NCBI GenBank assembly: GCA_003164715.1
Contig: PLTZ01000068.1
Location: 1 to 64,000 of the forward strand
Length of the DNA: 64,000 bases
Reading direction: 5' to 3'
Source of the DNA: Opitutaceae bacterium
Lineage (GTDB): Bacteria > Verrucomicrobiota > Verrucomicrobiia > Opitutales > Opitutaceae
The notes under the pieces were generated by a model that saw only the letters and a program-made list of their open reading frames with translations, was not told the DNA's origin and did not search any database. Positions 1 to 64,000 of this stretch are shown piece by piece. How positions within the stretch are numbered: the stretch's first letter is position 1; each line of letters starts with the position of its first letter. The position numbers and the translations under genes are program-made.

Positions 1-28
1 GGACCCCAACTACAATTCAAATAGGGCG

Positions 29-832
29 ATGCCCGTCGAGATAATCACCAGCCTGCAGAACCCAAGGTTGAAGCGCCTCGTGCGGCTGCGCGACCGCCGG
101 GCCCGGGACGAGGAGCGCGCCTTCCTCGTCGAGGGCTACCGCGAGGTTCGGCGCGCCCTTGAGAAGAAGGTGGCGCTGGACGAGCTGTATTTCTCGAGGG
201 ATTGGTTCCTCGGGGCGAACGAGCCGGCGCTTCTGGCCGCGGCCGAGGCCGCCGGGGCCACGCTCTACGAGCTGTCTAAGGAGGCGTTCGCAAAGGTCGC
301 CTACCGCGAACGGCCCGACGGCATCCTTGCGGTGGCGCCGCAGTGGCGGAAGGCGCTTTCGGACCTGCCCGTGGCCGCGAACCCGTTTGTGCTCGTGGTC
401 GAGGCCATCGAGAAGCCTGGAAACCTGGGAACGATCCTCAGGAGCGCCGACGCGGCCGGGTGCGACGCGGTGATCGTTTGCGACCCGGTGACCGACCTCT
501 TTAACCCAAACGTCGTCCGTGCGTCGACGGGGGTCCTCTTCTCGGTGCCCTGCGTGGTCGAGGAGGGAACGGCGGTCCTGGCGTGGCTCCGCGAGCGCGG
601 GATGCGCACCGTGGCCACCACACCCGCAGCGAAGGCCGTCTACTCGGACTGCGACTTGAGGGGCCCGCTGGCTGTCGTCATGGGGAGCGAGCAGTACGGG
701 CTGAGCGAGTTCTGGCTCAAGAACGCGGATCTTCCCGTGCGGATCCCCATGGCCGGCCAGGCCGACTCGCTCAACGTGGCGATGGCTGCGCTGATCACGC
801 TCTTCGAGGCGGTGAGGCAGCGGCGCGGGTAG
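29..832 (+). CDS. TrmH/SpoU-family RNA 2'-O-ribose methyltransferase
   Basis: Predicted SAM-dependent 2'-O-methyltransferase acting on rRNA or tRNA in the cytoplasm. The 267-residue protein has an N-terminal substrate-binding domain (about 1-105, starting with the TSLQNPRLK stretch typical of RlmB/TsnR-like proteins). A SpoU domain with the knotted SAM site follows. Its three motifs are present: EKPGNLGTILRSAD at about 128-141, the VVMGSEQYGLS segment, and the C-terminal IPMAGQADSLNVAMA. The exact target nucleotide cannot be told from sequence. The gene is convergent with the oleD-like gene, leaving about 6 bases between the stops. The ATG at 29 gives a normal length. Confidence 0.9.
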   Translation: MPVEIITSLQNPRLKRLVRLRDRRARDEERAFLVEGYREVRRALEKKVALDELYFSRDWFLGANEPALLAAAEAAGATLYELSKEAFAKVAYRERPDGILAVAPQWRKALSDLPVAANPFVLVVEAIEKPGNLGTILRSADAAGCDAVIVCDPVTDLFNPNVVRASTGVLFSVPCVVEEGTAVLAWLRERGMRTVATTPAAKAVYSDCDLRGPLAVVMGSEQYGLSEFWLKNADLPVRIPMAGQADSLNVAMAALITLFEAVRQRRG

Positions 833-838
833 TTCCAA

Positions 839-1864
839 TCAGTTCGACCGCAGCAGGCGGACCAGTTCGGACGTGCCCTGCGCCATGCTGACGCGGGGGG
901 CGTAGCCCAGGTCCCTGCGGGCGGCGGAGATGTCGAACCAGTGGTCCATGGCAAGCTCCGCGGCCACGAAACGGGTCATGGGTGGCTCGCTCGCGAGAGG
1001 AAGCAAGCTCCACGCGGCCTCGCAGGCGCAGCCGATCGCCGTCGCCGCGCGCAGGGACAGCCTCCGGGTCACGGGCGCCTCGCCCAGGGCGACCAAGAGG
1101 CCGTTGATCCATTCCCAGAGAATGACCGGCTCGCCGTTCGTGATGAAGTAGGCCTTTCCGCCCGCGGCTGGGGCGTCGCCGGCCAACGACCTTTCCGCGG
1201 CGACGTGAGCGTCGGCTGCGTTCTCGATATGGACCAGGTCGACGCGGTTCGTCCCCTCCCCCACGATCCTCAGGCGGCCCGCCCGCGCGCGTGCCAAGAG
1301 GCGCGGCACGAGATGGGGGTCGCCCGGCCCCCAGATGAGATGAGGCCGAAGTGCCACTGTCCGGAGCGCCTGGCAATGCGCCGCGAGCACCTCCGCCTCG
1401 GCGGCGGCCTTTGTTAGGGGATAAGGGCTCGGGCAGTGCGTCGTGAGAGGAAGGGATTCGTTCACGCCGGCGAGGTCGCGTCCGTTGTACACGACGCTTG
1501 GCGTGCTGGTGTGGATGAGGCGACTCACACCGTGGATCCGGCATCCGTCGATCACGGCGCGCGTGCCGAGCACATTGGTCCTGAAAAAATCCGCGCGCCT
1601 TCCCCACACGCCCACCCTCGCGGCCACGTGGAACACGGCCTGCATCCCCCGGCACGCCTCGCGCACGCCCACGGGGTCCTCGAGCGAGACGCGGATGAAC
1701 CGGACTCCGCGCGCCACCAGGTCGGGCGCCGGCGTCCTGCCGGCGACGGCGACCGGACGACCCTGCGAAAGAAGCCGGTCGACGATGGCGCGGCCTAGGA
1801 ATCCGGTTCCCCCTGTGACGAGCACGGGGCCCAGCGCGGAATCATTCGGCTTCTCGTCGTTCAT
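839..1864 (-). CDS. oleD: OleD-like NAD(P)-dependent 2-alkyl-3-oxoalkanoate reductase
   Basis: A short-chain dehydrogenase of the 3-beta-HSD/epimerase type. It has a Rossmann glycine motif near the N-terminus (VTGGTGFLG, about 16-24) and a YPLTK catalytic Tyr/Lys pair. OleD reduces the beta-keto acid made by OleA to a beta-hydroxy acid in head-to-head olefin biosynthesis. The assignment leans on the partner gene: the next gene upstream is an OleC-like AMP-dependent ligase, 21 bases away on the same strand. Length (341 aa) suits OleD. On its own the sequence could be another NAD-dependent epimerase/dehydratase. No oleA or oleB is seen in this window. Confidence 0.78.
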   Translation of the reverse strand: MNDEKPNDSALGPVLVTGGTGFLGRAIVDRLLSQGRPVAVAGRTPAPDLVARGVRFIRVSLEDPVGVREACRGMQAVFHVAARVGVWGRRADFFRTNVLGTRAVIDGCRIHGVSRLIHTSTPSVVYNGRDLAGVNESLPLTTHCPSPYPLTKAAAEAEVLAAHCQALRTVALRPHLIWGPGDPHLVPRLLARARAGRLRIVGEGTNRVDLVHIENAADAHVAAERSLAGDAPAAGGKAYFITNGEPVILWEWINGLLVALGEAPVTRRLSLRAATAIGCACEAAWSLLPLASEPPMTRFVAAELAMDHWFDISAARRDLGYAPRVSMAQGTSELVRLLRSN

Positions 1865-1885
1865 TGTCTCGGCGGGCGCGCAGGT

Positions 1886-3493
1886 TCAGGCGGTCTGGTG
1901 GGCCCTGGCTCCGGCGGCCCACCTTGCGAGGGCGAGCCTGTGGATCTTCGCATTGTGGCGGACGTCGACCGGAAGGTGCCTATGGAAGAAGAAGGTCCTG
2001 ATCGCGGCCGTGTGCGGATGTCCCCGCGCGAGGCCGCGAAGCTCGGCGACAAGGGCGCGCACGTCCGCCTCGCCTCGGATACGGGTCTCGACGACCAGCG
2101 CGGGTTCCCCGGCCAGCCCAATCAGGGCGCACCGCCTCGCGCGCGGATGGACGCGGAAGACCTGCTCGCAGGGCTCCGTGAACAAAGTGCCGGCCGGGGT
2201 CTCGACCCGCTCGGCCTTGCGGCCGAGGTACCAGAGGCGCCCTTCGCCGTCGATGGAGCCGCAGTCCCCCATCCGGTGCCAGACGCCGCCGGTAACCGGG
2301 TCGGCGATCTTCGCGCCGGCGGTCGCCTCGGGCAGGGCGTCGTACTCCTTCGTCACGACGGGCCCGCGCACGATGATCTCCCCGACCGTTCCGGCGGGAA
2401 GAACGCTCTCCTGCCGGAATGCGGCGATGGGGCCGTCCGAGATGGGGATTATCCTCACGTCGATGCTCCGGACCGGGCGCCCGACGCACGCGCCGCGCGT
2501 GGAGGCAGGATCGATCTCGTCGGCGCAGACGGTGCTCACGGGCAGCGCCTCGGTCGCGCCGTACGGGCTGTGGAGCCGGCCCCCGGTCAGGAACGAGCGG
2601 GAGGCGTCCCAGAGGTCGGCGGGAACGGGCGCCCCGGCGCACAGGACCCGCTTCAGGCTCGGAAGCCGAAGGTCCCGTGCGCGACAGTATTCGGCGACCT
2701 TCCTCCAGAGCGTGGGAGAGCCAAAGGAATTCGTGACACCTTCCTGCAGGATGGCCTGGACGATCTTGCCGGGGTCGGCCATGGCCGGCCGGCGCGGATC
2801 CATCTCGGGGATGACGCTTGTCATGCCGAGCGCGGGATTGAACAGCGCAAAGAGGGGAAGGAGGGGCAGGTCGATCTCGCCCGGCTCGATGCCGTAGGTC
2901 TCGCGGATGAGGCCCACCTGGGCCTCGAACATGCCGTGCTCGTAGCGGACCCCCTTTGGGGCGCCGGTGGATCCGGACGTGAAGAGGACGGCGGCGAGGT
3001 CGCCGGGCTCCGCGCAGGCCGCGTCCGCGGGCGCGCCCGCACCCTGCGCGATCCGGGCCGTGAGCGAGCCGCTCGCCGGAACGCGGACCCGGACACTCCG
3101 AAAGGCGCGCCTGCACACGCGGGACAGGATCTGGGCCAACGGGATGCCGACCAGGGCCCGCGGCTGCGTGCGCTCGACGCAGGCGAGGAAGCTCCTCAGC
3201 CCCATGCCCGGGTCGATGACGACGGGCACGGCACCCAGCTTGAACAGGGCGAACACCGAGGCGACGAGCGGGAGCCCCGGCCTTACCATGACGAGGGTCC
3301 GGTCTCCCCGGACGACTCCCCGCGCGCTCAACCTCGAGCACCAGGCGTCGGTCTCCCCCCGCAGCCCCGAAAAGCTCAGGGAAAGGTAGTCTATCGCGCC
3401 CGAGGAAGTCCGACCCCGCGGAACCTTGAGCGCCGTGGCCCCCGGCTGCGCAGCAGCCATCCGGTCAAGATGGCGGGCGATATTTGCGTTCAC
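1886..3493 (-). CDS. oleC: OleC-like beta-lactone synthetase (AMP-dependent ligase family)
   Basis: A 535-residue ANL-superfamily enzyme. The phosphate-binding loop FTSGSTGAPKG lies at about 171-181, followed by the SPYGATEALP motif and the C-terminal MGDCGSIDGEGRLWYLGRK core. In OleC proteins this fold converts beta-hydroxy acids to beta-lactones with ATP, a step towards long-chain olefins. The N-terminus (NIARHL then AAQPGATAL) is typical of OleC. Its start overlaps the end of the rnd gene by 4 bases and it is followed directly by oleD, so the three are probably co-transcribed. There is no fused OleB alpha/beta-hydrolase domain at the N-terminus. A fatty acyl-CoA ligase is the alternative, but the oleD neighbour favours OleC. 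Confidence 0.8.
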   Translation of the reverse strand: MNANIARHLDRMAAAQPGATALKVPRGRTSSGAIDYLSLSFSGLRGETDAWCSRLSARGVVRGDRTLVMVRPGLPLVASVFALFKLGAVPVVIDPGMGLRSFLACVERTQPRALVGIPLAQILSRVCRRAFRSVRVRVPASGSLTARIAQGAGAPADAACAEPGDLAAVLFTSGSTGAPKGVRYEHGMFEAQVGLIRETYGIEPGEIDLPLLPLFALFNPALGMTSVIPEMDPRRPAMADPGKIVQAILQEGVTNSFGSPTLWRKVAEYCRARDLRLPSLKRVLCAGAPVPADLWDASRSFLTGGRLHSPYGATEALPVSTVCADEIDPASTRGACVGRPVRSIDVRIIPISDGPIAAFRQESVLPAGTVGEIIVRGPVVTKEYDALPEATAGAKIADPVTGGVWHRMGDCGSIDGEGRLWYLGRKAERVETPAGTLFTEPCEQVFRVHPRARRCALIGLAGEPALVVETRIRGEADVRALVAELRGLARGHPHTAAIRTFFFHRHLPVDVRHNAKIHRLALARWAAGARAHQTA

Positions 3494-4665
3494 ACCTTGA
3501 GCGAGGGCGCCTCGGCGAGGAGGGAGGCCTGCCAGGGCAGTAGAATCTCGCCCAGCTTGCGGGGCGTGCGCGCGATCTGCGAAAGCTGCGAGCGGTTGGC
3601 GATGAGCGTCGGCTCGATCGAGATCTTCGAGGCTATCTTGTCGCGCTCCTCCTTGATCCGGTCCATGAGGGCGATCTCAGACTGGGTGAGCGGGTGGTGG
3701 TTCGGGTCGCGGCCGGGCCGCCTCGGAAGCGTGCGGGGGTCCCGCTCGAGGCCCTCGCGGACCGCGGCGGCGAGCGACCCGATGAGGCGAGCGTGCCGCT
3801 TGCCGAGGTTCACGGAGGACAGGATCTCGTCGGCCGTGGCGCCCTCGTCGGCGAACGACGCCAGCTTCATCAGGAGCTCGTTCGAGCAGACCTTGAACGG
3901 CGGGGTGTCGAGCCGGAGCGCCTGCTCCTGGCGCCAGTGCCACACGGCGTGCAGGACCGTCTGGCCGTGCGCGCGCAGGCGCTCGGACCTGCCGATGCGC
4001 CAGTCGTTCTCGTCGGGAGGGGCGAATCCGGTGACACCGGCGTCGATCTGCGCCCGGCACTGCTGCTCCATCCAGTCGGCGCGGCCGAGGCGCTTGAGCT
4101 CCCGGGCGAGGATGTCCCGGAGCGCCGGCAGGTACCATACGTCGAGCGCCGCGTAGTCGAGGAGCTTCGGCGTGATGGGCCGGCGCGACCAGTTGGCCTT
4201 CTGGCCCTCCTTGTCGAGCTTCACGCCAAAGTTGTCTTCAATCAGCGAGGCGAGCCCTATGCGGCTGCGGCCGAGCAGCTGCGCGGCCAGCATCGTGTCG
4301 AAGAGGCTCTTGGCCCGGAAACGGCAGAAGTCGTAGAGGAGCCGCAGGTCAAAGTCGCTCCCGTGCATGACCAGGTGCTTCTTCGCGAGGCGGGGCCAGA
4401 GGACCCCGAGGTCGATGGGGGCCAGGGCATCGACCAGGAAGACCTCGCCGCACACGTAGAACTGAAGCAGGCACACCCGGACTCGGAACCGGAACATGTT
4501 GTCCGCCTCCGTATCCATGACGACCTCGTTCGACTGGTCGATGGCCGCCAGGAGGGGCTGCAGCCGCCCGGGCTGGTCGATGAGGCTGAAGCCGGAGATT
4601 CGGGGATGCTGTGTCTTGACGCCAAGGAGGCGGCGGAACGGGTGCGGCAGAAATCGGGAAATCAT
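3490..4665 (-). CDS. rnd: ribonuclease D
   Basis: A 3'-5' exoribonuclease of the DEDDy type that trims tRNA 3' ends in the cytoplasm. The 391-residue protein shows Exo I in VVMDTEADN (about 48-56), Exo II in LVMHGSDFDLRLLYDF, and Exo III with the tyrosine in LLDYAALDVWYLPAL. Two HRDC-like helical segments follow, around residues 215-285 and 310-385. Length matches the family. It overlaps the oleC start by 4 bases, a coupling that is probably positional rather than functional. The ATG at 4665 is used because the N-terminal region before the exonuclease domain is short and plausible. Confidence 0.9.
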   Translation of the reverse strand: MISRFLPHPFRRLLGVKTQHPRISGFSLIDQPGRLQPLLAAIDQSNEVVMDTEADNMFRFRVRVCLLQFYVCGEVFLVDALAPIDLGVLWPRLAKKHLVMHGSDFDLRLLYDFCRFRAKSLFDTMLAAQLLGRSRIGLASLIEDNFGVKLDKEGQKANWSRRPITPKLLDYAALDVWYLPALRDILARELKRLGRADWMEQQCRAQIDAGVTGFAPPDENDWRIGRSERLRAHGQTVLHAVWHWRQEQALRLDTPPFKVCSNELLMKLASFADEGATADEILSSVNLGKRHARLIGSLAAAVREGLERDPRTLPRRPGRDPNHHPLTQSEIALMDRIKEERDKIASKISIEPTLIANRSQLSQIARTPRKLGEILLPWQASLLAEAPSLKV

Positions 4666-4759
4666 TTCAAGCTACCCCGAGCGTGAATAGCCCGGCCAAC
4701 GAGGGCGAATCTTAAAAAGGCTAGGCCCCGGGGCCGCCCCACGTCCGCCCCGGGGGCGG

Positions 4760-5629
4760 TCACTCCGACCAGGTCGAGAGGAAGGCCGCCACGAGGCTCG
4801 GCAGGTCGGGGCTGTAGCCGCCCTCGAGGACCGCGGCGGCCGGAAGCCCCGAGCGGTGGAGCCACTTTCCCAGGAGCGCGAAGTCCTCCTTCTCGAGGCA
4901 GAGCTCCGTGAGGGGGTCGTGGGCATACGCGTCGAACCCGGCGGAGACCAGCACGAGCTCCGGCCTGAAGTCGCGCACGGCGTCAAGCGACGCGCGGAGC
5001 GCCTCCATGTGCTGCTCGCGCGGGGTGGCGGGCGCCACCGGCCAGTTGCGGCAGTTCCCGAGGTCGTGCAACCCGGTGCCGGGATACCCCGGGGACTGGT
5101 GCACCGAACAGACGAGGAAGCCCTCGCGCCCGAGGAGGATGGCCTCCGTGCCGTTGCCGTGATGCGCGTCGAAGTCCCACACGGCGACCCGCCCCACGCC
5201 GAGGTCGCGCTGCGCGACGAGCGCGGTGACCGCCACCTGGTTCAGGTAGCAGAAGCCCATCGCCTGGCTGGCGGTCGCGTGGTGCCCCGGGGGCCGCATG
5301 AGCGCCATGGCGGGCTGCCCGGTCCTGTGCACGTGGTCGGCGGCGGCAAGCGCCGCCCCCACGGAGCGCCGGGCATGCAGGCCGATGTCCGGGAAATAGC
5401 CCGTGTCCGCGTCAAAGTCGGCGGGCACCTTAAGGCGGGCGAGGTGCTCGGCCGTGTGGGCCAGGAGCAGCGTCGCGTCCGGGACGTCGTCCACCATGTC
5501 CCTCCAGGCCCACGAAGGGAAGGCTCCGCGGAGGTGCTCCGCCGTCCGGGACACCCGCGTGGGCCTCTCGGGGTGCTGGAAGGACCCGTATTCGGCGCAC
5601 CGGGGGTCGTGGATGATGAGCATGGACAT
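4760..5629 (-). CDS. histone deacetylase-superfamily zinc hydrolase
   Basis: A 289-residue member of the arginase/deacetylase fold that includes AcuC and acetylpolyamine amidohydrolases. Visible motifs are LMRPPGHHA (His-His charge relay), VWDFDAHHGNGT (zinc Asp and His), LVSAGFDAYAHDPL (second zinc Asp) and LEGGYS near the C-terminus. It should hydrolyse an acetylated amine or protein lysine in the cytoplasm, but the substrate cannot be read from sequence. It stands alone between rnd and the iron-transport genes, so context gives no help. Confidence 0.88.
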   Translation of the reverse strand: MSMLIIHDPRCAEYGSFQHPERPTRVSRTAEHLRGAFPSWAWRDMVDDVPDATLLLAHTAEHLARLKVPADFDADTGYFPDIGLHARRSVGAALAAADHVHRTGQPAMALMRPPGHHATASQAMGFCYLNQVAVTALVAQRDLGVGRVAVWDFDAHHGNGTEAILLGREGFLVCSVHQSPGYPGTGLHDLGNCRNWPVAPATPREQHMEALRASLDAVRDFRPELVLVSAGFDAYAHDPLTELCLEKEDFALLGKWLHRSGLPAAAVLEGGYSPDLPSLVAAFLSTWSE

Positions 5630-5698
5630 CGGTCGGGGGGGGCGGGCCTGGCGCCGTGATTGAGGCGCGGACTGCGCCCGCCTGTCAAACCGGACGGG

Positions 5699-5881
5699 TC
5701 AATCTTGCGTCCGGACGGGCTTCTCCTGGTCGCGCGCCCGGGCCCGCAGGTCCCCGGACGGACACCCGCAGTCCCCGCCGCAGCCCGGATTGCGCCGCTT
5801 GGCGAGCGAGCGCATGACGAGCCAAGCCGCGGCCGCGGCCGCGATCAGGAGCGCTGCAAGAGTCTGGAGTCCGGGTGACAT
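5699..5881 (-). CDS. FeoB-associated Cys-rich membrane protein
   Basis: A 60-residue protein: an N-terminal membrane helix (about residues 4-24), a basic patch (KRR), then a tight cysteine cluster CGGDCGC. It starts 5 bases after feoB on the same strand. This architecture (one helix plus a CxxxCxC-like cluster directly behind feoB) is the one seen in the small FeoB-associated Cys-rich family. Its job in ferrous iron uptake, perhaps metal handling at the FeoB exit, is not established. The ATG at 5881 gives a membrane segment at the very N-terminus; a much longer reading frame upstream is only an antisense-frame shadow of feoB. Confidence 0.75.
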   Translation of the reverse strand: MSPGLQTLAALLIAAAAAAWLVMRSLAKRRNPGCGGDCGCPSGDLRARARDQEKPVRTQD

Positions 5882-5886
5882 GGGGG

Positions 5887-7995
5887 TCAGAAGCCAAGCG
5901 CAGTGCCTGCCTGATAGACAATGAACGACAAGATCCACGCGGCGCCAGTCATATAGGCGGTCTGGAAGATGGGCCAGCGCCAGGAGTTGGTCTCCCTTCG
6001 GACGACGGCGATCGTGCTCATACACTGCATCGCGAAGACGTAGAAGATCATCAGTGTGAAGCAGACAAGCGGGGTGAAGAGCATGCGGCCATCCGGCCAT
6101 TTCGCCGAATGGAGCGCCTTTTGGAGCGTCGTGGTGTCCCCTTCGCCGGCCTCGGCGTTGAAGACCACGCCCATCGTGCTGACGAAGACCTCGCGCGCGG
6201 CGAACGAGCTGATGAGCCCGATCCCGATCTGCCAGTCGAAGCCGATCGGCCTGATGACGGGCTCGATCAGGCGGCCCGCGCGGCCGGCAAAGCTCTGGGC
6301 GAGCTGCTGCGTCGCGGTGGCCCCCTGCGGGGCTCTCGGGTGGGCCGAGAGATACCAGAGCACGATGCTGATGGCGAGGATCACGGTGCCCGCCCTCTTC
6401 AGGAAGAGGCCCGCCCGCTCGAGCATGTGCAGGCAGACGTCCCTCAGGCGGGGAAGCCTGTAGGGGGGAAGCTCCATGATCATGAGCGGCGGCTTGCCCC
6501 TGAGGAGCGTGCGCTTGAAGAGCCAGGCGAAGCCGAACGCGCCCAGCGTGCCGAGCGCATACATCAGCACCATGATGCCCACCTTTGCGGCGAGCGACAC
6601 GCGGGTGCCCGGCAGGAGCGCCGCGATCATCAGCAGGTAGACGGGAAGGCGCGCCGAGCAGCTCATCAGGGGCGCGACGAGGATCGTGACGAGGCGGTCC
6701 TTCGGGTCCTCGATCGTGCGCGTCGCCATGATGCCGGGGATGGCGCACGCGTAGGAGCTGAGGAGCGGGATGAAGGACTTGCCGTTCAGCCCCACCCGGC
6801 TCATCAGCCGGTCCATGATGAAGGCGGCGCGCGCCATGTAGCCGGTGTTCTCGAGGAGGCCTATGAAGAAGAAGAGGATGAGGATCTGGGGGAGGAAGGT
6901 GACGATGGTGCCCACCCCGCCGATGACCCCGTCCGTGATCAGGTTGCGCAGGTCACCCGCCGGCATCGAGGCCTTGATCCAGTTCGCGAGCAGGGTCGTA
7001 TGGTTCCCGATCCAGTCCATCGGCGCCTGGGCGAGGGAGAAGATGCTGACGAAGAGCAGCGTCATGACGACGCCGAGGACCAGCCAGCCCCAGACCGGGT
7101 GGGTGACGACGGTGTCGATCCGGTCGCTCAGGCTCGGCCCTGACGAATGGGCCGCGTGGGTGACCTCGGCCGCGATGGAGCCGATCGCCTCGTAGCGCGA
7201 ATTCACGAGCGTGCCCGCCCAGTCCATCCCGTCGGCCTCCCAACGCCCCTGCCACGACTTGAGGATCTCCTCGGTGCGCGGGTCGAGCGGCGTGGACCCC
7301 GAGACGCGCACGGAATCCTGGTCCGTGAGGAGGAGGAGCGCCTCGGCGCGCGCGATCAGCGGCGCCTTGCCGCCGTTGGCGACGAGCGACGCCTGCAGCT
7401 CGGCGACCGCCGAGGCGATGGCCGCCGGGATGTTCCACGCGTGCCTGGAGAGGGGCAGGTCGTGCCGGCTCATCGCGAGCTTGAGCTCGATGATCCCTTT
7501 GCCGTTCGACGCCTCGCACGGGATCACCGGGATCCCGAGCATCTGCTCCAAGCGGGCGACGCGGATGGACAGGCCCGCCTTGGCCGCCAGGTCCATCATG
7601 TTGAGGACAAGGATGACGGGCCGGCCGAGGTCCAGCACCTGGTGGACGAGGTAGAGGTTCCGCTCGAGGTTCGTTGAGTCGACGATGCACAGGATGCGGT
7701 CCGGCTGGGGCGTGTCGGCGCGCCTGCCGAGGAGGACGTCGCGCGTCACCGCCTCGTCGGGGGAACGCGCGGCCAGCGAGTACGCCCCGGGCAGGTCGAT
7801 GACCGAGATCGGCTGGCCGTGCTGCGAGTACACCGTCCCCATCTTCTTCTCGACGGTGACGCCCGGGTAGTTGCCCACCTTCTGCTTGAGTCCCGTGAGG
7901 GCGTTGAAAAGCGTGCTCTTTCCGCAGTTCGGATTGCCGACGAGCGCGTAGACCGGCGGCCGCGAGGGGACCGGAGCCTTCGGTGCCGGGTTCAT
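5887..7995 (-). CDS. feoB: ferrous iron transporter FeoB
   Basis: Inner-membrane Fe(II) permease with an N-terminal G-protein domain, 702 residues. G1 is GNPNCGKST (about 20-28), G3 is DLPGAYS and G4 is NMMD. A helical GDI-like region follows, then two Gate-type membrane halves (including SCSARLPVYLLM and the second gate near AAREVFVSTMG) within about 8-10 membrane helices. It overlaps the upstream feoA gene by 4 bases, indicating translational coupling. The small Cys-rich gene follows 5 bases later. A Fur-box-like sequence lies ahead of the operon. Confidence 0.96.
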   Translation of the reverse strand: MNPAPKAPVPSRPPVYALVGNPNCGKSTLFNALTGLKQKVGNYPGVTVEKKMGTVYSQHGQPISVIDLPGAYSLAARSPDEAVTRDVLLGRRADTPQPDRILCIVDSTNLERNLYLVHQVLDLGRPVILVLNMMDLAAKAGLSIRVARLEQMLGIPVIPCEASNGKGIIELKLAMSRHDLPLSRHAWNIPAAIASAVAELQASLVANGGKAPLIARAEALLLLTDQDSVRVSGSTPLDPRTEEILKSWQGRWEADGMDWAGTLVNSRYEAIGSIAAEVTHAAHSSGPSLSDRIDTVVTHPVWGWLVLGVVMTLLFVSIFSLAQAPMDWIGNHTTLLANWIKASMPAGDLRNLITDGVIGGVGTIVTFLPQILILFFFIGLLENTGYMARAAFIMDRLMSRVGLNGKSFIPLLSSYACAIPGIMATRTIEDPKDRLVTILVAPLMSCSARLPVYLLMIAALLPGTRVSLAAKVGIMVLMYALGTLGAFGFAWLFKRTLLRGKPPLMIMELPPYRLPRLRDVCLHMLERAGLFLKRAGTVILAISIVLWYLSAHPRAPQGATATQQLAQSFAGRAGRLIEPVIRPIGFDWQIGIGLISSFAAREVFVSTMGVVFNAEAGEGDTTTLQKALHSAKWPDGRMLFTPLVCFTLMIFYVFAMQCMSTIAVVRRETNSWRWPIFQTAYMTGAAWILSFIVYQAGTALGF

Positions 7996-8234
7996 GGCTC
8001 GGAGGGCTCGACCAGCACGTGCTCCGCCTCGCTCTTGCGCAGGGTCAGGTGGTAGCCGCGGACTTTGATCTCAATCGGGTCGCCGAAGGGGGCGCACCGC
8101 ACGAGCGTGACCCGGGTGCCCGCGAGAAGCCCCATCTCCCTCAGGCGGACCGAGCCGGAGGCCGCCTTTGGGAACTCACGCACGACGGCTGACGCGCCAA
8201 TGGGAAGGTCGGAGAGCTTGACCACCGCCGCCAT
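7992..8234 (-). CDS. feoA: FeoA-domain protein (second copy)
   Basis: An 80-residue SH3-like FeoA protein with the usual order of strands: a LSDLPIGASAVVREF start, LREMGLLAGTRVTLVR in the middle, DPIEIKVRGYHLTLRKSEAEHVLV at the end. FeoA is thought to bind or regulate FeoB. The last bases overlap feoB, so this copy is the one most tightly coupled to the permease. Of the two FeoA copies it is closer to the family consensus. Confidence 0.9.
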   Translation of the reverse strand: MAAVVKLSDLPIGASAVVREFPKAASGSVRLREMGLLAGTRVTLVRCAPFGDPIEIKVRGYHLTLRKSEAEHVLVEPSEP

Positions 8235-8249
8235 GGGATCGCCTCGCCC

Positions 8250-8501
8250 TTAGCGGGTCCCGATCCGCTCGACCAAGATCTGGCTGGCTGCGCGGTGGCT
8301 CAGCGCGATTCGCGTGCCGTTGACCTGGCACAGGATGGTGCGGGTTCCCGCGACCTTGGTCACGAAGGTGGATTCGCCAAATCCCATCTCCCGGACCCGC
8401 TGGCAGAACTCGGAATCGCCCTTAAGCTCGCAGACCCGACCCGTCGCGTGCGCGGGAAGCTGGCAGAGCGGAAACGGAGGGATGTTTCGAGATCCTAGCA
8501 T
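8250..8501 (-). CDS. feoA: FeoA-domain protein (first copy)
   Basis: A small FeoA-like protein (83 residues from the ATG at 8501). The fold signature is clear: LCQLPAHATGRVCEL, CQRVREMGFGESTFVTKVAG and NGTRIALSHRAASQILVE. Three extra cysteines (in LCQ, VCEL and FCQR) set it apart from the second copy. It is the first gene of the feoA-feoA-feoB operon, 15 bases ahead of the next feoA. A TTG at 8504 is an alternative start. The candidate -10 box ends only about 10 bases before the start codon and no Shine-Dalgarno sequence is seen, so the message may be leaderless or nearly so. Confidence 0.85.
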   Translation of the reverse strand: MLGSRNIPPFPLCQLPAHATGRVCELKGDSEFCQRVREMGFGESTFVTKVAGTRTILCQVNGTRIALSHRAASQILVERIGTR

Positions 8502-8511
8502 CAAAGGAGGG

Positions 8512-8542
8512 ATTATATAAGGGAACTGAGACTCAGTTTCAA
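8512..8542 (-). promoter_or_regulatory. Fur-box-like operator and promoter of the feo operon
   Basis: On the minus strand a TTGAAA (8542-8537) and a perfect TATAAT (8517-8512) are separated by 19 bases, somewhat longer than ideal. A 7-1-7 inverted repeat read on the plus strand as TGAGACT-C-AGTTTCA (8527-8541, six of seven pairs) overlaps the -35 and spacer. An even tighter palindrome AACTGAG-A-CTCAGTT lies at 8524-8538. TGAGAxT...A-type boxes match Fur sites in many Gram-negative bacteria, so iron repression of feo is the natural reading, but this is inference. Confidence 0.6.
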
Positions 8543-8754
8543 GATAATCATGTAGAAAGGAGAGAATCCAACGAACCTAGCGGTGCATTCCAAGTCGGGC
8601 TATTATCGCACGAAATCGGCCGAATTTTGGCAAAAACACATGAATATTGGGCAAAATGGAGCCAAAACAGCCCAAAACAGGCAGATTTCCCGATCCACAA
8701 TTTCCGATCCCTTGAGACCTGGTTCAACCCCAGGGTCGTGCGACCCCCACCCCA

Positions 8755-9159
8755 TCACCGCTTCTTTTTTACGGTCAGCTGGGCAACAGAGAACCGAACG
8801 ACGGCTTCGAGGCGCTCGACCTCGGCCTGCGAAAGGTGGGCCATTCCCTTCAGGGCGTCCTCGGCGCGCTTCATCGCATCCTCGACCACGTTGACGTCGA
8901 TCCGCTGCGCCTCGATCGCGCTGTCGGCCAGTATCGAGACTTTCTCCGCGGTGACCTGGGCGAACCCGCCCCCGACGATTAAGAGCTCGGTCACGTTGCC
9001 CTTGGTCGCCCGCAATTCGCCGGCGCCGACCTGCGTCATGAGCGGGACGTGCCCCGGGAGAATGCCCACCTCCCCCTCCACGGTCGGAATGACGACCGAG
9101 TCGACCGTTTGGGAGTACACCCGGGCCTCCGGGGTGACGATCTCAAGGGTGAGGGGCAT
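8755..9159 (-). CDS. atpC: ATP synthase F1 subunit epsilon
   Basis: A 134-residue epsilon subunit of the F1 central stalk, which couples rotation to catalysis and can inhibit ATP hydrolysis. The N-terminal beta-sandwich is clear (MPLTLEIVTPEARVYS, then EGEVGILPGHVPLMT at about 28-42, then GGGFAQVTAEKVSILAD). A short C-terminal helical region ends in the basic VKKKR. It is the last gene of the atpBEFHAGDC operon, 4 bases after atpD. No convincing U-rich terminator is seen in the following 250 bases. Confidence 0.95.
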   Translation of the reverse strand: MPLTLEIVTPEARVYSQTVDSVVIPTVEGEVGILPGHVPLMTQVGAGELRATKGNVTELLIVGGGFAQVTAEKVSILADSAIEAQRIDVNVVEDAMKRAEDALKGMAHLSQAEVERLEAVVRFSVAQLTVKKKR

Positions 9160-9163
9160 GGGG

Positions 9164-10606
<1,443 letters not shown>

Positions 10607-10621
10607 CTAAAGGGCTGAGGC

Positions 10622-11500
10622 TTAGGCCGCGCTGTACTGCGCCGCGGCGATCTCGAGGATCTCCTGGGTGATGGCGGCCTGGCGGGCCTTGTTGTACTCG
10701 AGCGTCAGGTCGTCCAGCAGCTCGGTCGCATTGTCCTTGGCCGTCTTCATCGCGACCATCCGGGCGCTGTGCTCGGACGCCTTCGCCGAGAGCGCGATCT
10801 GGTGGATCTGGTGGTCGACGTAGAACGGCAGGAGGGCGTTGAGCACCTCGGTGATCCCGGGCTCGAACAGGAACTCCCTGTCGTCGGCATGCGGAACCCG
10901 CACGGTGCCCGTGTCCTTGCCGAGCTGGTCGAGAAAGTCCTTGAGGCTTTCAAGCGGCAGCACCGGCCTCACCGTAGGCACCTGGACGAGCGTGTTCTTG
11001 AACCTCGGGTAGATCACCTCGATCGTGTCGATCTCCCCCTCGAGGTACTGCTTGATCATGAACTCCGAGGCCACCTTGACTTCGGCGAACGGGACGCGGT
11101 CGTGGACCTGGAATTCCGCGACCATCGCGCGCTTCGTGCGGGCAAGGAACTGCGTGCCCTTGCGCCCGATCGAGTAGTACTTCACGGGCGTGTGGATCTC
11201 CGACACGAGCTTGAAGAGGTTCGCGTTCAGGGGGCCGCAGAGGCCCTTGTCGGTCGTGATGAGCAGGATGCCGCGCGTCCTCACCGGGCGCTGCACGAGG
11301 AAGGGATGGGAGGTCTCCTCTATCCTCGAAGCGAGCGAGGCCAGGACGTCGGCGAGGAGGTTGGCGTACGGAAGGCCGTTGATCGCCGTCTGCTGCGCCT
11401 TCTTCATCTTCGAGGCCGCGACAAGCTCCATCGCCTTCGTGATCTGGCGTGTGTTTTTGACCGACTTGATTCGCCGGCGGATGTCGCGGGTGCTGGGCAT
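10622..11500 (-). CDS. atpG: ATP synthase F1 subunit gamma
   Basis: Central rotor shaft of F1, 292 residues. The family's N-terminal helix (TRDIRRRIKSVKNTRQITKAME) and C-terminal helix (EHSARMVAMKTAKDNATELLDDLTLEYNKARQAAITQEI) are both present and frame a Rossmann-like middle domain with TTDKGLCGPLNANL. It sits 42 bases upstream of atpD and 35 bases downstream of atpA. Confidence 0.98.
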   Translation of the reverse strand: MPSTRDIRRRIKSVKNTRQITKAMELVAASKMKKAQQTAINGLPYANLLADVLASLASRIEETSHPFLVQRPVRTRGILLITTDKGLCGPLNANLFKLVSEIHTPVKYYSIGRKGTQFLARTKRAMVAEFQVHDRVPFAEVKVASEFMIKQYLEGEIDTIEVIYPRFKNTLVQVPTVRPVLPLESLKDFLDQLGKDTGTVRVPHADDREFLFEPGITEVLNALLPFYVDHQIHQIALSAKASEHSARMVAMKTAKDNATELLDDLTLEYNKARQAAITQEILEIAAAQYSAA

Positions 11501-11535
11501 CGAAGGGGTTTGTCAGGGATCCCGGGGCGGCCGGC

Positions 11536-13062
11536 TCAGGCCGAATAGGACGATTTCCACTCCTCGCACGCGGCCTGGAGCCTGGCCTCGAGGTCCTTGT
11601 CCAGGGCCGCCTTCGTGCGGATCTCCGCAAGGAGCGCGTCCTTGCGGGTTGTGAAGAAATTCTTAAGCGACGCCGCGGCGGCCGAGACCTTCTGGATCTC
11701 GACGTTCTCGAAGAGGCCCTTCTGCATGGCGAAGAGGACGGCGACCTGGAGCTCGATCGGCTGGGGCGCGAAGGCCGGCTGCTTAAAGAGTTCGACGATG
11801 CGGTTGCCGCGCTCGAGCTGCGCCTTCGTCTTCGCGTCGAGGTCCGATCCGAACTGCGCGAACGCAGCGAGCTCGCGGAACTGGGCGAGCTCGCCCTTGA
11901 GCTTTCCGCCGACCTGCTTTGTGGCCTTGATCTGCGCGGCCGAGCCTACGCGCGAGACGGAGAGGCCGACCGAAACCGCGGGCCGGATCCCCTGGTTGAA
12001 AAGGTCCGTCTCGAGGAAGATCTGCCCGTCCGTGATCGAGATGATGTTCGTAGGGATGTAGGCCGAGACGTCGCCGGCCAGCGTCTCGACGATCGGGAGC
12101 GCCGTGAGCGAGCCCTTCCCGTCTAGACGCGCGGCGCGTTCGAGGAGCCGGCTGTGCAGATAGAACACGTCACCCGGATAGGCCTCGCGGCCCGAGGGGC
12201 GCTTCAGGATCAGCGAGATCTGCCGGTAGGCGACCGCGTGCTTCGAGAGGTCGTCGTACACGATGAGGGCGTCCATGCCATTCTCCATGAACCACTCTCC
12301 CATGGCCGCGCCCGAGTACGGGGCGATGTACTGGTTGGCCGGATTGTCGGCCGCGGGGGCCGCCACGACGACCGTGAACTCGAGCGCGCCGGCCGCCTCG
12401 AGGGCCGAGAGCGTGCGCACGATGTTCGAGTTCTTCTGGCCGACGGCGACGTAGATCGAGTACACCGGCCGGAAATTCTTGTCCCCCGACGCGAGCCCGA
12501 CCTTGTTGATCTTGGCCTGGTTAATGATCGTGTCGATCGTGATGGTCGTCTTGCCCGTTCCGCGGTCGCCGATGATCAGCTCGCGCTGCCCGCGGCCGAT
12601 CGGGATCATCGAGTCAAGCGCCATGATTCCCGTGAACAGGGGCTGGGACACGCCCTTGCGCACGATGATGCCGGGCGCGATCCTCTCGACCGGGTAGAAT
12701 TCCTTGGCGCCGAGCGGGCCCTTTCCGTCGACGGGGTTGCCGAGCGCGTCGACCGTGCGGCCGAGGAGCTCCTTGCCCACCGGGACGGACAGGAGCCGGC
12801 CGGTCGTCGTCACCTCGTCGCCCTCCTTCAGCTGGGAGATGTCGCCCAGGATGACGCATCCGACCTCGTCCTCCTCGAGGTTCAGCGCGATCCCGATCGC
12901 CCCGCCGGGGAACTGCACCATCTCGTTGTACATCACGTCGGAGAGGCCGTCGATCTTGGCGACCCCGTCCGCGACCGTGCGGATGTTGCCCGTGTTCTTC
13001 TTGACCGCCTTGCTGGAGAGCTTGGCGATCTGCTGTTCGATTTGTTCGAGGACGGTGCTCAT
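11536..13062 (-). CDS. atpA: ATP synthase F1 subunit alpha
   Basis: Non-catalytic nucleotide-binding alpha subunit, 508 residues. The P-loop GDRGTGKT is at about 170-177; the [22 protein letters not shown] segment and the Arg-finger region ([14 protein letters not shown]) are intact. Its N-terminal helix, which docks the delta subunit, is also present. Standard place in the operon, after atpH. Confidence 0.99.
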
Positions 13063-13114
13063 GGAGCGGTTCTTGGGAGTTGGGAGGTGGTTATGTTAAG
13101 GTGGGTGGGATGCC

Positions 13115-13510
13115 TCAGACGGACGCGGCGAGGACGGCCAGCTGCCCAGCGACGGACGACTCGTAGATGTCGTCGCCCACCTGGACCCTCAGTCCGGCGA
13201 GGAGCGCGGGGCTAGGCCTAGCCGTTGCGGTGACGGAGCGGCCGTATTTCTTTGTCATTGAGGCGGCGATGGCGGCCAGCATCGCGTCGTTGATCGCGCC
13301 CGCGTGCTCGACGACCGCCAGGCTCTTTGCGATCTCGGCGGCGACGAGGCGACGGTATGCCTTCAACACCATCACCGGATTGGCGGGATGGTGCTTCTCG
13401 ACGTATTCGAGGACCCCGGCCACCCGGTCGGCGGAGACGGCGCCGTCGACGATGCTCATCGCAAAAAGCTGGCGTGCGAACTTCTGGGCGGCTTTCGCGT
13501 GGGAGGCCAT
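13115..13510 (-). CDS. atpH: ATP synthase F1 subunit delta (short form)
   Basis: Peripheral stalk subunit linking F1 to the b subunit. The C-terminal signature PALLAGLRVQVGDDIYESSVAGQL is typical of delta (about 100-125). The start at 13510 gives MASHAKAAQKFARQLF, a good delta N-terminal helix. The protein is only 131 residues where delta is usually about 175-185, with the helical bundle and linker evidently compressed. Both ends match and the frame is open throughout, so this looks like a compact form rather than a broken gene. It lies between atpF and atpA as expected. Confidence 0.88.
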   Translation of the reverse strand: MASHAKAAQKFARQLFAMSIVDGAVSADRVAGVLEYVEKHHPANPVMVLKAYRRLVAAEIAKSLAVVEHAGAINDAMLAAIAASMTKKYGRSVTATARPSPALLAGLRVQVGDDIYESSVAGQLAVLAASV

Positions 13511-13533
13511 TTGACTCGATCTCCAGGCTCGGA

Positions 13534-14118
13534 TCAGACGTTGGTGAGCTCGCGCGCGGCGGACTCGTTGTAGCGGCTGCGGTCGGCCTCGGAGAGCTCC
13601 TTGGAGAGGACGCGCTGCGTCGTCTCGACCACCAGCCGGGCAATCTCCGTGCGCGCCTCGGCGAGCATCTTCTTCTTCTCGAGCTCGATCGCCTGCTCGG
13701 CCTTCGCAAGAATGTCCCCGGCCTTGGCCGCGGTCTCCTGGGTCTGCTTCTCGAAGAACTCCTTCGCCGACTTGCGGGCCTCCTCGATGATCCTCGTGGC
13801 GTCGGCCTGGGCGCGCTTGGCGCTCGCGGCGCTCTCCTGCTGCACGGCCTCCAGCTTGGCCTTCATCTCGTCGGTATAGCGCAGCCCATCGGCGATCTTC
13901 CTGTTGCGCTCGTCGAGCGTCGCCAGGACGGGCTTGAAGGCAAACTTCCACAGAATCACCGCGACGACGCAGAAGTTCACGACCTGCGCCAAGAAGAACG
14001 GCAAGCTGAGGCCGAAATCGTGCGTGATCTTCGTGATGCCGCTGGCGGCCGCGCCATTGTTGGCAGCATCGGCCACGGGGGCCGCGGCCTGGGCAAGGAT
14101 GATCAGATGGGAGAGCAT
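13534..14118 (-). CDS. atpF: ATP synthase F0 subunit b
   Basis: Peripheral stalk membrane subunit, 194 residues. After an Ala-rich leader it has one membrane helix (about 35-58, LPFFLAQVVNFCVVAVILWKF) ending in the KPVLATLDERNRKIADGL signature, then a long charged, Ala-rich helix expected to form a right-handed coiled coil. The N-terminal extension before the membrane helix (about 33 residues with Ala and Asn) is longer than in E. coli b and could include a signal-like segment. It sits between atpE and atpH. Confidence 0.95.
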   Translation of the reverse strand: MLSHLIILAQAAAPVADAANNGAAASGITKITHDFGLSLPFFLAQVVNFCVVAVILWKFAFKPVLATLDERNRKIADGLRYTDEMKAKLEAVQQESAASAKRAQADATRIIEEARKSAKEFFEKQTQETAAKAGDILAKAEQAIELEKKKMLAEARTEIARLVVETTQRVLSKELSEADRSRYNESAARELTNV

Positions 14119-14181
14119 GGCAGGGGGCTTTGGAAGTGAGCGCGCCGGCGACCTGCGCCGGCGCGGGGTAATCGAGGGAGA

Positions 14182-14388
14182 TTACTTGATGAAGAGCGCG
14201 TAGAATGCGACCGCCTCGGCGAGGGCCATGCCAAGGATGCCTTGGACGAGGATCTTCGTTGAGGCCCCGGGGTTGCGGCCGACGGCCTCCGCGGCCTTGA
14301 AGCCAACGAGTCCGACTCCGATGGCGGCGCCAAGGCAGCCTAAACCGCCTTGGATGCTTCCTGTCATTTCAGCGAGTATGTGCGTCAT
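14182..14388 (-). CDS. atpE: ATP synthase F0 subunit c
   Basis: Rotor ring proteolipid, 68 residues with two membrane helices. Helix 1 is glycine-rich (SIQGGLGCLGAAIGVGLVG); the polar loop is GRNPGA; helix 2 carries the ion-binding glutamate in MALAEAVAFYALF. The positions that bind sodium in Na+-type c subunits (a Gln in helix 1 and a Ser after the Glu) are here Val and Ala, so a proton-driven enzyme is expected. It has no leader peptide. Confidence 0.97.
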   Translation of the reverse strand: MTHILAEMTGSIQGGLGCLGAAIGVGLVGFKAAEAVGRNPGASTKILVQGILGMALAEAVAFYALFIK

Positions 14389-14463
14389 TGTGGTGTGTGC
14401 TTATTTATTGGTGGATTGCCGCCGTCCGCACGCTTGGCACGGTCCCGGCGGGAAAGGTGTGGT

Positions 14464-15354
14464 TCAGTGCTCGGATCCGCTGGTTTCCTCGGCGTGTTCC
14501 TCGTGGTGATCGTCTCCGTGGTTGCAGATGAGCCCAATGTAGACGCTGACGAGGAGCGTGAAGACGAACGCCTGGACAAAGCCGATCAGCAGCTCGAGGA
14601 AGTAGAACGGCGCCGGAAGTCCCCATTTTTGCATGCCGCTCATCGCATGCATGAGGCTCTCGCCGCCGAAAACGTTGCCGAAGAGTCGCAGCGAGAGCGA
14701 AATCGGGCGGAAGGCGATCGAGACAACCTCTATGATCCCGACCAGGAAGAAGATGACAAAGAGAGGGTAGTAGATCACCGCGGGGACCTCCCTCTTGTCC
14801 GCCTTATTGCCAAAAATGTCCTTCAGGACGAGGACAGGCCCTGCGTACCGCATGATGAAATAGAACCAGCCGGCGATGGCCACGGCGGCGAGGGCGAGCG
14901 TGCCGTTAAGGTCGGCATTGCCTGGCCGGATCAATTCCATCCAATCGCCCGTCTTGTGGTCGGCCATGTAGATCGTGCCTACACCCGGGAAGAGCCCGCT
15001 CCAGTTCTGTATAAGGATGAACGTGAAGAGCGAGATCAGGAGGGGGAACGTCGGCAGGGCCACCTTGCTCCCGACGATGGGAGAGGTTAGGTCGAGTATC
15101 CCCTGGACCAGATTCTCAACGATCGCCTGCGCCCGGGTCGGGATGAGCTTCGGCCTCCTTATGGCCAGGCGAATAACGATGATGAGGGCCAGAGCCACCA
15201 CCCAGCTCGTCACCATGCTGTTGGTCACGGGCAGAGGCCCGATCGTGAACAGCGGCGTTGCGGCCGTTTCCACCCCACTACCCTCAGCGGCAAACGCCGG
15301 CACCCCGGTCAAAAGGGATGCCAGGATCAGGGCGAGTTTGGTGAACCGACGCAT
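14464..15354 (-). CDS. atpB: ATP synthase F0 subunit a
   Basis: Stator channel subunit, about 296 residues from the chosen ATG at 15354. This start gives a clean signal peptide (RRFTKLALILASLLTGVPAFA); an upstream start at 15402 would add 16 residues before it. The essential arginine is in ISLSLRLFGNVFGGE and the final helix region is LLIGFVQAFVFTLLVSVYIG. The C-terminus is His/Glu-rich (GDDHHEEHAEE). It is the first gene of the operon. No atpI/atpZ is seen upstream; the next gene is an unrelated transporter. Confidence 0.96.
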   Translation of the reverse strand: MRRFTKLALILASLLTGVPAFAAEGSGVETAATPLFTIGPLPVTNSMVTSWVVALALIIVIRLAIRRPKLIPTRAQAIVENLVQGILDLTSPIVGSKVALPTFPLLISLFTFILIQNWSGLFPGVGTIYMADHKTGDWMELIRPGNADLNGTLALAAVAIAGWFYFIMRYAGPVLVLKDIFGNKADKREVPAVIYYPLFVIFFLVGIIEVVSIAFRPISLSLRLFGNVFGGESLMHAMSGMQKWGLPAPFYFLELLIGFVQAFVFTLLVSVYIGLICNHGDDHHEEHAEETSGSEH

Positions 15355-15469
15355 GGATTGGACTCGAAGCTGGTGTGACTTGAAACGTTTAGTCGTAGGC
15401 AATGGGCCCTCTCTCCGTCAACAACCGAAACAACAAATGCGGGGCGCTTATTCCTCGGGGAAGTGCCTT

Positions 15470-16390
15470 TCATGGCTTCGCGGCCGTCCGCGTCTTTCCT
15501 ATCGTGATGATTGCCACCGCCCCGACGATCACGACGGATGCGAGGAGTATGCGCAGGTTCAGCGGCTCGCCCAGAACGGCCCAGCCAAGGATCACGGCGA
15601 CCACGGGGTTCACGTAGGCGTAGGTCGAGACCTTGGCCGGCGTGCTGTGCTCGAGCAGCCACACGTAGACGGGGAATGCGACAATGGAACCCGCGACCAC
15701 GAGGTAGCTGAACGCCAGCCACGAGTGGAGGCTGATCGACGAGAAATGGAGGGCACTCCCCTCCCCTAAGATAAAGCCTGTCAATAGCATGCACATACTC
15801 CCTGCCAGCATCTGCATTGCCGCCGCCATCAGGAGCGGGGTACCCGTGTTGACGTGCTTGCCGTAAAGCGATCCTATCCACCAGCTTGTGCTGGCCACAA
15901 AGAGAGCAATGATGTCGGCGGCAGGGGGCCGATAGCCCTCTGGGATCGCGTCGGGGCCAAGGAGCAGGACGATTCCAAGGATTCCGACGGCCACCCCGAC
16001 GATGAGGCTGACCGTGGGTTTTCTGCCGCCCGGGCGGATCCATTCAAGGAGGACCATGACGAGCGGCGATGACCCCAGTATCAGGGAAGTGATGCCTGAG
16101 GGCGTCCGCTGCTCGGCCCACGATACGACCGCGTTGCCCCCGAGCAGGATGAAGATTCCGATGACCAACTGGTCCCTCCACTGCTTCACGGTGGGCCAGG
16201 CCGCACCCCTGAACCGGAGGAATCCGAAAATGAGGACTCCCGCGACCGCAAACCGCATACCCGCCATGAGGAACGGGGGCATGGTCTGGACGGCGACGCG
16301 GATCCCCAGATACGTGCTACCCCAGATCAGGTAGATGGCCGCGAATGCAAGCAGGAGTGCCGTTCGGGAAGGTGTTGGGGACGTGGTCAT
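15470..16390 (-). CDS. EamA/DMT-family drug-metabolite exporter
   Basis: A 306-residue inner-membrane protein with two EamA repeats and about ten membrane helices. IYLIWGSTYLGIRVAV at the start and the AYVNPVVAVILGWAVLGEPL signature at the end of repeat 2 resemble YedA-type transporters. Substrates of this family vary (amino acids, metabolites, drugs) and cannot be told here. The ATG at 16390 is preferred over an upstream codon at 16447 because the N-terminal extension is charged and unlike the family. It is followed by atpB on the same strand, with a gap of more than 100 bases. Confidence 0.85.
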   Translation of the reverse strand: MTTSPTPSRTALLLAFAAIYLIWGSTYLGIRVAVQTMPPFLMAGMRFAVAGVLIFGFLRFRGAAWPTVKQWRDQLVIGIFILLGGNAVVSWAEQRTPSGITSLILGSSPLVMVLLEWIRPGGRKPTVSLIVGVAVGILGIVLLLGPDAIPEGYRPPAADIIALFVASTSWWIGSLYGKHVNTGTPLLMAAAMQMLAGSMCMLLTGFILGEGSALHFSSISLHSWLAFSYLVVAGSIVAFPVYVWLLEHSTPAKVSTYAYVNPVVAVILGWAVLGEPLNLRILLASVVIVGAVAIITIGKTRTAAKP

Positions 16391-16501
16391 CCTATAAGAT
16401 GCGGCTTCGGCGCCCGGATGGGCGCCGCGTGCGCGATCAATGTCCACTCTCTCCCTCGTATTTCATGTAGGCGGCTGGCTTCCGGATGACGATTCTGGGG
16501 C

Positions 16502-17095
16502 CTATCTGCGGATTGCAACGAGGGTAAAATATCGCGCCGCGCGCTTCTGAAAAACCGTGGGCTCCTCGAACGGCAGCGTGGCCGTTTCTTCCTGGATCCA
16601 ATCCGCGTTCTCGCGGAGAACTGAGGCCGCGTCGCGAAGATAGGGCTCATGGTCAGTCCTGAAGAAGAGCTGGGCTCCCTTTGCCGACCGCGCCGCCACG
16701 CCCGCCAGGAATTGGTGCTTCATGATCCGGTTCTTGTGGTGGCGCCGTTTGGGCCACGGGTCCGGGAACAGAATGAAGATCGACGTGAACCGGGCGTTCT
16801 GCGGCATCGAAGCCAGAAAATCCTCGGCGTCGGCGCGGACAAAGTGAAGGTGCTCAAGCTTGGACCTCCGGCGCTTGAGATCAGCCCGGGCAACCCTTTC
16901 GGATGCGATGTCGATTCCCACGCAGGTCTCGTCCGGATGGGCTGCGGCATATGCAGTCAGGAAGTGGCCGTGGCCGCTTCCGATCTCCCAGACAAAGCGG
17001 TCGGAGCGCCCGATTATCCGCGCGAGGGTGTCGCACAGGGCTTCACGCCGCGCCGAAATGATCGCGGTGTGCTCGTTCAGGTGGTTGGCCCTCAA
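16502..17095 (-). CDS. trmB: tRNA (guanine-N7-)-methyltransferase
   Basis: Makes m7G46 in tRNA using SAM. The 197-residue protein shows the SAM motif [15 protein letters not shown], the CVGIDI acid loop, and the TrmB signature [19 protein letters not shown]. Its start overlaps the stop of mnmG by 4 bases. With mnmG and mnmE it forms a tRNA-modification group. Confidence 0.93.
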
Positions 17096-18966
17096 GCGGT
17101 GGACTCCCCTTCCCTGCTGGCCTCGATCGCGACCATGAGCAAGCTGATGTCGGTTGGGTTCACACCGCTCATGCGACTGGCCTGGCCAAGTGTAAGTGGT
17201 TTTATCTGAGACAGTTTCAGGGCGCTTTCACGGCGCAGCCCTGGGATTACCATATAGTCCAATTTGACGGGGATCCGGATCTTTTCGACGTGTCTAAGGC
17301 GCTCAGCCTCACGCTGTTCACGATCTATATATCCTTTATAAATAACACGATATAAAACTTCTTGGCGAATCTCAGGAGGCTCCTTTACAAAATCGTCTGG
17401 CAGAGGGCCTCCTTCCCCAGATTTGCAAATGTTTGTTGCCCAAGTAACTACATTATAACGTGTTGTGTTAAATCTTTCCACCCATGCCTGAATACGTGAT
17501 GCTTTTTCGCGAATACGCACTAGGCGACTGGGGCTGATCAACTTGTGGATTGTTGCATGGTGGGCAAGGCGAAGCTCTGCGCTTCCATGGTTCAGAAGCA
17601 GCCTGTATTCCGCGCGACTAGTGAACATTCGGTACGGTTCGTCGGTACCCTTGGTCACTAGATCGTCGATCAGGACGCCGATGTAAGCCTCATGGCGTCC
17701 AAGAATTAGGGGGGGCTCTCCCCTAGCCTTGCAGGCGGCATTGATTCCGGCGACAAGGCCCTGGCCAGCAGCCTCCTCATAGCCGGATGTTCCGTTGATT
17801 TGTCCTGCTAGAAAGAGATTGCCGACCTTCTTTGATTCCAGGGATGGGTAAAGTTGTGTCGGCGGTGCGAAGTCGTATTCCACGGCATAGGCGGGCCGTA
17901 GAAGAACGGCGTTCTCAAGACCAGGAATGCTGTGCACCATGTCGAGTTGGACATCAAACGGCAGTGATGTTGAAAGACCGTTTACATAATACTCGTTGGT
18001 TGTGCGGCCCTCAGGTTCTAGGAATAGCAAATGTCGGGGTTTGTCGGCAAAGCGGACAAACTTGTCCTCAATACTTGGACAGTACCTCGGGCCGACACCG
18101 CTAATCTCCCCGCTGTACATGGCGGACTTGTGAAGGTTGGCACGGACGATCTCGGCAGTCGATTCGGTCGTATGGGTCATCCAGCATGAGACCTGTTCGG
18201 TACCCGGAACCCAGCCGATCCGCCTTTCCCCGGAATGTTCCACGTGGAACAAATCCTCAGGATCACGCGTATCATGAAACGCAAACAGTGTGGGCTCGGG
18301 ATCGCCCTTCTGCTCTCGCATCTTTGAAAAATCGATACTCCGGCCCAGGACTCTAGGCGGCGTGCCGGTCTTTAGGCGCCGCAATTCCATGCCAATTTCC
18401 AGAAGGCTTGCCGAGAGTGTCTTCGCGCTAAAATCCCCGAGGCGGCCGCCTTCATTCTTATTCTGGCCAATGTGCATCAGGCCGCGCAAGAAGGTGCCTG
18501 TGGTGATGATGACGCAGCGCCCATGGAACTCGATGTCCAGATTCGTGCGGCAGCCCACGACAAGATCCTTCTCGAAGATTAGGCCGGTAACAGTCGCCTG
18601 GAATAGGGTGAGGTTGGGCTGGAGTTCAAGAGTATGCTTCAACCGAAATTGATACGCCTTCTTGTCGCACTGGGCCCTTGGTGATTGAACGGCGGGGCCC
18701 TTCGACTCGTTCAGGAGCCTGAACTGAATCCCGGTCACATCCGTGTTGATCGCCATTTCTCCACCAAGCGCATCAATCTCCCGGACGATTTGCCCCTTGG
18801 CCTGGCCGCCTATGGCCGGGTTGCAGCTCATCTGGGCGATCGTGTCGATGTTGCCGGTAAGGAGCAGGGTGGAGGCACCTGTTCTCGAAGCAGCGAGCGC
18901 GGCCTCCACGCCGGCATGCCCGGCGCCGCACACAATCACTTCATATTGTTGTTTATTTATATACAA
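17092..18966 (-). CDS. mnmG: tRNA uridine-34 5-carboxymethylaminomethyl synthesis enzyme MnmG (GidA)
   Basis: FAD enzyme that, with MnmE, modifies U34 of tRNA anticodons. 624 residues with the N-terminal dinucleotide motif [17 protein letters not shown], the GidA signature [22 protein letters not shown], an insertion domain, and the C-terminal helical MnmE-binding region. Length is normal. The gene is visibly richer in A and T than its neighbours, most strongly in the 3' third (about 17280-17500, with runs such as ATATATCCTTTATAAA). This suggests transfer or relaxed codon choice. Its partner mnmE lies 64 bases upstream on the same strand. Confidence 0.97.
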
Positions 18967-19030
18967 CGACTTATATCTTTTTATTCAGCTGGGATGTGGC
19001 AGAGCCAAGGGGCAACCCCGGCCAGCTCCA

Positions 19031-20389
19031 TCATTTTCCGATGCAGAAGGATGCGAACAATTGATCGAGCATGCGCTCGTTGTCCACCTTGCCGGAGATC
19101 TCCCCGAAGGCGGCGAGCGCCCCCCGCAGGTCGCTCGCAAGGAGCTCGGGAGGCCCCTTCGAGGAGACTTTCTCGAGCGCGGCGGCCAGGCAGGCGCGCG
19201 CCTCCGATAGGAAATGGGCGTGACGGACGTTGATCGCGATCCGCTCCTCACCGACCGTCTGCTGAAGGCTGTCAGCGAGCTTCTCCAGCCGCGCGACGAG
19301 CGCCCCGAGGCCCTCGCCCCTCAATGCCGACACCGTGACCGACGGGAATCCTGGCAATGCCTCGGCGACGGGGCCGCCCCGTCCGAGCAGGTCCGCCTTG
19401 TTGAGCACCACAAGTGTATTTAATTCTGTGATACACCTTGAAATCCGTTCCGGAAGGGGCGGGGTGGGGTGGGTGGCGTCGAGGACGACGAGAAAGAGGT
19501 CCGCGCGCTCGGCGCACTCGAGGGTCTTCTCGACTCCCTGGAGCTCGAGGCCCGTGGCGTGGGGGTTGAGGCCGGCGGTGTCCACAAGGCGCAGGCCGTG
19601 CGGGCCGACATTGATCCGCTCCTCGATGAAGTCCCGCGTCGTCCCAGGCTGCGGGCTGACGATCGCGCGGCTGCTGCCAACTAGCAGGTTGAGGATCGAG
19701 CTTTTGCCCGCGTTGGGTTCGCCCACGATGACGGTTGCGATTCCCTCCCGAAGAAGCGCGCCCGTGCGCTCGGTGGCGAGGAGCTGCTCGGCGCCACTGA
19801 GCACGGCGGCAATCCGCTGCGCAAGCCTCCCGCGGTCCTCCGGGGGAAGATCCTCGTCGGGAAAGTCGATATACGCCTCGACGGTCGCGAGTGCGCCGAG
19901 GACGCCGTCGACAAGCCCGGTCATGTGGCGGCCGAGGGCGCCCCTGAGGACCTGTCGGGCTGCCGCCAGGGCCCGCTCGCTGCGTGCGTTGATGAGGTCC
20001 ATCACCGCCTCCGCCTGGCTCAGGTCCATGCGCCCTTTCAGGAACGCCCTCTGTGTGAACTCGCCGGGCTCGGCAGGCCGGCATCCGCGCGCGAGGAGGT
20101 CGGCGAGGATCTTGTGGGCGATGAACGGGCTCCCGTGGCAGGAAATCTCGAGCGAATCCTCGCCGGTGTAGGAGTTCGGCCCGGCATAGAGGGTTGCGAC
20201 GACGTCGTCCACGACGTCGCCGCCCCGGTCGGTGTAGTCGCCGTGCGTGGCGAAGCGCGGCAGGGGGGCGACCCCTAAGATGTCCCTTGCAAGATGTTGT
20301 GTATCAGGTCCGCTGATACGTATGGTCGCGAGCGCCGCAGTGCCTGCGGGTGTCGCGAGGGCGGCGATCGTGTCCTTTTGTCGCGCCAT
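19031..20389 (-). CDS. mnmE: tRNA modification GTPase MnmE (TrmE)
   Basis: 452 residues. N-terminal folate-binding domain (DTIAALATPAGTAALATIRISGP), a helical domain, an inserted G domain with GEPNAGKSS (G1), the DTAGL switch (G3) and NKADL (G4), and the invariant C-terminal FCIGK with the catalytic cysteine. Works with MnmG. Base composition is GC-rich like the rest of the window, in contrast to mnmG. Confidence 0.97.
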   Translation of the reverse strand: MARQKDTIAALATPAGTAALATIRISGPDTQHLARDILGVAPLPRFATHGDYTDRGGDVVDDVVATLYAGPNSYTGEDSLEISCHGSPFIAHKILADLLARGCRPAEPGEFTQRAFLKGRMDLSQAEAVMDLINARSERALAAARQVLRGALGRHMTGLVDGVLGALATVEAYIDFPDEDLPPEDRGRLAQRIAAVLSGAEQLLATERTGALLREGIATVIVGEPNAGKSSILNLLVGSSRAIVSPQPGTTRDFIEERINVGPHGLRLVDTAGLNPHATGLELQGVEKTLECAERADLFLVVLDATHPTPPLPERISRCITELNTLVVLNKADLLGRGGPVAEALPGFPSVTVSALRGEGLGALVARLEKLADSLQQTVGEERIAINVRHAHFLSEARACLAAALEKVSSKGPPELLASDLRGALAAFGEISGKVDNERMLDQLFASFCIGK

Positions 20390-20464
20390 TGCGGCCCAAC
20401 CAACCGTCCCTGCGCCCCGGACTCAAGCGCCAAGGGACCGCCGCGAGGCGGCGGCGCGCGCGGG

Positions 20465-21967
20465 CTACCCGGCGGGCCCGGCCGGATCGCACCGCCAGAT
20501 GCCCACGTCGTTCACCGACCCCACGCGGGCCCACGTTCCCGGCAGCTTCCTTAGCGCATCCGCCTCGAACGGCCAGAGGACGGCATAGAGGGGCCGGCCC
20601 GCGGACTGGAGCGATGCAAGGATCCGCCTGGAGACGGCCGGCCCGATCTGCTCGTGCCGCAGCAGCGTGAAATCCGTGAAGTAGAACAGGGCGCCGCTGG
20701 CCTGCGACACGACGATTACGGAATTCGCCGGCACGTGCGCCGTGAGCCATTTCGACACTCGCCCGTACTTGAGCTCCTCGTGGCCCACGGTCCGGGCCTC
20801 CAGCAGGGGCGAGGTCTGGCCCAGCTCGACGCCGACGGCGACGGCAAGGACAAGGGCCGGCAGCAGGCGCCGCGCATGGTCCGGCAGGCGCCCGGTGGCC
20901 TTCTCCAGCAGGTGGCGCGCGACCAGAAGCCCGGCCACAATGAGCGCGGGGGCTGCGGGCAGGAGGAACCTGAGGAACCACCACTGCTCGTGGGTCCACC
21001 GGTAGGGCGCGTAGAATGCGACAAAGCAGGCGGCCCATGCGGCCAAGATGGCGGCGACCCGGGGCCAGAGCCTCGGAAAGGCGAGGAGCAGCGGCGCGGC
21101 GACCACGATCGGGCTGAGGAGCCGCGGCAGCCACCATGCGCAGTACCGAAGCGTGCCGGCGACCAGCCCGGAATGGAATTCGCCTCCGATCGCGCCGTAG
21201 CCGCTCTGGAAGGCGTTCCCGTAGGCGGCGTGGTTTATTGCCATCCATGTCGCGATGCCGGGGAGCGACCCCAGGGCGACAAGGGCGAGGCGCCCCGGCG
21301 ACACGCCGACGGCGACGGCCACGGGAACCGCGATCAGGAGATTGGTGGGTCTCACTAGGAATCCCACCGAGATGCAGGCTCCGCAGACGAGCGCCCAGCG
21401 GGGCCCGTCACGACTCTTCATCGCCGCCACCACCGCCGCCGTCGCCCAGGCGGTCGCGGGGACGTCGCTCAAGGCCTGGAGCGAGGTGAACAGGTAGAGC
21501 GGGCTCGCCGCGAGCACCGCCGCCCCGGCCAAGGACCATGACCCGGGCAGGCCGCAGATCCTCCCGAGCGCGAAGGTGAGCGCGATGCCCGCGAGCGAAT
21601 GCAGGATCAGGACCAGGTCCCCGGCGTGGTCCCATCCGGCGACGCGCGCGGCCGGGACGAGAAGGAGCGGCAGTCCGGGCGGGTAGGTGGGCACCATCTC
21701 CGCGCCGCCGCCCGGGGACGGCTTGAATCCGAGCGGCACGTAGAGGTACTGCGTGGCCTCGTCGGGTGGAATGCCGGCAAGGACCCGCATGGGGGCGTGG
21801 ATCCGTCCCTGCGAGAAGAGGCGCGCCTCGTTGAAATAGCCCGAGTTATCGGACCCGCCCGGGACGGCGCCGATCATGATGACCAGGAGCGCCGCGTACC
21901 CAAGGAGCCCGAGTCCCAAACTGAGTTTTGCACCTGAGAAGGTCGTTGGGGGCATGGCGGCTTTCAC
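20465..21967 (-). CDS. polytopic membrane protein, GT-C/ArnT-like glycosyltransferase candidate
   Basis: About 500 residues with ten or more membrane helices. The layout is that of GT-C fold enzymes: first helix, then a periplasmic acidic loop (GGSDNSGYFNEARLF, which could hold the catalytic Asp), further helices, then a soluble C-terminal domain from about residue 395. A YPPGLPLLLVPAARVAG segment and a LQALSDVPATAW segment resemble dolichyl-phosphate-mannose transferase relatives. Substrate unknown; the assignment to a glycosyltransferase is by layout, not by firm motif. It is followed by mnmE on the same strand with a 75-base gap. Confidence 0.6.
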   Translation of the reverse strand: MKAAMPPTTFSGAKLSLGLGLLGYAALLVIMIGAVPGGSDNSGYFNEARLFSQGRIHAPMRVLAGIPPDEATQYLYVPLGFKPSPGGGAEMVPTYPPGLPLLLVPAARVAGWDHAGDLVLILHSLAGIALTFALGRICGLPGSWSLAGAAVLAASPLYLFTSLQALSDVPATAWATAAVVAAMKSRDGPRWALVCGACISVGFLVRPTNLLIAVPVAVAVGVSPGRLALVALGSLPGIATWMAINHAAYGNAFQSGYGAIGGEFHSGLVAGTLRYCAWWLPRLLSPIVVAAPLLLAFPRLWPRVAAILAAWAACFVAFYAPYRWTHEQWWFLRFLLPAAPALIVAGLLVARHLLEKATGRLPDHARRLLPALVLAVAVGVELGQTSPLLEARTVGHEELKYGRVSKWLTAHVPANSVIVVSQASGALFYFTDFTLLRHEQIGPAVSRRILASLQSAGRPLYAVLWPFEADALRKLPGTWARVGSVNDVGIWRCDPAGPAG

Positions 21968-22019
21968 GGAAACGCATAGCCCATTGCGCCGCCTGCGACG
22001 AGCAGGATGAATGGGGCCT

Positions 22020-24497
22020 TTAGTACGTGTCGGCGAGCGACCTATGGGTCAGGGACCTTGCAAGCTCGTCCTCCGGGGCATTCTGCGCGAAGTGGACCCG
22101 GATCAGCCGCTTCTCACCCGGATAGAGGTCGAAGAAATTGTCGCTGCAGGTGAAGGCGTGGCTGGCGAAGTCGAACTCGAAGCGGTGTTGGAACACGGGG
22201 GACGTGAAGCCGACGACGGCATTCCCCTGGGGGCCCATCCTGAAGGAGACCTTCGTCCTTGGTGCGGGCAGCTCCATGAATCGCGGGAGCGTAAGAAGCA
22301 CGGTGTCCTCGCTCACCCGGGCGCCGGCGACCTCCAGCGCGATCCGCAGGTAGAGGTTCTCCCGGCCGAAGTGCGCGAGGGGCCGGGCCAGGTCGAGCGT
22401 CACCTGCCGGACGCTGCGCATCGGGCGCAGCGCGACCCTCTTGGTGCCGGCGAGAAGCACGCGGCCGTCGAGGTGGAACAGGTCCCAGCGGACGACGCCC
22501 CTAGATGCGCGGGTCCCGTCGTAGCTCGTGTAGAGGTGCACGTGCCGCACGGTCGAGCTCCGGTAGTTGTTGACCCCGAAGACCTCGTCGCCCGGCACGT
22601 GGGCGCTCACGAGCGCCGGGGCGTAGAAGCGCCGCGCCGCGTGGTGGAGCGCCCGCCACCGGCCGGTGAACTCGATCGAGCTCCACGACGCCACCGGCCA
22701 GCAGTCGTTCAGCTGCCAGTAGAGCGAGCCCATGCAGCGCGGCATGAGACGGCGGTAGTGGGTGACCCCGGTCTGGATGCAGTGCACCTGGTTGAGCTGC
22801 GAGAGGCAGATAAGCGCGTCCTGGTTCTTCGGGAAGCGGTACCTGCGCGAGACGTAGTCGAGGATGACCTGGCTGCCGCCCTTGTTTTTCTGGTGGGTCT
22901 CCATCGCGGGGCCGAAGATGTTGGCGTCCTTGTCCGGGCAGAAGGCGGCCTGCGTGGCGGAGGAGCTGTAGCTCTGCATCCCGAACTCGGACGCGAACCT
23001 GAACGCCCACTTCTCGTAGTCCTTCACCGGATTCCTGCCGTGCCACACGTCCCAGAAGTGGGCGTCCCCGCGCTTCTCGGCCGCCGCGTGGCTGGCGTCC
23101 TCGCCCCCGCTCCATGGCGTGGACGGCCAGTAGGCGGTCCCCCCGCCGAGCCTGCGGACGACCGAAGGCAGGACGCGGTGGAACAGCCGGTAATAGTCGG
23201 CCCGCTGCCCGGCATTCTTCGGGTCGGTCAGCTCCCGGGCGTTGATGCTCCATATCTCGTTGTTCCCGCACCAGAGCGCGAGGCAGGCCCTGTGGCGCAG
23301 CCGCCGGACCTGGTACTGCGCCTCGGCGCGCGAGCTCGCGACAAACGGCTCGTCGCCGGGATAAAGCGTGCAGGCGAACATGAAGTCCTGCCACACGAGC
23401 AGGCCGAGCTCGTCGCACAGGTCGAAGAAGTCCTCGGACTCGTAGATGCCCCCGCCCCAGACCCGCACCATGTTCATGTTGGCGGCGACCGCCGCCTCCA
23501 GGTCGCGGGCGTAATCGGCGCGGCCGAGCCGTGCGACAAAGCAGTCCGCGGGGATCCAGTTGGCCCCCTTGGCGAACACGGGCCTCCCGTTCACGACGAA
23601 CTGGAAAGACTCCCCCCAGCGGTCCCGGTGCCGGTCGAGTGCGACCGTTCTCAGGCCGATCCGGCGCGTCCATTTGCCGACGGCCCGGCCGTCGGATCCG
23701 GCCACGTCGACCTCGAGCCGGTAGAGCGGCTGGCCACCCTGGCCGCTCGGCCACCACAGCCGCGGCCTGCGGATGACGATCGTCGTGCCCTCGCCGGACG
23801 ACGCGTCGGGGCCGCTCGAGATCCGCCAGCGGCACACCGGCCTGGTATCGGCCCTCGCCAGCTCCGGTGCGAGCGAAAGGGTGACCGTCCCGTCGCGGGC
23901 GTGGCGCTGCGTGACGGCGACGCCCTCCAGCCGGTTGCCGCTCCATCCCTCGAGCCGGATGTCGCGCCAGACCCCGGCCGTCACGTAGCGCGGGCCCCAG
24001 TCCCAGCCGAACTGGCACTGCTCCTTGCGGATGATCGTGCAGCCGCCCACCGGGTCGTTGATGTCGCGCGGCCTGTGGCCTGTCCTCTCGGTGCGGATGT
24101 AGCGCGTCGCGCTGTCGAAGCGGATGCTCAGCCGGTTGAGGCCCTCCCGCAGAAGCGGCTTCACGTCCCACCGGTGGCCGATGAACATGTTCTCGGTGCG
24201 GGCCACCTCCGCGCCGTTGAGGCGCACGGTCGCCACGGTGTCGAGGCCGTCGGCGACGAGCTCGACGACCTCCTCGCCGAGCAGGGCGGCGCCCGCCTTG
24301 AACTCTGCCGAGTATTCCCAGGCGCGCTCGTCGATCCACTGCAGCCCGGCCTCGTTTGTACCCCGCAGGAAGTCGGGGATCGCCCCGGCCCGGCGCAGGT
24401 CGGTGTGCACGCAGCCGGGGACCGTCGCGGGCAGCCACGCGGAGTCCGAGCAGTCCCGGAACCTCCAGGGCAGCGGCGCGAGCGGAACGACTCTCAT
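22020..24497 (-). CDS. beta-mannosidase, glycoside hydrolase family 2
   Basis: 825-residue exo-acting enzyme that removes beta-mannose from the ends of mannan or glycan chains. It begins with the GH2 sugar-binding beta domain (PATVPGCVHTDL near 29-40, a typical beta-mannosidase sequence), followed by Ig-like and TIM-barrel domains. The acid/base glutamate is in LWCGNNEIW, the nucleophile glutamate in ASEFGMQSY. No signal peptide is seen, so it probably acts in the cytoplasm on imported oligosaccharides. The next gene upstream, a CE7-like esterase, is 11 bases away on the same strand, so the two form a hemicellulose operon. Confidence 0.92.
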   Translation of the reverse strand: MRVVPLAPLPWRFRDCSDSAWLPATVPGCVHTDLRRAGAIPDFLRGTNEAGLQWIDERAWEYSAEFKAGAALLGEEVVELVADGLDTVATVRLNGAEVARTENMFIGHRWDVKPLLREGLNRLSIRFDSATRYIRTERTGHRPRDINDPVGGCTIIRKEQCQFGWDWGPRYVTAGVWRDIRLEGWSGNRLEGVAVTQRHARDGTVTLSLAPELARADTRPVCRWRISSGPDASSGEGTTIVIRRPRLWWPSGQGGQPLYRLEVDVAGSDGRAVGKWTRRIGLRTVALDRHRDRWGESFQFVVNGRPVFAKGANWIPADCFVARLGRADYARDLEAAVAANMNMVRVWGGGIYESEDFFDLCDELGLLVWQDFMFACTLYPGDEPFVASSRAEAQYQVRRLRHRACLALWCGNNEIWSINARELTDPKNAGQRADYYRLFHRVLPSVVRRLGGGTAYWPSTPWSGGEDASHAAAEKRGDAHFWDVWHGRNPVKDYEKWAFRFASEFGMQSYSSSATQAAFCPDKDANIFGPAMETHQKNKGGSQVILDYVSRRYRFPKNQDALICLSQLNQVHCIQTGVTHYRRLMPRCMGSLYWQLNDCWPVASWSSIEFTGRWRALHHAARRFYAPALVSAHVPGDEVFGVNNYRSSTVRHVHLYTSYDGTRASRGVVRWDLFHLDGRVLLAGTKRVALRPMRSVRQVTLDLARPLAHFGRENLYLRIALEVAGARVSEDTVLLTLPRFMELPAPRTKVSFRMGPQGNAVVGFTSPVFQHRFEFDFASHAFTCSDNFFDLYPGEKRLIRVHFAQNAPEDELARSLTHRSLADTY

Positions 24498-24508
24498 CCC
24501 GGGTGTGG

Positions 24509-25876
24509 CTATTTCAGGCCGAGGAAGGCGGTGACCCAGCCCGAGATCGCGTCATACTGCTCGGTCGAATAGCTGTGGCCCATCTCGAGGGTCACGCCGA
24601 GCGTCTTCGGCGCGGTGATGACTCCGTACGCCGCGTAGGCCGCGGTCGGAGGGCAGACCTCGTCATTGTAACCCCAGTTGTAGTAGCCGGGCACCTTCAG
24701 CCGCCTGGCAAAATTGACCGTGTCGTAGTAGCCGGTCGTTGCGGTCTTGGCCGGCGTGACCTGCGCCGAGGGCTTCCCATCCTCGCCGGGCTTGAAGGGG
24801 TGGGGCCACCCGCCGGCGCGGCCGTTGAGCTCCGCCGTGACGTCGCAAAAGGCGGGATGCGTGGCCGATAGCCCGGTCACCCTCGGATCGAGCGCTGCGG
24901 TAACGATCGTGAGCTGGCCGCCCTGGCTCGCGCCCATCACGACCAGGTTCTTGCCATCCCAGTCCGGCCGCGACGCCAGGAAGTCATTCGCGCGGACGCA
25001 GCTCAGGTAGACGCGCCGGTAGTAGTAGGTCTCCTTGTCGTCTAGGTTGAAGAACCAGTACCCGTTCAGGGCCCCGGCCGCCAGTTCGTCGTAGACCTCC
25101 TTGGCCAGGTTCACCGGGATGCCGTGGATGCCGATCTCGAGCACGATGGTCCCCTTTGCGGCCAGCTCGGGGTCCCCGAAGTAGGGGCGCACGCCCGCCC
25201 CCGGGACCTTCAGCACCGCCGGGTAGCGCCCGGGCGCCTTCGGCTCGCACAGGATGCCGTAAATGCGCGCGGGCACCTGGCTCCACGAGGGGCCCACGGT
25301 CCGGAAGCTCACGTGGTAGACGTCGACCTTCGAGGTGCACGCCTCGGGCATCAGGGTCATCCGCGCGTCGACCGGGATCTTTCCCAGTTCAGCCTTGCCC
25401 GCGTCCCAGAACGCGTCGAAGTCCGGCGGCTCGACCTGCGTGGGCTTGATCAGCTCGGGGGCGAACGCCGCGGTGGCCAGGCCCCGGTACTTGTGCCCCG
25501 CGACCTGGGTGGTGACAATGCAGCGCAGGAACCCGGGTGCGTTCATCGTGCCCGCGTCGATAACGAGGCCGGACAGCGGCACCGCGGCGGTCTTGATCTC
25601 GCCCGGGTACAGGTCGGGTCCCACCGTGTAGGCCACGATGACCCCGTCGATGGGCTCGCTGTCCGCGGTGACCGCGACCGAGAAGCGGGCGGCCTCGCCC
25701 AGCTTGTAGGTCCAGTCCCGGTGGTCCGGGGCGACGGTCACCTTCACCGTGGCGGCCCTCAGGGCGACTCCGGGTGGCACCGGCGAGATGGGCGTGGCGG
25801 GCGGCGTGTCGGCCAGTGCGCGGCTCCCGGCGAGGAGCGCGAGGCATGCGAGAGAAAGCAGTCGGTTGGTTTTCAT
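24509..25876 (-). CDS. acetyl xylan esterase-like hydrolase (CE7/AXE1 family), exported
   Basis: 455-residue alpha/beta hydrolase with a signal peptide (KTNRLLSLACLALLAGSRALA). An extra beta-rich domain occupies about residues 40-150; the AXE1-type domain follows (FDAFWDAGKAELGKIP onward). Catalytic residues are likely Ser in VMGASQGGQL, Asp in YNDEVCPP and His in MGHSYS. The family deacetylates xylan and other acetylated sugars, or antibiotics. The neighbouring beta-mannosidase supports deacetylation of plant hemicellulose such as acetylated mannan. Confidence 0.85.
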   Translation of the reverse strand: MKTNRLLSLACLALLAGSRALADTPPATPISPVPPGVALRAATVKVTVAPDHRDWTYKLGEAARFSVAVTADSEPIDGVIVAYTVGPDLYPGEIKTAAVPLSGLVIDAGTMNAPGFLRCIVTTQVAGHKYRGLATAAFAPELIKPTQVEPPDFDAFWDAGKAELGKIPVDARMTLMPEACTSKVDVYHVSFRTVGPSWSQVPARIYGILCEPKAPGRYPAVLKVPGAGVRPYFGDPELAAKGTIVLEIGIHGIPVNLAKEVYDELAAGALNGYWFFNLDDKETYYYRRVYLSCVRANDFLASRPDWDGKNLVVMGASQGGQLTIVTAALDPRVTGLSATHPAFCDVTAELNGRAGGWPHPFKPGEDGKPSAQVTPAKTATTGYYDTVNFARRLKVPGYYNWGYNDEVCPPTAAYAAYGVITAPKTLGVTLEMGHSYSTEQYDAISGWVTAFLGLK

Positions 25877-26025
25877 GGCAAATCAGTGGGTTGGGCGGCG
25901 CCATCTCGGCGGAGGCCTCGGTGCACCCAAGGCGTGCGCAAGGCCGGCGTCCGCGAGGTTTTTCACGCCCCCGATTCTTTGGCAAGAACTACCCGCCCTG
26001 AATTGACGGCCGCGGGCGACCTGTG

Positions 26026-26694
26026 ATGAATGGAAACGTGAAGCTCAACGCGGGGGCACGGCTCCTATTCATCGGCGACTCGGTGACCGACTGCAACCGA
26101 CTGCGCCCGGTTGGAGGGGGATCCCGGCAGGCGCTCGGCGAGGGCTATGTGGCCGAGGTGGACAAGCTCCTGGCCCAGGTGCACCCAAGGCGCCCCGTGC
26201 GGATCACGAACATGGGCATCAGCGGGAACACGGTGAGGGACCTGGCGGCCCGCTGGGACAAGGACGTGATCGCGCTCGAGCCGGATTGGCTTGCGGTGAT
26301 GATCGGCATTAACGACGTGTGGAGGCAGTTCGACGGGGTAGACAGCGCCGCGGCCGTCTCGCTCGAAGAGTACCGGGGCACGTACGACGGCCTCCTTGCA
26401 CGGACGCGCCCGCTGCTCAAGGGACTCGTCCTCATGACTCCCTACTACGTCCAGGCCGAGCGCAGGGACATCATGCGCCTGCAGATGGACGAGTACGGGC
26501 GGGTGGTGAGGGACCTGGCGGCACGGCACAAGGCGCTCTTCGCCGACACCCAGGCGGCGATCGACAGCGCCCTCACCCGCCTTGACTACAAGATCGTGGC
26601 CCCCGACCGCGTGCACCCGACGGAGATCGGGCACAGGGTCCTGGCCCACGCCTTTCTGCGCGCGATCGGCTTTAAGCCGCAGTCTCGCCGGTGA
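26026..26694 (+). CDS. SGNH/GDSL-family carbohydrate esterase candidate
   Basis: 222 residues with all four SGNH blocks: [13 protein letters not shown] (Ser), [12 protein letters not shown] (Gly), [10 protein letters not shown] (Asn) and [10 protein letters not shown] (Asp/His). No signal peptide, so it is likely cytoplasmic. Divergent from the CE7 esterase gene and probably shares its role in removing acetyl groups from sugars. The ATG at 26026 is used; a GTG just before it is possible. The 3' end overlaps the 3' end of recA by 23 bases (tail-to-tail). Confidence 0.82.
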
Positions 26695-27754
26695 CGACGG
26701 TCCCGCCGGTGACGTTCACCTTCTCGAGGATCGCCTTGGTGATCTTCTCCGCGAGCTCCGGCTTCTCCCGGATCGCCTGCTTTGCGGCGTCGCGTCCCTG
26801 CCCGACAAGCTCGCCCAGGTAGGTGATCCACGCGCCCTTCTTCTCGAGGATCCGGTGCTCGAGGCCGAGGTCGAGGAGGGAGCCCGACGCCGAGATGCCC
26901 TCGTCGTACATGATGTCGAACTCGACCTCCGTGAAGGGTGGGGCGACCTTGTTCTTCACCACCTTGATCTTGGTGCGGTTGCCGATGACCTTGCCCTCGG
27001 GCGTCTTGATCTGGTCCTTGCGGCGGATGTCGATCCGGATCGAGGAGAAGAACTTCAGCGCCCGGCCGCCGCTCGTCGTCTCGGGATTGCCGAACATCAC
27101 GCCGATCTTCTCGCGGATCTGATTGGTGAAGATGCAGACGCACTTCGTCTTGCTGACGACGGACGTCAGGCGGCGCATGGCCTGGGACATGAGCCTCGCC
27201 TGGCTTCCCATGGTCATGTCGCCCATCTGGCCGTCGAGCTCAGCCTTCGTGATCAGGGCGGCCACGGAGTCCAGCACGATGACGTCGATGCTGTTGGAGC
27301 GGATGAGCGTCTCCATGATGTTCAGGGCGTCCTCGCCGCTGTCGGGCTGGGAGACGAGAAGGTCGTCGAGCTTCACACCGACGACGCGGGCGTACTTCGG
27401 ATCGAGCGCATGCTCCACGTCGATGAACGCGGCCAGGCCGCCCCTGCGCTGGCATTCCGCGATCACGCTCAGACAGAACGTCGTCTTGCCCGACGACTCC
27501 GGGCCGTAGACCTCCACGATCCGCCCGAGGGGCAGGCCTCCCACGCCGAGCGCGAGGTCGATCGCGAGGGAGCCCGTCGACATGGTCTCGACCTTCATCT
27601 TGGCGTTGCTGCCAAGGCGCATGATCGAGCCCTCGCCGAACTCCTTCGTAATCGATGAAAGGGCCAGCTCGATGTTCTTGTCGCGCATGTGCGCGGCGGG
27701 GGCGGATGCGGGGGACTTCGTCTCTGCGGCTTTTGAGGGAGTGGCTTTGGACAT
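26672..27754 (-). CDS. recA: recombinase RecA
   Basis: 360-residue DNA strand-exchange ATPase. Walker [10 protein letters not shown] at about 84-92, Walker [11 protein letters not shown], and the DNA-binding loop 2 region [25 protein letters not shown] are intact. An N-terminal extension of about 20 Ala/Pro/Ser-rich residues precedes the core ([12 protein letters not shown]). Convergent with and overlapping the SGNH hydrolase gene. No clear LexA box was recognised upstream. Confidence 0.98.
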
Positions 27755-27803
27755 GGCTTAGAGGGGGACCCTTGTTGACGCATTCATTTTGAATCGGCGC
27801 GAT

Positions 27804-28139
27804 TCAAAAATCCCGAATATTCCCAGTTTTTTTCCCGGCCCCCAAGGCCGGGAGAAGCCTCAGCGCGACGCACCCGCTGCCGGCGACCTCCGCCAGCACC
27901 CGGACGGTGGACCCGGCACCCCTCCGGGTGTTTGCCGGGCTTCCGGCGCCGAACGCCCGCTCAAAGCGCAAGACGGCGCCGCCGCCGGGTCCCCGGCGCC
28001 CGGTGGCAAACCTGGTTCCGTTCGCGATCGTGTCGCACACCATCCAATCGGGCAGCCGCGATCCCATGGACGAGCACTGGCGCGCGATGCGCGCGGAGAA
28101 GCGGATCACGGTGATGGCCGTTTGTCGGGTCGTATTCAT
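27804..28139 (-). CDS. small hypothetical protein, weakly PilZ-like
   Basis: 111 residues from the ATG at 28139. The alternation VIRFSARIARQ, VCDTIANGTRFAT, GGAVLRFERAF and STVRVLAEVAGSGCVALRL has the spacing of a PilZ-type beta-barrel (which binds c-di-GMP or is a degenerate relative). The RxxxR and D/NxSxxG binding motifs are not clearly present. It fills most of the 557-base space between recA and the amidase gene. The opposite strand is also open here (27907-28200, 97 codons), so the call is tentative. Confidence 0.4.
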   Translation of the reverse strand: MNTTRQTAITVIRFSARIARQCSSMGSRLPDWMVCDTIANGTRFATGRRGPGGGAVLRFERAFGAGSPANTRRGAGSTVRVLAEVAGSGCVALRLLPALGAGKKTGNIRDF

Positions 28140-28311
28140 GGAGCCGGGAAGGGTGGGGCGCGAAGCCAGGCCCGGGTTCGGGTGCAAGTCAACACGTTAA
28201 TTAGACAAGTCTAACATTGTCGGCGCCGGTTCCGAGGCGGACGCCTCGAAAGCCTGAGGTAATGCACTCACTGGTTGCGATTTGCGCGAAAATGGGTGAG
28301 GATCGTGCCCT
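28140..28311. other. intergenic region upstream of the amidase gene
   Basis: About 170 bases that hold no gene I can support. The middle part (about 28196-28215) is AT-richer, with TTAATTAGACAAGTCTAACATT, including the short palindrome TTAGACAAGTCTAA at 28200-28213. That palindrome could be an operator for the divergent genes on either side, but nothing else supports it. Confidence 0.4.
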
Positions 28312-29574
28312 GTGACCTTTAGCGAATGGCAGCAGCTTGCGCCGGAGGCAGCCGCTCGCGAGTTGCGGCGGAGAACCGAGGCGTTTCTGTCGCCATCGCA
28401 GCGCCGGGCGGCTCTGGCGGTACTTCCTGAGGAATCGGAACTTGCGGCCGCGTTCGCGGGCTCGCGCCCCGGGAACCCCCTTCGCGGAGTCCCCTACCTG
28501 CTGAAGGACCTGTTCGACGTCGCCGGGATGCCCACGTACGCGGGCTCCCTGTTCCTCCCGGAGGTCCGGGCGAAGCCGGAATCGGACTCGAGGATCGTGC
28601 AGGCCCTTGCCGCGGCGGGCGCCGTCATGGCGGGCAAGACCCACCTTTTCGAGTTCGCCTGGGGCCTCACCGGGGAGAACGCCCACTACGGGGACTGCGA
28701 GCATCCCCGGTTCCCGGGGCGCACCACCGGAGGGTCGAGCAGCGGGTCCGCGCTGGCCGTCGCGGCGGACGTCGTCCCCTTTGCGGTGGGCACCGACACG
28801 GGGGGCTCGATCCGGGTGCCGGCCGCGTTTTGCGGGATATACGGCTACCGCGGCACTCCCGGCGACGCCCTGATCTCGGACGCCGTCCCGCTCTCGCCGA
28901 GGTTCGACACGGCCGGCTGGTTCACCCGCTCGGCCGCGGACATGCGTTCGGTCTTGGACGCCCTGGTCGGGCCCTTCGAGGGCGGCCCTGCGCCCCGCGG
29001 CTGCTACGTCGAGATGCCCGATCTTGAGCCCCAGGTCGCCGTGGCATGCCGCGCGGCGGCAGCCGGGCTTGCGCGGCTCGCCGACGAGTCCACACGCGGG
29101 GAACTCCTGGCTAGGTTTGCGCCGGCGGCGGAGGTCTACGGCGTCCTTGCCGGGGCCGAAACCTGGAAGATCCACAAGAAATGGGCCGAGAGGCACCGCG
29201 CGCAGTACGGACCCCTCCTGCAGGACCGCCTCGAGCGGGCCCGGGGGATTTCGCCGGCGCAGGTGGCCGCGGTGGAGCCGAGCTTCGAGGCCCTCGTGCT
29301 GGCCTGGAAGCGCTTCTTCCAGGCCTACGATTTTCTCGTTATCGCGGCCTCGCCGTTCCCGGCGCTCGCCAAGGCCGACTGCACGCCGGCCAACCGGCTC
29401 CGGATGCTCGATCTGACGACGCCCGCGAGCCTTGCGGGCCTGCCTGCGCTGACGATTCCGGTCCCGCTGCCCTCGGGGTTGTCAACGGGGCTGCAGGTCA
29501 TTCCGAGCGACCCGCGCAGCCGGGTGTTCGCTTGGGTACTTGACGCGGTCGAATCCGGCGCCGCGAAATCCTGA
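28312..29574 (+). CDS. amidase (amidase signature family)
   Basis: 420-residue Ser-cisSer-Lys hydrolase. The catalytic lysine is in PYLLKDLFDVAGM (about 62-74), the glycine/serine loop is TTGGSSSGSALAVAA and the nucleophile serine is in GTDTGGSIRVPAA. The family cleaves aliphatic, aromatic or urea-type amides; the substrate is not evident. The protein is shorter than GatA (about 480), which argues against the tRNA amidotransferase role. GTG at 28312 is the only suitable start. It opens the accessory region with the deaminase-like gene and the ABC importer, so it may act in the same breakdown pathway. Confidence 0.85.
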   Translation: MTFSEWQQLAPEAAARELRRRTEAFLSPSQRRAALAVLPEESELAAAFAGSRPGNPLRGVPYLLKDLFDVAGMPTYAGSLFLPEVRAKPESDSRIVQALAAAGAVMAGKTHLFEFAWGLTGENAHYGDCEHPRFPGRTTGGSSSGSALAVAADVVPFAVGTDTGGSIRVPAAFCGIYGYRGTPGDALISDAVPLSPRFDTAGWFTRSAADMRSVLDALVGPFEGGPAPRGCYVEMPDLEPQVAVACRAAAAGLARLADESTRGELLARFAPAAEVYGVLAGAETWKIHKKWAERHRAQYGPLLQDRLERARGISPAQVAAVEPSFEALVLAWKRFFQAYDFLVIAASPFPALAKADCTPANRLRMLDLTTPASLAGLPALTIPVPLPSGLSTGLQVIPSDPRSRVFAWVLDAVESGAAKS

Positions 29575-29590
29575 TGCCCCTTCGCGGGCG

Positions 29591-30076
29591 TCAGTCGTCG
29601 GGCTGGTTGAGGAAGAGGAGGCTGATGCCCACGAACAGGAACATCCGCCCCGCCGCATCCTGGCCGTTCCACGCCCGGGATTGCCACATGAGGAACCATT
29701 CGCCGCCCACGGTCATGAAGGCGAAGTACCACTGGACCAGGCTTGCCGTCAGGCCGATTGACGCCAGTTCCTTGGCCTTCCTCCATTCGGCGGCGGCAGC
29801 CCCGCGCGCCCGCCACAGCTTGAGGGCGCCGGCGCCAATGAGGCCGCAGCAGAGGGCCTCCCAGCCGATGATCGAGGCGTAGAACGCCTTGTGGACCAGC
29901 GGCGTCTGGACGGCGCGGTACATTGCCGCGTTTCCGGGGAAGGTCGTGTCCATGCTGAGGACGTGCCGGACGAACTGGTAGTTGGAATTGGGATCCGTCA
30001 GGTTGTTGAACACGACGACGAGCAGGAAGACGGACGACAGGGCCGTGATGGCGATCTTGCAGAGCCGGAGGTTCAT
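29591..30076 (-). CDS. DUF2165-family small integral membrane protein
   Basis: 161 residues with four membrane helices. The first helix (CKIAITALSSVFLLVVVFNN), the TDPNSNYQFVRHVLSMDTTFPG loop and the WQSRAWNGQDAAGRMFLFVG segment near the end are characteristic of DUF2165. Function unknown. ATG at 30076 is chosen since the longer frame begins with non-membrane, Arg-rich sequence. It lies between the amidase (convergent) and the deaminase-like gene (same strand). Confidence 0.85.
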   Translation of the reverse strand: MNLRLCKIAITALSSVFLLVVVFNNLTDPNSNYQFVRHVLSMDTTFPGNAAMYRAVQTPLVHKAFYASIIGWEALCCGLIGAGALKLWRARGAAAAEWRKAKELASIGLTASLVQWYFAFMTVGGEWFLMWQSRAWNGQDAAGRMFLFVGISLLFLNQPDD

Positions 30077-30131
30077 GGGCGGGGAGGTCTCCTGCGGGGA
30101 TTGGGTTCGCGAAGGTGTGGCTGCAAGGCGG

Positions 30132-31427
30132 TCAACGCAGCTCGCCGTATCCCGGGGGCCGCGCGTCCCGGACGGCCTCCCCATCGACGAGCCTGCGGTC
30201 CGATCTGGGCCTGCTCAGGAACTCGCTGAAGGAGCGGGCGGGAAACACGACCAAGTGGGCGGGCGCGCCCGGCGCCACGCGGCCCATGTCCGGAAGCCCG
30301 ACCAAGTCGGCGGCCGCGGTCGTGACCATGCCCACGGACTGCGAGAGGCGTGAATCCAGGTGTGCGATCCGCACGCTCTGGATGTAGACCTCGGCCGCGT
30401 CGAGGTCCCCGTACGCGTGAAAGGCGTCGCGGACATTGTCGCTTGCGCAGGCGACCGGCACGCCCGCGTCGAGAAGGTCGTGGATGAGCGTGATCCCCCT
30501 CCAGCGGGGCGTGCGCGGGAATTCGCCGCCTCGGCGGTCCTGAAGGTAGAGGTTGCAGAGGGGCAGCGAGACCACCCGGATCGCCGCCTCCCGGACGAGC
30601 GCGATCGTGGACCTCTGGCGCTCCGGCGGCTGGACGGCCAGGCTGCAGCAGTGGCCGCAGACGACCGGGTTTGCGAACCGGTTGCGGATCACCGCCTCGG
30701 CCAGGGTGCGAAGCACCTCCTCCCTCGGGTCGCCGTTCTCGTCCACGTGCAGGTCAAGCCCAAGGCCCCGGTCCCTCGCGATGGCCAGCAGCCGGTCGAG
30801 CTGCCCGGGCAGGTCCTGCGACATGGGCGACCACCCGCCGAGGGCGCACGCCCCGTACTTCACCGCGAGGTCAGCCACCGCGTCCCCTTCGGGCCCGGAA
30901 TAGTTCGCGATCCCGGTGAGGGGCACGGTCTGGAGCGTGATCCGCCCTTCCCACGCCTCGCGCAGCTCCTGCATCGCCGCGTGGTTCACCTCGCCCCACG
31001 GAAGCCACGTGTCGACATGCGTGCGCAGGATCCGGGTCCCGTGCTCCCAGGCGCAGTGGAGCGCAAAGCCCGCCCTGCGCATGAGATCGGCCCGGTTCCA
31101 GTTCTCCTTGTCCCTGGCCAAAACATCGAGCGCCTCGGAAAACCTGCCGCTCCTGTTCGGGGCGCGCTCCCAGGTGTGCGCCTTGTCGAGATGGACGTGG
31201 GCGTCGACGAATCCCGGGAAGACCACCGCCCCGTCCAGGTCCGACGTCCCCTGCGCGGGCGCCCCCCCAAGGGGCGCCGCGTCCGCTGAGCGGGCCACCG
31301 AAGCGATCTTGCTGCCCTCGATCCCGATGTCGCAGACGACGGTCGGCTCCAAGGGGTCCGGCGCCGGGCCGGCGACCGAGGGGGGGAGAACGGCGGCGGG
31401 CACACGGGCCCTTTTAAGGAGAAGCAT
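30132..31427 (-). CDS. cytosine deaminase-like amidohydrolase
   Basis: 431-residue metal-dependent hydrolase related to CodA. The probable metal ligands line up: HxH in VDAHVHLDKAH, His with following Glu in LDLHVDENGD, His in VVCGHCCSLA, and Asp in ACASDNVRDAF. The C-terminal FPARSFSEFLSRPRSDR is CodA-like too. It should deaminate or hydrolyse a cytosine-like or other cyclic amine ring in the cytoplasm. The ATG at 31427 (LLLKRARVPA) is preferred to a start at 31481. It is divergent from the FAD oxidase-ABC operon 110 bases away, suggesting joint control. Confidence 0.83.
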   Translation of the reverse strand: MLLLKRARVPAAVLPPSVAGPAPDPLEPTVVCDIGIEGSKIASVARSADAAPLGGAPAQGTSDLDGAVVFPGFVDAHVHLDKAHTWERAPNRSGRFSEALDVLARDKENWNRADLMRRAGFALHCAWEHGTRILRTHVDTWLPWGEVNHAAMQELREAWEGRITLQTVPLTGIANYSGPEGDAVADLAVKYGACALGGWSPMSQDLPGQLDRLLAIARDRGLGLDLHVDENGDPREEVLRTLAEAVIRNRFANPVVCGHCCSLAVQPPERQRSTIALVREAAIRVVSLPLCNLYLQDRRGGEFPRTPRWRGITLIHDLLDAGVPVACASDNVRDAFHAYGDLDAAEVYIQSVRIAHLDSRLSQSVGMVTTAAADLVGLPDMGRVAPGAPAHLVVFPARSFSEFLSRPRSDRRLVDGEAVRDARPPGYGELR

Positions 31428-31537
31428 GCCGGTTTTGGTGACTGCGCAGAGCACGCTATGTGCCACGGTGCGCCGCAGCAAGACTCCATCGGAACGCGGC
31501 CTCTGCGTCTAAACGACAGCTTGCGGCGCCGTTCGCG

Positions 31538-32980
31538 ATGGCAACATTCTTGCTGCCGCCCTTTCGAATGCCTGCCGGAACCGAGGAACTGAAGACGACG
31601 CTGCGCGCCCTGGTCGGCGCGGACAACCTCGTCGATTCCGGGGACGCGCTGGAGGCGCTTTCCAAGGACTTCTACTGGTATTCCCCCGTGCTCAGGCGCC
31701 AGCTCCAAGACAAGCAGGCCGACATGGTGGTGCGCCCGGGGGACCTCGGGCAGCTGCGCTCCTTAGTCTCGGCGTGCTGGAGCGCGCGCGTCCCGGTGGT
31801 CGCTCGGGGCGCCGGCACGGGCAACTACGGGCAGTGCGTGCCGCTGTTTGGGGGCGTGGTCATCGATTTTTCAAGGATGGACCGCATTTTCTCGGTCGAC
31901 GCGGGCGTGGCCCGCGTCGAGGCGGGCGCGCGCCTCGGCAGCATCGAGACCGAGGCGCGGAAGTCCGGCTGGGAGCTGCGCTGCATGCCGTCGACCTGGG
32001 TGAAGAGCACGATGGGCGGGTTCCTGTGCGGGGGGTCGGGCGGGATAGGGTCGATCACCTGGGGAGGGATCAACGCCCCAGGCAACATCAAGTCCCTCAC
32101 GATGCTCACCTGCGAGGAAGCACCCCGGCTGGTGCGCCTCGAGGAGGCGCAGAGCCTGAAGGCGCTCCACACCTACGGGACGACCGGGCTCCTGGTCGAG
32201 GTGGAGATGCGCCTCGGCCCCAGGATTGACTACGAGCAGCTGATCCTGGGCGCTGCAGACTGGGACCGCCTGCTCAGCTGGACGGACGCCGCCTCGCGCC
32301 GACTGGACTGGCGCAAGCGCCTCGTCACCCAGTTCGAGTGGCCGATACCCGCGTACTTCAAGCCGCTCGCCAAGCACCTTCGCCCGGGTGACTCGGCCTC
32401 GTTCCTCCTCCTCGACCGGGCCCAGGCGGACGAGGCCGTCGCCAGCGCCGCGGCCGCGGGGATCGACTGCGTCTACCGCAGGCCGCTCAGCGATCCCCCG
32501 AAGCCGCCGTTCATCACGGACTACACCTGGAACCACACGACGCTGTGGGCGATCAAGACGGACCCCAGGATAACCTACCTGCAGGCCGGATTCGGGAGGA
32601 ACTTCCGCGAGCAGTTCGCGGAGCTGAGGAGGCGGTTTCCCGGCGAGATCCTCCTCCACCTGGAATGGACGGCGGGCAACGCGAAGATGATGAGGGGAAA
32701 CGCGGTCCTCAACAACGCGGACGAGGTCGTGGTCGGAGGGATCCCGCTCGTCTTCTTCAAGTCGGAGGAGCGCCTGGCCGAGATCATCCGGGTCTGCGAG
32801 GAGATCGGCGTGTACATCGCCAACCCGCACACCGTGCTCCTCGAGGACGGCGGCCGGCATCCGAACATCGCCGACAAGCGCGCGTTCAAGGCCGAGGTCG
32901 ACCCGGTGGCGCTGCTCAACCCCGGGAAGATGAAGACCTACCCGGTCAATCCGTTCGCAGAGGGGACGGCTGTCCGATGA
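31538..32980 (+). CDS. FAD-linked oxidase (FAD_binding_4 / VAO family)
   Basis: About 480 residues. A PCMH-type FAD-binding domain covers roughly 45-215, with VVARGAGTGNYGQCVPLFGGVVIDFSRMDRIF as its core and the TMGGFLCGGSGGIGSITWGG loop. The end VDPVALLNPGKMKTYP is the family's usual closing segment. The substrate is unknown; relatives oxidise hydroxy acids, alcohols or amines. It is the first gene of an operon with an ABC importer: the ATPase start overlaps its stop (ATGA). A later start at 31568 (PAGTEELKTTL) is equally possible. Confidence 0.8.
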   Translation: MATFLLPPFRMPAGTEELKTTLRALVGADNLVDSGDALEALSKDFYWYSPVLRRQLQDKQADMVVRPGDLGQLRSLVSACWSARVPVVARGAGTGNYGQCVPLFGGVVIDFSRMDRIFSVDAGVARVEAGARLGSIETEARKSGWELRCMPSTWVKSTMGGFLCGGSGGIGSITWGGINAPGNIKSLTMLTCEEAPRLVRLEEAQSLKALHTYGTTGLLVEVEMRLGPRIDYEQLILGAADWDRLLSWTDAASRRLDWRKRLVTQFEWPIPAYFKPLAKHLRPGDSASFLLLDRAQADEAVASAAAAGIDCVYRRPLSDPPKPPFITDYTWNHTTLWAIKTDPRITYLQAGFGRNFREQFAELRRRFPGEILLHLEWTAGNAKMMRGNAVLNNADEVVVGGIPLVFFKSEERLAEIIRVCEEIGVYIANPHTVLLEDGGRHPNIADKRAFKAEVDPVALLNPGKMKTYPVNPFAEGTAVR

Positions 32981-33753
32981 GGGAGGCCCAAACACCCATC
33001 GTCGAGCTGAAGGGCGTCGAGAAGCGCTACGGCGACGGCCCCCTCGTGCTCGACAACATAAGCTTCTCGGCTGAGCGGGGCGACTTCGTGACGCTGATCG
33101 GCCCGAGCGGGTGCGGGAAGTCCACGATCCTGAGGCTCATCTCCGGCCTGAACCCGGTCTCGGCGGGCAGCATCGTGGTCGACGGGATGGAGCCGTCGAA
33201 GGCCGTCGAGAGGCTCGCTTTCGTCTTCCAGGAGCCGACGCTATTGCCCTGGCTCACCGTATCCCAGAACGTCGAGGTGCCCATGCGCCTGCACGGGACG
33301 CAGGCTGCGACCCGCACCGAGACCGCCCGGCGCTCGCTTGAGCTGGTGAGGCTCGCCGACCGGATGGACTATTACCCCCGGCAGCTTTCCGGGGGCCAGA
33401 AGATGAGGGTATCGATCGCCCGGGCCCTCAGCGTATCGCCGAGGATCATGCTCCTGGACGAGCCGTTCGGCGCCCTGGACGAGATGACGCGCGACCACCT
33501 CAACGAGGAGCTCCTTGCGATACGTCAGCAGCTCGCCTGGACGGCGTTCTTTGTCACCCATTCGGTCGCCGAGGCGGTCTTCCTCTCGAACCGGATCCTG
33601 GTCTTCTCCGCCAACCCGGGGCGGCTCCACGACGAGATCCGGGTCGACTTCCCTTATCCGAGGACGGAGGAGACCCGGGAATCCGAGCCCTACCAGAGGC
33701 TTGTGGCGGAGGTCTCGAAGATCCTGCGCTCGGTCGAGCGCCTGAAGGCATGA
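32977..33753 (+). CDS. ABC transporter ATP-binding protein (nitrate/taurine/pyrimidine type)
   Basis: 258-residue ATPase of an importer. Walker A LIGPSGCGKST (about 40-50), Q-loop FVFQEPTLLPW, signature LSGGQKMR, Walker B IMLLDEPFGALD and H-loop FVTHSVAEA are all intact. The fit is with the SsuB/TauB/ThiZ group. ATGA overlap with the oxidase in front and the permease behind shows a tightly coupled operon. Confidence 0.93.
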   Translation: MREAQTPIVELKGVEKRYGDGPLVLDNISFSAERGDFVTLIGPSGCGKSTILRLISGLNPVSAGSIVVDGMEPSKAVERLAFVFQEPTLLPWLTVSQNVEVPMRLHGTQAATRTETARRSLELVRLADRMDYYPRQLSGGQKMRVSIARALSVSPRIMLLDEPFGALDEMTRDHLNEELLAIRQQLAWTAFFVTHSVAEAVFLSNRILVFSANPGRLHDEIRVDFPYPRTEETRESEPYQRLVAEVSKILRSVERLKA

Positions 33754-34565
33754 GCGCCCCGGGCACAGGATCCAGGTTCTCGCGGCTGGCAAGGAACCTC
33801 CTGCCGGTCGCGACCGGCGTCGGCATGATCCTCGCGTGGTATGCCGTCTGCCTCGGGCTGAGCGCCGACCACCGGTTCCTCCTGCCGTCCCCGCGCGAGG
33901 TGGCGCAGGCGTTTGCCGAAAAGGGTCCGACCCTCTGGAGCGCCGCACTCTCCACGGGAAGCGGCGCCGTCCTCGGGTTCGGGATGGCGGTGTTCCTGAG
34001 CTTCGCGCTCGCGCTCTTCCTGTCCCTCTCGGCCCTCATTCGGGCCAGCTTCTACCCCTACCTGATGGTACTCCAGATGACGCCGATCATCGTGATCGCC
34101 CCGATCCTGGTCCTTTGGGTGGGGCCGGGCCTAGGGAGCGTCACGATCATCACGTTCCTGATCTGCTTCTTTCCCATGGTGGTGAACACGACCCAGGGCC
34201 TCATCTCCACCGACCGGAACCTCGTGGACTTCTTCCGCATGTGCAAAGCCTCGAAGCTGCAGGAGATCTTCCTGCTGCGGGTGCCCGCGGCGCTGCCCTA
34301 TTTCTTCACCGGCCTGAAGATCGGCGCCACGCTGGCGCCGATAGGGGCGATCGTGGGCGACTACATCGCCGGCAACTCAGCGGGAGGGCAGGGCGGCCTC
34401 GGCTTCCTCACGATCGTCTACAGCTCGCAGTTCCAGATGGGCGCGCTGTTCGCCACGGCCGCGGTGGGCTGCCTCATGGGATTCGTGTTTGTCGCAGGGG
34501 TGGTCGCCCTCAGCTGGCTCGCCCTCCACAAGTGGCACGATTCCTTCAGTCGGTCCGACACGTGA
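33750..34565 (+). CDS. ABC transporter permease (SsuC/ThiX type)
   Basis: 271 residues with six membrane helices and a BPD_transp_1 core. The EAA-type coupling loop is around FFRMCKASKLQEIFLLRVPAALPYFFTGLKIG. Overlaps the ATPase gene by 4 bases and the binding-protein gene by 4 bases (GTGA). With these it makes a complete importer for a small organic compound, as in the pyrimidine-precursor importer family. Confidence 0.92.
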   Translation: MSAPGTGSRFSRLARNLLPVATGVGMILAWYAVCLGLSADHRFLLPSPREVAQAFAEKGPTLWSAALSTGSGAVLGFGMAVFLSFALALFLSLSALIRASFYPYLMVLQMTPIIVIAPILVLWVGPGLGSVTIITFLICFFPMVVNTTQGLISTDRNLVDFFRMCKASKLQEIFLLRVPAALPYFFTGLKIGATLAPIGAIVGDYIAGNSAGGQGGLGFLTIVYSSQFQMGALFATAAVGCLMGFVFVAGVVALSWLALHKWHDSFSRSDT

Positions 34566-35587
34566 TAACGACCCACAAGCTTGCGCGGGGCACTTCGGCC
34601 GCGGCCGCGGCCCTTGCCGTGCTGCTGGCGGGCTGCTCCAAGCCGGCGCCGTCGGCTTCGCAGGCCGGCGGGGCCGCCGCGCTGCCCAGGATCCGCTTCA
34701 AGACGGACTGGTACCCCCAGGCCGAGCACGGCGGCTTCTACCAAGCCCTGGCAAGGGGCTTCTACAGGGACGCCGGAATCGACGTCGACATCGTCCCGGG
34801 AGGGCCCGGGATCCTCGTGCCCCAGCTCATGCTTTCCGGCCAGGCCGACATCGCCATGGGCAGGAGCGACGACATCCTCGTCTTTGCGGATCAGGGGCTC
34901 CCCTTTGTCATCGTCGGCGCCTACATGGAGCATGACCCGCAGGCGATCCTGGTCCACGAGGAAGACACGGTGAGGACGTTTGCCGACCTCAACAACCGGA
35001 CCCTCATGGCGGTTCCGGGCGTGCATTGGATCGATTTCCTCAAACGGCGCTACCACATAGACTTCAGGCAGATTCCCTCCAATTTCGGAATCGCGCAGTT
35101 CATGTCCGACAGCACCTTCATCCAGCAGTGTTTCGTCACGAACGAGCCCTACTACGTCCGCAAGAATGGGGGCCATCCCCGGACGCTGCTGCTGTCGGAT
35201 TCCGGCTATGATCCCTACCGCATCATCTTTACGACCCAGGCGTTCCTTCGCGACCATCCGCAGGAGGTGCGCCGGTTCGTTGCGGCGTCGATTCACGGCT
35301 GGGACGACTTCATGAATGGGGACCCGTCTCCGGGGGAAGCGCTCATCGCGGTGCGCAACACCAACATGACGAAAGAGTTCATGGAGTATTCGATCAAGGC
35401 GATGCGCGACGCGCACATCATCTCGGGAAAGCCGGAACTCGGGGAGCGCCTCGGGATGATGACCCGTGCGCGGATGCAGGAGCAGGTCGACGCCCTTTCC
35501 CAGCTGAAGATCATCCCCGGTTCGCTGGTCCTGGAGACCATCGTGCGCTTCGATTTTCTTCCGCCGGAGCTTCAGGCGGCCAAGTAG
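34562..35587 (+). CDS. NMT1/THI5-like substrate-binding lipoprotein
   Basis: 341 residues from GTG 34562, which overlaps the permease stop. Lipoprotein signal with lipobox LLAGC (Cys about 25). The NMT1/THI5 domain begins at FKTDWYPQAEHGGFYQALARG, the characteristic opening for binders of pyrimidine-type thiamine precursors and riboflavin. The family is broad, so the ligand is not fixed. It is about as long as ThiY. A second, related binder lies at 44679. No thiamine-pyrophosphate riboswitch was seen nearby, which weakens a thiamine role. Confidence 0.9.
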   Translation: MITTHKLARGTSAAAAALAVLLAGCSKPAPSASQAGGAAALPRIRFKTDWYPQAEHGGFYQALARGFYRDAGIDVDIVPGGPGILVPQLMLSGQADIAMGRSDDILVFADQGLPFVIVGAYMEHDPQAILVHEEDTVRTFADLNNRTLMAVPGVHWIDFLKRRYHIDFRQIPSNFGIAQFMSDSTFIQQCFVTNEPYYVRKNGGHPRTLLLSDSGYDPYRIIFTTQAFLRDHPQEVRRFVAASIHGWDDFMNGDPSPGEALIAVRNTNMTKEFMEYSIKAMRDAHIISGKPELGERLGMMTRARMQEQVDALSQLKIIPGSLVLETIVRFDFLPPELQAAK

Positions 35588-35634
35588 ATCTTGTCCGGGG
35601 CATTTGGCACTGTTCGCGCAGGAAATGTTGACAT

Positions 35635-36252
35635 CCTCCCGGTCTGCTTCGCTTTGGCCGGGTTTGCGCGCCGCTTGCGATCATGGACGAGGGCATAGAG
35701 CTCGATGCGGTGTACCAGCCCTCGAAGCGATGGACCGTCAACGAGAACTTCACGTACCAGGACGCGACTGTCTACGAGAGCGACTTCTTCCAGGAGACGG
35801 GCAACTACGTCGACAGCTACAACACGGACTACATTGTCGACGGCCAGCCGGGCACCGGGATCGGCGAACCGAACTTCACGGGCTACCAGCCGCCGAACGG
35901 CAAGATGCGCGCCCCCGGGATCCCGCAGCTCCAGGCGAACTTCTACGTGGTCTACAGCTCCCCGATGGGATGGGCCGTGGGCGCCGGCCCGCAGATCCCG
36001 GAGCGGCAGTACGCGAATGACCCGGAGACGCTCCACATTCCGACGGAGGAGGAGTGGGACGGCTACATCTGCTGCGGCGAGAAAGCGTGGGACATCCGCC
36101 TCAACATAAAAAACATTTTCAACCCGAGGGTGCTGAACCCGATCGACGTGAGCTTTGCTGATAATGACACGATTTATGTACGTCCGCCGATCACGGCCTC
36201 GGTGACCATCAGGAACCGGTTATGGCCGATTGCGAATTGGGGATCTCCTTGA
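35635..36252 (+). pseudogene. 5'-truncated TonB-dependent receptor remnant
   Basis: An open frame from about 35635 (first Met at 35683) matches only the last 190 residues or so of the intact receptor in the next gene. Aligned blocks include VYQPSKRWTVNENFTYQDAT with VYQPTKAFTLNANLTYQDAT, MRAPGIPQLQANFYV with MRAPGVPQLLINVFA, and LNPIDVSFADNDTIYVRPPI with LDPIDVSFAGNDTIFVRKPI. The plug, most of the barrel and the signal peptide are missing. The final strand also ends differently (IRNRLWPIANWGSP in place of a terminal aromatic or Leu after FRMH). An upstream in-frame stop at 35629 confirms that nothing longer is encoded. It looks like the residue of a tandem receptor duplication after deletion. 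Confidence 0.85.
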
Positions 36253-36385
36253 GCGACGGCCCTTTAACGTGCCACCGTTCCTGTGTGACAATATTTTCTT
36301 ATTGGCCGCATAAACCGCCGCTTGCGGGCTTTGGGAATGCGAAAGCTTGATCTTGAAACCCGGCGGTCCTTACCTGCCCGCCGAA

Positions 36386-39043
36386 ATGACTAACACCAAG
36401 CTCGGTAGAGTTGTTCTCCGGGGCCTGGCCGCGCTATGCGCGGCGGGCACCCTCAGTGTTGGGTTGCGAGCGCAATCCTCAACCCCACCGCCGGCGAGCG
36501 CGCCGGATGCGTCGACGGCACCCTCATCTTCCGCGGTGTCCGCGGTATCCAAGGAAAAGGTGACCACCCTGGAGAAATACACGGTCAGCGACGTGCCGAT
36601 CTCCGAGCAGGTTCTGCCCACGGTCCGGCCGATCGACAGCGTATACGGTGACGACCGGAACATCCTCGACATTCCGAGGTCGGTCGCGAGCGTCAACGCG
36701 GCGTGGATGGAGGATCGCGAGGTGAAGAACGCGATGGATTTCGGGCAGTTCTCCTCTGGTGTGTATGCGGCCGCCAACTACGGCATCCCCGGCGTCCCCC
36801 AGATCCGGGGCGACTACGGGCAGATCTACGTCAACGGCCAGATGATCCCGTACTCGCGCAACAGCACGTCGCTTTCGTTCAACGGCGTCGAGGCGATGGA
36901 CATCGTCGAGGGCCCCGGCACCGCGTCGTACGGCCCCCAGGGCAACGGCCCGGGCGGCTACGTCAACTTCGTGATGAAGGAGCCCTATTTCGACCGCGAC
37001 CACCTGGATATCTCGGCGACGCTCGGCTACTGGACGAGCGGGCACTCCTATTCGAATCCCGAGTACACGATCGATTTCGGCGGACCGATCTCTGACAAGC
37101 TCGCCTACCGCGTGAGCTACCTCGGCCGGTACGGGGACGGGTACTACCTAAATTCCCATGACCAGACCCAGGATGTCTACACCGCGCTCACCTACCTCGC
37201 CACCAAGTCGCTCAAGTTCGAGTTCTGGGCCGAGGGATTCGCCACGCACAACAACGAGATCAACGGCGCGAACCGCGTGACGCAGCAGCTGATCAACAAT
37301 GGCACGTACATCGGGGGCCCTGCGGGGCCGGCGACAAGCGGCCCGTTCGCCTATTACGGCTACGACATCATCACGACGCCGAACCCCCCGGGGGGAACCT
37401 ACGGATCCATGGGCGACGGCTCGTATTCGATCGTCAATCCCGCGACGGCCTACACGGTCAAGCTTCCCGCCTACGACGCCCTCCTCGGCCCGAACGACAC
37501 CGCCCGCTCGAAGCTCTTCGAGGGCCAGCTGAAGACGACTCTCGATCTCACGACGGATTCAAGCGTCGTCAACCTCATGTATTACGGCCTCGAGCACTCG
37601 AACAAGTTCGAGACCTATGGGTACGACGAGTATATCCCCCGGGACCTCATCCTCCAGGACCGCCTGGAATACCATGGCCTCTTCAACACGGGCCCGGTCA
37701 TCAACTCGGTGATCACGGGCCTTGACTACCGGTTCCAGTACCTGAGGGCATACGACGACTACCAGACGGAGCCGTTCACGATCTACGACGTCTACCAGTC
37801 GCAGTCCAACATCTTCTACCCGGGATACTACCTTGAGGGGGAGACCTGGGGCAGCGGCCTTCAGGTGCCGGGTCATCCCGGGTACAGCAGCGTGGAGCAC
37901 CAGGATTCCACCATCAAGGATCCGGCGGCCTTCATCCAGGATGACATCAAGATCAACAAGTGGCTCTCGATGATCCTTGGTTTCCGCGAGGACTATATCA
38001 CCGCGAATACGGCGAACCCCCCGCTCGTCGAGGCAGGCTACTACGCGAATTCCCAATTCGTTCCGCTCGCGACCCCGGTCTTTTATGACCGCGGCGCCGC
38101 CTACTCGGAGAGCGCCAACGCGCTCGATCCGTCCTACTTTGTCAGCCTGATCATCAAGCCGACGGAGACGCAGTCGTTCTACGCCACCTACGACCGCGTC
38201 GACGCGGTGCACGGGGCCACGAACTTCGGCGGCGTTGACGGCGGAGGAAACGGGGTTGCGACCGCGTCGGACACCGGGCAGCCGAGCTTCATGCCGAACC
38301 CGGGCTCGAACCACAGCGTCAAGGATTCGATCTCCGTTGCGAGCACGCTCTACGAGTTCGGGTACAAGGGGAGCTTCATCAACAACACGCTCTTCGTGTC
38401 GGCGGCGGTGTTCCAGCAGATCAAGATTGAGCCGCAGGTCATCGGCCTGCCCTACAAGGTGAAGGACAACGGGCTCGAGTTCAGCACCGTGTACCAGCCG
38501 ACCAAGGCGTTCACGCTCAACGCCAACCTCACGTACCAGGATGCGACGGCGTTCGGCTACGCCACGGGCGTGGGTCCCGGCGAGCAATTCGGCGGCTTCT
38601 TCTTCCAGGAGACCGGCAGCTACCTTGACGCCTACGATACCTCGACCCCCGTCGATGGGACGTACGGCACCGGCAACGGCGCGGTGAACTACGTGGGCTG
38701 GAACCCCCCGACCGGCCGGATGAGGGCCCCGGGCGTTCCGCAGCTGCTCATCAACGTGTTTGCCGAATACAAGACGAAGAACGGGTGGGGCGTCGGCCTT
38801 GGGCCCCAGATCATCGGCAAGCAGGACGCCAACGACCAGGACACCCTGCACATTCCGACGGAGTACGAGCTTGATGGATATATCCTGTGGGTGCCCAGCA
38901 AGCGATGGGACGTACGGGTCAACATTACGAACATCACCAACAACAGGATCCTTGACCCGATCGACGTGAGCTTTGCCGGCAACGACACGATCTTCGTCCG
39001 CAAGCCGATCTCAGCCTCGATCACGTTCCGGATGCATCTCTGA
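36386..39043 (+). CDS. TonB-dependent outer-membrane receptor
   Basis: About 885 residues. Signal peptide (TNTKLGRVVLRGLAALCAAGTLSVGLRAQ), a Ser/Pro/Ala-rich linker, then a plug domain (about 85-210; DIPRSVASVNAAWMED, VPQIRGDYGQIYVNGQ, DIVEGPGTASYGPQG) and a 22-strand-type barrel to the end (VRKPISASITFRMHL). The plug resembles that of siderophore-type receptors; Opitutaceae carry many for plant-derived compounds. The chosen ATG at 36386 puts the signal at the N-terminus. It follows the truncated homologue and the NMT1/THI5 importer, so it may bring the same substrate across the outer membrane. A strong terminator follows. Confidence 0.9.
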   Translation: MTNTKLGRVVLRGLAALCAAGTLSVGLRAQSSTPPPASAPDASTAPSSSAVSAVSKEKVTTLEKYTVSDVPISEQVLPTVRPIDSVYGDDRNILDIPRSVASVNAAWMEDREVKNAMDFGQFSSGVYAAANYGIPGVPQIRGDYGQIYVNGQMIPYSRNSTSLSFNGVEAMDIVEGPGTASYGPQGNGPGGYVNFVMKEPYFDRDHLDISATLGYWTSGHSYSNPEYTIDFGGPISDKLAYRVSYLGRYGDGYYLNSHDQTQDVYTALTYLATKSLKFEFWAEGFATHNNEINGANRVTQQLINNGTYIGGPAGPATSGPFAYYGYDIITTPNPPGGTYGSMGDGSYSIVNPATAYTVKLPAYDALLGPNDTARSKLFEGQLKTTLDLTTDSSVVNLMYYGLEHSNKFETYGYDEYIPRDLILQDRLEYHGLFNTGPVINSVITGLDYRFQYLRAYDDYQTEPFTIYDVYQSQSNIFYPGYYLEGETWGSGLQVPGHPGYSSVEHQDSTIKDPAAFIQDDIKINKWLSMILGFREDYITANTANPPLVEAGYYANSQFVPLATPVFYDRGAAYSESANALDPSYFVSLIIKPTETQSFYATYDRVDAVHGATNFGGVDGGGNGVATASDTGQPSFMPNPGSNHSVKDSISVASTLYEFGYKGSFINNTLFVSAAVFQQIKIEPQVIGLPYKVKDNGLEFSTVYQPTKAFTLNANLTYQDATAFGYATGVGPGEQFGGFFFQETGSYLDAYDTSTPVDGTYGTGNGAVNYVGWNPPTGRMRAPGVPQLLINVFAEYKTKNGWGVGLGPQIIGKQDANDQDTLHIPTEYELDGYILWVPSKRWDVRVNITNITNNRILDPIDVSFAGNDTIFVRKPISASITFRMHL

Positions 39044-39070
39044 CGGGCAGCCAGAGCCGTATCCTTCGGA

Positions 39071-39099
39071 AAAGGGGGCCCCAAAACGGCCCCCTTTTT
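39071..39099 (+). terminator. rho-independent terminator after the TonB receptor gene
   Basis: A 10-bp perfect stem AAAGGGGGCC / GGCCCCCTTT with a 7-base loop, followed by T's (39095-39099). It lies 28 bases after the receptor stop. Because the stem ends in A's on the other side it could also act for the cytochrome gene reading in from the right. Confidence 0.9.
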
Positions 39100-39134
39100 C
39101 ATGCACCGTATTCGGTCTCGCTCGGGGGCCCGCG

Positions 39135-39989
39135 CTACTGTTGTCCCTCGGTGATGAACTCGATCAGCCCGGACAGCTCGCCGTCCGTGTATCGCGGGTG
39201 GGGTTCCATCTTCGCGCAGGGGACGAGCGACTTTGGGTCCCTGACGTACTTCATGAAGAAGGCCCTGTCGTAGCCGGCGTACGCGGCGATGACCGGGAAG
39301 GGGCGCCCGGCCTTGGTGCCGCCGAAGGCGCCCGGCGGACCGGCGTGGCAACTGGCGCAGGTGTTCACCCAGGCCTCCCGGCCCGCGGCGGCCGCCTGGG
39401 ACAGCGACGACCACTTGCCCGAGTAGAAGCCCCGGAAGCGGTCCGCGTAGGAGGCGACCTCGAGCGTCGTGACGCCCCACGGCTTCTTGTGCTGCACGTT
39501 GGGGTAGCTCGCTACCCGGGGCTCGAAGTCCGCGGAAACAAGGATGGCGTAGGGGCCGGGGTTGAAGGTGACGCCGGCAGGGGGCCAGTCCCTCGGGCCC
39601 TTCCCGTTGATCTCAAGAACAATGAAGGGCCGGTAGTCGGCGATGAATGCCAGCGTGTAGACCGACGCGTACCCGTCGGCGCACGTGGCCAGGATCGAAT
39701 CCGTGCCGGGGCCGGTCGGAAGGGCCGTCCAGAGATCGGACAGGGACACGACCGTCAGGACCTGCGGGCCCATCATGAACTCCCCGTCCACCGTCAGCCG
39801 GGCCGAGGGGAGCGCGCGAAGGTCTGGCCATCGCACGTACGCGGTCCCACCGTCCGGGACGCCGGCCAGCCTGCCCGTCACCGCGAGGTCGTACGGGGAG
39901 CTTCGCTCGGGGTGCAGCTCCAGGGCGGCGGCCGGGGTTGCCGCGGAAAGAAGGAGCAGGGCAAGCGCAGCCGGGTTCCTCAGTTTCAT
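39135..39989 (-). CDS. periplasmic c-type cytochrome with an N-terminal sulfite-oxidase-like domain
   Basis: 284 residues. Signal peptide (LRNPAALALLLLSAATPAAA). Residues about 25-190 resemble the molybdopterin-binding oxidoreductase fold (RWPDLRALPS, SLSDLWTALP, ATCADGYAS with a possible active-site Cys), but the pterin site cannot be verified. The C-terminal third is a mono-heme cytochrome c with NTCASCHAG and a distal Met candidate in CAKMEPHPRY. It would carry electrons in the periplasm. The 20-bp repeat that bounds the mobile segment ends only 12 bases before its start codon, so its own promoter may have been displaced. Confidence 0.7.
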   Translation of the reverse strand: MKLRNPAALALLLLSAATPAAALELHPERSSPYDLAVTGRLAGVPDGGTAYVRWPDLRALPSARLTVDGEFMMGPQVLTVVSLSDLWTALPTGPGTDSILATCADGYASVYTLAFIADYRPFIVLEINGKGPRDWPPAGVTFNPGPYAILVSADFEPRVASYPNVQHKKPWGVTTLEVASYADRFRGFYSGKWSSLSQAAAAGREAWVNTCASCHAGPPGAFGGTKAGRPFPVIAAYAGYDRAFFMKYVRDPKSLVPCAKMEPHPRYTDGELSGLIEFITEGQQ

Positions 39990-40001
39990 CGGTCGGGGAT
40001 T

Positions 40002-40021
40002 TAGGGAGTGTTTGCAAAATC
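40002..40021 (+). repeat. left terminal inverted repeat
   Basis: TAGGGAGTGTTTGCAAAATC. It overlaps the stop codon of the transposase (40020-40022), typical of compact insertion sequences, and begins 12 bases upstream of the cytochrome gene's start codon. Confidence 0.85.
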
Positions 40022-40798
40022 AATGGATGAGCCAATCAACGACTGCCGCAAGCTGAACGAAGGCGAGAAACGTAATAGCGAGTTTCTCGTATCTGGTGCT
40101 GAGGCGCCGGTAGCGTTTGAGACGGCAGAAGAAGTTTTCGACTTTGTGGCGCCTCCGGTAGTAGCCGCGGTGAAAGGCCACTGGCCACCGGCGAGAGCGT
40201 TTCGCCGGGATACAGACGCGCGTACGCTGCCTGCACAGGCGCGCCCGAAACGAGTCGGCGTCGAAACCTTTATCGGCGACGGCACGGTGGTTGCGCAAGC
40301 AAGGCAAAAGCGGCTCGACCGCGTACAGATCGTGACGTTGCCCTTCGGCCAAGCCGAGCGCCACAGCTCGCCCACCACCGTCGACAATTGCAGCAAGCTT
40401 AGTATTGATTCCACCCTTAGTTCGACCGATCGCTTGAGCAGCTTGACCGCCGCATGGATTCGCGCCGTCCTGATGCAACTTGATGTGCGAGCAATCGATA
40501 TGCCGCAGTTGACCTGTGGCTCTCTCTGCGACAATCGCGAGCATCCGGGAGAAGAGCCCCTCAGCACACCAGCGACGAAACCGCGAGTAGACCGAGTTCC
40601 ACGGGCCAAACTGCTCCGGCAGGTCGCGCCACGGGATACCGGTTCGCAGGACGTAGAATATCGCGGTGAGCATAAGCCGATCATCTTTCGGCGGTCGCCC
40701 GCGTAGAGGCCACCTGCGGGTTTTGTCACGCGAGCGGTTAATTTTTTTAGCCTTCGCCACAAAGGCTCGGGCAGCTCTCTGCGCAGGACCAGTTTCAT
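40020..40798 (-). CDS. IS5-family transposase, probably made by -1 frameshifting
   Basis: DDE transposase that moves the element. Translation can start at ATG 40798 (KLVLRRELPEPLWRRLKK, a typical IS5 N-terminus), but the rest of the protein lies in the -1 frame. That frame carries RGRPPKDDRLMLTAIFYVLRTG, WRDLPEQFGPWNSVYSRFRRWC, HIDCSHIKLHQDG (Asp), VADKGFDADSF (Asp) and KVENFFCRLKRYRR (Glu). The frames meet at seven A's (40748-40742 on the minus strand), in the phase A-AAA-AAA required for programmed -1 slippage. Fused length is about 259 residues, normal for IS427-group enzymes. A TTG at 40805 could start the second frame alone. A plain frameshift mutation is the alternative. Confidence 0.8.
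40742..40748 (-). promoter_or_regulatory. candidate -1 ribosomal frameshift site in the transposase gene
   Basis: Minus strand reads CT-A-AAA-AAA-TTA with the upstream frame as CTA AAA AAA, the canonical phase for a -1 slip on A-AAA-AAA. The upstream frame stays open for the whole gene but loses all transposase similarity after this point; the downstream frame gains it. No stimulatory stem-loop was worked out. Confidence 0.55.
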
Positions 40799-40997
40799 GC
40801 GCCAAGTGGGATCAATTCGCTCTGTCTTTGTTCCCACTGTCATTGGCACGTTTGAATCAAGTCCATTGGGGCGTACTTATCCGTTAATCGACAGTTACCT
40901 GAGACGTCGAGCCCCGCAGCACGACTTTCTTGGAGAGACGCCAATCGTTTCGAGAAACTGCATTGCGTCACGTACCTAAGACGCTGGGTCTGTCCTG

Positions 40998-43900
40998 TTA
41001 CCGCAGTTCATATATTTCGATCAAGGCGACCCCCGTCGAATTCAAGCCACCAGTCACTTGTGCTGTATAGTTCCCTGGAGGTAATGTGGCGACTATCGCT
41101 GAGTCAGCCGATCCGTCCACGAGAGCAAAAGCGCCGACCTTCGCGGAAAGCTCGGCCGTTAGCGGCTGCACGGAGATGTTGCCGGTGGCGGCGCTTCCGA
41201 CGATAGGCCAGGTACCCCAACCAGTGTTCGTGGCGATGATTCCTCCAGTGCCGTCGAATAGCGTTAGGACTGGGCTTGCAAGGGCCCCGGGAACGCCAAA
41301 TCCGGTAAGAGCCGGCCCGTCCCCGCGGATGATAACGGTTTGCCAGGAACTTCCTTTGATCACGAATCCGCCAATCAGAATGTCGCTCCCTGTGCCGACG
41401 AATGCGCGGGCAGAAAGGTTGATCAGGCGATCCGCAGGGGCTAGGCCGTCGGCATCATAGATTTCAGCAAGGGCCACACCGCTGTTGTTTGTTTGCGAGA
41501 TCACCTGGGCTGTGTACGGGCCGGCAGCGAGCGATTCCAGGAGTGCCGTGTCGTGGGAGCCGACGGTAAGGTTAAAAGCGCCCAATTTGGCAAAAGTTGC
41601 CTCGAGCGTCGTGGACCATGAGGTTGCGGTCGCAAGGGTCGTGCCGCCCGAGACTATTGTGAGCTGGGGGTCCGTCAGGAATCCCGTAACACCGAAGTTT
41701 GCGAGCGAAGGTCCGTCACCACGGATAAGGATGGATTTTGCGTCGGGTCCCGCGGTCACAAAGCCGGCGATGAGCTGGTTTGCGCCGCCAGCCCCGCTCG
41801 CGGAATAGGCGCGTGCCGACAGGTTGATGAGCCACGCGTCCGTCTGGACGGTGAACGTACCTAAATTCGCTGTCTCCGACCCAACGGAATTCGATGCGAC
41901 AATAGAATAGGTGCCCTCACTAGCGGCCGTGGGAAAGAAAGCGTACGAGGCCCCTGTCGCACCGGCGATGGCGACGCCGTTTAGGAACCACTGGAACTGA
42001 ATCGAAGCCGGATTGCCGGTCGCCGTGACGAATAGGCCGATCGGATAGGCGCCATTCATGAAGGAGGAGGAGGGCAACGGGTTAACGATAGTTATAGATG
42101 GTCCCGCCAGTGGCGTCTTCACTCCGTAGCGGATCGTGTTATTAAAACGGTCCGCGACATAGATGTTTCCAACCGGGTCGACCGCTATACTGGCTGGCCA
42201 ATTGAATTGCGCAGCTGCCCCGGTCCCATCGGCAAAGCTGAAGTTGTTCGAATCAGCCGGCGGGCCCGCGCCCGCAAGCGTCGTTACCACCCCCGCCGGC
42301 GTAACCATTCGAATCTCGTTGTTTCCCGTGTCCGCAACGTAGACGTTGCCGCCCCCATCCACTGCCACACCGGAAGGGCCTCTGAACTGTGCCGCGGCTC
42401 CTGTTCCATCGGCATTACCGACGCCGTCAATCCCCGATGAACCTGCCAGAGTCGTGACCGCCCCGTTTGGAAATATCTTGCGAATCGTGCCGTTGGCTTG
42501 ATCCGCGACATATACATTGCCGCTCCAATCCACCGCCAAGCCCATTGGGGAGAAAAACTGTGCAGCGGATCCTGTCCCGTCCGCGCTGCCCCGGACTCCT
42601 GCTGTACCCGCCAGTGTAGTCACAACCCCAATCGGAGTGACCTTTCGTATCGTGTCGTTTCCGTTGTCAGCTACATAAATGTTTCCGCTCGCGTCGACGG
42701 CAATGCCTTGTGGGCCATCAAACTGCGCTGCCGGCCCTGTGCCGTCTGCACTGCCGACACCTGCCGCGCCCGGCGAGCCCGCCAGAGTCGTGACGACTCC
42801 GTCAGGAGTAATCTTCCTAATGTCACCGTCCGCAACGTAGACGTTGCCTGCCTTGTCCACCGCTAAAGCGGAGGGAAGATTGAACGTTGCGGCGGCTCCG
42901 GTCCCATCCACATCAAAGGGAGCCCCACTTGGCTCCCCTGGAGTCCCGTTTGCGGCTTCTGGAGTTGGATTGTTTGGCGAGCCCGCAAGAGCTGTCACCT
43001 CGCCGTCTGCTGTGATTTTGCGGATCGTCTCGTTGAAGGTATCCGCAACATAGACGTTGCCGCTCAAATCCACTGAAATGCCCTGCGGTTGATTAAACCG
43101 GGCAGCATTCCCGGTTCCGTCCAAATAGCCTGCTGTCGCGCTGAACGAGCCGGCCATGGTCGTCACCACGCGAGCCGGCGTAATCTTCCGGATCTCATTA
43201 TTGTACGTGTCCGCCACATAGACATTTCCATTAGCGTCGACCGCCACATCGCCAGGTCGCAGGAAATGGGCAGCTGTGCCGACACCGTCTGCCATATCGC
43301 CGTAGGCTCCTATCGCTTCCAAGTTGCCCACGTTGCCAGCCACGGTTGTCACCACTCCGGCCGGCGTGATTTCCCGTATCGTAGAGTTTCCCGTGTCCGC
43401 AACGAAGAGGTTCCCGTTCGCGTCAATCGACAATCCACTGGGTTGCGAGAACTGTGCTGCGGTCCCGACTCCGTCCGCACTCCCGGAGACCCCCGCAGTT
43501 CCAGCGATTGTCGTTACCACCCCTGCGGAAGTGATCTTCCGGATCGTGTTGTTCCACGTGTCTGCAACATAAACATTGTTGGTCGTGTCCACCGCAACGC
43601 CGGCCGGCTCGTTGAATTGAGCAGCGGACCCTGTCCCGTCGGAGCTTCCTTCCACTCCCGGCGTTCCGGCCAAAGTCGTCACCACCCTGGCGGGAGTGAT
43701 CTTCCGGATCGTGTCATTCAGGGAGTCGGCAACATAGACATTCCCGCTCGCATCCACTGCTAACCCGACCGGACGATAGAACTGCGCAGCTGGACCGGTC
43801 CCATCCGCAGGGCCGCCTATAAATGCCGGAGTGCCGGCCAGCGTTGTCACCACTGCGGCCGGCGTGATCTTTCGGATCGTGTTGTTCCACGAGTCCGCTA

Positions 43901-44375
43901 CATAAAGATTCCCGCTCGCGTCGAAAGCCAAGCCGGCTGGGAAGCTGAACTGCGCTGCGGGCCCCGTCCCGTCCGCGCTGCCTATAGGAGCCCCGGCTTC
44001 ACTGGCGTTGGCGGCACCTCCGCCCCAGATTCCGACTACCGCCGAACCCGCGAAGGTAGTAACCGCGCCGGCAGGGGTGATCTTGCGTATGATGCAATCG
44101 TTCGAGTCCGAAACATAGATATTGCCGGTGGCATCGACTGCGACGCCGCCCGGCCTGTCGAACTGCGCGGCTGATCCCGTCCCGTCCAGGCTGCTGCCCG
44201 GCGTCGGGGGCGGTGTGCCAGCCAACGTGGTGATCGCATAGGGTGTGTTGTAAGTAGGACCGCCCGGGAACTGGCCCCAAACTGAACCGCATTGCCCCCC
44301 AAGGGAAAAAACCAGGATCGGTAGTTGACCAAGGCATCGAACAGCTGGCAGACGGCACTTGTGATTCATGAACAT
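40998..44375 (-). CDS. large secreted NHL-repeat / Ig-like domain protein (passenger gene)
   Basis: About 1125 residues. After an N-terminal hydrophobic segment (LPILVFSLGGQCGSVWG) come 12 NHL-type repeats of about 52-70 residues (AAQFxxPxGVAVDxxGNVYVADxxNxTIRKITPxGVVTTLAG), enough for two six-bladed propellers. Next is one Ig-like domain (about IVNPLPSSSFMNGAYP to ANLGTFTV). Two copies of a roughly 130-residue C-terminal domain (RLINLSARAF, GFVIKG, IIRGDGPALTGFGVPG) close the protein. Such proteins are secreted or surface-bound; the role is unknown. Starts at 44369 or 44423 are also possible. Base composition is visibly less GC-rich than the flanks, in keeping with transfer. It sits inside the inverted-repeat-bounded element. 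Confidence 0.85.
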   Translation of the reverse strand: MFMNHKCRLPAVRCLGQLPILVFSLGGQCGSVWGQFPGGPTYNTPYAITTLAGTPPPTPGSSLDGTGSAAQFDRPGGVAVDATGNIYVSDSNDCIIRKITPAGAVTTFAGSAVVGIWGGGAANASEAGAPIGSADGTGPAAQFSFPAGLAFDASGNLYVADSWNNTIRKITPAAVVTTLAGTPAFIGGPADGTGPAAQFYRPVGLAVDASGNVYVADSLNDTIRKITPARVVTTLAGTPGVEGSSDGTGSAAQFNEPAGVAVDTTNNVYVADTWNNTIRKITSAGVVTTIAGTAGVSGSADGVGTAAQFSQPSGLSIDANGNLFVADTGNSTIREITPAGVVTTVAGNVGNLEAIGAYGDMADGVGTAAHFLRPGDVAVDANGNVYVADTYNNEIRKITPARVVTTMAGSFSATAGYLDGTGNAARFNQPQGISVDLSGNVYVADTFNETIRKITADGEVTALAGSPNNPTPEAANGTPGEPSGAPFDVDGTGAAATFNLPSALAVDKAGNVYVADGDIRKITPDGVVTTLAGSPGAAGVGSADGTGPAAQFDGPQGIAVDASGNIYVADNGNDTIRKVTPIGVVTTLAGTAGVRGSADGTGSAAQFFSPMGLAVDWSGNVYVADQANGTIRKIFPNGAVTTLAGSSGIDGVGNADGTGAAAQFRGPSGVAVDGGGNVYVADTGNNEIRMVTPAGVVTTLAGAGPPADSNNFSFADGTGAAAQFNWPASIAVDPVGNIYVADRFNNTIRYGVKTPLAGPSITIVNPLPSSSFMNGAYPIGLFVTATGNPASIQFQWFLNGVAIAGATGASYAFFPTAASEGTYSIVASNSVGSETANLGTFTVQTDAWLINLSARAYSASGAGGANQLIAGFVTAGPDAKSILIRGDGPSLANFGVTGFLTDPQLTIVSGGTTLATATSWSTTLEATFAKLGAFNLTVGSHDTALLESLAAGPYTAQVISQTNNSGVALAEIYDADGLAPADRLINLSARAFVGTGSDILIGGFVIKGSSWQTVIIRGDGPALTGFGVPGALASPVLTLFDGTGGIIATNTGWGTWPIVGSAATGNISVQPLTAELSAKVGAFALVDGSADSAIVATLPPGNYTAQVTGGLNSTGVALIEIYELR
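42110..44175 (-). repeat. twelve tandem NHL coding repeats
   Basis: Approximate span of the repeat-coding DNA, each unit roughly 155-210 bases. Units differ in sequence by point changes and in length by the Gly-rich linker between propeller blades, so this is a diverged protein repeat, not a recent DNA amplification. Confidence 0.8.
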
Positions 44376-44678
44376 GCGCAAAGCGTTGCGATTGGGAACC
44401 TCGGAATAATCCGAGTGACTCACTTCGCAGGACCAACCTCCATAGCAGAATGGTCGTCAAAGCGCCATTGTTGCCGAATTACCCCAATCAGCAATTAGCG
44501 ATTTGACTGTGGGTGGTAAGCTTTGGGATTTCCCGGTTCGTGCCCACACTGTTAGGTGTGAATGCCGGTTGTTCTAGAGGGACCGATTTTGCAAACACGC
44601 CCTAGCACAAACGATGCCTGCACGGCGAGCAATGCGCTGTTGCGGGCGCCCGGGCGGCTCTCTACGCATTTTGCCCGG
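44376..44678. other. region between the NHL gene and the second binding-protein gene
   Basis: About 300 bases without a supported gene. It holds the upstream region of the NHL gene (AT-richer, about 44440-44520), the right inverted repeat (44585-44604) and the leader of the binding-protein gene. An open frame from 44562 runs into that gene, but its first 39 codons cross the inverted repeat and lack any signal-peptide character, so it is not taken as the start. No riboswitch or tRNA was recognised. Confidence 0.5.
44585..44604 (-). repeat. right terminal inverted repeat
   Basis: Reverse complement reads TAGGGCGTGTTTGCAAAATC, differing from the left repeat at one position. It lies 74 bases upstream of the start of the second NMT1/THI5 binding-protein gene, so that gene's natural promoter region may have been replaced. 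Confidence 0.85.
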
Positions 44679-45674
44679 ATGAGTCACCTTCGATTGAGCT
44701 TCCTTGTTGCGGCCGGCGTGGCGCTCGCCTGCTGGGGATGCTCCCGCCAGCCTCCGGCGGGCGCTGCGGGCGCGCCGGCGCCCTTCAAGGTGACGGTCCA
44801 GCTGGACTGGGTTGCGGAACCCGAGCACGGAGGGTTCTACCAGGCGCTGGCAAAGGGGTATTTCAGGGATGCGGGCCTCGACGTGACCGTCCTCCAGGGC
44901 GGCCCGAACGGGTTCGTGACCCAGAAGGTGGCGACCGGCAAGGCGGACATCGGCCAGTCCGACAGCACCAACTCCCTTCTGGCGATCTCCCAGGGCCTTC
45001 CGCTGGTCCAGATCGGCGCCGTCTTCCAGAACGACCCGTCCGTGCTAATGCTCCACGCCGACAACCCCGTGAAGCGCTTCGAGGACCTCGACGGGAAGAC
45101 GATCATGGCCCGGCTCGAATGGGCGTTCCTTCCCTACCTGAGGAACAAGTACCACATCAACTTCAACGTCATCCCGCAGAACTTCGCCGTCGGCAACTTC
45201 ATCGCGGACCGCAATTTCATCCAGCAGGGATACTACACCGCGGAGCCCTTCTACATCGTGAAGGGCGGTGCGAAATACCCCAAGTTCCTCTACGCGTGGG
45301 ACGCGGGCTTTGACGCCTACACCTGCCTGATCGCCAACAGGCCGTGGACAAGGGAGCACCCGGACAGGGTCCGCGCCTTCATGGCCGCCTACATCCGGGG
45401 GTGGAAGGACTACATCGAGGGCGATCCGGCCCCCGCGCACGCGCTCATGAAGCAGGTCAACCCGAACGACGCGGACGACTTCCTGGCGTTCTCGCGCAAG
45501 ATGATCATCGACGAGAAACTTGTGATAGGCCGCAACGCGACCGACGACTCGCAGACAGGCCGGATCTCGCGCGAGAGGTACGCGAAACAGATCCGGCAGC
45601 TCGAGGAGCTCGGGATCCTTCCCAAGGGAAGGCTTTCCGTCGACCAGGTGATGACGACAGACTTCCTCCCATGA
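44679..45674 (+). CDS. second NMT1/THI5-like substrate-binding lipoprotein
   Basis: 331 residues from ATG 44679, which places the hydrophobic signal SHLRLSFLVAAGVALACWGC at the N-terminus (lipid-anchor Cys at 18 or 21). The domain opens with LDWVAEPEHGGFYQALAKGYFRDAGLDV, clearly related to the binder at 34562 (LDW/TDW, then EHGGFYQALA). It has no ATPase or permease of its own nearby and may share the 32977-34565 importer, from which the mobile segment and receptor genes now separate it. Its stop overlaps the next gene (ATGA). Confidence 0.9.
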   Translation: MSHLRLSFLVAAGVALACWGCSRQPPAGAAGAPAPFKVTVQLDWVAEPEHGGFYQALAKGYFRDAGLDVTVLQGGPNGFVTQKVATGKADIGQSDSTNSLLAISQGLPLVQIGAVFQNDPSVLMLHADNPVKRFEDLDGKTIMARLEWAFLPYLRNKYHINFNVIPQNFAVGNFIADRNFIQQGYYTAEPFYIVKGGAKYPKFLYAWDAGFDAYTCLIANRPWTREHPDRVRAFMAAYIRGWKDYIEGDPAPAHALMKQVNPNDADDFLAFSRKMIIDEKLVIGRNATDDSQTGRISRERYAKQIRQLEELGILPKGRLSVDQVMTTDFLP

Positions 45675-46090
45675 GGCACGCAATCGGACTTCTGGCAGCG
45701 GCTGCCGCGCTCGCGCTTGCGGGATGCGGCCACCTCGAGCTTTCCCCCGAGGGCGACCCGTTGCGGGTCGTGACCGGCCAGGTCGAACTCGGCGCGTCCG
45801 AGGCGCTCCCGACCGACGCCGTGATCACGGTGAGGGTAGTGGATGCGTCGAATCCGGGCATGCCACCCGAAGTGCTCGGCTCCCAGACGATCAAGAACCC
45901 GGGGGCCGCGCCGATCGGCTTCAGGGTCGAGTACCGGGCGGAGGACGAGGTCCTTCGCAGGGGCCTCAACATCGAGGCGCGCGTCTCCATTGGCGGCCGG
46001 GTCCGCTACTACAATCTCAGCCGCTACGCCGTGACCCTCGGGAACGCCTCCGACCCCCACCGGATCTACGTCAACCCCGTCGGCCCGTGA
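45671..46090 (+). CDS. YbaY-type lipoprotein
   Basis: 139 residues. Lipoprotein signal RHAIGLLAAAAALALAGC with a clean LAGC lipobox, then one YbaY-like beta-sandwich (VVTGQVELGASEALPTDAVITVRVVDAS, then APIGFRVEY, then LNIEARVSIGGRVRYYN). The function of this domain is poorly known (it resembles pilotin-like or small-molecule-binding lipoproteins). It overlaps the genes on both sides by 4 bases, so it is translated together with the binding protein and the dehydrogenase. Confidence 0.8.
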   Translation: MRHAIGLLAAAAALALAGCGHLELSPEGDPLRVVTGQVELGASEALPTDAVITVRVVDASNPGMPPEVLGSQTIKNPGAAPIGFRVEYRAEDEVLRRGLNIEARVSIGGRVRYYNLSRYAVTLGNASDPHRIYVNPVGP

Positions 46091-47052
46091 GGATCTGGTG
46101 CAACGGCGACTTCGGGGAGGAGGAGATGGCGCTGCTTGTCGGAGGAACCCGGGCCCACACGCTCGTCCTCTCGGCTAGGCGCGACAGCTCGGTCCTGGCC
46201 GCGGGAACGCGTGACCCGGCGATCGCCGGCGCCGACATTGCCTTCGGCCAGCCCGACCCGGCCGACTGCGTGGAATACGCCTCGCTTCGGTGGATCGAGG
46301 TGTCGAGCGCCGGCTACACGCGCTATGACACCGACCTGTTCCGCGAGGCGATCCTCGCGCGCGGCGCGGTGTTCACCAACGCCTCGCAGGTCTACGCGGA
46401 TGCCTGCGCGGAGCATGTCCTGGCCATGATGCTGGCGCTCAACCGCCAGCTCCTTCCCTCGCACGAGAGCCAGCTCGGGGACCGCTCGTGGCCGTACCAG
46501 GAGCGGCGCGACAAGTCGCGCCTCCTGGCCGGCCAGACGGTGGTCCTTCTCGGCTTCGGCGCGATCGGGCGGAGGCTGGCCGCGCTGCTTGCCCCGTTTG
46601 GCGTGCGGATCTATGCCATCAGGCGCCGGATCCACAGTGAACCCGGGGTGCGCGTGGTCGCCGAGGAGGACCTGACCAAGGTCCTTTCCGAGGCCGACCA
46701 CGTCGTGAACCTCCTTCCCGAGAACCCGACGACGCTCGGCTACGTGAATGCGAAACGGATCTCATGCTTCAAGGTGGGCGCCCGGTTCTACAACGTGGGC
46801 CGCGGCCCCACGGTGGACCAGAACGCGCTCATCGACGGTCTCAAGTCGGGCAGGATAGGGGCCGCCTACCTGGATGTGATGGACCCCGAGCCCCTGCCTC
46901 CCGACCATCCGCTCTGGACGGCGCCGAACTGCTTCATCACGCCGCACACCGCCGGCGGGCGCAGCGGCGTCAATCTTGAGCTCGTCAGGCATTTCCTGGG
47001 GAACCTCGCAGCGTTCGAGAGGGGCGGGGCCATGAACGACCGGATCCTGTGA
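46087..47052 (+). CDS. D-isomer-specific 2-hydroxyacid dehydrogenase family protein
   Basis: 321 residues from GTG 46087, overlapping the lipoprotein stop. NAD-binding motif VVLLGFGAIGRRLAALLAPFG, catalytic Arg in FYNVGRGPTVDQ, Glu in YLDVMDPEPLPPDHPLW and His in ITPHTAGG are intact, so it should be active. It would reduce a 2-keto acid or oxidise a D-2-hydroxyacid in the cytoplasm; the substrate is unknown. The pairing with a THI5-type binder suggests it works on a breakdown product of the imported compound. Confidence 0.88.
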   Translation: MRIWCNGDFGEEEMALLVGGTRAHTLVLSARRDSSVLAAGTRDPAIAGADIAFGQPDPADCVEYASLRWIEVSSAGYTRYDTDLFREAILARGAVFTNASQVYADACAEHVLAMMLALNRQLLPSHESQLGDRSWPYQERRDKSRLLAGQTVVLLGFGAIGRRLAALLAPFGVRIYAIRRRIHSEPGVRVVAEEDLTKVLSEADHVVNLLPENPTTLGYVNAKRISCFKVGARFYNVGRGPTVDQNALIDGLKSGRIGAAYLDVMDPEPLPPDHPLWTAPNCFITPHTAGGRSGVNLELVRHFLGNLAAFERGGAMNDRIL

Positions 47053-47089
47053 CGTTTTGATGGCGGCGGGCCCGGGTTTGCGTTCCCGA

Positions 47090-47118
47090 TTGTATTTCCT
47101 GGGTTAAGCGGGAATAAT
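47090..47118 (+). promoter_or_regulatory. candidate promoter of the bufferin-type operon
   Basis: TTGTAT (47090-47095) and AATAAT (47113-47118) with a 17-base spacer, lying about 95 bases ahead of the precursor start. The long leader (47119-47212) could carry control elements; no named motif such as a CopY or CsoR operator was recognised. Confidence 0.35.
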
Positions 47119-47212
47119 ACGTGTCGTTAGTAACTCTAATTCCACACCGCTGCGGGCAGGCACAACGCCGATCTTTGGCGGTATCCCATAAAACCAACAA
47201 CAGAATAGTGTT

Positions 47213-47506
47213 ATGAATAAATCGACACGTTTCATCGTCACCGCCGCGGCCATGGCCGGGCTCTACGCCGGTTCCCTCGCTGCGCGCGCGTATGCCGATG
47301 ACACAGCGGGCAGTGGCGACTCGTCCAAGGACGCTTCCAAGGACGCGGGCAAGCATGACTGCAAGGGCCAAAACTCCTGCAAGGGTACGGGCGGCTGCAA
47401 GTCGGGGGACAATGGCTGCAAGGGCCAGAATTCCTGCAAGGGCAAGGGTGGCTGTAGCACCAACGCGGCGCCCACCCCGACTCCGAGCAAATCCACGTTT
47501 GCCTGA
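47213..47506 (+). CDS. bufferin-type RiPP precursor, Cys-rich, exported
   Basis: 97 residues. Signal peptide cleaved after AYA (about 28), then an acidic/Ser-Lys spacer, then six cysteines at 50, 56, 62, 69, 75 and 81. These form two copies of CKGQNSCKGxGGC separated by KSGDNG, and a Pro/Thr-rich tail follows. Repeated CKGxxxCKG motifs behind a Sec signal, next to DUF692 and DUF2063 genes, are the mark of BufA-type precursors. Their cysteines are turned into thiooxazole-like rings and bind copper in the periplasm. Which cysteines are modified here is unknown. A terminator lies between this gene and the enzyme gene. Confidence 0.85.
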   Translation: MNKSTRFIVTAAAMAGLYAGSLAARAYADDTAGSGDSSKDASKDAGKHDCKGQNSCKGTGGCKSGDNGCKGQNSCKGKGGCSTNAAPTPTPSKSTFA

Positions 47507-47520
47507 GCGGTTTTTCGAGC

Positions 47521-47553
47521 AACGCGGCCGGCGTTTAGTCGGCCGCGTTTTTT
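47521..47553 (+). terminator. intrinsic terminator between precursor and enzyme genes
   Basis: Perfect 10-bp stem AACGCGGCCG / CGGCCGCGTT with a 9-base loop, followed directly by T's to 47553. The next gene's ATG is only 5 bases after the T run. It probably stops most transcripts after the precursor gene and lets a fraction through, giving much more precursor than enzyme. Confidence 0.85.
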
Positions 47554-47557
47554 CTTC

Positions 47558-48406
47558 ATGCCGGCCAATCGATTCAACGGGCACTGTGACTATGGGATAG
47601 GCATCGGGCTCAGGGTTCCCCATTACGCCCATATCCTCTCGAAGAAACCGGTCGTGGACTGGTTCGAGATCATCTCCGAGAACTTCATGGTTGAGGGCGG
47701 GCGGCCGCTGGAGCTGCTCGACAGGATCCTCGAGCAGTACCGGGTGGTTCAGCACGGGGTCTCCATGTACTTCGGGTCCGCGGACAAGCCGGACCGGACG
47801 CACATGAGGAGGCTCAAGGGCCTTGTGAAGCGGACGAAGACGCCCTGGCTCTCGGACCACCTCTGCTGGGGAAGCGTGGACGGAACGTACACGCACGACC
47901 TCCTGCCGATGCCCTACACCTTTGCGGCCGCGCGGCGCACGGCCGAGAAGATCCGCCAGGTGCGCGACTACCTTGAGGTCCCGATCTGCGTGGAGAACGT
48001 GAGCAGCTACGCCGAGTTCCATGCCTCCGAAATGACGGAGTGGGAGTTCCTGACCGAGGTCGTCGAGCTCGCCGACTGCGGAATTCTCCTGGACGTGAAC
48101 AACATCTACGTCTCGTCGAAGAACCACGGCTTCAACCCGTACGATTACGTGGACAACATCCCCCACGGCCGCGTGGGACAGATGCACATCGCCGGGCACA
48201 CCAAGTTTGAGAAGTACATCCTCGACACGCACGACCACCCGGTGCTCGACCCGGTCTGGAAGCTCTACGCGCACGCGACCGAGCTGTGCGGGATCTCGGC
48301 CACGCTGCTTGAGTGGGACGACAAGATCCCGTCGTTTGACGAGGTCCACAACGAGGCGCTCAAGGCCAACGAGTTCATCGACGGGGCGAAAAGGGCGGCG
48401 GTGTGA
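47558..48406 (+). CDS. bufB: MNIO-family (DUF692) RiPP-modifying oxidase
   Basis: 282-residue multinuclear non-heme iron enzyme of the DUF692 TIM-barrel family. Metal-binding positions are readable: Glu in FEIISENF, His in VVQHGVSM, His in LSDHLCW, Glu-Asn in CVENVSSY, Asp-Asn in LLDVNNIYV, His in MHIAGH, Asp-His in DTHDHPV and Glu in LLEWDD. In bufferin clusters this enzyme modifies precursor cysteines with iron and oxygen. It overlaps the DUF2063 gene (GTGA). The ATG at 47558 sits just after a terminator T-run with no Shine-Dalgarno sequence visible, so translation may be weak or start slightly downstream. Confidence 0.9.
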   Translation: MPANRFNGHCDYGIGIGLRVPHYAHILSKKPVVDWFEIISENFMVEGGRPLELLDRILEQYRVVQHGVSMYFGSADKPDRTHMRRLKGLVKRTKTPWLSDHLCWGSVDGTYTHDLLPMPYTFAAARRTAEKIRQVRDYLEVPICVENVSSYAEFHASEMTEWEFLTEVVELADCGILLDVNNIYVSSKNHGFNPYDYVDNIPHGRVGQMHIAGHTKFEKYILDTHDHPVLDPVWKLYAHATELCGISATLLEWDDKIPSFDEVHNEALKANEFIDGAKRAAV

Positions 48407-49338
48407 AACGGCCCCCTAAGCACGCCCCAGTCCGCATCGGGTCCACGGACGACCTGCGGCTCTTCCAGCGGATGATGGCGACGGCCATCACCAGGCCGCT
48501 CAGCGCGGACGACGGCCTCCAGTCCCGGTGGATCGACGGCCGCCCCATGGAGAAGGTCGCCGCCGAGTTCATCAAGCCGAACGACCGGCTCACCTCGTTC
48601 GAGAGGCTCGAGCTCTACAACCGGATGTATTGGTTCCGGCTCTTCGACGCGATCTGCGACGACTGCCCGGGCCTGCAGGCCGCGCTCGGCGAGCGCGCGT
48701 TCGGGCGTCTCGCGCAGGCCTACCTGGCGCGGTATCCGTCGCAATCCTTCACCCTGCGTGATCTCAGCTCGAGGCTCGTGCGGTTCATCAGGGAGAGGCC
48801 GAGCCTGACCGCCCCGCGGACGGCGCTCGCGCTCGAGATCGCCCGGTTTGAGTGGGCGCAGACGGTGGCGTTTGACGGGGAGTTCAGGCCGGTCGTCTCC
48901 GCGGCGGCGCTCGCCCGGACCCCGCCCGGGCGGCTCAGGCTGGGGCTCCAGCCCTACGTGACCCTCCTTGACCTGCGCCATCCGATCGACAGCTATGTCA
49001 TTTCCGTGAAGCGCCGCGACGCGATGCGCTCGGAGGCGAGCAACACGCCCGACTCGACGGTCACGGCCCGGGAGCGGATCCGCAGGGTGCCCCTTCCGCG
49101 GCCCTCGCGAACGTTCGTCGCGGTCCACCGGCACGACAACCGCCTCTTTTACAAGCGGCTCGATCCGGCCGCGTTCCGGATCCTCGAGGCGCTGTCCAAG
49201 GGCAGCACGCTGACGAGGGCCATCGCTGCGGCAGGCCCGGGAGCCACGCCGGCGCGGGTCCGGAACTGGTTCAAGTCGTGGATGGCGCTCGGCTGGTTCT
49301 GCGCCCGCGGGAATAAGAGGGGCCGGCGGCCATCGTGA
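48403..49338 (+). CDS. bufC: DUF2063 (BufC/HvfC-type) partner protein
   Basis: 311 residues. The N-terminal DUF2063 domain starts at DDLRLFQRMMATAITRPL and has the ERLELYNRMYWFRLFDAICDDCPGLQAALG block, which is typical. In MNIO clusters this partner delivers or recognises the precursor. A less conserved C-terminal part from about residue 215 includes YKRLDPAAFRILEALSKG and a final basic tail. It is longer than many relatives. GTG start overlaps bufB's stop. Confidence 0.88.
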   Translation: MKRPPKHAPVRIGSTDDLRLFQRMMATAITRPLSADDGLQSRWIDGRPMEKVAAEFIKPNDRLTSFERLELYNRMYWFRLFDAICDDCPGLQAALGERAFGRLAQAYLARYPSQSFTLRDLSSRLVRFIRERPSLTAPRTALALEIARFEWAQTVAFDGEFRPVVSAAALARTPPGRLRLGLQPYVTLLDLRHPIDSYVISVKRRDAMRSEASNTPDSTVTARERIRRVPLPRPSRTFVAVHRHDNRLFYKRLDPAAFRILEALSKGSTLTRAIAAAGPGATPARVRNWFKSWMALGWFCARGNKRGRRPS

Positions 49339-49382
49339 AGACATGAACCCACAGCCGTTCCGGCCTTAGTCCCCAAACACCG

Positions 49383-49841
49383 ATGTCTATCCTGTCCAAG
49401 CTCAACGCCCTGCTCGCAACGGTGGGCGGATTCCTCCAGAGCCCGTTCCTGCTCGTGGTCCGCCTTTACTGGGGGTGGCAGTTCTTCCTCACGGGCAGGG
49501 GCAAGCTCCTGCACCTCGACAGGACGGTCAACTTCTTCGCGAGCCTCAACATCCCGGCCCCCAAGCTGAACGCGGTCCTCGCCTCCTGCACCGAGTGCAC
49601 CGGCGGCATTCTGCTCCTTCTGGGGCTGTTCTCGCGCTTCGTCTCGCCGGCGCTCATCGCGGTGATGTGCGTGGCCTACGCGACGGCGGACAGCGAGGCG
49701 CTGCACTCCATCTTCTCCAACCCGGACAAGTTCCTGGGGGCCGACCCGTTCCTGTTCCTCTTCGCGGCCCTAATCGTGTTCGTCTTCGGGCCCGGCAAGA
49801 TCTCACTCGACGCGCTGATCCTAAGGGGGAAGAAGGAATGA
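49383..49841 (+). CDS. DoxX-family membrane protein
   Basis: 152 residues with four membrane helices (RLYWGWQFFLTGRGKLLHLDR opens the DoxX motif; ASCTECTGGILLLLGLFSR and KISLDALIL follow). DoxX genes accompany many bufferin/MNIO clusters; their role there is unknown, perhaps redox or thiol handling at the membrane. It follows the DUF2063 gene after 44 bases on the same strand. Confidence 0.88.
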   Translation: MSILSKLNALLATVGGFLQSPFLLVVRLYWGWQFFLTGRGKLLHLDRTVNFFASLNIPAPKLNAVLASCTECTGGILLLLGLFSRFVSPALIAVMCVAYATADSEALHSIFSNPDKFLGADPFLFLFAALIVFVFGPGKISLDALILRGKKE

Positions 49842-49863
49842 TCCCGGAGCGCCCGGGAGGCGG

Positions 49864-50676
49864 TCACTTTGCCGGGCTGAAGAGATCCTCGTAGGCGTAA
49901 ACCACCGCGCCGAGGATCAGCGGGATCGCGACGAAGACCCCGACGCCGAGGGCGACGCCCCCGAGAATGAGGAACGGAATGGCGAGAAGGATCAGGCCGA
50001 AGACCCGCCACCACTGGCGGGTGGCCACCTTGCGGCTCGTCTCCATCGACTCCCAGAAACCGAGCTTCTTGTCTACGGCGAGGATCACGGCGAAGGAGTA
50101 GGCGATCACAAGGTACACGCCCGGGAGTATGAGGCAGAACATCCCGACCGTGACGAAGACCGAGATGAGCAGGCCCGCCACCATGAGCGTGAGGAACGCC
50201 CTCGTGAAGCCCGCGAACATGTCGGCGAACACGGCCGGCTGGCCGCGAGCCCTGAGGAGAACGAAATAGTAGGCACCGGCCCCGACGACGGCCCCGAAGA
50301 GTGGCGTGACCACTAATATGCCCGCAAAATGCCCGCAGCCCAGAACGGCATAGATGACCGACGTGAGGACGCCGACTCCCACGAACGCCCAGAAGTTGGC
50401 CTTTAGCAGGTTCCAGCTGCGCTCGTAGCAGCCGAAGACGTCCAGCAGGGCGGCCGCAGGAGCCGCGGCGGGCGCGGCTGCGGCCACCGAAATCTCGGCG
50501 GCCGGCGCGGTGGCCCCCGACAGCTCCGGAAAGTCGGCTACGGTCCTCCAGGCGTCGGAGCCCGCGGCCTTGATCCGGGTCTGCAGGTTTGCCCGGCCGC
50601 CCGCGATCCAGGAGCGGACCTGTTCAGCCGTGACCGGTCCGTATTCCCGCCCGTCTCCTCCGATGATCGTGTACAT
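49864..50676 (-). CDS. GYF_2-domain multi-pass membrane protein
   Basis: 270 residues. Residues 1-55 form a GYF_2 domain (YTIIGGDGREYGPVTAEQVRSWIAGGRAN). An Ala/Pro-rich linker follows, then five or so membrane helices (about 90-265, with VYLVIAYSFAVILAVDKKLGFWESMETSRK). The combination is common in Verrucomicrobiota and Planctomycetota with unknown function. Convergent with the DoxX gene. Confidence 0.75.
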   Translation of the reverse strand: MYTIIGGDGREYGPVTAEQVRSWIAGGRANLQTRIKAAGSDAWRTVADFPELSGATAPAAEISVAAAAPAAAPAAALLDVFGCYERSWNLLKANFWAFVGVGVLTSVIYAVLGCGHFAGILVVTPLFGAVVGAGAYYFVLLRARGQPAVFADMFAGFTRAFLTLMVAGLLISVFVTVGMFCLILPGVYLVIAYSFAVILAVDKKLGFWESMETSRKVATRQWWRVFGLILLAIPFLILGGVALGVGVFVAIPLILGAVVYAYEDLFSPAK

Positions 50677-50732
50677 GTACCGAATTCACCACCGGCGGCC
50701 GGGCGCGTCAACAGCTCGCTCCCGGTGCCCCG

Positions 50733-52049
50733 TCACGGGCGCGGGGCGACGCCCGCGGCGCGGGCGACGGCCTGGCGCGCCAGCACGCAATCGTAGCGCG
50801 CCTGCAGGCGGCTCAGCTCGGCCGCCCGGAGGGAACTCTGCGCGTCCAGGAGCTCGAAGTTCGTGATGACGCCGTTTGCGTAGCGGCTCTGGGCGAGCGC
50901 CAGGGCCTCCCTCGCCTGGTCGACCAGCGTGTCGGCGCTCGAAAGCCTCGACTTGGCCGCGTTGAGGTCCGAATAGGCGTCGGCCACCTCCGTCGTGATG
51001 GCCTCGTCCAGCTCGCGCTCGCGCGCCTGCGCCGAGCGGACCCCGGCTCCGGCCTCCATGCGCTCGCCCATGACCCTTTTGCCCGTGAAGATGGGCACCT
51101 CGAGGGAAACCCCCGCGTTCAGGTAGCCTCTGTTGTCGTAGAGGTTGGGCACGACCCCGTTCTCGACGCCGCCCGCCACCTGCGCGGCGAGGGTCGGCCG
51201 GTTTCCGCGGTCGGCGGCGTCCAGCCGCAGCCGCGCGGTCTGCTCGTTGTCGCGGGCCACCTTCATTTCGGGGCGGTTGAGGAGCCCGTCGGAAATGGCC
51301 GCGGATTCCGGGATCGCGGGGTCCTCTGCGTCGAAGTCGCCGGCGATCTCAAGCGGCTTGCCGAGGTCCCAGCCGAGGAGCTGCCTGAGCCCGTTCTCCT
51401 GCTTCTCAAGCGAGGCGGCGGTGTCCGTGAGATGGTTGCGCGCGTTGGAGAGGCGGACCTGGGTGGTCAGGACGTCGAACTTGGTCGCGCTTCCGGCGCC
51501 AAACTTCCTCTGGGCGATGCGAAGGGCCTCCTCTAGGGCGGCGATCTCCTCGCGGGCGACGGCCACGGAGCTGCGCAGCAGCAGCACGCCGTAGAACGAC
51601 TGGATCGCCTGGTACCCGAGCTGGTGGCGGACCTGCTCGAGCGCGTCCTGGGCCGCGATCTGGCCCGAGCGGGCCATCTCGACCAGCTTGTCGGTGCGCC
51701 CGAAGTCCGTGAGCAGCTGCCGCGCCGAGATGTTCACCGCATAGGAGTCCTGGACGTTCTCGTAGATGGCTCCGGCCGGCAGGCCCGGGATGGAGAAGGC
51801 GACATACGGGCGCAGCGAGGTGTAGGCGTAGGCGCCCTCCCCGGTCACCTGCGGCAGGCGGCTTGCATTTGCCTGCACGGTGCGCGCGCGCGCGGCGTCC
51901 ACGGCGGCCTGCGCCGCGTCGATCGACGGGTAGTGCGCGATCACGGCCTCGATGGTTTGCGAGAGCGTTAGCGGGCCGGCCGGGGACTGCGCCCGGGCGG
52001 AAGGTCCCATCGCGGCGAGGGCCAGGACTAGGGCTGCGGTGTGTTTCAT
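50733..52049 (-). CDS. TolC-family outer membrane efflux protein
   Basis: 438 residues from ATG 52049, with a signal peptide (KHTAALVLALAAMGPSARA). Two OEP repeats: LSQTIEAVIAHYPSIDAAQAAVDAAR opens the first and LLNRPEMKVARDNEQTARLRLDAADRGNRPTLAAQ the second. Each is a helical hairpin that builds the periplasmic tunnel. It is the last gene of the efflux operon, 25 bases after the MFS gene. Confidence 0.92.
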   Translation of the reverse strand: MKHTAALVLALAAMGPSARAQSPAGPLTLSQTIEAVIAHYPSIDAAQAAVDAARARTVQANASRLPQVTGEGAYAYTSLRPYVAFSIPGLPAGAIYENVQDSYAVNISARQLLTDFGRTDKLVEMARSGQIAAQDALEQVRHQLGYQAIQSFYGVLLLRSSVAVAREEIAALEEALRIAQRKFGAGSATKFDVLTTQVRLSNARNHLTDTAASLEKQENGLRQLLGWDLGKPLEIAGDFDAEDPAIPESAAISDGLLNRPEMKVARDNEQTARLRLDAADRGNRPTLAAQVAGGVENGVVPNLYDNRGYLNAGVSLEVPIFTGKRVMGERMEAGAGVRSAQARERELDEAITTEVADAYSDLNAAKSRLSSADTLVDQAREALALAQSRYANGVITNFELLDAQSSLRAAELSRLQARYDCVLARQAVARAAGVAPRP

Positions 52050-52074
52050 GGCGGGTCTTGTAACGGGTCCGGGG

Positions 52075-53637
52075 TCAATGCGCCTTGGCGGCTGCGGCCG
52101 CCGCATCCGCGGGGAGCCCGCGCGGGCGGCCGGCGAGGAGTATGACGGGGATGCACACAATGGAAAGGATTCCCACAAAACGGTAGGCGTCGAGATAACT
52201 GAGGAGGTTCGACTGCATCTGAACGATCGCGTCCAGGAGCCCGAGCGCGCGGTGCGACGCCTCCCAAGGCGTCGCACCCCTGGAGGCCATGAGGTGGGTG
52301 AGCTGGCTCAGCCGTCCGTCCGTGGCCGGATCGCCGATGGAGAGCCTTGAGACGAGGTCCAGGCGGTGCGCGGCCGTCCGGTGGTCCAGGAACGTGTTGA
52401 TGAACGCGATGCCGAACGAGCCGCCCATCTGCCGCATCATGTTGTTGAGCGCGACACCCTGGGGGATGTCCTTCGGCTTGAGGCCCGAGACGGCGAGCTG
52501 GGTGAGCGGGATCGTGATGAGGCTCAACCCGATCGCGCGCAGGATGATCGGCCAGAAGAAGTCGCCCGACTCCGCGTTGAGGTCGAGGCGCGAGAGCTGC
52601 AGGGCGAACACGGCAACGATGGCGAATCCGGCGACCACCATGAACTGCGGCGGAAAGCCCTTCATGAGGAGCCTACCCATCACGGGCAGGAAGAAGACGG
52701 CGACTGCGGCGCCTGGCAGGAAGAGCATGCCCGTCTTCATCGCCGTGTAGCCGAGCAGCCGTTGGGTAAACACCGGCACGATGAAGACCGTGGCGAAGAG
52801 GGCGAAGCCGAGGATGAAGGTGAGGCTCGCCGCTATTGCCAGCTTCCGGCTCCTCAGGACGTGCAAGTCCACGACGGGGTGCTCGGCAACGAGCTCCCTC
52901 ACGATGAAGGAGACAAGCGAGACGGCAGCCACGATGGACAGGACCACGATGTACCCCTTCGAGAACCAGTCCTCGGATTCGCCGCGCTCGAGAACCGTCT
53001 GCAGCGAGCCGAGGCCCACGACAAGCAGTCCGATCCCGGGCCAGTCGATCGTCTCGGCGTTTCGCGCGTGGGAGGGTTCCTTGACGTAGACCCATGAAAG
53101 GAACGCGGCCATGAGCCCGATGGGGAGGTTGATGTAGAAGATCCAGGGCCAGGAGTAGCTGTCGATGATCCAGCCGCCCAGCGTCGGTCCTATCGTGGGG
53201 CCCACAAAGAGGCCGATCGAGAAGAGCGAGGCGGCGAAGCCCCGCTGGCCCACCGTGAACGTCTCGAAGAGGATCGCCTGCGAGGTCGACAGCAGCGCGC
53301 CGCCGCCGATCCCCTGGAGGAACCTAAAGGCGACCAGCTCCCAGATGTTGTGGGCGTTCCCGCAGGCAACCGACGCCGCGGTGAACAGGAGGATCGAGCC
53401 GATGTAGTAGTTGCGGCGCCCGAACCGCGCCGCCAGGAAGCTTGTCATCGGGATGATGATGACGTTTGCGATCGCGTAGGATGTCACGACCCACGCGACG
53501 TCCTCGAGCGTGGCCCCGAGGTTCCCGCTCATGTCGTTGAGCGCCACGTTCACGATCGACGTGTCGATCAGCTCAATGATCGCGGCTGCGATCACCGTGA
53601 TCGTGATGACCAGCTTCCGCAGCCCGTGTTCAGCCAT
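52075..53637 (-). CDS. DHA2-family drug efflux permease (EmrB-like)
   Basis: 520 residues with 14 membrane helices. Typical DHA2 segments: TSIVNVALNDMSGNLGATLEDVAWVVTSYAIANVI, the R-x-x-G-type loop FGRRNYY, and GPTIGPTLGGWIIDSYSWPWIFYINLPIG (motif C). Proton-driven exporter of hydrophobic toxic compounds. Forms a tripartite pump with the HlyD-like and TolC-like products on either side. Confidence 0.95.
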   Translation of the reverse strand: MAEHGLRKLVITITVIAAAIIELIDTSIVNVALNDMSGNLGATLEDVAWVVTSYAIANVIIIPMTSFLAARFGRRNYYIGSILLFTAASVACGNAHNIWELVAFRFLQGIGGGALLSTSQAILFETFTVGQRGFAASLFSIGLFVGPTIGPTLGGWIIDSYSWPWIFYINLPIGLMAAFLSWVYVKEPSHARNAETIDWPGIGLLVVGLGSLQTVLERGESEDWFSKGYIVVLSIVAAVSLVSFIVRELVAEHPVVDLHVLRSRKLAIAASLTFILGFALFATVFIVPVFTQRLLGYTAMKTGMLFLPGAAVAVFFLPVMGRLLMKGFPPQFMVVAGFAIVAVFALQLSRLDLNAESGDFFWPIILRAIGLSLITIPLTQLAVSGLKPKDIPQGVALNNMMRQMGGSFGIAFINTFLDHRTAAHRLDLVSRLSIGDPATDGRLSQLTHLMASRGATPWEASHRALGLLDAIVQMQSNLLSYLDAYRFVGILSIVCIPVILLAGRPRGLPADAAAAAAKAH

Positions 53638-53650
53638 GGCGGTTGCCGGC

Positions 53651-54742
53651 CTATTGGCTGAGGGAGACGGTGGCGTCGACGCTCATCCCGGGGCGCAGCG
53701 GATGGTCGGCGTCGGGCGCCTGCGCGAGCACGATCTTGACCGGCACCCGCTGGGTCACCTTGACGAAGTTGCCGGTTGAGTTGTCGGGGGGCAGGAGCGC
53801 GAACCGCGCGCCTGTGGCCCCGGATATCGACTCGACCTTGCCCTGGAACAGGACGCCGGGATAGCTGTCGGCCTCGAATTCGACGGCCTGGCCGGGCAAC
53901 ATGTGCGTGAGCTGGGTCTCCTTGAAGTTGGCGACGACCCACACGTCGGCGTCGGACGCGACCGACAGCAGGGTCTGGCCGGCCTGGATGAACTGCCCGA
54001 GCTCGACGTTCTTGCGGGACACAAGCCCGGCGATCGGGGCCGTGACCGACGCGTAGGAGCGCTGGAGCTTGGAATAGTCCAGATCGGAGGCCTTCTCTGC
54101 GGCCTGGGTCTGTGCGGCCGCCGCGCGCGCGGCCGCGACGGCGATCTGGAGGTCCGCCGTCCGCGCCTCGCTGCGCACGGCGTCCAGCTCGGCTGCGGCC
54201 GTGTCGGCTGCGGCCTTGGTGTCGGTGAACTGGCTGTCGGTGATGGCCCCCGTCCCGAGCAGCTTCGTGTCGCGCTCGAGGTCACTTGCCGCCTTTCGCT
54301 GGCGCACGAGAGCGGTTTCCACGTTCGCGGCCGCCGTGGCCGCCGCCGCCCGGGCCCCGGACTGCGAGGCCTCCGCGGTCCGCTGCTCGGCCAGGGCGTT
54401 CTGTAGCGCGGCCTCGGACTGGGCCACCCTCAGGTCGAGCTCCCTCGGATCGATCTCGATCAGCGCCTGGCCCGCGTCGACGTGCTGATTGTCGGTCACC
54501 AGCACGCGCGCGACGTATCCGGACACCCGCGGCAGGACGGGGCTGATATGCCCCTCAACCTGGGCGTCGTCCGTCTCCTGATGCGCCAGATAGTACCGCC
54601 AGTGGCGGACGCCAACGGCGATTCCCGCGACAAGGACAAGGGCGGCCAACGTCACGACGACAAACCGGGTGGGGGCCAGCCGCATCGTGGTCTTTGTCGT
54701 TCCCACAGGTGGGTGGGATGTTTCTGAAAGGGCTTTGGTCAT
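53651..54742 (-). CDS. HlyD/EmrA-family membrane fusion protein
   Basis: 363 residues from ATG 54742. One N-terminal membrane helix (RFVVVTLAALVLVAGIAVGV), then the biotinyl-lipoyl half ETDDAQVEGHISPVLPRVSGYVARVLV, a long Ala/Gln-rich coiled coil (about 95-215), and the second half APIAGLVSRKNVELGQFIQAGQ. The end is a beta-barrel (FVKVTQRVPVKIVL). Links EmrB-like and TolC-like proteins. First gene of the operon; palindromic operator candidates lie just ahead. Confidence 0.94.
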   Translation of the reverse strand: MTKALSETSHPPVGTTKTTMRLAPTRFVVVTLAALVLVAGIAVGVRHWRYYLAHQETDDAQVEGHISPVLPRVSGYVARVLVTDNQHVDAGQALIEIDPRELDLRVAQSEAALQNALAEQRTAEASQSGARAAAATAAANVETALVRQRKAASDLERDTKLLGTGAITDSQFTDTKAAADTAAAELDAVRSEARTADLQIAVAAARAAAAQTQAAEKASDLDYSKLQRSYASVTAPIAGLVSRKNVELGQFIQAGQTLLSVASDADVWVVANFKETQLTHMLPGQAVEFEADSYPGVLFQGKVESISGATGARFALLPPDNSTGNFVKVTQRVPVKIVLAQAPDADHPLRPGMSVDATVSLSQ

Positions 54743-54755
54743 GGCACGAAATTTG

Positions 54756-54819
54756 ATTAGGGCCCTAATTACATGAAATTGCAAGCGTCATGGCCACTAA
54801 TATGCCCAATTAGGACGAC
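54756..54819 (-). promoter_or_regulatory. palindromic operator candidates ahead of the efflux operon
   Basis: A perfect 14-bp palindrome ATTAGGGCCCTAAT (54756-54769) lies 13 bases before the start codon of the HlyD-like gene. A second inverted repeat CTAAT-7-ATTAG lies about 30 bases further out (roughly 54797-54813). Both contain the ATTAG/CTAAT half-site, which suggests one regulator, most likely of the MarR or TetR type. No regulator gene is adjacent. Confidence 0.5.
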
Positions 54820-54842
54820 CGATGGTCTCGGCACTGCCCCGC

Positions 54843-55541
54843 CTAATGGATATCCAAGCAATTGATTGCCAACTCAATCCATCTTCCTGTGGCAAGACTC
54901 CCGAGCTCGAGACTGCCAAACCCGATGCGATGAAGGTCCACGACCGAGCAACCCTGGCACGCGAACATGCGTTTGATCTGGTGGTAGCGGCCCTCAGTCA
55001 CGGTGACTTCCGCCTCCCGGCTCCCGATCCTTTTGAGGATCGCCGGTGCACACGGTGTTTCCTCGTCGGGCAGGCGGAGCTGGCCGCCCGAGAAGATCTC
55101 CTCGATCCCCGCGGGAATATCGCGGTCGATCCGGACACGGTAGACCTTGGGCACCTTGTGTTTGGGTGATGTGAGGCGGTGGACCAGCGGACTGCAGTCG
55201 GTCAGGAGCAGTAGGCCCGTAGTGTCTTTGTCGAGACGCCCGACGCTGGTCACCGGCGGGTTGCGCCGCCGCCATCGCTCGGGCAGGAGCCCGTACACGC
55301 TCGCGCCGTCCGCCGGGTCGTGCGAGCACACCCGGCCAGCCGGCTTGTTGAGCATCAGAAGAAGCTCGCCCGGATGGTCCGGTGGCTCGCCGTCGATCCT
55401 CAAGTCCCCAGGCTCGGCCTTTGCGCCGGGGTCCCACACGGCCACCCCGCCCATCGTGACGCGCCCAGCCTCTATCCACCCGCGGACGTCCCTGCGGGAA
55501 CCGTAGCCGAGACTGGCGAGAATCTGGTCGATGCGGCGCAC
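54843..55541 (-). CDS. pseudouridine synthase, RsuA/RluB family
   Basis: 232 residues. N-terminal S4 RNA-binding domain (RRIDQILASLGYGSRRDVRGWIEAGRVTMGG), then the synthase domain with the catalytic aspartate in GRLDKDTTGLLLLTD and the LNKPAG and HQIKRMF motifs. Converts uridine to pseudouridine in rRNA; whether 16S (RsuA) or 23S (RluB/RluE) cannot be told. Divergent from the repeat-domain protein that follows. Confidence 0.9.
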   Translation of the reverse strand: MRRIDQILASLGYGSRRDVRGWIEAGRVTMGGVAVWDPGAKAEPGDLRIDGEPPDHPGELLLMLNKPAGRVCSHDPADGASVYGLLPERWRRRNPPVTSVGRLDKDTTGLLLLTDCSPLVHRLTSPKHKVPKVYRVRIDRDIPAGIEEIFSGGQLRLPDEETPCAPAILKRIGSREAEVTVTEGRYHQIKRMFACQGCSVVDLHRIGFGSLELGSLATGRWIELAINCLDIH

Positions 55542-55670
55542 GTGCAGGCCGGATTGGGGCAGTTTAGCCGCCGCATATCAACCCGCGGGTGCAGGCCAAT
55601 TGCCGGATTTCACAAGAATAGGCTCGGCAACAAGACCGTCATTTGGGATGTCTAAACCTCGCAACAAATT

Positions 55671-57290
55671 ATGGCAGTCTGGGAATATAAGGTAATCTCA
55701 AGCGGCAAGGGGGGCTTTGCCACGCCCGCGCTGCTTGAATCATTTCTCAACCAGCTCGGCACGGACGAGTGGGAGATCATCGAATTTCGCGGCCAGCCCG
55801 ACAACCCCCTTGCTTTCTCGGGGCTTGCCAGGCGCCCGACCCAGCGTGACTGGACGCTCGAGGACGCCGCCGCCGCCGCTGCCCGGGCCGAGGCCGACAA
55901 GCTCCGCCAGGAGTTCGAGGCCAAGTTCAAGAACGCCACGGCCGGCTCTGCGCCCGCGGAGGCCGAGGAGCCGCCGGTCAAGGAGGCCGGGCGCGAGGAG
56001 GACGGCCTGAGGCGCCTGCGGGACACCGAGCGGGACTCGGATCCCGACGCCCCGGACACGCCCGAGGACGAATGGGACAAGCTCGGCGCCGAGGATGAGC
56101 TGCCGACCTTCTTTGAGGCCATGAGGCCCCACCTTCGCAGGAACCAGCGCGGACCCGGCTTTTCGGTCGGGGTCGATTACTTGGCGAAGAAATGGGACAT
56201 CTCTGAAGACGAGGTGATCGGTGCGCTCAAGGAGTGCGGCCTGGAGGTCCCCGACGATGAGGACGCCAAGATCACGTACGTGGAGTACGACGGCGACCTC
56301 TTCTGGGTGAACATCAACCGGCGCGGAGAGCTTTGGGTGAACACGAAGGAGAAGAGCCGCCCGGTCTTCAGGACGGTCCCGGCCGCGCGCGTTGAGCCCG
56401 AGGAGGGGTCAAAGGCCCCCGAGGCCGTCGGCAAGCGCGAGGAGCGGGAGCCGAGGCACGAGAAGAAGGACGCCGAAAAGGACGCGGGGGTGCCCGCCGG
56501 CCCGCTTCCCGAGGGCCCGGCGCTCCTCGACAAGATCCGTCCGCACATGCGCAAGAATCGCCGCGAGCCGGGTGGCTCGGGCAGCATGAGCTTCCTCTCC
56601 CGCGCCCTGAAGACCAGCGAGGCCGCGCTCGTCGAGGCATTCACCGCGATGGGCCTGAGCGCCAATGCTGCGGCCGGCGATCCCCCGGTCTTCGTCGAAA
56701 TCGGGGACGAGACATGGTGGCTCAACAAGGACAGCCGCGGGGGCATCTGGATCAACGCCCGGCTCAAGCGCGGCGAGGAGGCGGCATCACCCGCAGCGCC
56801 CTCGTCCGAGCCGCAGGCGCCCGCACCCGGCAACGTGCTTGCGGCGGTCAGGCTCCTGCTGAAGGAGACCAAGACCGGGAATGTGGCGGCCCCCGTGGAG
56901 CGCCTTTCGGGCGATCTCGGCAAGTCGGTCGACGAGCTTCTCGGCGCACTCACTGCATCCGGGCTCCGGGTACCGGAGAAGGCCCGAGAAAAGCCGGTCT
57001 TTGTGGAGCATGCGGGCGAGATCTTCTGGCTGAACCTCAACGGGAAGGGCGAGCTCTGGCTCAACGCGAAGGCCTCAAAGTACCCTGGCGGCGGGAAGGG
57101 CGAATCGGGCGGGCACCGGGGCCGCCGGCCGCGTCCAAAGAAGAAGGACGGCGAGGATGCCGAGACTCCGTCGGAGCCCGCGGCGGCTGCGCCGCCGCCC
57201 TCCGAGTCCGCTCCCGTCGAACCCGCCCCGGCCCAGCCCGCGCCTGCCGCTCCCGCGGAGCCTGCGCAGGATGCTCCACCGGCGAGCTGA
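55671..57290 (+). CDS. hypothetical protein with three repeated domains and a DUF4177-like start
   Basis: 539 residues, mostly charged and disordered, with about 60 N-terminal residues that look like a DUF4177-type fold (AVWEYKVISSGKGGFATPALLESFLNQLGTDEWEIIEF). Three copies of an approximately 80-residue domain follow at about 145-230, 285-370 and 385-475. Each begins with a helix pair (RPHLRRNQRG, RPHMRKNRRE), then a helical SEDEVIGALKECGLEVP-like part and ends in a WVNINRRGELWVN-type strand pair. A Pro/Ala-rich tail closes the protein. No catalytic residues are evident; RNA- or protein-binding is a guess. Confidence 0.7.
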   Translation: MAVWEYKVISSGKGGFATPALLESFLNQLGTDEWEIIEFRGQPDNPLAFSGLARRPTQRDWTLEDAAAAAARAEADKLRQEFEAKFKNATAGSAPAEAEEPPVKEAGREEDGLRRLRDTERDSDPDAPDTPEDEWDKLGAEDELPTFFEAMRPHLRRNQRGPGFSVGVDYLAKKWDISEDEVIGALKECGLEVPDDEDAKITYVEYDGDLFWVNINRRGELWVNTKEKSRPVFRTVPAARVEPEEGSKAPEAVGKREEREPRHEKKDAEKDAGVPAGPLPEGPALLDKIRPHMRKNRREPGGSGSMSFLSRALKTSEAALVEAFTAMGLSANAAAGDPPVFVEIGDETWWLNKDSRGGIWINARLKRGEEAASPAAPSSEPQAPAPGNVLAAVRLLLKETKTGNVAAPVERLSGDLGKSVDELLGALTASGLRVPEKAREKPVFVEHAGEIFWLNLNGKGELWLNAKASKYPGGGKGESGGHRGRRPRPKKKDGEDAETPSEPAAAAPPPSESAPVEPAPAQPAPAAPAEPAQDAPPAS

Positions 57291-57319
57291 TTTCCAGGCG
57301 GGTTTCTGAAAAAGGGGCT

Positions 57320-58381
57320 TTAGGCCATGCGCCTGCGCCTCGCGCCGACTGCGTTCGCAAGGCGGGCGATGACCGGTTCGGTCTTTTCCCAGGAAAGGCA
57401 CGCGTCCGTGACGCTTTGCCCGCGGACCAGCGGAACGGCGCGGTAGTCCTGCGCTCCGCCCGCTAGGTTGCTCTCGATCATGACCGCGGCGACGGCGCCG
57501 TCGCCCCCGGCGATCCTGGACGCGAGCTCACTCGCCACGTCGGCCTGGCGCTCGGCGTCCTTTCCGCTGTTGGCGTGGCTGCAATCGACCATGAGGTGGG
57601 GCGGCAGGCCGCTCTTGGCGAGCAGCTCGACCGCGGCGCCGACGTTCCCGGCAAGATAGTTCGGGCCGTGCGATCCCCCGCGCAGGACGAGATGCGTGTC
57701 CTCGTTCCCGGTCGTCTGCATGCACGCGGGCGACCCGTCCCGTGCGAGCGAAGGGAACCAGTGGGGATGGCGTGCCGACCGGATCGCGTCCACCGCGACC
57801 TGCACGTCCCCGTCGGTCCTGTTCTTGAAACCGACCGGCATCGAGAGGCCCGAGGCAAGCTCCCGGTGGACCTGGCTTTCCACCGTGCGTGCGCCGATCG
57901 CGCCCCAGCTGACGAGGTCGGCGTAGTACTGGCCGAGGACCGTGTCGAGGAACTCGGTCGCGATCGGCAGGCCGTAGGCCGTGACGTCCACCATCAGCTT
58001 GCGCGCCATCCTCAGCCCGTTGCCGATCCGGAACGTCCCGTTGAGGTCCGGGTCGTTGATCAGGCCCTTCCAGCCTACCACCGTCCTCGGCTTCTCGAAG
58101 TAGACGCGCATCGCGATCAGGACCTCGCCCGCGTGGCGGTCCGCGGCGGCGCGAAGAAGCGCGGCGTACTCGAGGGCCGCGGCGGGGTCATGGATCGAGC
58201 ACGGCCCCACGACCACGAGCAGGCGGTCGTCCCTTCCCGCCATGATTGAGGAGATCTCCTGGCGCGCCCGGGCTATCCGGGTCGAGCCGGGGTCGTCGAG
58301 CGGGATCTCCTCCTCGAGGGTTGCCGGCGCCGGCAGGGGCCTCGTTGCGCGGATGCGCAGGTCGGAGGTGGGCTGATGCAT
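57320..58381 (-). CDS. 3-deoxy-7-phosphoheptulonate synthase (class I, AroF/G/H type)
   Basis: 353 residues from ATG 58381. First step of the shikimate pathway (PEP + erythrose 4-phosphate to DAHP). Signatures: VVVGPCSIHDPAAALEYA, MRVYFEKPRTVVGWKGLINDP, GARTVESQVHRELASGL, GFKNRTDGDVQVAVDA, VDCSHANSGKD. The N-terminal extension before RPLPAP is that of feedback-regulated AroFGH enzymes, but which amino acid inhibits cannot be told. The C-terminus ends in RRRRMA. Confidence 0.93.
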   Translation of the reverse strand: MHQPTSDLRIRATRPLPAPATLEEEIPLDDPGSTRIARARQEISSIMAGRDDRLLVVVGPCSIHDPAAALEYAALLRAAADRHAGEVLIAMRVYFEKPRTVVGWKGLINDPDLNGTFRIGNGLRMARKLMVDVTAYGLPIATEFLDTVLGQYYADLVSWGAIGARTVESQVHRELASGLSMPVGFKNRTDGDVQVAVDAIRSARHPHWFPSLARDGSPACMQTTGNEDTHLVLRGGSHGPNYLAGNVGAAVELLAKSGLPPHLMVDCSHANSGKDAERQADVASELASRIAGGDGAVAAVMIESNLAGGAQDYRAVPLVRGQSVTDACLSWEKTEPVIARLANAVGARRRRMA

Positions 58382-58404
58382 GCCGCGCGGTCCCGTCGCC
58401 GGGG

Positions 58405-59769
58405 TCAGGCTCCGATCAGCGTGCGTGCGCGGGTGACGGCCGGGTGGCGGCTCAGGAGAACCTCGGACAGGCTTGGGGCAAGCCCGAGCGACGCGGCCTT
58501 CAGGCGAAGGGACACCCAGGCGAGGGAGGCGGCCGGCGGGCTGAACGCGTGGGGGGCGAACGCGTCGAAGATGGGCGAGAGGGCCGGCAGCTGATCCTTC
58601 GGCATGAGGCCCTTCTCGACCAGGAAGAGGTTCAGCAGGGCCCCGAGCGCGTCGAGCCAGACCGTCGGGGACGACGGGGCGGCGTAGGGGATCCCCGAGC
58701 CCTCCGGATACGGGGTCCATTCCATGAAGGCGCGGATGTACTCGTGGAGCTTCGTGAGCTCGGCATCGGCCGTCGCGGCCGTCCAGCGCACCGTAAGCTG
58801 CTTGCGCTCGCGCAGCTTCTTCACCTCCCAGACCCGCAGGATAAGGACGAACTCTTCCCCGTCGCGGCGCAGCGTGCCCGTGAAGATGTAGTCGAGGCCG
58901 TTGGACGTCTCGACGAGCTTCTTCAAGTTGTCGACGGTCCACTCCGTGGCGAAAATCGCCGGTCGCTTGGGCCCGCCCCCGTCATGCATGCACCCGAGCG
59001 CCGCGATGGAGGAGTAGAGCGGCGAGAAATGGAACGTCTCGGCGAACCAGAGCGGAATGGCCCGCGAGAGCCTGCCCAGCTCGTCCTCGGGCAGCTTCAT
59101 CGCCGCGTCCGGATCGGGATAGGCGTTTGGAAGCGCGAGCTGCGTGAAGGCGACCCGGCGGAGCTTGCCCTCCTTCTTCGGCAGCGCCTCCTCAACGGAC
59201 TCCAGGCCGTACGACCAGATCGGCCTGCTGATCGTGACCAGCGCGACGCCGACGACGTTGTCGGGGTTGACCGCCTTGGAATCGAACTGGGGGAAGCCGG
59301 GGATGACGCCGTGGTTGATCAGCTCGGCGACGGCGTTGGAGAACCCGTGGAGGCGCTCCTCGAGCTCCGGGCGCTTCAGGGCGAAGAGGATGTCGAGCAC
59401 GTGCTGCGCCGCGTCCGCGTTGCGGACCGCCAGGTAGGCCTGCAGGAGGTTGATGCCGGTCGCGGGCCCATGGCGCGTCGCGTCGTAGCGGGGGGCCACG
59501 ATCTCGATGATCTGGGGGATGTGCCCCGTGGTGCCGAGGTCGCCCGAGATCGTCACCAGAACGTCGGCGCGGTCGCCCGCGTCCGCGAGCACCTCCTCAT
59601 AGATGGTCATGGCGCCGGGCAGGTCGTTCTGCTCCAGCTTCTCCCTGGCGGTGATAAGGCGCGGGGCCACACCCGAGACCGACGCGTCGAACGTGGCGGC
59701 TGGAGCCGCATTCTCGCTGCCGTGCGCGGGAGAGGCAGGCTTGCCTGCCAATCGGTCGAAGAATCCCAT
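58405..59769 (-). CDS. hypothetical cytoplasmic protein with an N-terminal TPR-like region
   Basis: 454 residues from ATG 59769. No signal peptide; the first part GFFDRLAGK is like the start of several cytoplasmic scaffold proteins. Residues about 35-130 contain helices with TPR-like spacing (REKLEQNDLPGAMTIYEEVLADAGDRADVL). The rest is a mixed domain including EWTVDNLKKLVETSNGLDYIFTGTLRRDGEEFVLILRVWEVK. No known family recognised. It is followed by the DAHP synthase gene on the same strand, 23 bases away, and is divergent from miaB. Confidence 0.65.
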   Translation of the reverse strand: MGFFDRLAGKPASPAHGSENAAPAATFDASVSGVAPRLITAREKLEQNDLPGAMTIYEEVLADAGDRADVLVTISGDLGTTGHIPQIIEIVAPRYDATRHGPATGINLLQAYLAVRNADAAQHVLDILFALKRPELEERLHGFSNAVAELINHGVIPGFPQFDSKAVNPDNVVGVALVTISRPIWSYGLESVEEALPKKEGKLRRVAFTQLALPNAYPDPDAAMKLPEDELGRLSRAIPLWFAETFHFSPLYSSIAALGCMHDGGGPKRPAIFATEWTVDNLKKLVETSNGLDYIFTGTLRRDGEEFVLILRVWEVKKLRERKQLTVRWTAATADAELTKLHEYIRAFMEWTPYPEGSGIPYAAPSSPTVWLDALGALLNLFLVEKGLMPKDQLPALSPIFDAFAPHAFSPPAASLAWVSLRLKAASLGLAPSLSEVLLSRHPAVTRARTLIGA

Positions 59770-59902
59770 GGAAGCGAGCAAACCAACCGTTGCGCCCGTG
59801 GCGAACAGAATTGGAGGCACCCGGGGGCTGTTCCCAGGTACCGCGGCCCGCCAATTCCTCGTTTGACCCGCTTTTTGGCAGGCCTTTAGGTAGCCCCCCT
59901 CC

Positions 59903-61273
59903 ATGAACCGGGTCCACATCAAGACCTACGGGTGCCAGATGAACGAGCGCGACAGCGAGGCCGTCGCGGCGATGCTTCGCGCCCGGGGCTACCGAATCGT
60001 GGAGAGCGAGGACGACTGCGACGTGCTGCTCCTGAACACCTGCAGTGTCAGGGACGCGGCCGAGCAGAAGGCGATCGGCAAGGCCGGCTACTGCCTCTCG
60101 AGGAAAAAGCGGGACCCCGACTTCGTTGTGGGGATCCTCGGCTGCATGGCGCAGAACCGGGGTGCGGGCCTGCTCGACCGCCTTCCCGACGTGGACCTGA
60201 TCATCGGCACGCAGAAGTTCCACCGGGTTCCCGACTACCTGGACAACCTCAGGTCCGCCCGCCAGGCGGGCATCCCGGTCGGCGAGGCTGTGGTCGACAC
60301 GGCGGAGGAGGCGGGCTCCCAGAACACGATCCGCGACCACCTTGAGCTGCCCGAGCACCGCGTGTGCGCGTTCGTATCGATCCAGCAGGGCTGCAACATG
60401 GACTGCTCGTTCTGCATCGTGCCGACGACCCGCGGCGACGAGCGGTCGCGCCCGATGGACGACATCGTGCGCGAGTGCGAGGAGCTCGCCGCGCGGGGCA
60501 CCCGCGAGATCACGCTGCTGGGCCAGATCGTGACGAGCTACGGCCGGCGCGACTATCCCCACAGCGGGGGGATCTCGCCCTTCGTGCAGCTGGTCGAGCG
60601 GGTGGCCGCCGTCCCCGGGATCGAGAGGATCCGGTTCACCTCGCCCCACCCGTGCGGGTTCAGGCAGGACCTCGCGGATGCATTTGGGCGGATGCCGAAG
60701 CTCGGCGAGCACGTCCACCTTCCCGTCCAGTCGGGCAGCGACAGGATCCTGAGCGCGATGAGGCGGCCGTACACGCGCGACCGCTACCTCGAGATCGTCG
60801 AGTCGCTCAGGGCCGCCCAGCCGGCGATGGCCTTCTCCACCGACCTGATTGTGGGCTTTCCCGGGGAGACCGACGCGGACTTCGAGGAGACGGTGAAGCT
60901 CTGCAGGACCGTCGACTACGACATGGCCTACGTCTTCAAGTACTCCGTCAGGACGGGAACCCCGGCCGCGTCGATGCCCGGTCAGGTGCCCAACGAGGTG
61001 CGCGAGGAGCGCAACCGGGTCCTTCTGGAGGTTCTGCGCGAGGGCTCGATCCGCCGGAGCCAGGGCCTCGTGGGGACCGTGCAGGAGGTCCTGGTCGAGG
61101 GGCCCGACAAGACCGGCCTGCGCTTCACGGGAAGGACCCGCGGGAACCGGACCACGGTCTTCGAGGCGGAGCCCCGCCTGGTGGGCTCGCTCGTCCCTGT
61201 GGAGGTGACGAGCGCCAGCGTGAGCACCCTTTACGCAAGCCTCGCCTTTGCGGGCGCCGGCCTGCAATCGTAG
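59903..61273 (+). CDS. miaB: tRNA-2-methylthio-N6-isopentenyladenosine synthase MiaB
   Basis: 456-residue radical-SAM methylthiotransferase with two iron-sulfur clusters. UPF0004 domain with Cys 11 (KTYGCQMNERDSE), Cys 47 (LNTCSVRD) and Cys 81 (GCMAQ). Radical SAM CxxxCxxC is GCNMDCSFC at about 163-171. A C-terminal TRAM domain follows (QEVLVEGPDKTGLRFTGRTRGNRTTVFE). GQIVTSYG in place of the common GQNVNSYG is a minor variant. Divergent from the TPR-like gene. Confidence 0.95.
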   Translation: MNRVHIKTYGCQMNERDSEAVAAMLRARGYRIVESEDDCDVLLLNTCSVRDAAEQKAIGKAGYCLSRKKRDPDFVVGILGCMAQNRGAGLLDRLPDVDLIIGTQKFHRVPDYLDNLRSARQAGIPVGEAVVDTAEEAGSQNTIRDHLELPEHRVCAFVSIQQGCNMDCSFCIVPTTRGDERSRPMDDIVRECEELAARGTREITLLGQIVTSYGRRDYPHSGGISPFVQLVERVAAVPGIERIRFTSPHPCGFRQDLADAFGRMPKLGEHVHLPVQSGSDRILSAMRRPYTRDRYLEIVESLRAAQPAMAFSTDLIVGFPGETDADFEETVKLCRTVDYDMAYVFKYSVRTGTPAASMPGQVPNEVREERNRVLLEVLREGSIRRSQGLVGTVQEVLVEGPDKTGLRFTGRTRGNRTTVFEAEPRLVGSLVPVEVTSASVSTLYASLAFAGAGLQS

Positions 61274-61306
61274 CCAGGCGCCCGCCCTTCCGAACACGAA
61301 CCCCCC

Positions 61307-61849
61307 ATGTCGCTCTTCGCCGCCTCGCTCGTTCCGGGACTCCTCCTGATAGCCCTGGGGCTTCCGCTTCTGATGGACGGCTCGGGATTCAAGGCGGCGG
61401 CCCGGGCCTTCCCGAGGTCGGTGTCCGCCGGGTACATGGTCTTCGGGGCCGCATCGGCCTGGTTCCTCTACAACATCCTCCACCTGTCCAACGCGGACTT
61501 CGGGGAGTACCGCTACCTGCTCTTCGTGGGTTTCGCCGCGGTGGCGGTCCTTTCGTTCAAGTGCGTGCCCGATTTCCTGGGCGTGCGGGGCGCCTGCGCG
61601 ATCGTCCTTATCGGCGCCGCGCCGTTCCTGGAGGCGGCGTACATGGAGTACGACCACCCCGCGAGGCTCTTCATGGTCTCCTTCGTCTACGTTGCCATCG
61701 CGCTTGCGATTTGGCTCGGGGCGCAGCCCTGGAGGCTGCGCGACTTCCTGGGCTGGCTCTTCGCCAGGCCCGCGCGGTCTCGCGGGCTCGGGGCCCTCTT
61801 CCTGGCCTACGGCCTCGTGCTCTGCGTGGCGGCCCTCGAACTGCGATGA
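61307..61849 (+). CDS. hypothetical five- to six-helix membrane protein
   Basis: 180 residues, strongly hydrophobic, with helices at about 5-22, 40-60, 68-85, 95-112, 120-140 and 155-177. No family recognised. Its stop overlaps the gmk start (ATGA), so the two are translationally coupled. It follows miaB by 33 bases, so miaB, this gene and gmk probably form one operon. Confidence 0.7.
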   Translation: MSLFAASLVPGLLLIALGLPLLMDGSGFKAAARAFPRSVSAGYMVFGAASAWFLYNILHLSNADFGEYRYLLFVGFAAVAVLSFKCVPDFLGVRGACAIVLIGAAPFLEAAYMEYDHPARLFMVSFVYVAIALAIWLGAQPWRLRDFLGWLFARPARSRGLGALFLAYGLVLCVAALELR

Positions 61850-62457
61850 CGGAAGTACCCGCCAAGCGGCCGGGCGGAAGGGATCCCGTCCTGCTTGTCC
61901 TCGCCGGCCCGGCGGGTTCCGGCAAGAGCACGCTGTGCGACCGGCTGGTTGCGGCTGGTGTGGGCTTCACGAGGGTCGTGACGAGCACGACCCGCGCCCC
62001 CCGGGAGGGCGAGGTCAACGGGGTCCACTACCATTTCTTCACGCCCGAGGAGTTTGACGCGCGGCTTGCCGCCGGCGAGTTCCTCGAATGGGCCTGGGTC
62101 CACGGCAAGCGCCGCTATGGGACGCTGGCCGCGAGCGTCCTGGGCCCGCTCCTGCTCGGCAAGGACCTCGTGATGAGCGTCGATGTGCAGGGCGTCGAGA
62201 GCCTGCGCCGGATAGCGGAGAAGAACCCGTTCCTGAAGCGGGTGATGGCCACCGTGTTCATTGTGGTCGACCGCGAGCGCCTCCTGGCGCGGATGCGCGA
62301 GCGCGGCAAGGACGACGAGGCCGAGATCGCGCGGCGGATGGCCACGGCCGAGGCCGAGCTGCGCGAGGCCCCGAAGTTCGACTTTACCATCGAGAGCAGG
62401 ACCCGGGACGAGGACTTCGGGGCGCTGCTGGCGATCCTGAAGCGCGTGCGGGGCTGA
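61846..62457 (+). CDS. gmk: guanylate kinase
   Basis: 203 residues. Converts GMP to GDP with ATP. P-loop VLAGPAGSGKST (about 18-29), GMP-binding TSTTRAPREGEVNGVHYHFF, and FLEWAWVHGKRRYGT and DVQGVESLR are intact. It is convergent with moaA after 12 bases. Confidence 0.93.
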   Translation: MTEVPAKRPGGRDPVLLVLAGPAGSGKSTLCDRLVAAGVGFTRVVTSTTRAPREGEVNGVHYHFFTPEEFDARLAAGEFLEWAWVHGKRRYGTLAASVLGPLLLGKDLVMSVDVQGVESLRRIAEKNPFLKRVMATVFIVVDRERLLARMRERGKDDEAEIARRMATAEAELREAPKFDFTIESRTRDEDFGALLAILKRVRG

Positions 62458-62469
62458 GCCGGCGCGGCT

Positions 62470-63486
62470 CTAGCCGCCGATGTAGCTCATCTCGACCTTC
62501 TCGCGCCCGGCGCCCGCGCCGGGCGAATCGGCCCTCTCATCGCTGTAGCGGTCCGAGCGCGCCCTCCAGATCGAGGCGATGAAGTCGAGGACCTGCGCGT
62601 CGCTCGCCCCCGACCTCACGCGGCCCAGCACGTCCCAGCCGGTGGAGGCGAAAAGGCAGGTGAAGAGCTTCCCGTCGGCCGAGAGCCTCGAGCGGTTGCA
62701 GTCCTTGCAGAAGGGCTCCGTCACCGAGCTCACGATCCCGATCTCTCCCCGGCCGTCCGCGTAGCGGTAGCGCGAGGCGACCTCCCCGCGGTAGGCGGGG
62801 CCCACGGGCTCGAGCGGCCACGCTGCGGCGATCCGCGCGACGAGCTCCTTGGCGGGCACCACCTGCGCCAGCGACCAGTGGTTCGTGTTTCCCACGTCCA
62901 TGAACTCGATGAAGCGAAGCGTGTGGCCCCGCGACCTGAAGTACTCGCAGAGCGGGAGGATCTGCCCGTCGTTGACGCCGCGCATAACTACGCAGTTGAC
63001 CTTGACCGGCAATCCCTGCGCGGCGGCGGCGTCTATCCCCGCCAGCACGCGCGCAACGCTGAAGCCGAGGCCGTTCATCCGTCCGGCCGTCGCCTCGTCG
63101 AGCGAATCCACGGAGACGTTGAGCCGGTCAAGGCCAGCGGCGCGCAGCGCTGCGGCCTGCTTCGCGAGGAGCCAGCCGTTGGTCGTGAGCGAGACGTCGG
63201 GAACGCCGAGACCCCGCTTGATCGTGCGGATGATCTCGGGCAGGTCGGCCCGCAAGAGCGGCTCTCCGCCCGTCAGCCGGATCTTCTCGACCCCCAGCGC
63301 CAGGAACGCCCCAACGATCTTCGCCAGCTCGTCATGGGTCATGAGCCGGCCGTCGGCCAGGAACGGATGGTCGGGCCCGAAGGCCTCCTTCGGCATGCAA
63401 TACGGGCAGCGGAAGTTGCAGCGATCTGTGACGGAGATGCGCAGGTCGTGGATCTGGCGTCCAAGGGTGTCGCGGGCGGCGGCCAT
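62470..63486 (-). CDS. moaA: GTP 3',8-cyclase MoaA
   Basis: 338-residue radical SAM enzyme, first step of molybdenum cofactor synthesis. N-terminal cluster Cys23-x3-Cys27-x2-Cys30 (DRCNFRCPYCMP), TGGEPLLR, and the C-terminal cluster region PFCKDCNRSRLSADGKLFTCLF. The C-terminus ends in the Gly-Gly required for activity. Divergent from moeA, with 48-68 bases between the starts. Confidence 0.95.
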   Translation of the reverse strand: MAAARDTLGRQIHDLRISVTDRCNFRCPYCMPKEAFGPDHPFLADGRLMTHDELAKIVGAFLALGVEKIRLTGGEPLLRADLPEIIRTIKRGLGVPDVSLTTNGWLLAKQAAALRAAGLDRLNVSVDSLDEATAGRMNGLGFSVARVLAGIDAAAAQGLPVKVNCVVMRGVNDGQILPLCEYFRSRGHTLRFIEFMDVGNTNHWSLAQVVPAKELVARIAAAWPLEPVGPAYRGEVASRYRYADGRGEIGIVSSVTEPFCKDCNRSRLSADGKLFTCLFASTGWDVLGRVRSGASDAQVLDFIASIWRARSDRYSDERADSPGAGAGREKVEMSYIGG

Positions 63487-63554
63487 TTATCAGCCCAAGA
63501 AAATACGAAAACGTTGGTTTCGCGAGGAGGGACTTGTGTGTTATCCTGACGGGC

Positions 63555-64000
63555 GTGCTCACACCCGCCGGCGCCGAGAAGCTGATCTTCGACACGATCC
63601 CGCTCTTTCACAGGGAGGACTGCGCGATTTCGGAGGCGCACGGAAGGGTGCTCCGCGCCGACCTCCGCGCGGACCGGGACATCCCCCCGTTCGACCGGGT
63701 GACGATGGACGGCTTCGCGCTTCGAGCCTCCGCGCTCGCGGGAGGGGTCGCGAGGTTCCGCGTGGAGGCGACCCAGGCCGCGGGGATGAGGCCGTTCAAG
63801 CTGGGCGCGCCCGATCACTCCTGCATCGAGGTTATGACGGGCACGGTCTTACCCGACGGCGCGGACTGCGTCGTCGCCTACGAGGAGACGACCCGGGAAG
63901 GGGAGTGGATCGTAGCCGCGCCGGCCGCGGAGCCGGCGGAGCCCGGCCGCTATGTCCATCGCCGCGGCGCCGACCACAGGGCGGGCGACGTCATCGTGAG
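63555..64000 (+). CDS. moeA: molybdopterin molybdenumtransferase MoeA (partial, cut at window end)
   Basis: The first 148 codons of MoeA, which inserts molybdate into molybdopterin. Visible motifs: DIPPFDRVTMDGFALRA (about 40-56) and the VMTGTVLPDGADCVVAYEE block at about 94-112. The start is uncertain: GTG 63555 gives a normal N-terminus (LTPAGAEKL). An in-frame TTG at 63534 stands close behind an AGGAGG (63525-63530) and would add seven residues. The rest lies outside the window. Confidence 0.9.
   Translation, partial: MLTPAGAEKLIFDTIPLFHREDCAISEAHGRVLRADLRADRDIPPFDRVTMDGFALRASALAGGVARFRVEATQAAGMRPFKLGAPDHSCIEVMTGTVLPDGADCVVAYEETTREGEWIVAAPAAEPAEPGRYVHRRGADHRAGDVIV

Follow-up and report, generated by a model that had tools for sequence, protein, structure and literature searches.

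A four-gene operon in the window (the whole 64,000-nucleotide stretch of DNA analyzed here, from contig PLTZ01000068.1 of an Opitutaceae bacterium) very probably makes a modified, cysteine-rich peptide for soaking up copper. The operon is defined by its gene content, homology, family signatures and conservation, and a hairpin with two-sided changes in its stem lies between the first two genes. We hold with good confidence that it is a Buf2-like bufferin (captophorin) operon, in which thiooxazoles would form at Cys-Lys sites, the product would buffer copper, and the hairpin would keep precursor levels above those of the enzyme.

Table 1. Features of the operon and its surroundings, in window coordinates
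Feature	Position	Strand	Basis or description
Precursor (bufA-like)	47213..47506	+	97 aa, six Cys; ORF reading
MNIO (DUF692) maturase, bufB-like	47558..48406	+	PF05114, 4.4e-104
DUF2063 partner, bufC-like	48403..49338	+	PF09836, 2.8e-13, 50.4 bits (cut-off 27.2)
DoxX-family membrane protein	49383..49841	+	PF07681, 1.1e-19
Signal-peptide-like N terminus, residues 1-28	47213..47296	+	by eye
Six-Cys core, two CKGQNSCKGxGGC copies	47360..47455	+	sequence reading, relatives
Terminator-like hairpin and T run, precursor/MNIO gap	47521..47553	+	12-bp stem, 5-nt loop
Promoter- or operator-like element GGGAATA-N8-CG(n)TAGTnnCTC	47110..47143	+	alignment of 20 relatives

Gene content and maturation enzymes

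Direct reading of the ORFs establishes that the four-gene operon is real, with all genes on the plus strand of window positions 47213-49841. The genes follow the order given in a preliminary description of this DNA (precursor, MNIO, DUF2063 partner, DoxX). The overlap also claimed there exists at the MNIO/DUF2063 junction (GTGA, 4 bp), the sole overlapping pair, and is lacking at the others, where gaps of 51 nt, with the hairpin inside, and 44 nt separate the precursor from MNIO and DUF2063 from DoxX. The same description assigned the locus to a bufferin-type operon in a verrucomicrobial host, and both assignments are borne out. The MNIO scores 339.2 bits with the bufferin maturase model NF050167, above its cut-off of 310; DUF2063 and DoxX genes are present; and the closest named MNIO relatives belong to Opitutaceae MAGs, with 92-94% identity (238 residues only for the 94% match). 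Among 74 related loci with room downstream, 73 have a same-strand DUF2063 match that starts within 1.5 kb and only 52 have a downstream DoxX. An Rfam search of positions 46900-50000 gave no match.

Residues Asn181 or Asn182, Asp223 and His225 of the MNIO match the site-3 ligands of HvfB (PMC13419390) by motif and do not vary in any of the 120 MNIOs compared. Asp254, the motif match of the FonB catalytic base, is also invariant in this set, which includes the enzyme from the window, and Asp255 is present in 109 of the 120. An Asp directly after the catalytic Asp is a published mark of Cys-Lys-type MNIOs (PMC13097082). Both features of Cys-Lys captophorins are found here: the Asp254-Asp255 pair in the enzyme, and a Lys after five of the six precursor cysteines (residues 50, 56, 62, 69 and 75).

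In the phylogeny of the DUF692 protein, which the preliminary description had proposed, the ten Buf1 enzymes are set apart as a single group, separate from the branch of the window. Most of the Pseudomonadota Buf2 enzymes (7 of 10) lie on the Buf1 side, and three are on the side of the window. In the tree set, Asp255 is present in 31 of the 38 rows from the window's branch and in 8 of the 10 Pseudomonadota Buf2 rows.

The AlphaFold2 model of the DUF2063 partner (pLDDT 92.8) resembles TglI and 3dee (NGO1945) in Foldseek searches, with weak matches to lasso-peptide RREs, and its C terminus is predicted to adopt an RRE-type fold. A PDB sequence search with this protein returned one adenylate kinase only (E 0.7). 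It scores 38.6 bits against 142 for the HvfC model, and the DoxX protein scores 74.6 bits with the HvfX model, below the cut-off of 80.

The precursor and variation of its core

The precursor has cysteines at residues 50, 56, 62, 69, 75 and 81. Several earlier claims about it stand: the two CKGQNSCKGxGGC copies with 6-6-7-6-6 spacing are present in the translated ORF, the N terminus looks by eye like a typical Sec signal peptide (cleavage after AYA is assumed), and the peptide is not of the four-Cys DUF2282 type, as it has six cysteines and matches no Pfam family at E values up to 0.1. An AAxAGLxxG motif in the N terminus is kept in 98 of 120 loci (regular expression). The precursor is not a chance ORF, because in the identical-core relatives L110 and L111 nine of the 32 core codons differ and every change is synonymous. 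A protein search finds the gene in single copy in the genome.

The related loci, 120 after redundancy was removed, were collected through their MNIO genes and their precursors were re-picked. Two of them (L045 and L097) have no candidate, the pick for L058 is wrong, and that for L072 is doubtful, at 735 nt from the MNIO gene. The 6-6-7-6-6 layout is found in 83 of the 120. The novelty claimed earlier for the duplicated core is consequently weak: six (or twelve) conserved cysteines are the published Buf2 criterion, which describes this precursor too, and a view of the core as unprecedented was discarded. The preliminary description took the product to be unstudied; Buf2 of Caulobacter vibrioides is partly characterized, with the same mass loss per Cys and a 305-nm band (PMC12452194).

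Of 48 Opitutaceae/Opitutae precursors, 25 do not keep a plain six-Cys core: 13 have additional cysteines, and 12 have lost the core, some of them in favor of CKGKDG-type arrays. The number of core cysteines ranges from 4 to 11 in these relatives and goes down to 3 in Acidobacteria. Lys directly follows 277 of the 356 cysteines in the Opitutaceae/Opitutae precursors.

Of the known systems, Buf2 (BUF_6/12Cys; NF050166; Caulobacter vibrioides) shares six cysteines, a signal-peptide-like N terminus, CKGxN motifs, the precursor-MNIO-DUF2063 order with DoxX, and a Cys-Lys-type MNIO. However, the last Cys follows the fifth by 6 residues in the window's branch and by 13 in Buf2, and a near-perfect 13-residue duplication distinguishes the branch from the Pseudomonadota Buf2 precursors compared. 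The preliminary description read this duplication as one product with two putative metal-binding units. The BufA2 model NF050166 (cut-off 60) gives 39.4 bits here, whereas four Pseudomonadota Buf2 precursors reach 88-106. Five tested relatives with the same Cys layout all fall below this cut-off, and none of the 19 genomes of the relatives search exceeds it.

Bufferin 1 has the same operon order and partner genes, but its precursor carries four cysteines and a DUF2282 domain, and its MNIO, besides falling in another tree group, lacks Asp at 255 in 10 of 10 rows. The EGKCG captophorins oxazolin and fontiphorin also combine an MNIO and a DUF2063 partner with repeated Cys motifs and a signal peptide. 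Their motifs are Lys-Cys rather than Cys-Lys, no EGKCG is seen on reading the window's precursor, and the MNIO scores 242.4 bits with the HvfB model, for which the cut-off is 360. Methanobactin (MbnABC) shares the enzyme superfamily and a copper peptide. Its precursors have no signal peptide (PMC12452194), and the window's MNIO scores 40.2 bits with the MbnB model against a cut-off of 325.

The intergenic hairpin and upstream element

Terminator-like hairpins occur in 43 of 48 precursor-MNIO gaps of Opitutaceae/Opitutae, compared to 4 of 480 coding stretches. Outside this group, a similar hairpin is found in 10 of 35 and 9 of 30 gaps and is absent from most. The count leaves out seven of the 120 loci with gaps below 20 or above 300 nt (L024, L058, L063, L066, L072, L078 and L079). 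Of 24 plasmid loci considered for comparison gaps, L142, which carries no annotation, and L159, in which no annotated MNIO adjoins the precursor, were set aside. Eight Buf1 gaps were counted, a total that excludes the second operons, of Buf1 type, in L137 and L157, where the gaps measure 1-2 nt. In an alignment of hairpins from loci related to one another, 11 of 12 stem pairs have changed on both sides. Bases are paired in 99.2% of cells, a figure that is partly built in because the aligned hairpins were pre-selected for a perfect stem.

Two sequence patterns of the hairpin occur once each in the 3.8-Mb genome, and the idea that it is a terminator sequence in common use there was rejected. A loose terminator scan gives 3 sites in 3.1 kb where 2.2 are expected, so the argument for the hairpin draws on how strong and how conserved it is, not on the scan.

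We propose that the hairpin after bufA passes only part of the transcripts into the enzyme genes. Partial read-through of this kind would yield a stoichiometric buffer in excess of its catalysts. The hairpin could equally be a 3' stabilizer or a processing site. Somewhat doubtful, in our judgment, is the alternative that it ends a single-gene bufA transcript, or stabilizes its 3' end, while the enzyme genes use their own promoter inside bufA. The strong stem, the T run and the uniqueness of the hairpin sequence in the genome all suit such a transcript end. However, the T run stops just 4 nt before the MNIO start, and RT-PCR has shown co-transcription over this junction in the GIG operon of Legionella, although that operon is a different one, of Buf1 type (PMC5413113). 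A sigma-70 scan of the locus also found no promoter here, but it found none before bufA either.

A wider version of the attenuation proposal seems to us evenly balanced between right and wrong. Bufferin operons in general may have a built-in RNA attenuator, a terminator-type hairpin between the precursor and maturase genes that sets the precursor:enzyme ratio or regulates it with a metal or protein. In Opitutaceae it would be maintained by changes on both sides of the stem, and some Acidobacteriota and Pseudomonadota loci have it in other shapes. Precursors may also grow and shrink by CKGKDG-like hexads. Because such gain and loss occurs with the same maturase type, the modified unit would be the hexad, not a folded six-Cys domain.

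The conserved GGGAATA-N8-CG(n)TAGTnnCTC element, a putative promoter or operator, lies roughly 100 nt upstream of where the precursor starts. A loose form of the pattern matches upstream of 24 of 46 Opitutaceae/Opitutae, 4 of 39 other and 0 of 32 Acidobacteria loci, compared to 1 of 117 coding controls; a few of these matches are at other distances from the start. Two element patterns match only their own site in the genome, and thus no regulon emerged; one search also gave one reversed-control match.

Proposed function and significance

For thiooxazole chemistry, modified cysteines, copper, export and partial termination, we infer the following course of events. The precursor would be made in the cytoplasm, where the DUF2063-RRE partner would grip its signal/leader region. 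As a multi-iron oxygenase, the MNIO would convert several Lys-preceding cysteines to 5-thiooxazoles, with a change of about -4 Da each. At most the five listed above (of six) would be modified, and Asp255 may contact the substrate Lys. Sec would export the modified peptide, whose thiooxazoles would bind copper in the periplasm and blunt copper stress. DoxX may have an auxiliary membrane role.

Evidence from neighboring genes bears on the choice of metal. Buf2 comparator L138 adjoins a copper multicopper oxidase, and L136 adjoins a heavy-metal P-type ATPase and efflux genes. It is unlikely that a modified peptide of this kind is directed at gold, mercury, zinc or oxidative stress instead of copper, even though Buf1 comparator L162 sits in a mercury locus (merR, merT, merP, merC), L168 ends beside merR, and no copper gene was recognized among the flanking genes scanned (about 41.0-53.6 kb of the window). 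Gold-induced operons and MerC fusions have been noted as well (PMC12452194), and both gold and copper elicit a response of the Legionella operon (PMC5413113). Against this, the thiooxazole peptides with published metal tests, as far as found, bind copper, and the multicopper oxidase mentioned lies beside one Buf2 comparator. It is very improbable that the precursor is an unmodified, metallothionein-like metal binder with an MNIO that leaves most or all of its cysteines untouched: a Cys-rich core could by itself bind soft metals, and the variable Cys number is expected if exact sites matter little, but the precursor gene precedes the MNIO gene in the loci studied (an association partly built in because loci were found through MNIO), and the prevalence of Lys after Cys fits the Cys-Lys substrate class (PMC13097082) and Asp255 of the enzyme.

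The copper-buffering operon proposed here is of a known kind, but its precursor falls in a branch that has been described less. More than 24,000 loci combine an MNIO with this kind of partner (PMC13097082). The thiooxazole peptides studied experimentally (from Caulobacter, Fontimonas, Haemophilus, Neisseria and Microbulbifer) are, as far as found, all from Pseudomonadota. The window's branch is present in many Verrucomicrobiota and Acidobacteriota genomes, and all of its precursors that were tested score below the cut-off of the NCBI precursor model. The Opitutaceae precursors, which span 4 to 11 cysteines and share one maturase type, form a natural series suited to working out the modified cysteines, any unit-by-unit action of the enzyme, and how copper capacity scales. 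For the excess of a stoichiometric buffer over its catalysts, the hairpin suggests a mechanism that can be tested.

Operon and genomic setting

The four genes form a Buf2-like bufferin operon, of a known kind. As the preliminary description observed, a precursor gene (bufA) is followed by genes for a DUF692 maturase (MNIO), a DUF2063 partner and a DoxX protein, in that order. All four genes lie on the plus strand. The gene overlap that it also reported holds for the MNIO and DUF2063 genes but for no other pair, and the precursor and MNIO genes are separated by a 51-nt gap. Scored against NCBIfam models, the MNIO exceeds the cut-off for bufferin maturases (NF050167; 339.2 bits, cut-off 310). 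Scores stay under the cut-offs for the precursor against BufA2 (NF050166; 39.4 bits, cut-off 60) and for the HvfC (38.6 bits, cut-off 142) and HvfX (74.6 bits, cut-off 80) models.

Features of the bufferin operon and its surroundings
Feature	Position	Strand	Description
NHL-repeat protein	40998-44423	-	1141 aa, many NHL repeats; Pfam NHL 3.7e-81
Conserved upstream element	47110-47143	+	GGGAATA-N8-CG(n)TAGTnnCTC, also GGGAATA-N8-CGnTAGTnnCTC; ~100 nt before bufA
Precursor	47213-47506	+	97 aa; without Pfam match
Terminator-like hairpin	47521-47549, to 47553 with T run	+	12-bp stem, 5-nt loop, T run directly after
MNIO	47558-48406	+	282 aa; PF05114 4.4e-104
DUF2063	48403-49338	+	311 aa; PF09836 2.8e-13
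DoxX	49383-49841	+	152 aa; PF07681 1.1e-19

A protein search of the organism's own genome (3.79 Mb, 92 contigs) returns one MNIO match and one precursor match. The nearest named MNIO relatives, taken from the 80 top matches out of at least 566, are Opitutaceae MAGs with 92-94% identity. MNIO matches occur in 27/288 genomes of a phylum sample (two of them weak, with E-values of 5e-4 and 1.5e-15) and in 41/150 of a family sample, the organism's own genome being included in both counts.

No copper gene was recognised among the flanking genes scanned. Besides the NHL-repeat protein, these encode an NMT1/THI5-like binding protein, a 2-hydroxyacid dehydrogenase, a GYF_2-domain membrane protein, and an outer membrane efflux protein with an MFS transporter. 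Among comparison loci from Pseudomonadota plasmids, L138 adjoins a copper multicopper oxidase and L136 a heavy-metal P-type ATPase. The Buf1 comparator L162 (1657-4722) lies in a mercury locus; it and L168 are DUF2282-type operons from Rhodanobacter and Paraburkholderia plasmids, where they lie within or adjoin genes for mercury resistance.

Maturase and partner protein

Nine MNIO residues (H66, H101, E146, N181, N182, H210, D223, H225 and D254) are invariant in all 120 nonredundant enzymes, the window's included. HvfB variants N175A, D242A and H244A are described as inactive in passages of a preprint (PMC13419390). By motif, and with residues matched by hand from a 3bww alignment, these positions would correspond to N181 or N182, D223 and H225. 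D254 and D255 occupy the places of FonB Asp249, proposed as catalytic base, and Phe250, which according to passages of the same paper is replaced by Asp in Cys-Lys MNIOs (PMC13097082). D255 is present in 109/120 nonredundant MNIOs and, within the set used for the tree (see below), in 31/38 of the window's branch, 8/10 Pseudomonadota Buf2 and 0/10 Buf1 enzymes.

Of 74 loci whose sequence continues for 2.2 kb or more past the MNIO gene, 73 have a DUF2063 match on the same strand that begins no further than 1.5 kb downstream. In the sole exception, L023, the DUF2063 gene overlaps the MNIO gene by a few bases and hence falls outside the counting rule. For DoxX, 52 of these 74 loci have a match no more than 3.5 kb downstream. 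An AlphaFold2 model of the DUF2063 partner (57 aligned proteins; mean pLDDT 92.8, pTM 0.88) is matched by Foldseek to TglI (8hci_A, 2.5e-6; 8hi7_A, 5.5e-6) and NGO1945 (3dee, 3.1e-6), the only three matches below 0.001; weak matches to the model include the lasso-peptide RRE TbiB1 (5v1v, E 1.8).

A separate precursor branch that varies by units

Relatives came from three sources: the 80 top matches (out of at least 566) in named genomes, the phylum sample and the family sample. In the first two sets, 69/105 loci encode the six-cysteine core C-x5-C-x3-GG-C-x6-C-x5-C-x5-C. Lysine follows Cys1 in 60, Cys2 in 68, Cys3 in 62, Cys4 in 62 and Cys5 in 68 of these 69; Cys6 of the window's precursor is followed by serine. 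The pattern occurs in 83/120 nonredundant loci: 36/48 from Opitutaceae/Opitutae, 19/32 from Acidobacteria and 28/40 others. Core codon differences from the closest relatives are mostly synonymous (12 compared). L110 and L111 each have nine synonymous and no nonsynonymous changes in 32 core codons, and nonsynonymous changes reach nine among the 12.

The preliminary description had called the core unlike the four-cysteine DUF2282 type and its product unstudied. Both statements went too far, because the core recurs in the family and six-cysteine precursors next to DUF692 and DUF2063 genes were described in 2021, in passages on Antarctic gammaproteobacterial clusters (PMC8692599). The terms Verrucomicrob- and Acidobacter- are absent from the main text of PMC12452194, taxonomic figures apart. 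Passages of that paper give, as its authors' preliminary results, that the Buf1 recognition sequence includes the signal peptide. Conservation of a signal-peptide motif, AGLxxG, in 98/120 loci (regular expression) agrees with this.

The window's precursor type is a branch of its own. Pseudomonadota Buf2 precursors differ in their final cysteine spacing: 5/6 plasmid Buf2-type precursors (L136-L140) have 6-6-7-6-13, and L135 has the same spacing after one additional cysteine in the signal region. Four of the Pseudomonadota Buf2-type precursors score 88-106 bits against NF050166, whereas five verrucomicrobial and acidobacterial precursors sharing the window's layout score 36-43 and one hexad-array precursor 18.8. 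BufA2-type matches occur in 11/13 genomes of the genus and 0/14 control genomes; the NF050166 cut-off is passed by 0/19 genomes searched. A DUF692 phylogeny, one of the checks named beforehand, was built by maximum likelihood (n=58). The window's set (38 rows; Verrucomicrobia, Acidobacteria and one Phycisphaerales MAG) lies entirely on one side of a branch with support 98/89, and a second branch, with support 100/99, has all ten Buf1 rows on a single side. The ten Pseudomonadota Buf2 rows are split, three with the window's branch and seven with Buf1, and the deeper order is unsure because the tree is midpoint-rooted and has long branches.

Precursors vary by units. The 48 nonredundant Opitutaceae/Opitutae precursors comprise 23 with the six-cysteine core alone, 13 with the core and extra cysteines, and 12 without it. 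They carry four to 11 cysteines past the signal region, and lysine comes next after 277/356 counted cysteines. Coreless forms include (CKGKDG)n arrays (L032, L090, L091), CKGKEGCKAKES repeats (L129), and short or irregular precursors (L053, L096, L116, L123); L106 has a distant MNIO (50% identity), and its precursor looks unrelated to the others. Verrucomicrobial loci from other families have a core shrunk to CKGKQSCKG (L099, L100, L102, L103) or, in precursor candidates before the MNIO gene, to single-cysteine KDDCPGKDK repeats (L101, L104, L105, from one family). The core is partly lost, with three to five of its cysteines left, in acidobacterial L029, L057, L060, L061, L062, L064, L065, L067, L069, L071, L075 and L076.

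Five Opitutaceae precursors (L032, L033, L090, L091, L129) consist mostly of CKGKDG/CKAKES-type hexads with seven to 11 cysteines. Their maturase is of the type found in the window.

Hairpin between the bufA and MNIO genes

The T run of the terminator-like hairpin ends 4 nt ahead of the MNIO start. The 60-nt stretch containing it folds with -30.6 kcal/mol (z -4.1). A general terminator scan of 3.1 kb found three sites, of which this is by far the strongest. Since 2.2 sites were expected, that scan is no proof by itself. Both the pattern CGCGGCCG-N4..16-CGGCCGCG-TTTTT and CGGCCGCGTTTTTT occur once in the genome.

In a first pass that included near-duplicates, 40/96 loci had a hairpin in this gap, versus 1.8 expected from shuffles. 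The nonredundant count took in 113/120 loci and found it in 43/48 Opitutaceae/Opitutae, 10/35 other (mostly verrucomicrobial) and 9/30 acidobacterial gaps. The same test gave, in that order, 4/480, 0/350 and 0/300 for coding stretches and 2/39, 0/26 and 0/27 upstream of bufA. Of the 62 hairpins, 45 were aligned (the 43 from Opitutaceae/Opitutae, L010 and L012). Bases pair in 99.2% of cells, a value inflated by preselection of perfect stems and by relatedness, and both sides change at 11/12 stem pairs in these related, preselected hairpins. Double-change cells number 67, versus a shuffle mean of 17.4 and 2-22 in slid controls. GC-rich stems of at least 7 bp also occupy Pseudomonadota plasmid gaps (Buf2 13/14, Buf1 4/8, versus coding 33/220), often without a T run and in some loci that are close relatives.

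Because the T run leaves so little room ahead of the MNIO gene, transcription of the enzyme genes requires either read-through or a promoter within bufA. Passages of PMC5413113 report RT-PCR evidence of co-transcription across the precursor-MNIO junction in the DUF2282-type GIG operon of Legionella. Internal terminators are reported to set subunit ratios in ABC importer operons, in passages of PMC9045158.

Upstream of bufA, the conserved element is common to many relatives (20 aligned) and may act as a non-standard promoter or as an operator. A loose pattern matches in 24/46 Opitutaceae/Opitutae, 4/39 other and 0/32 acidobacterial loci and in 1/117 coding controls; a few matches sit elsewhere (L026, L063, L088). 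With two patterns of the element, the organism's genome yields this site and no other.

No report of a bufA-MNIO hairpin was found in literature passages on bufferins, GIG or DUF692 with terminators. The terms terminator, hairpin and attenuat- are absent from the main text of PMC12452194, and the first two from passages of PMC5413113. For DUF692 together with terminators, the literature search gave a single genome paper. The points worth following in this operon are its separate branch, the way the core varies unit by unit, and the hairpin with its conservation.
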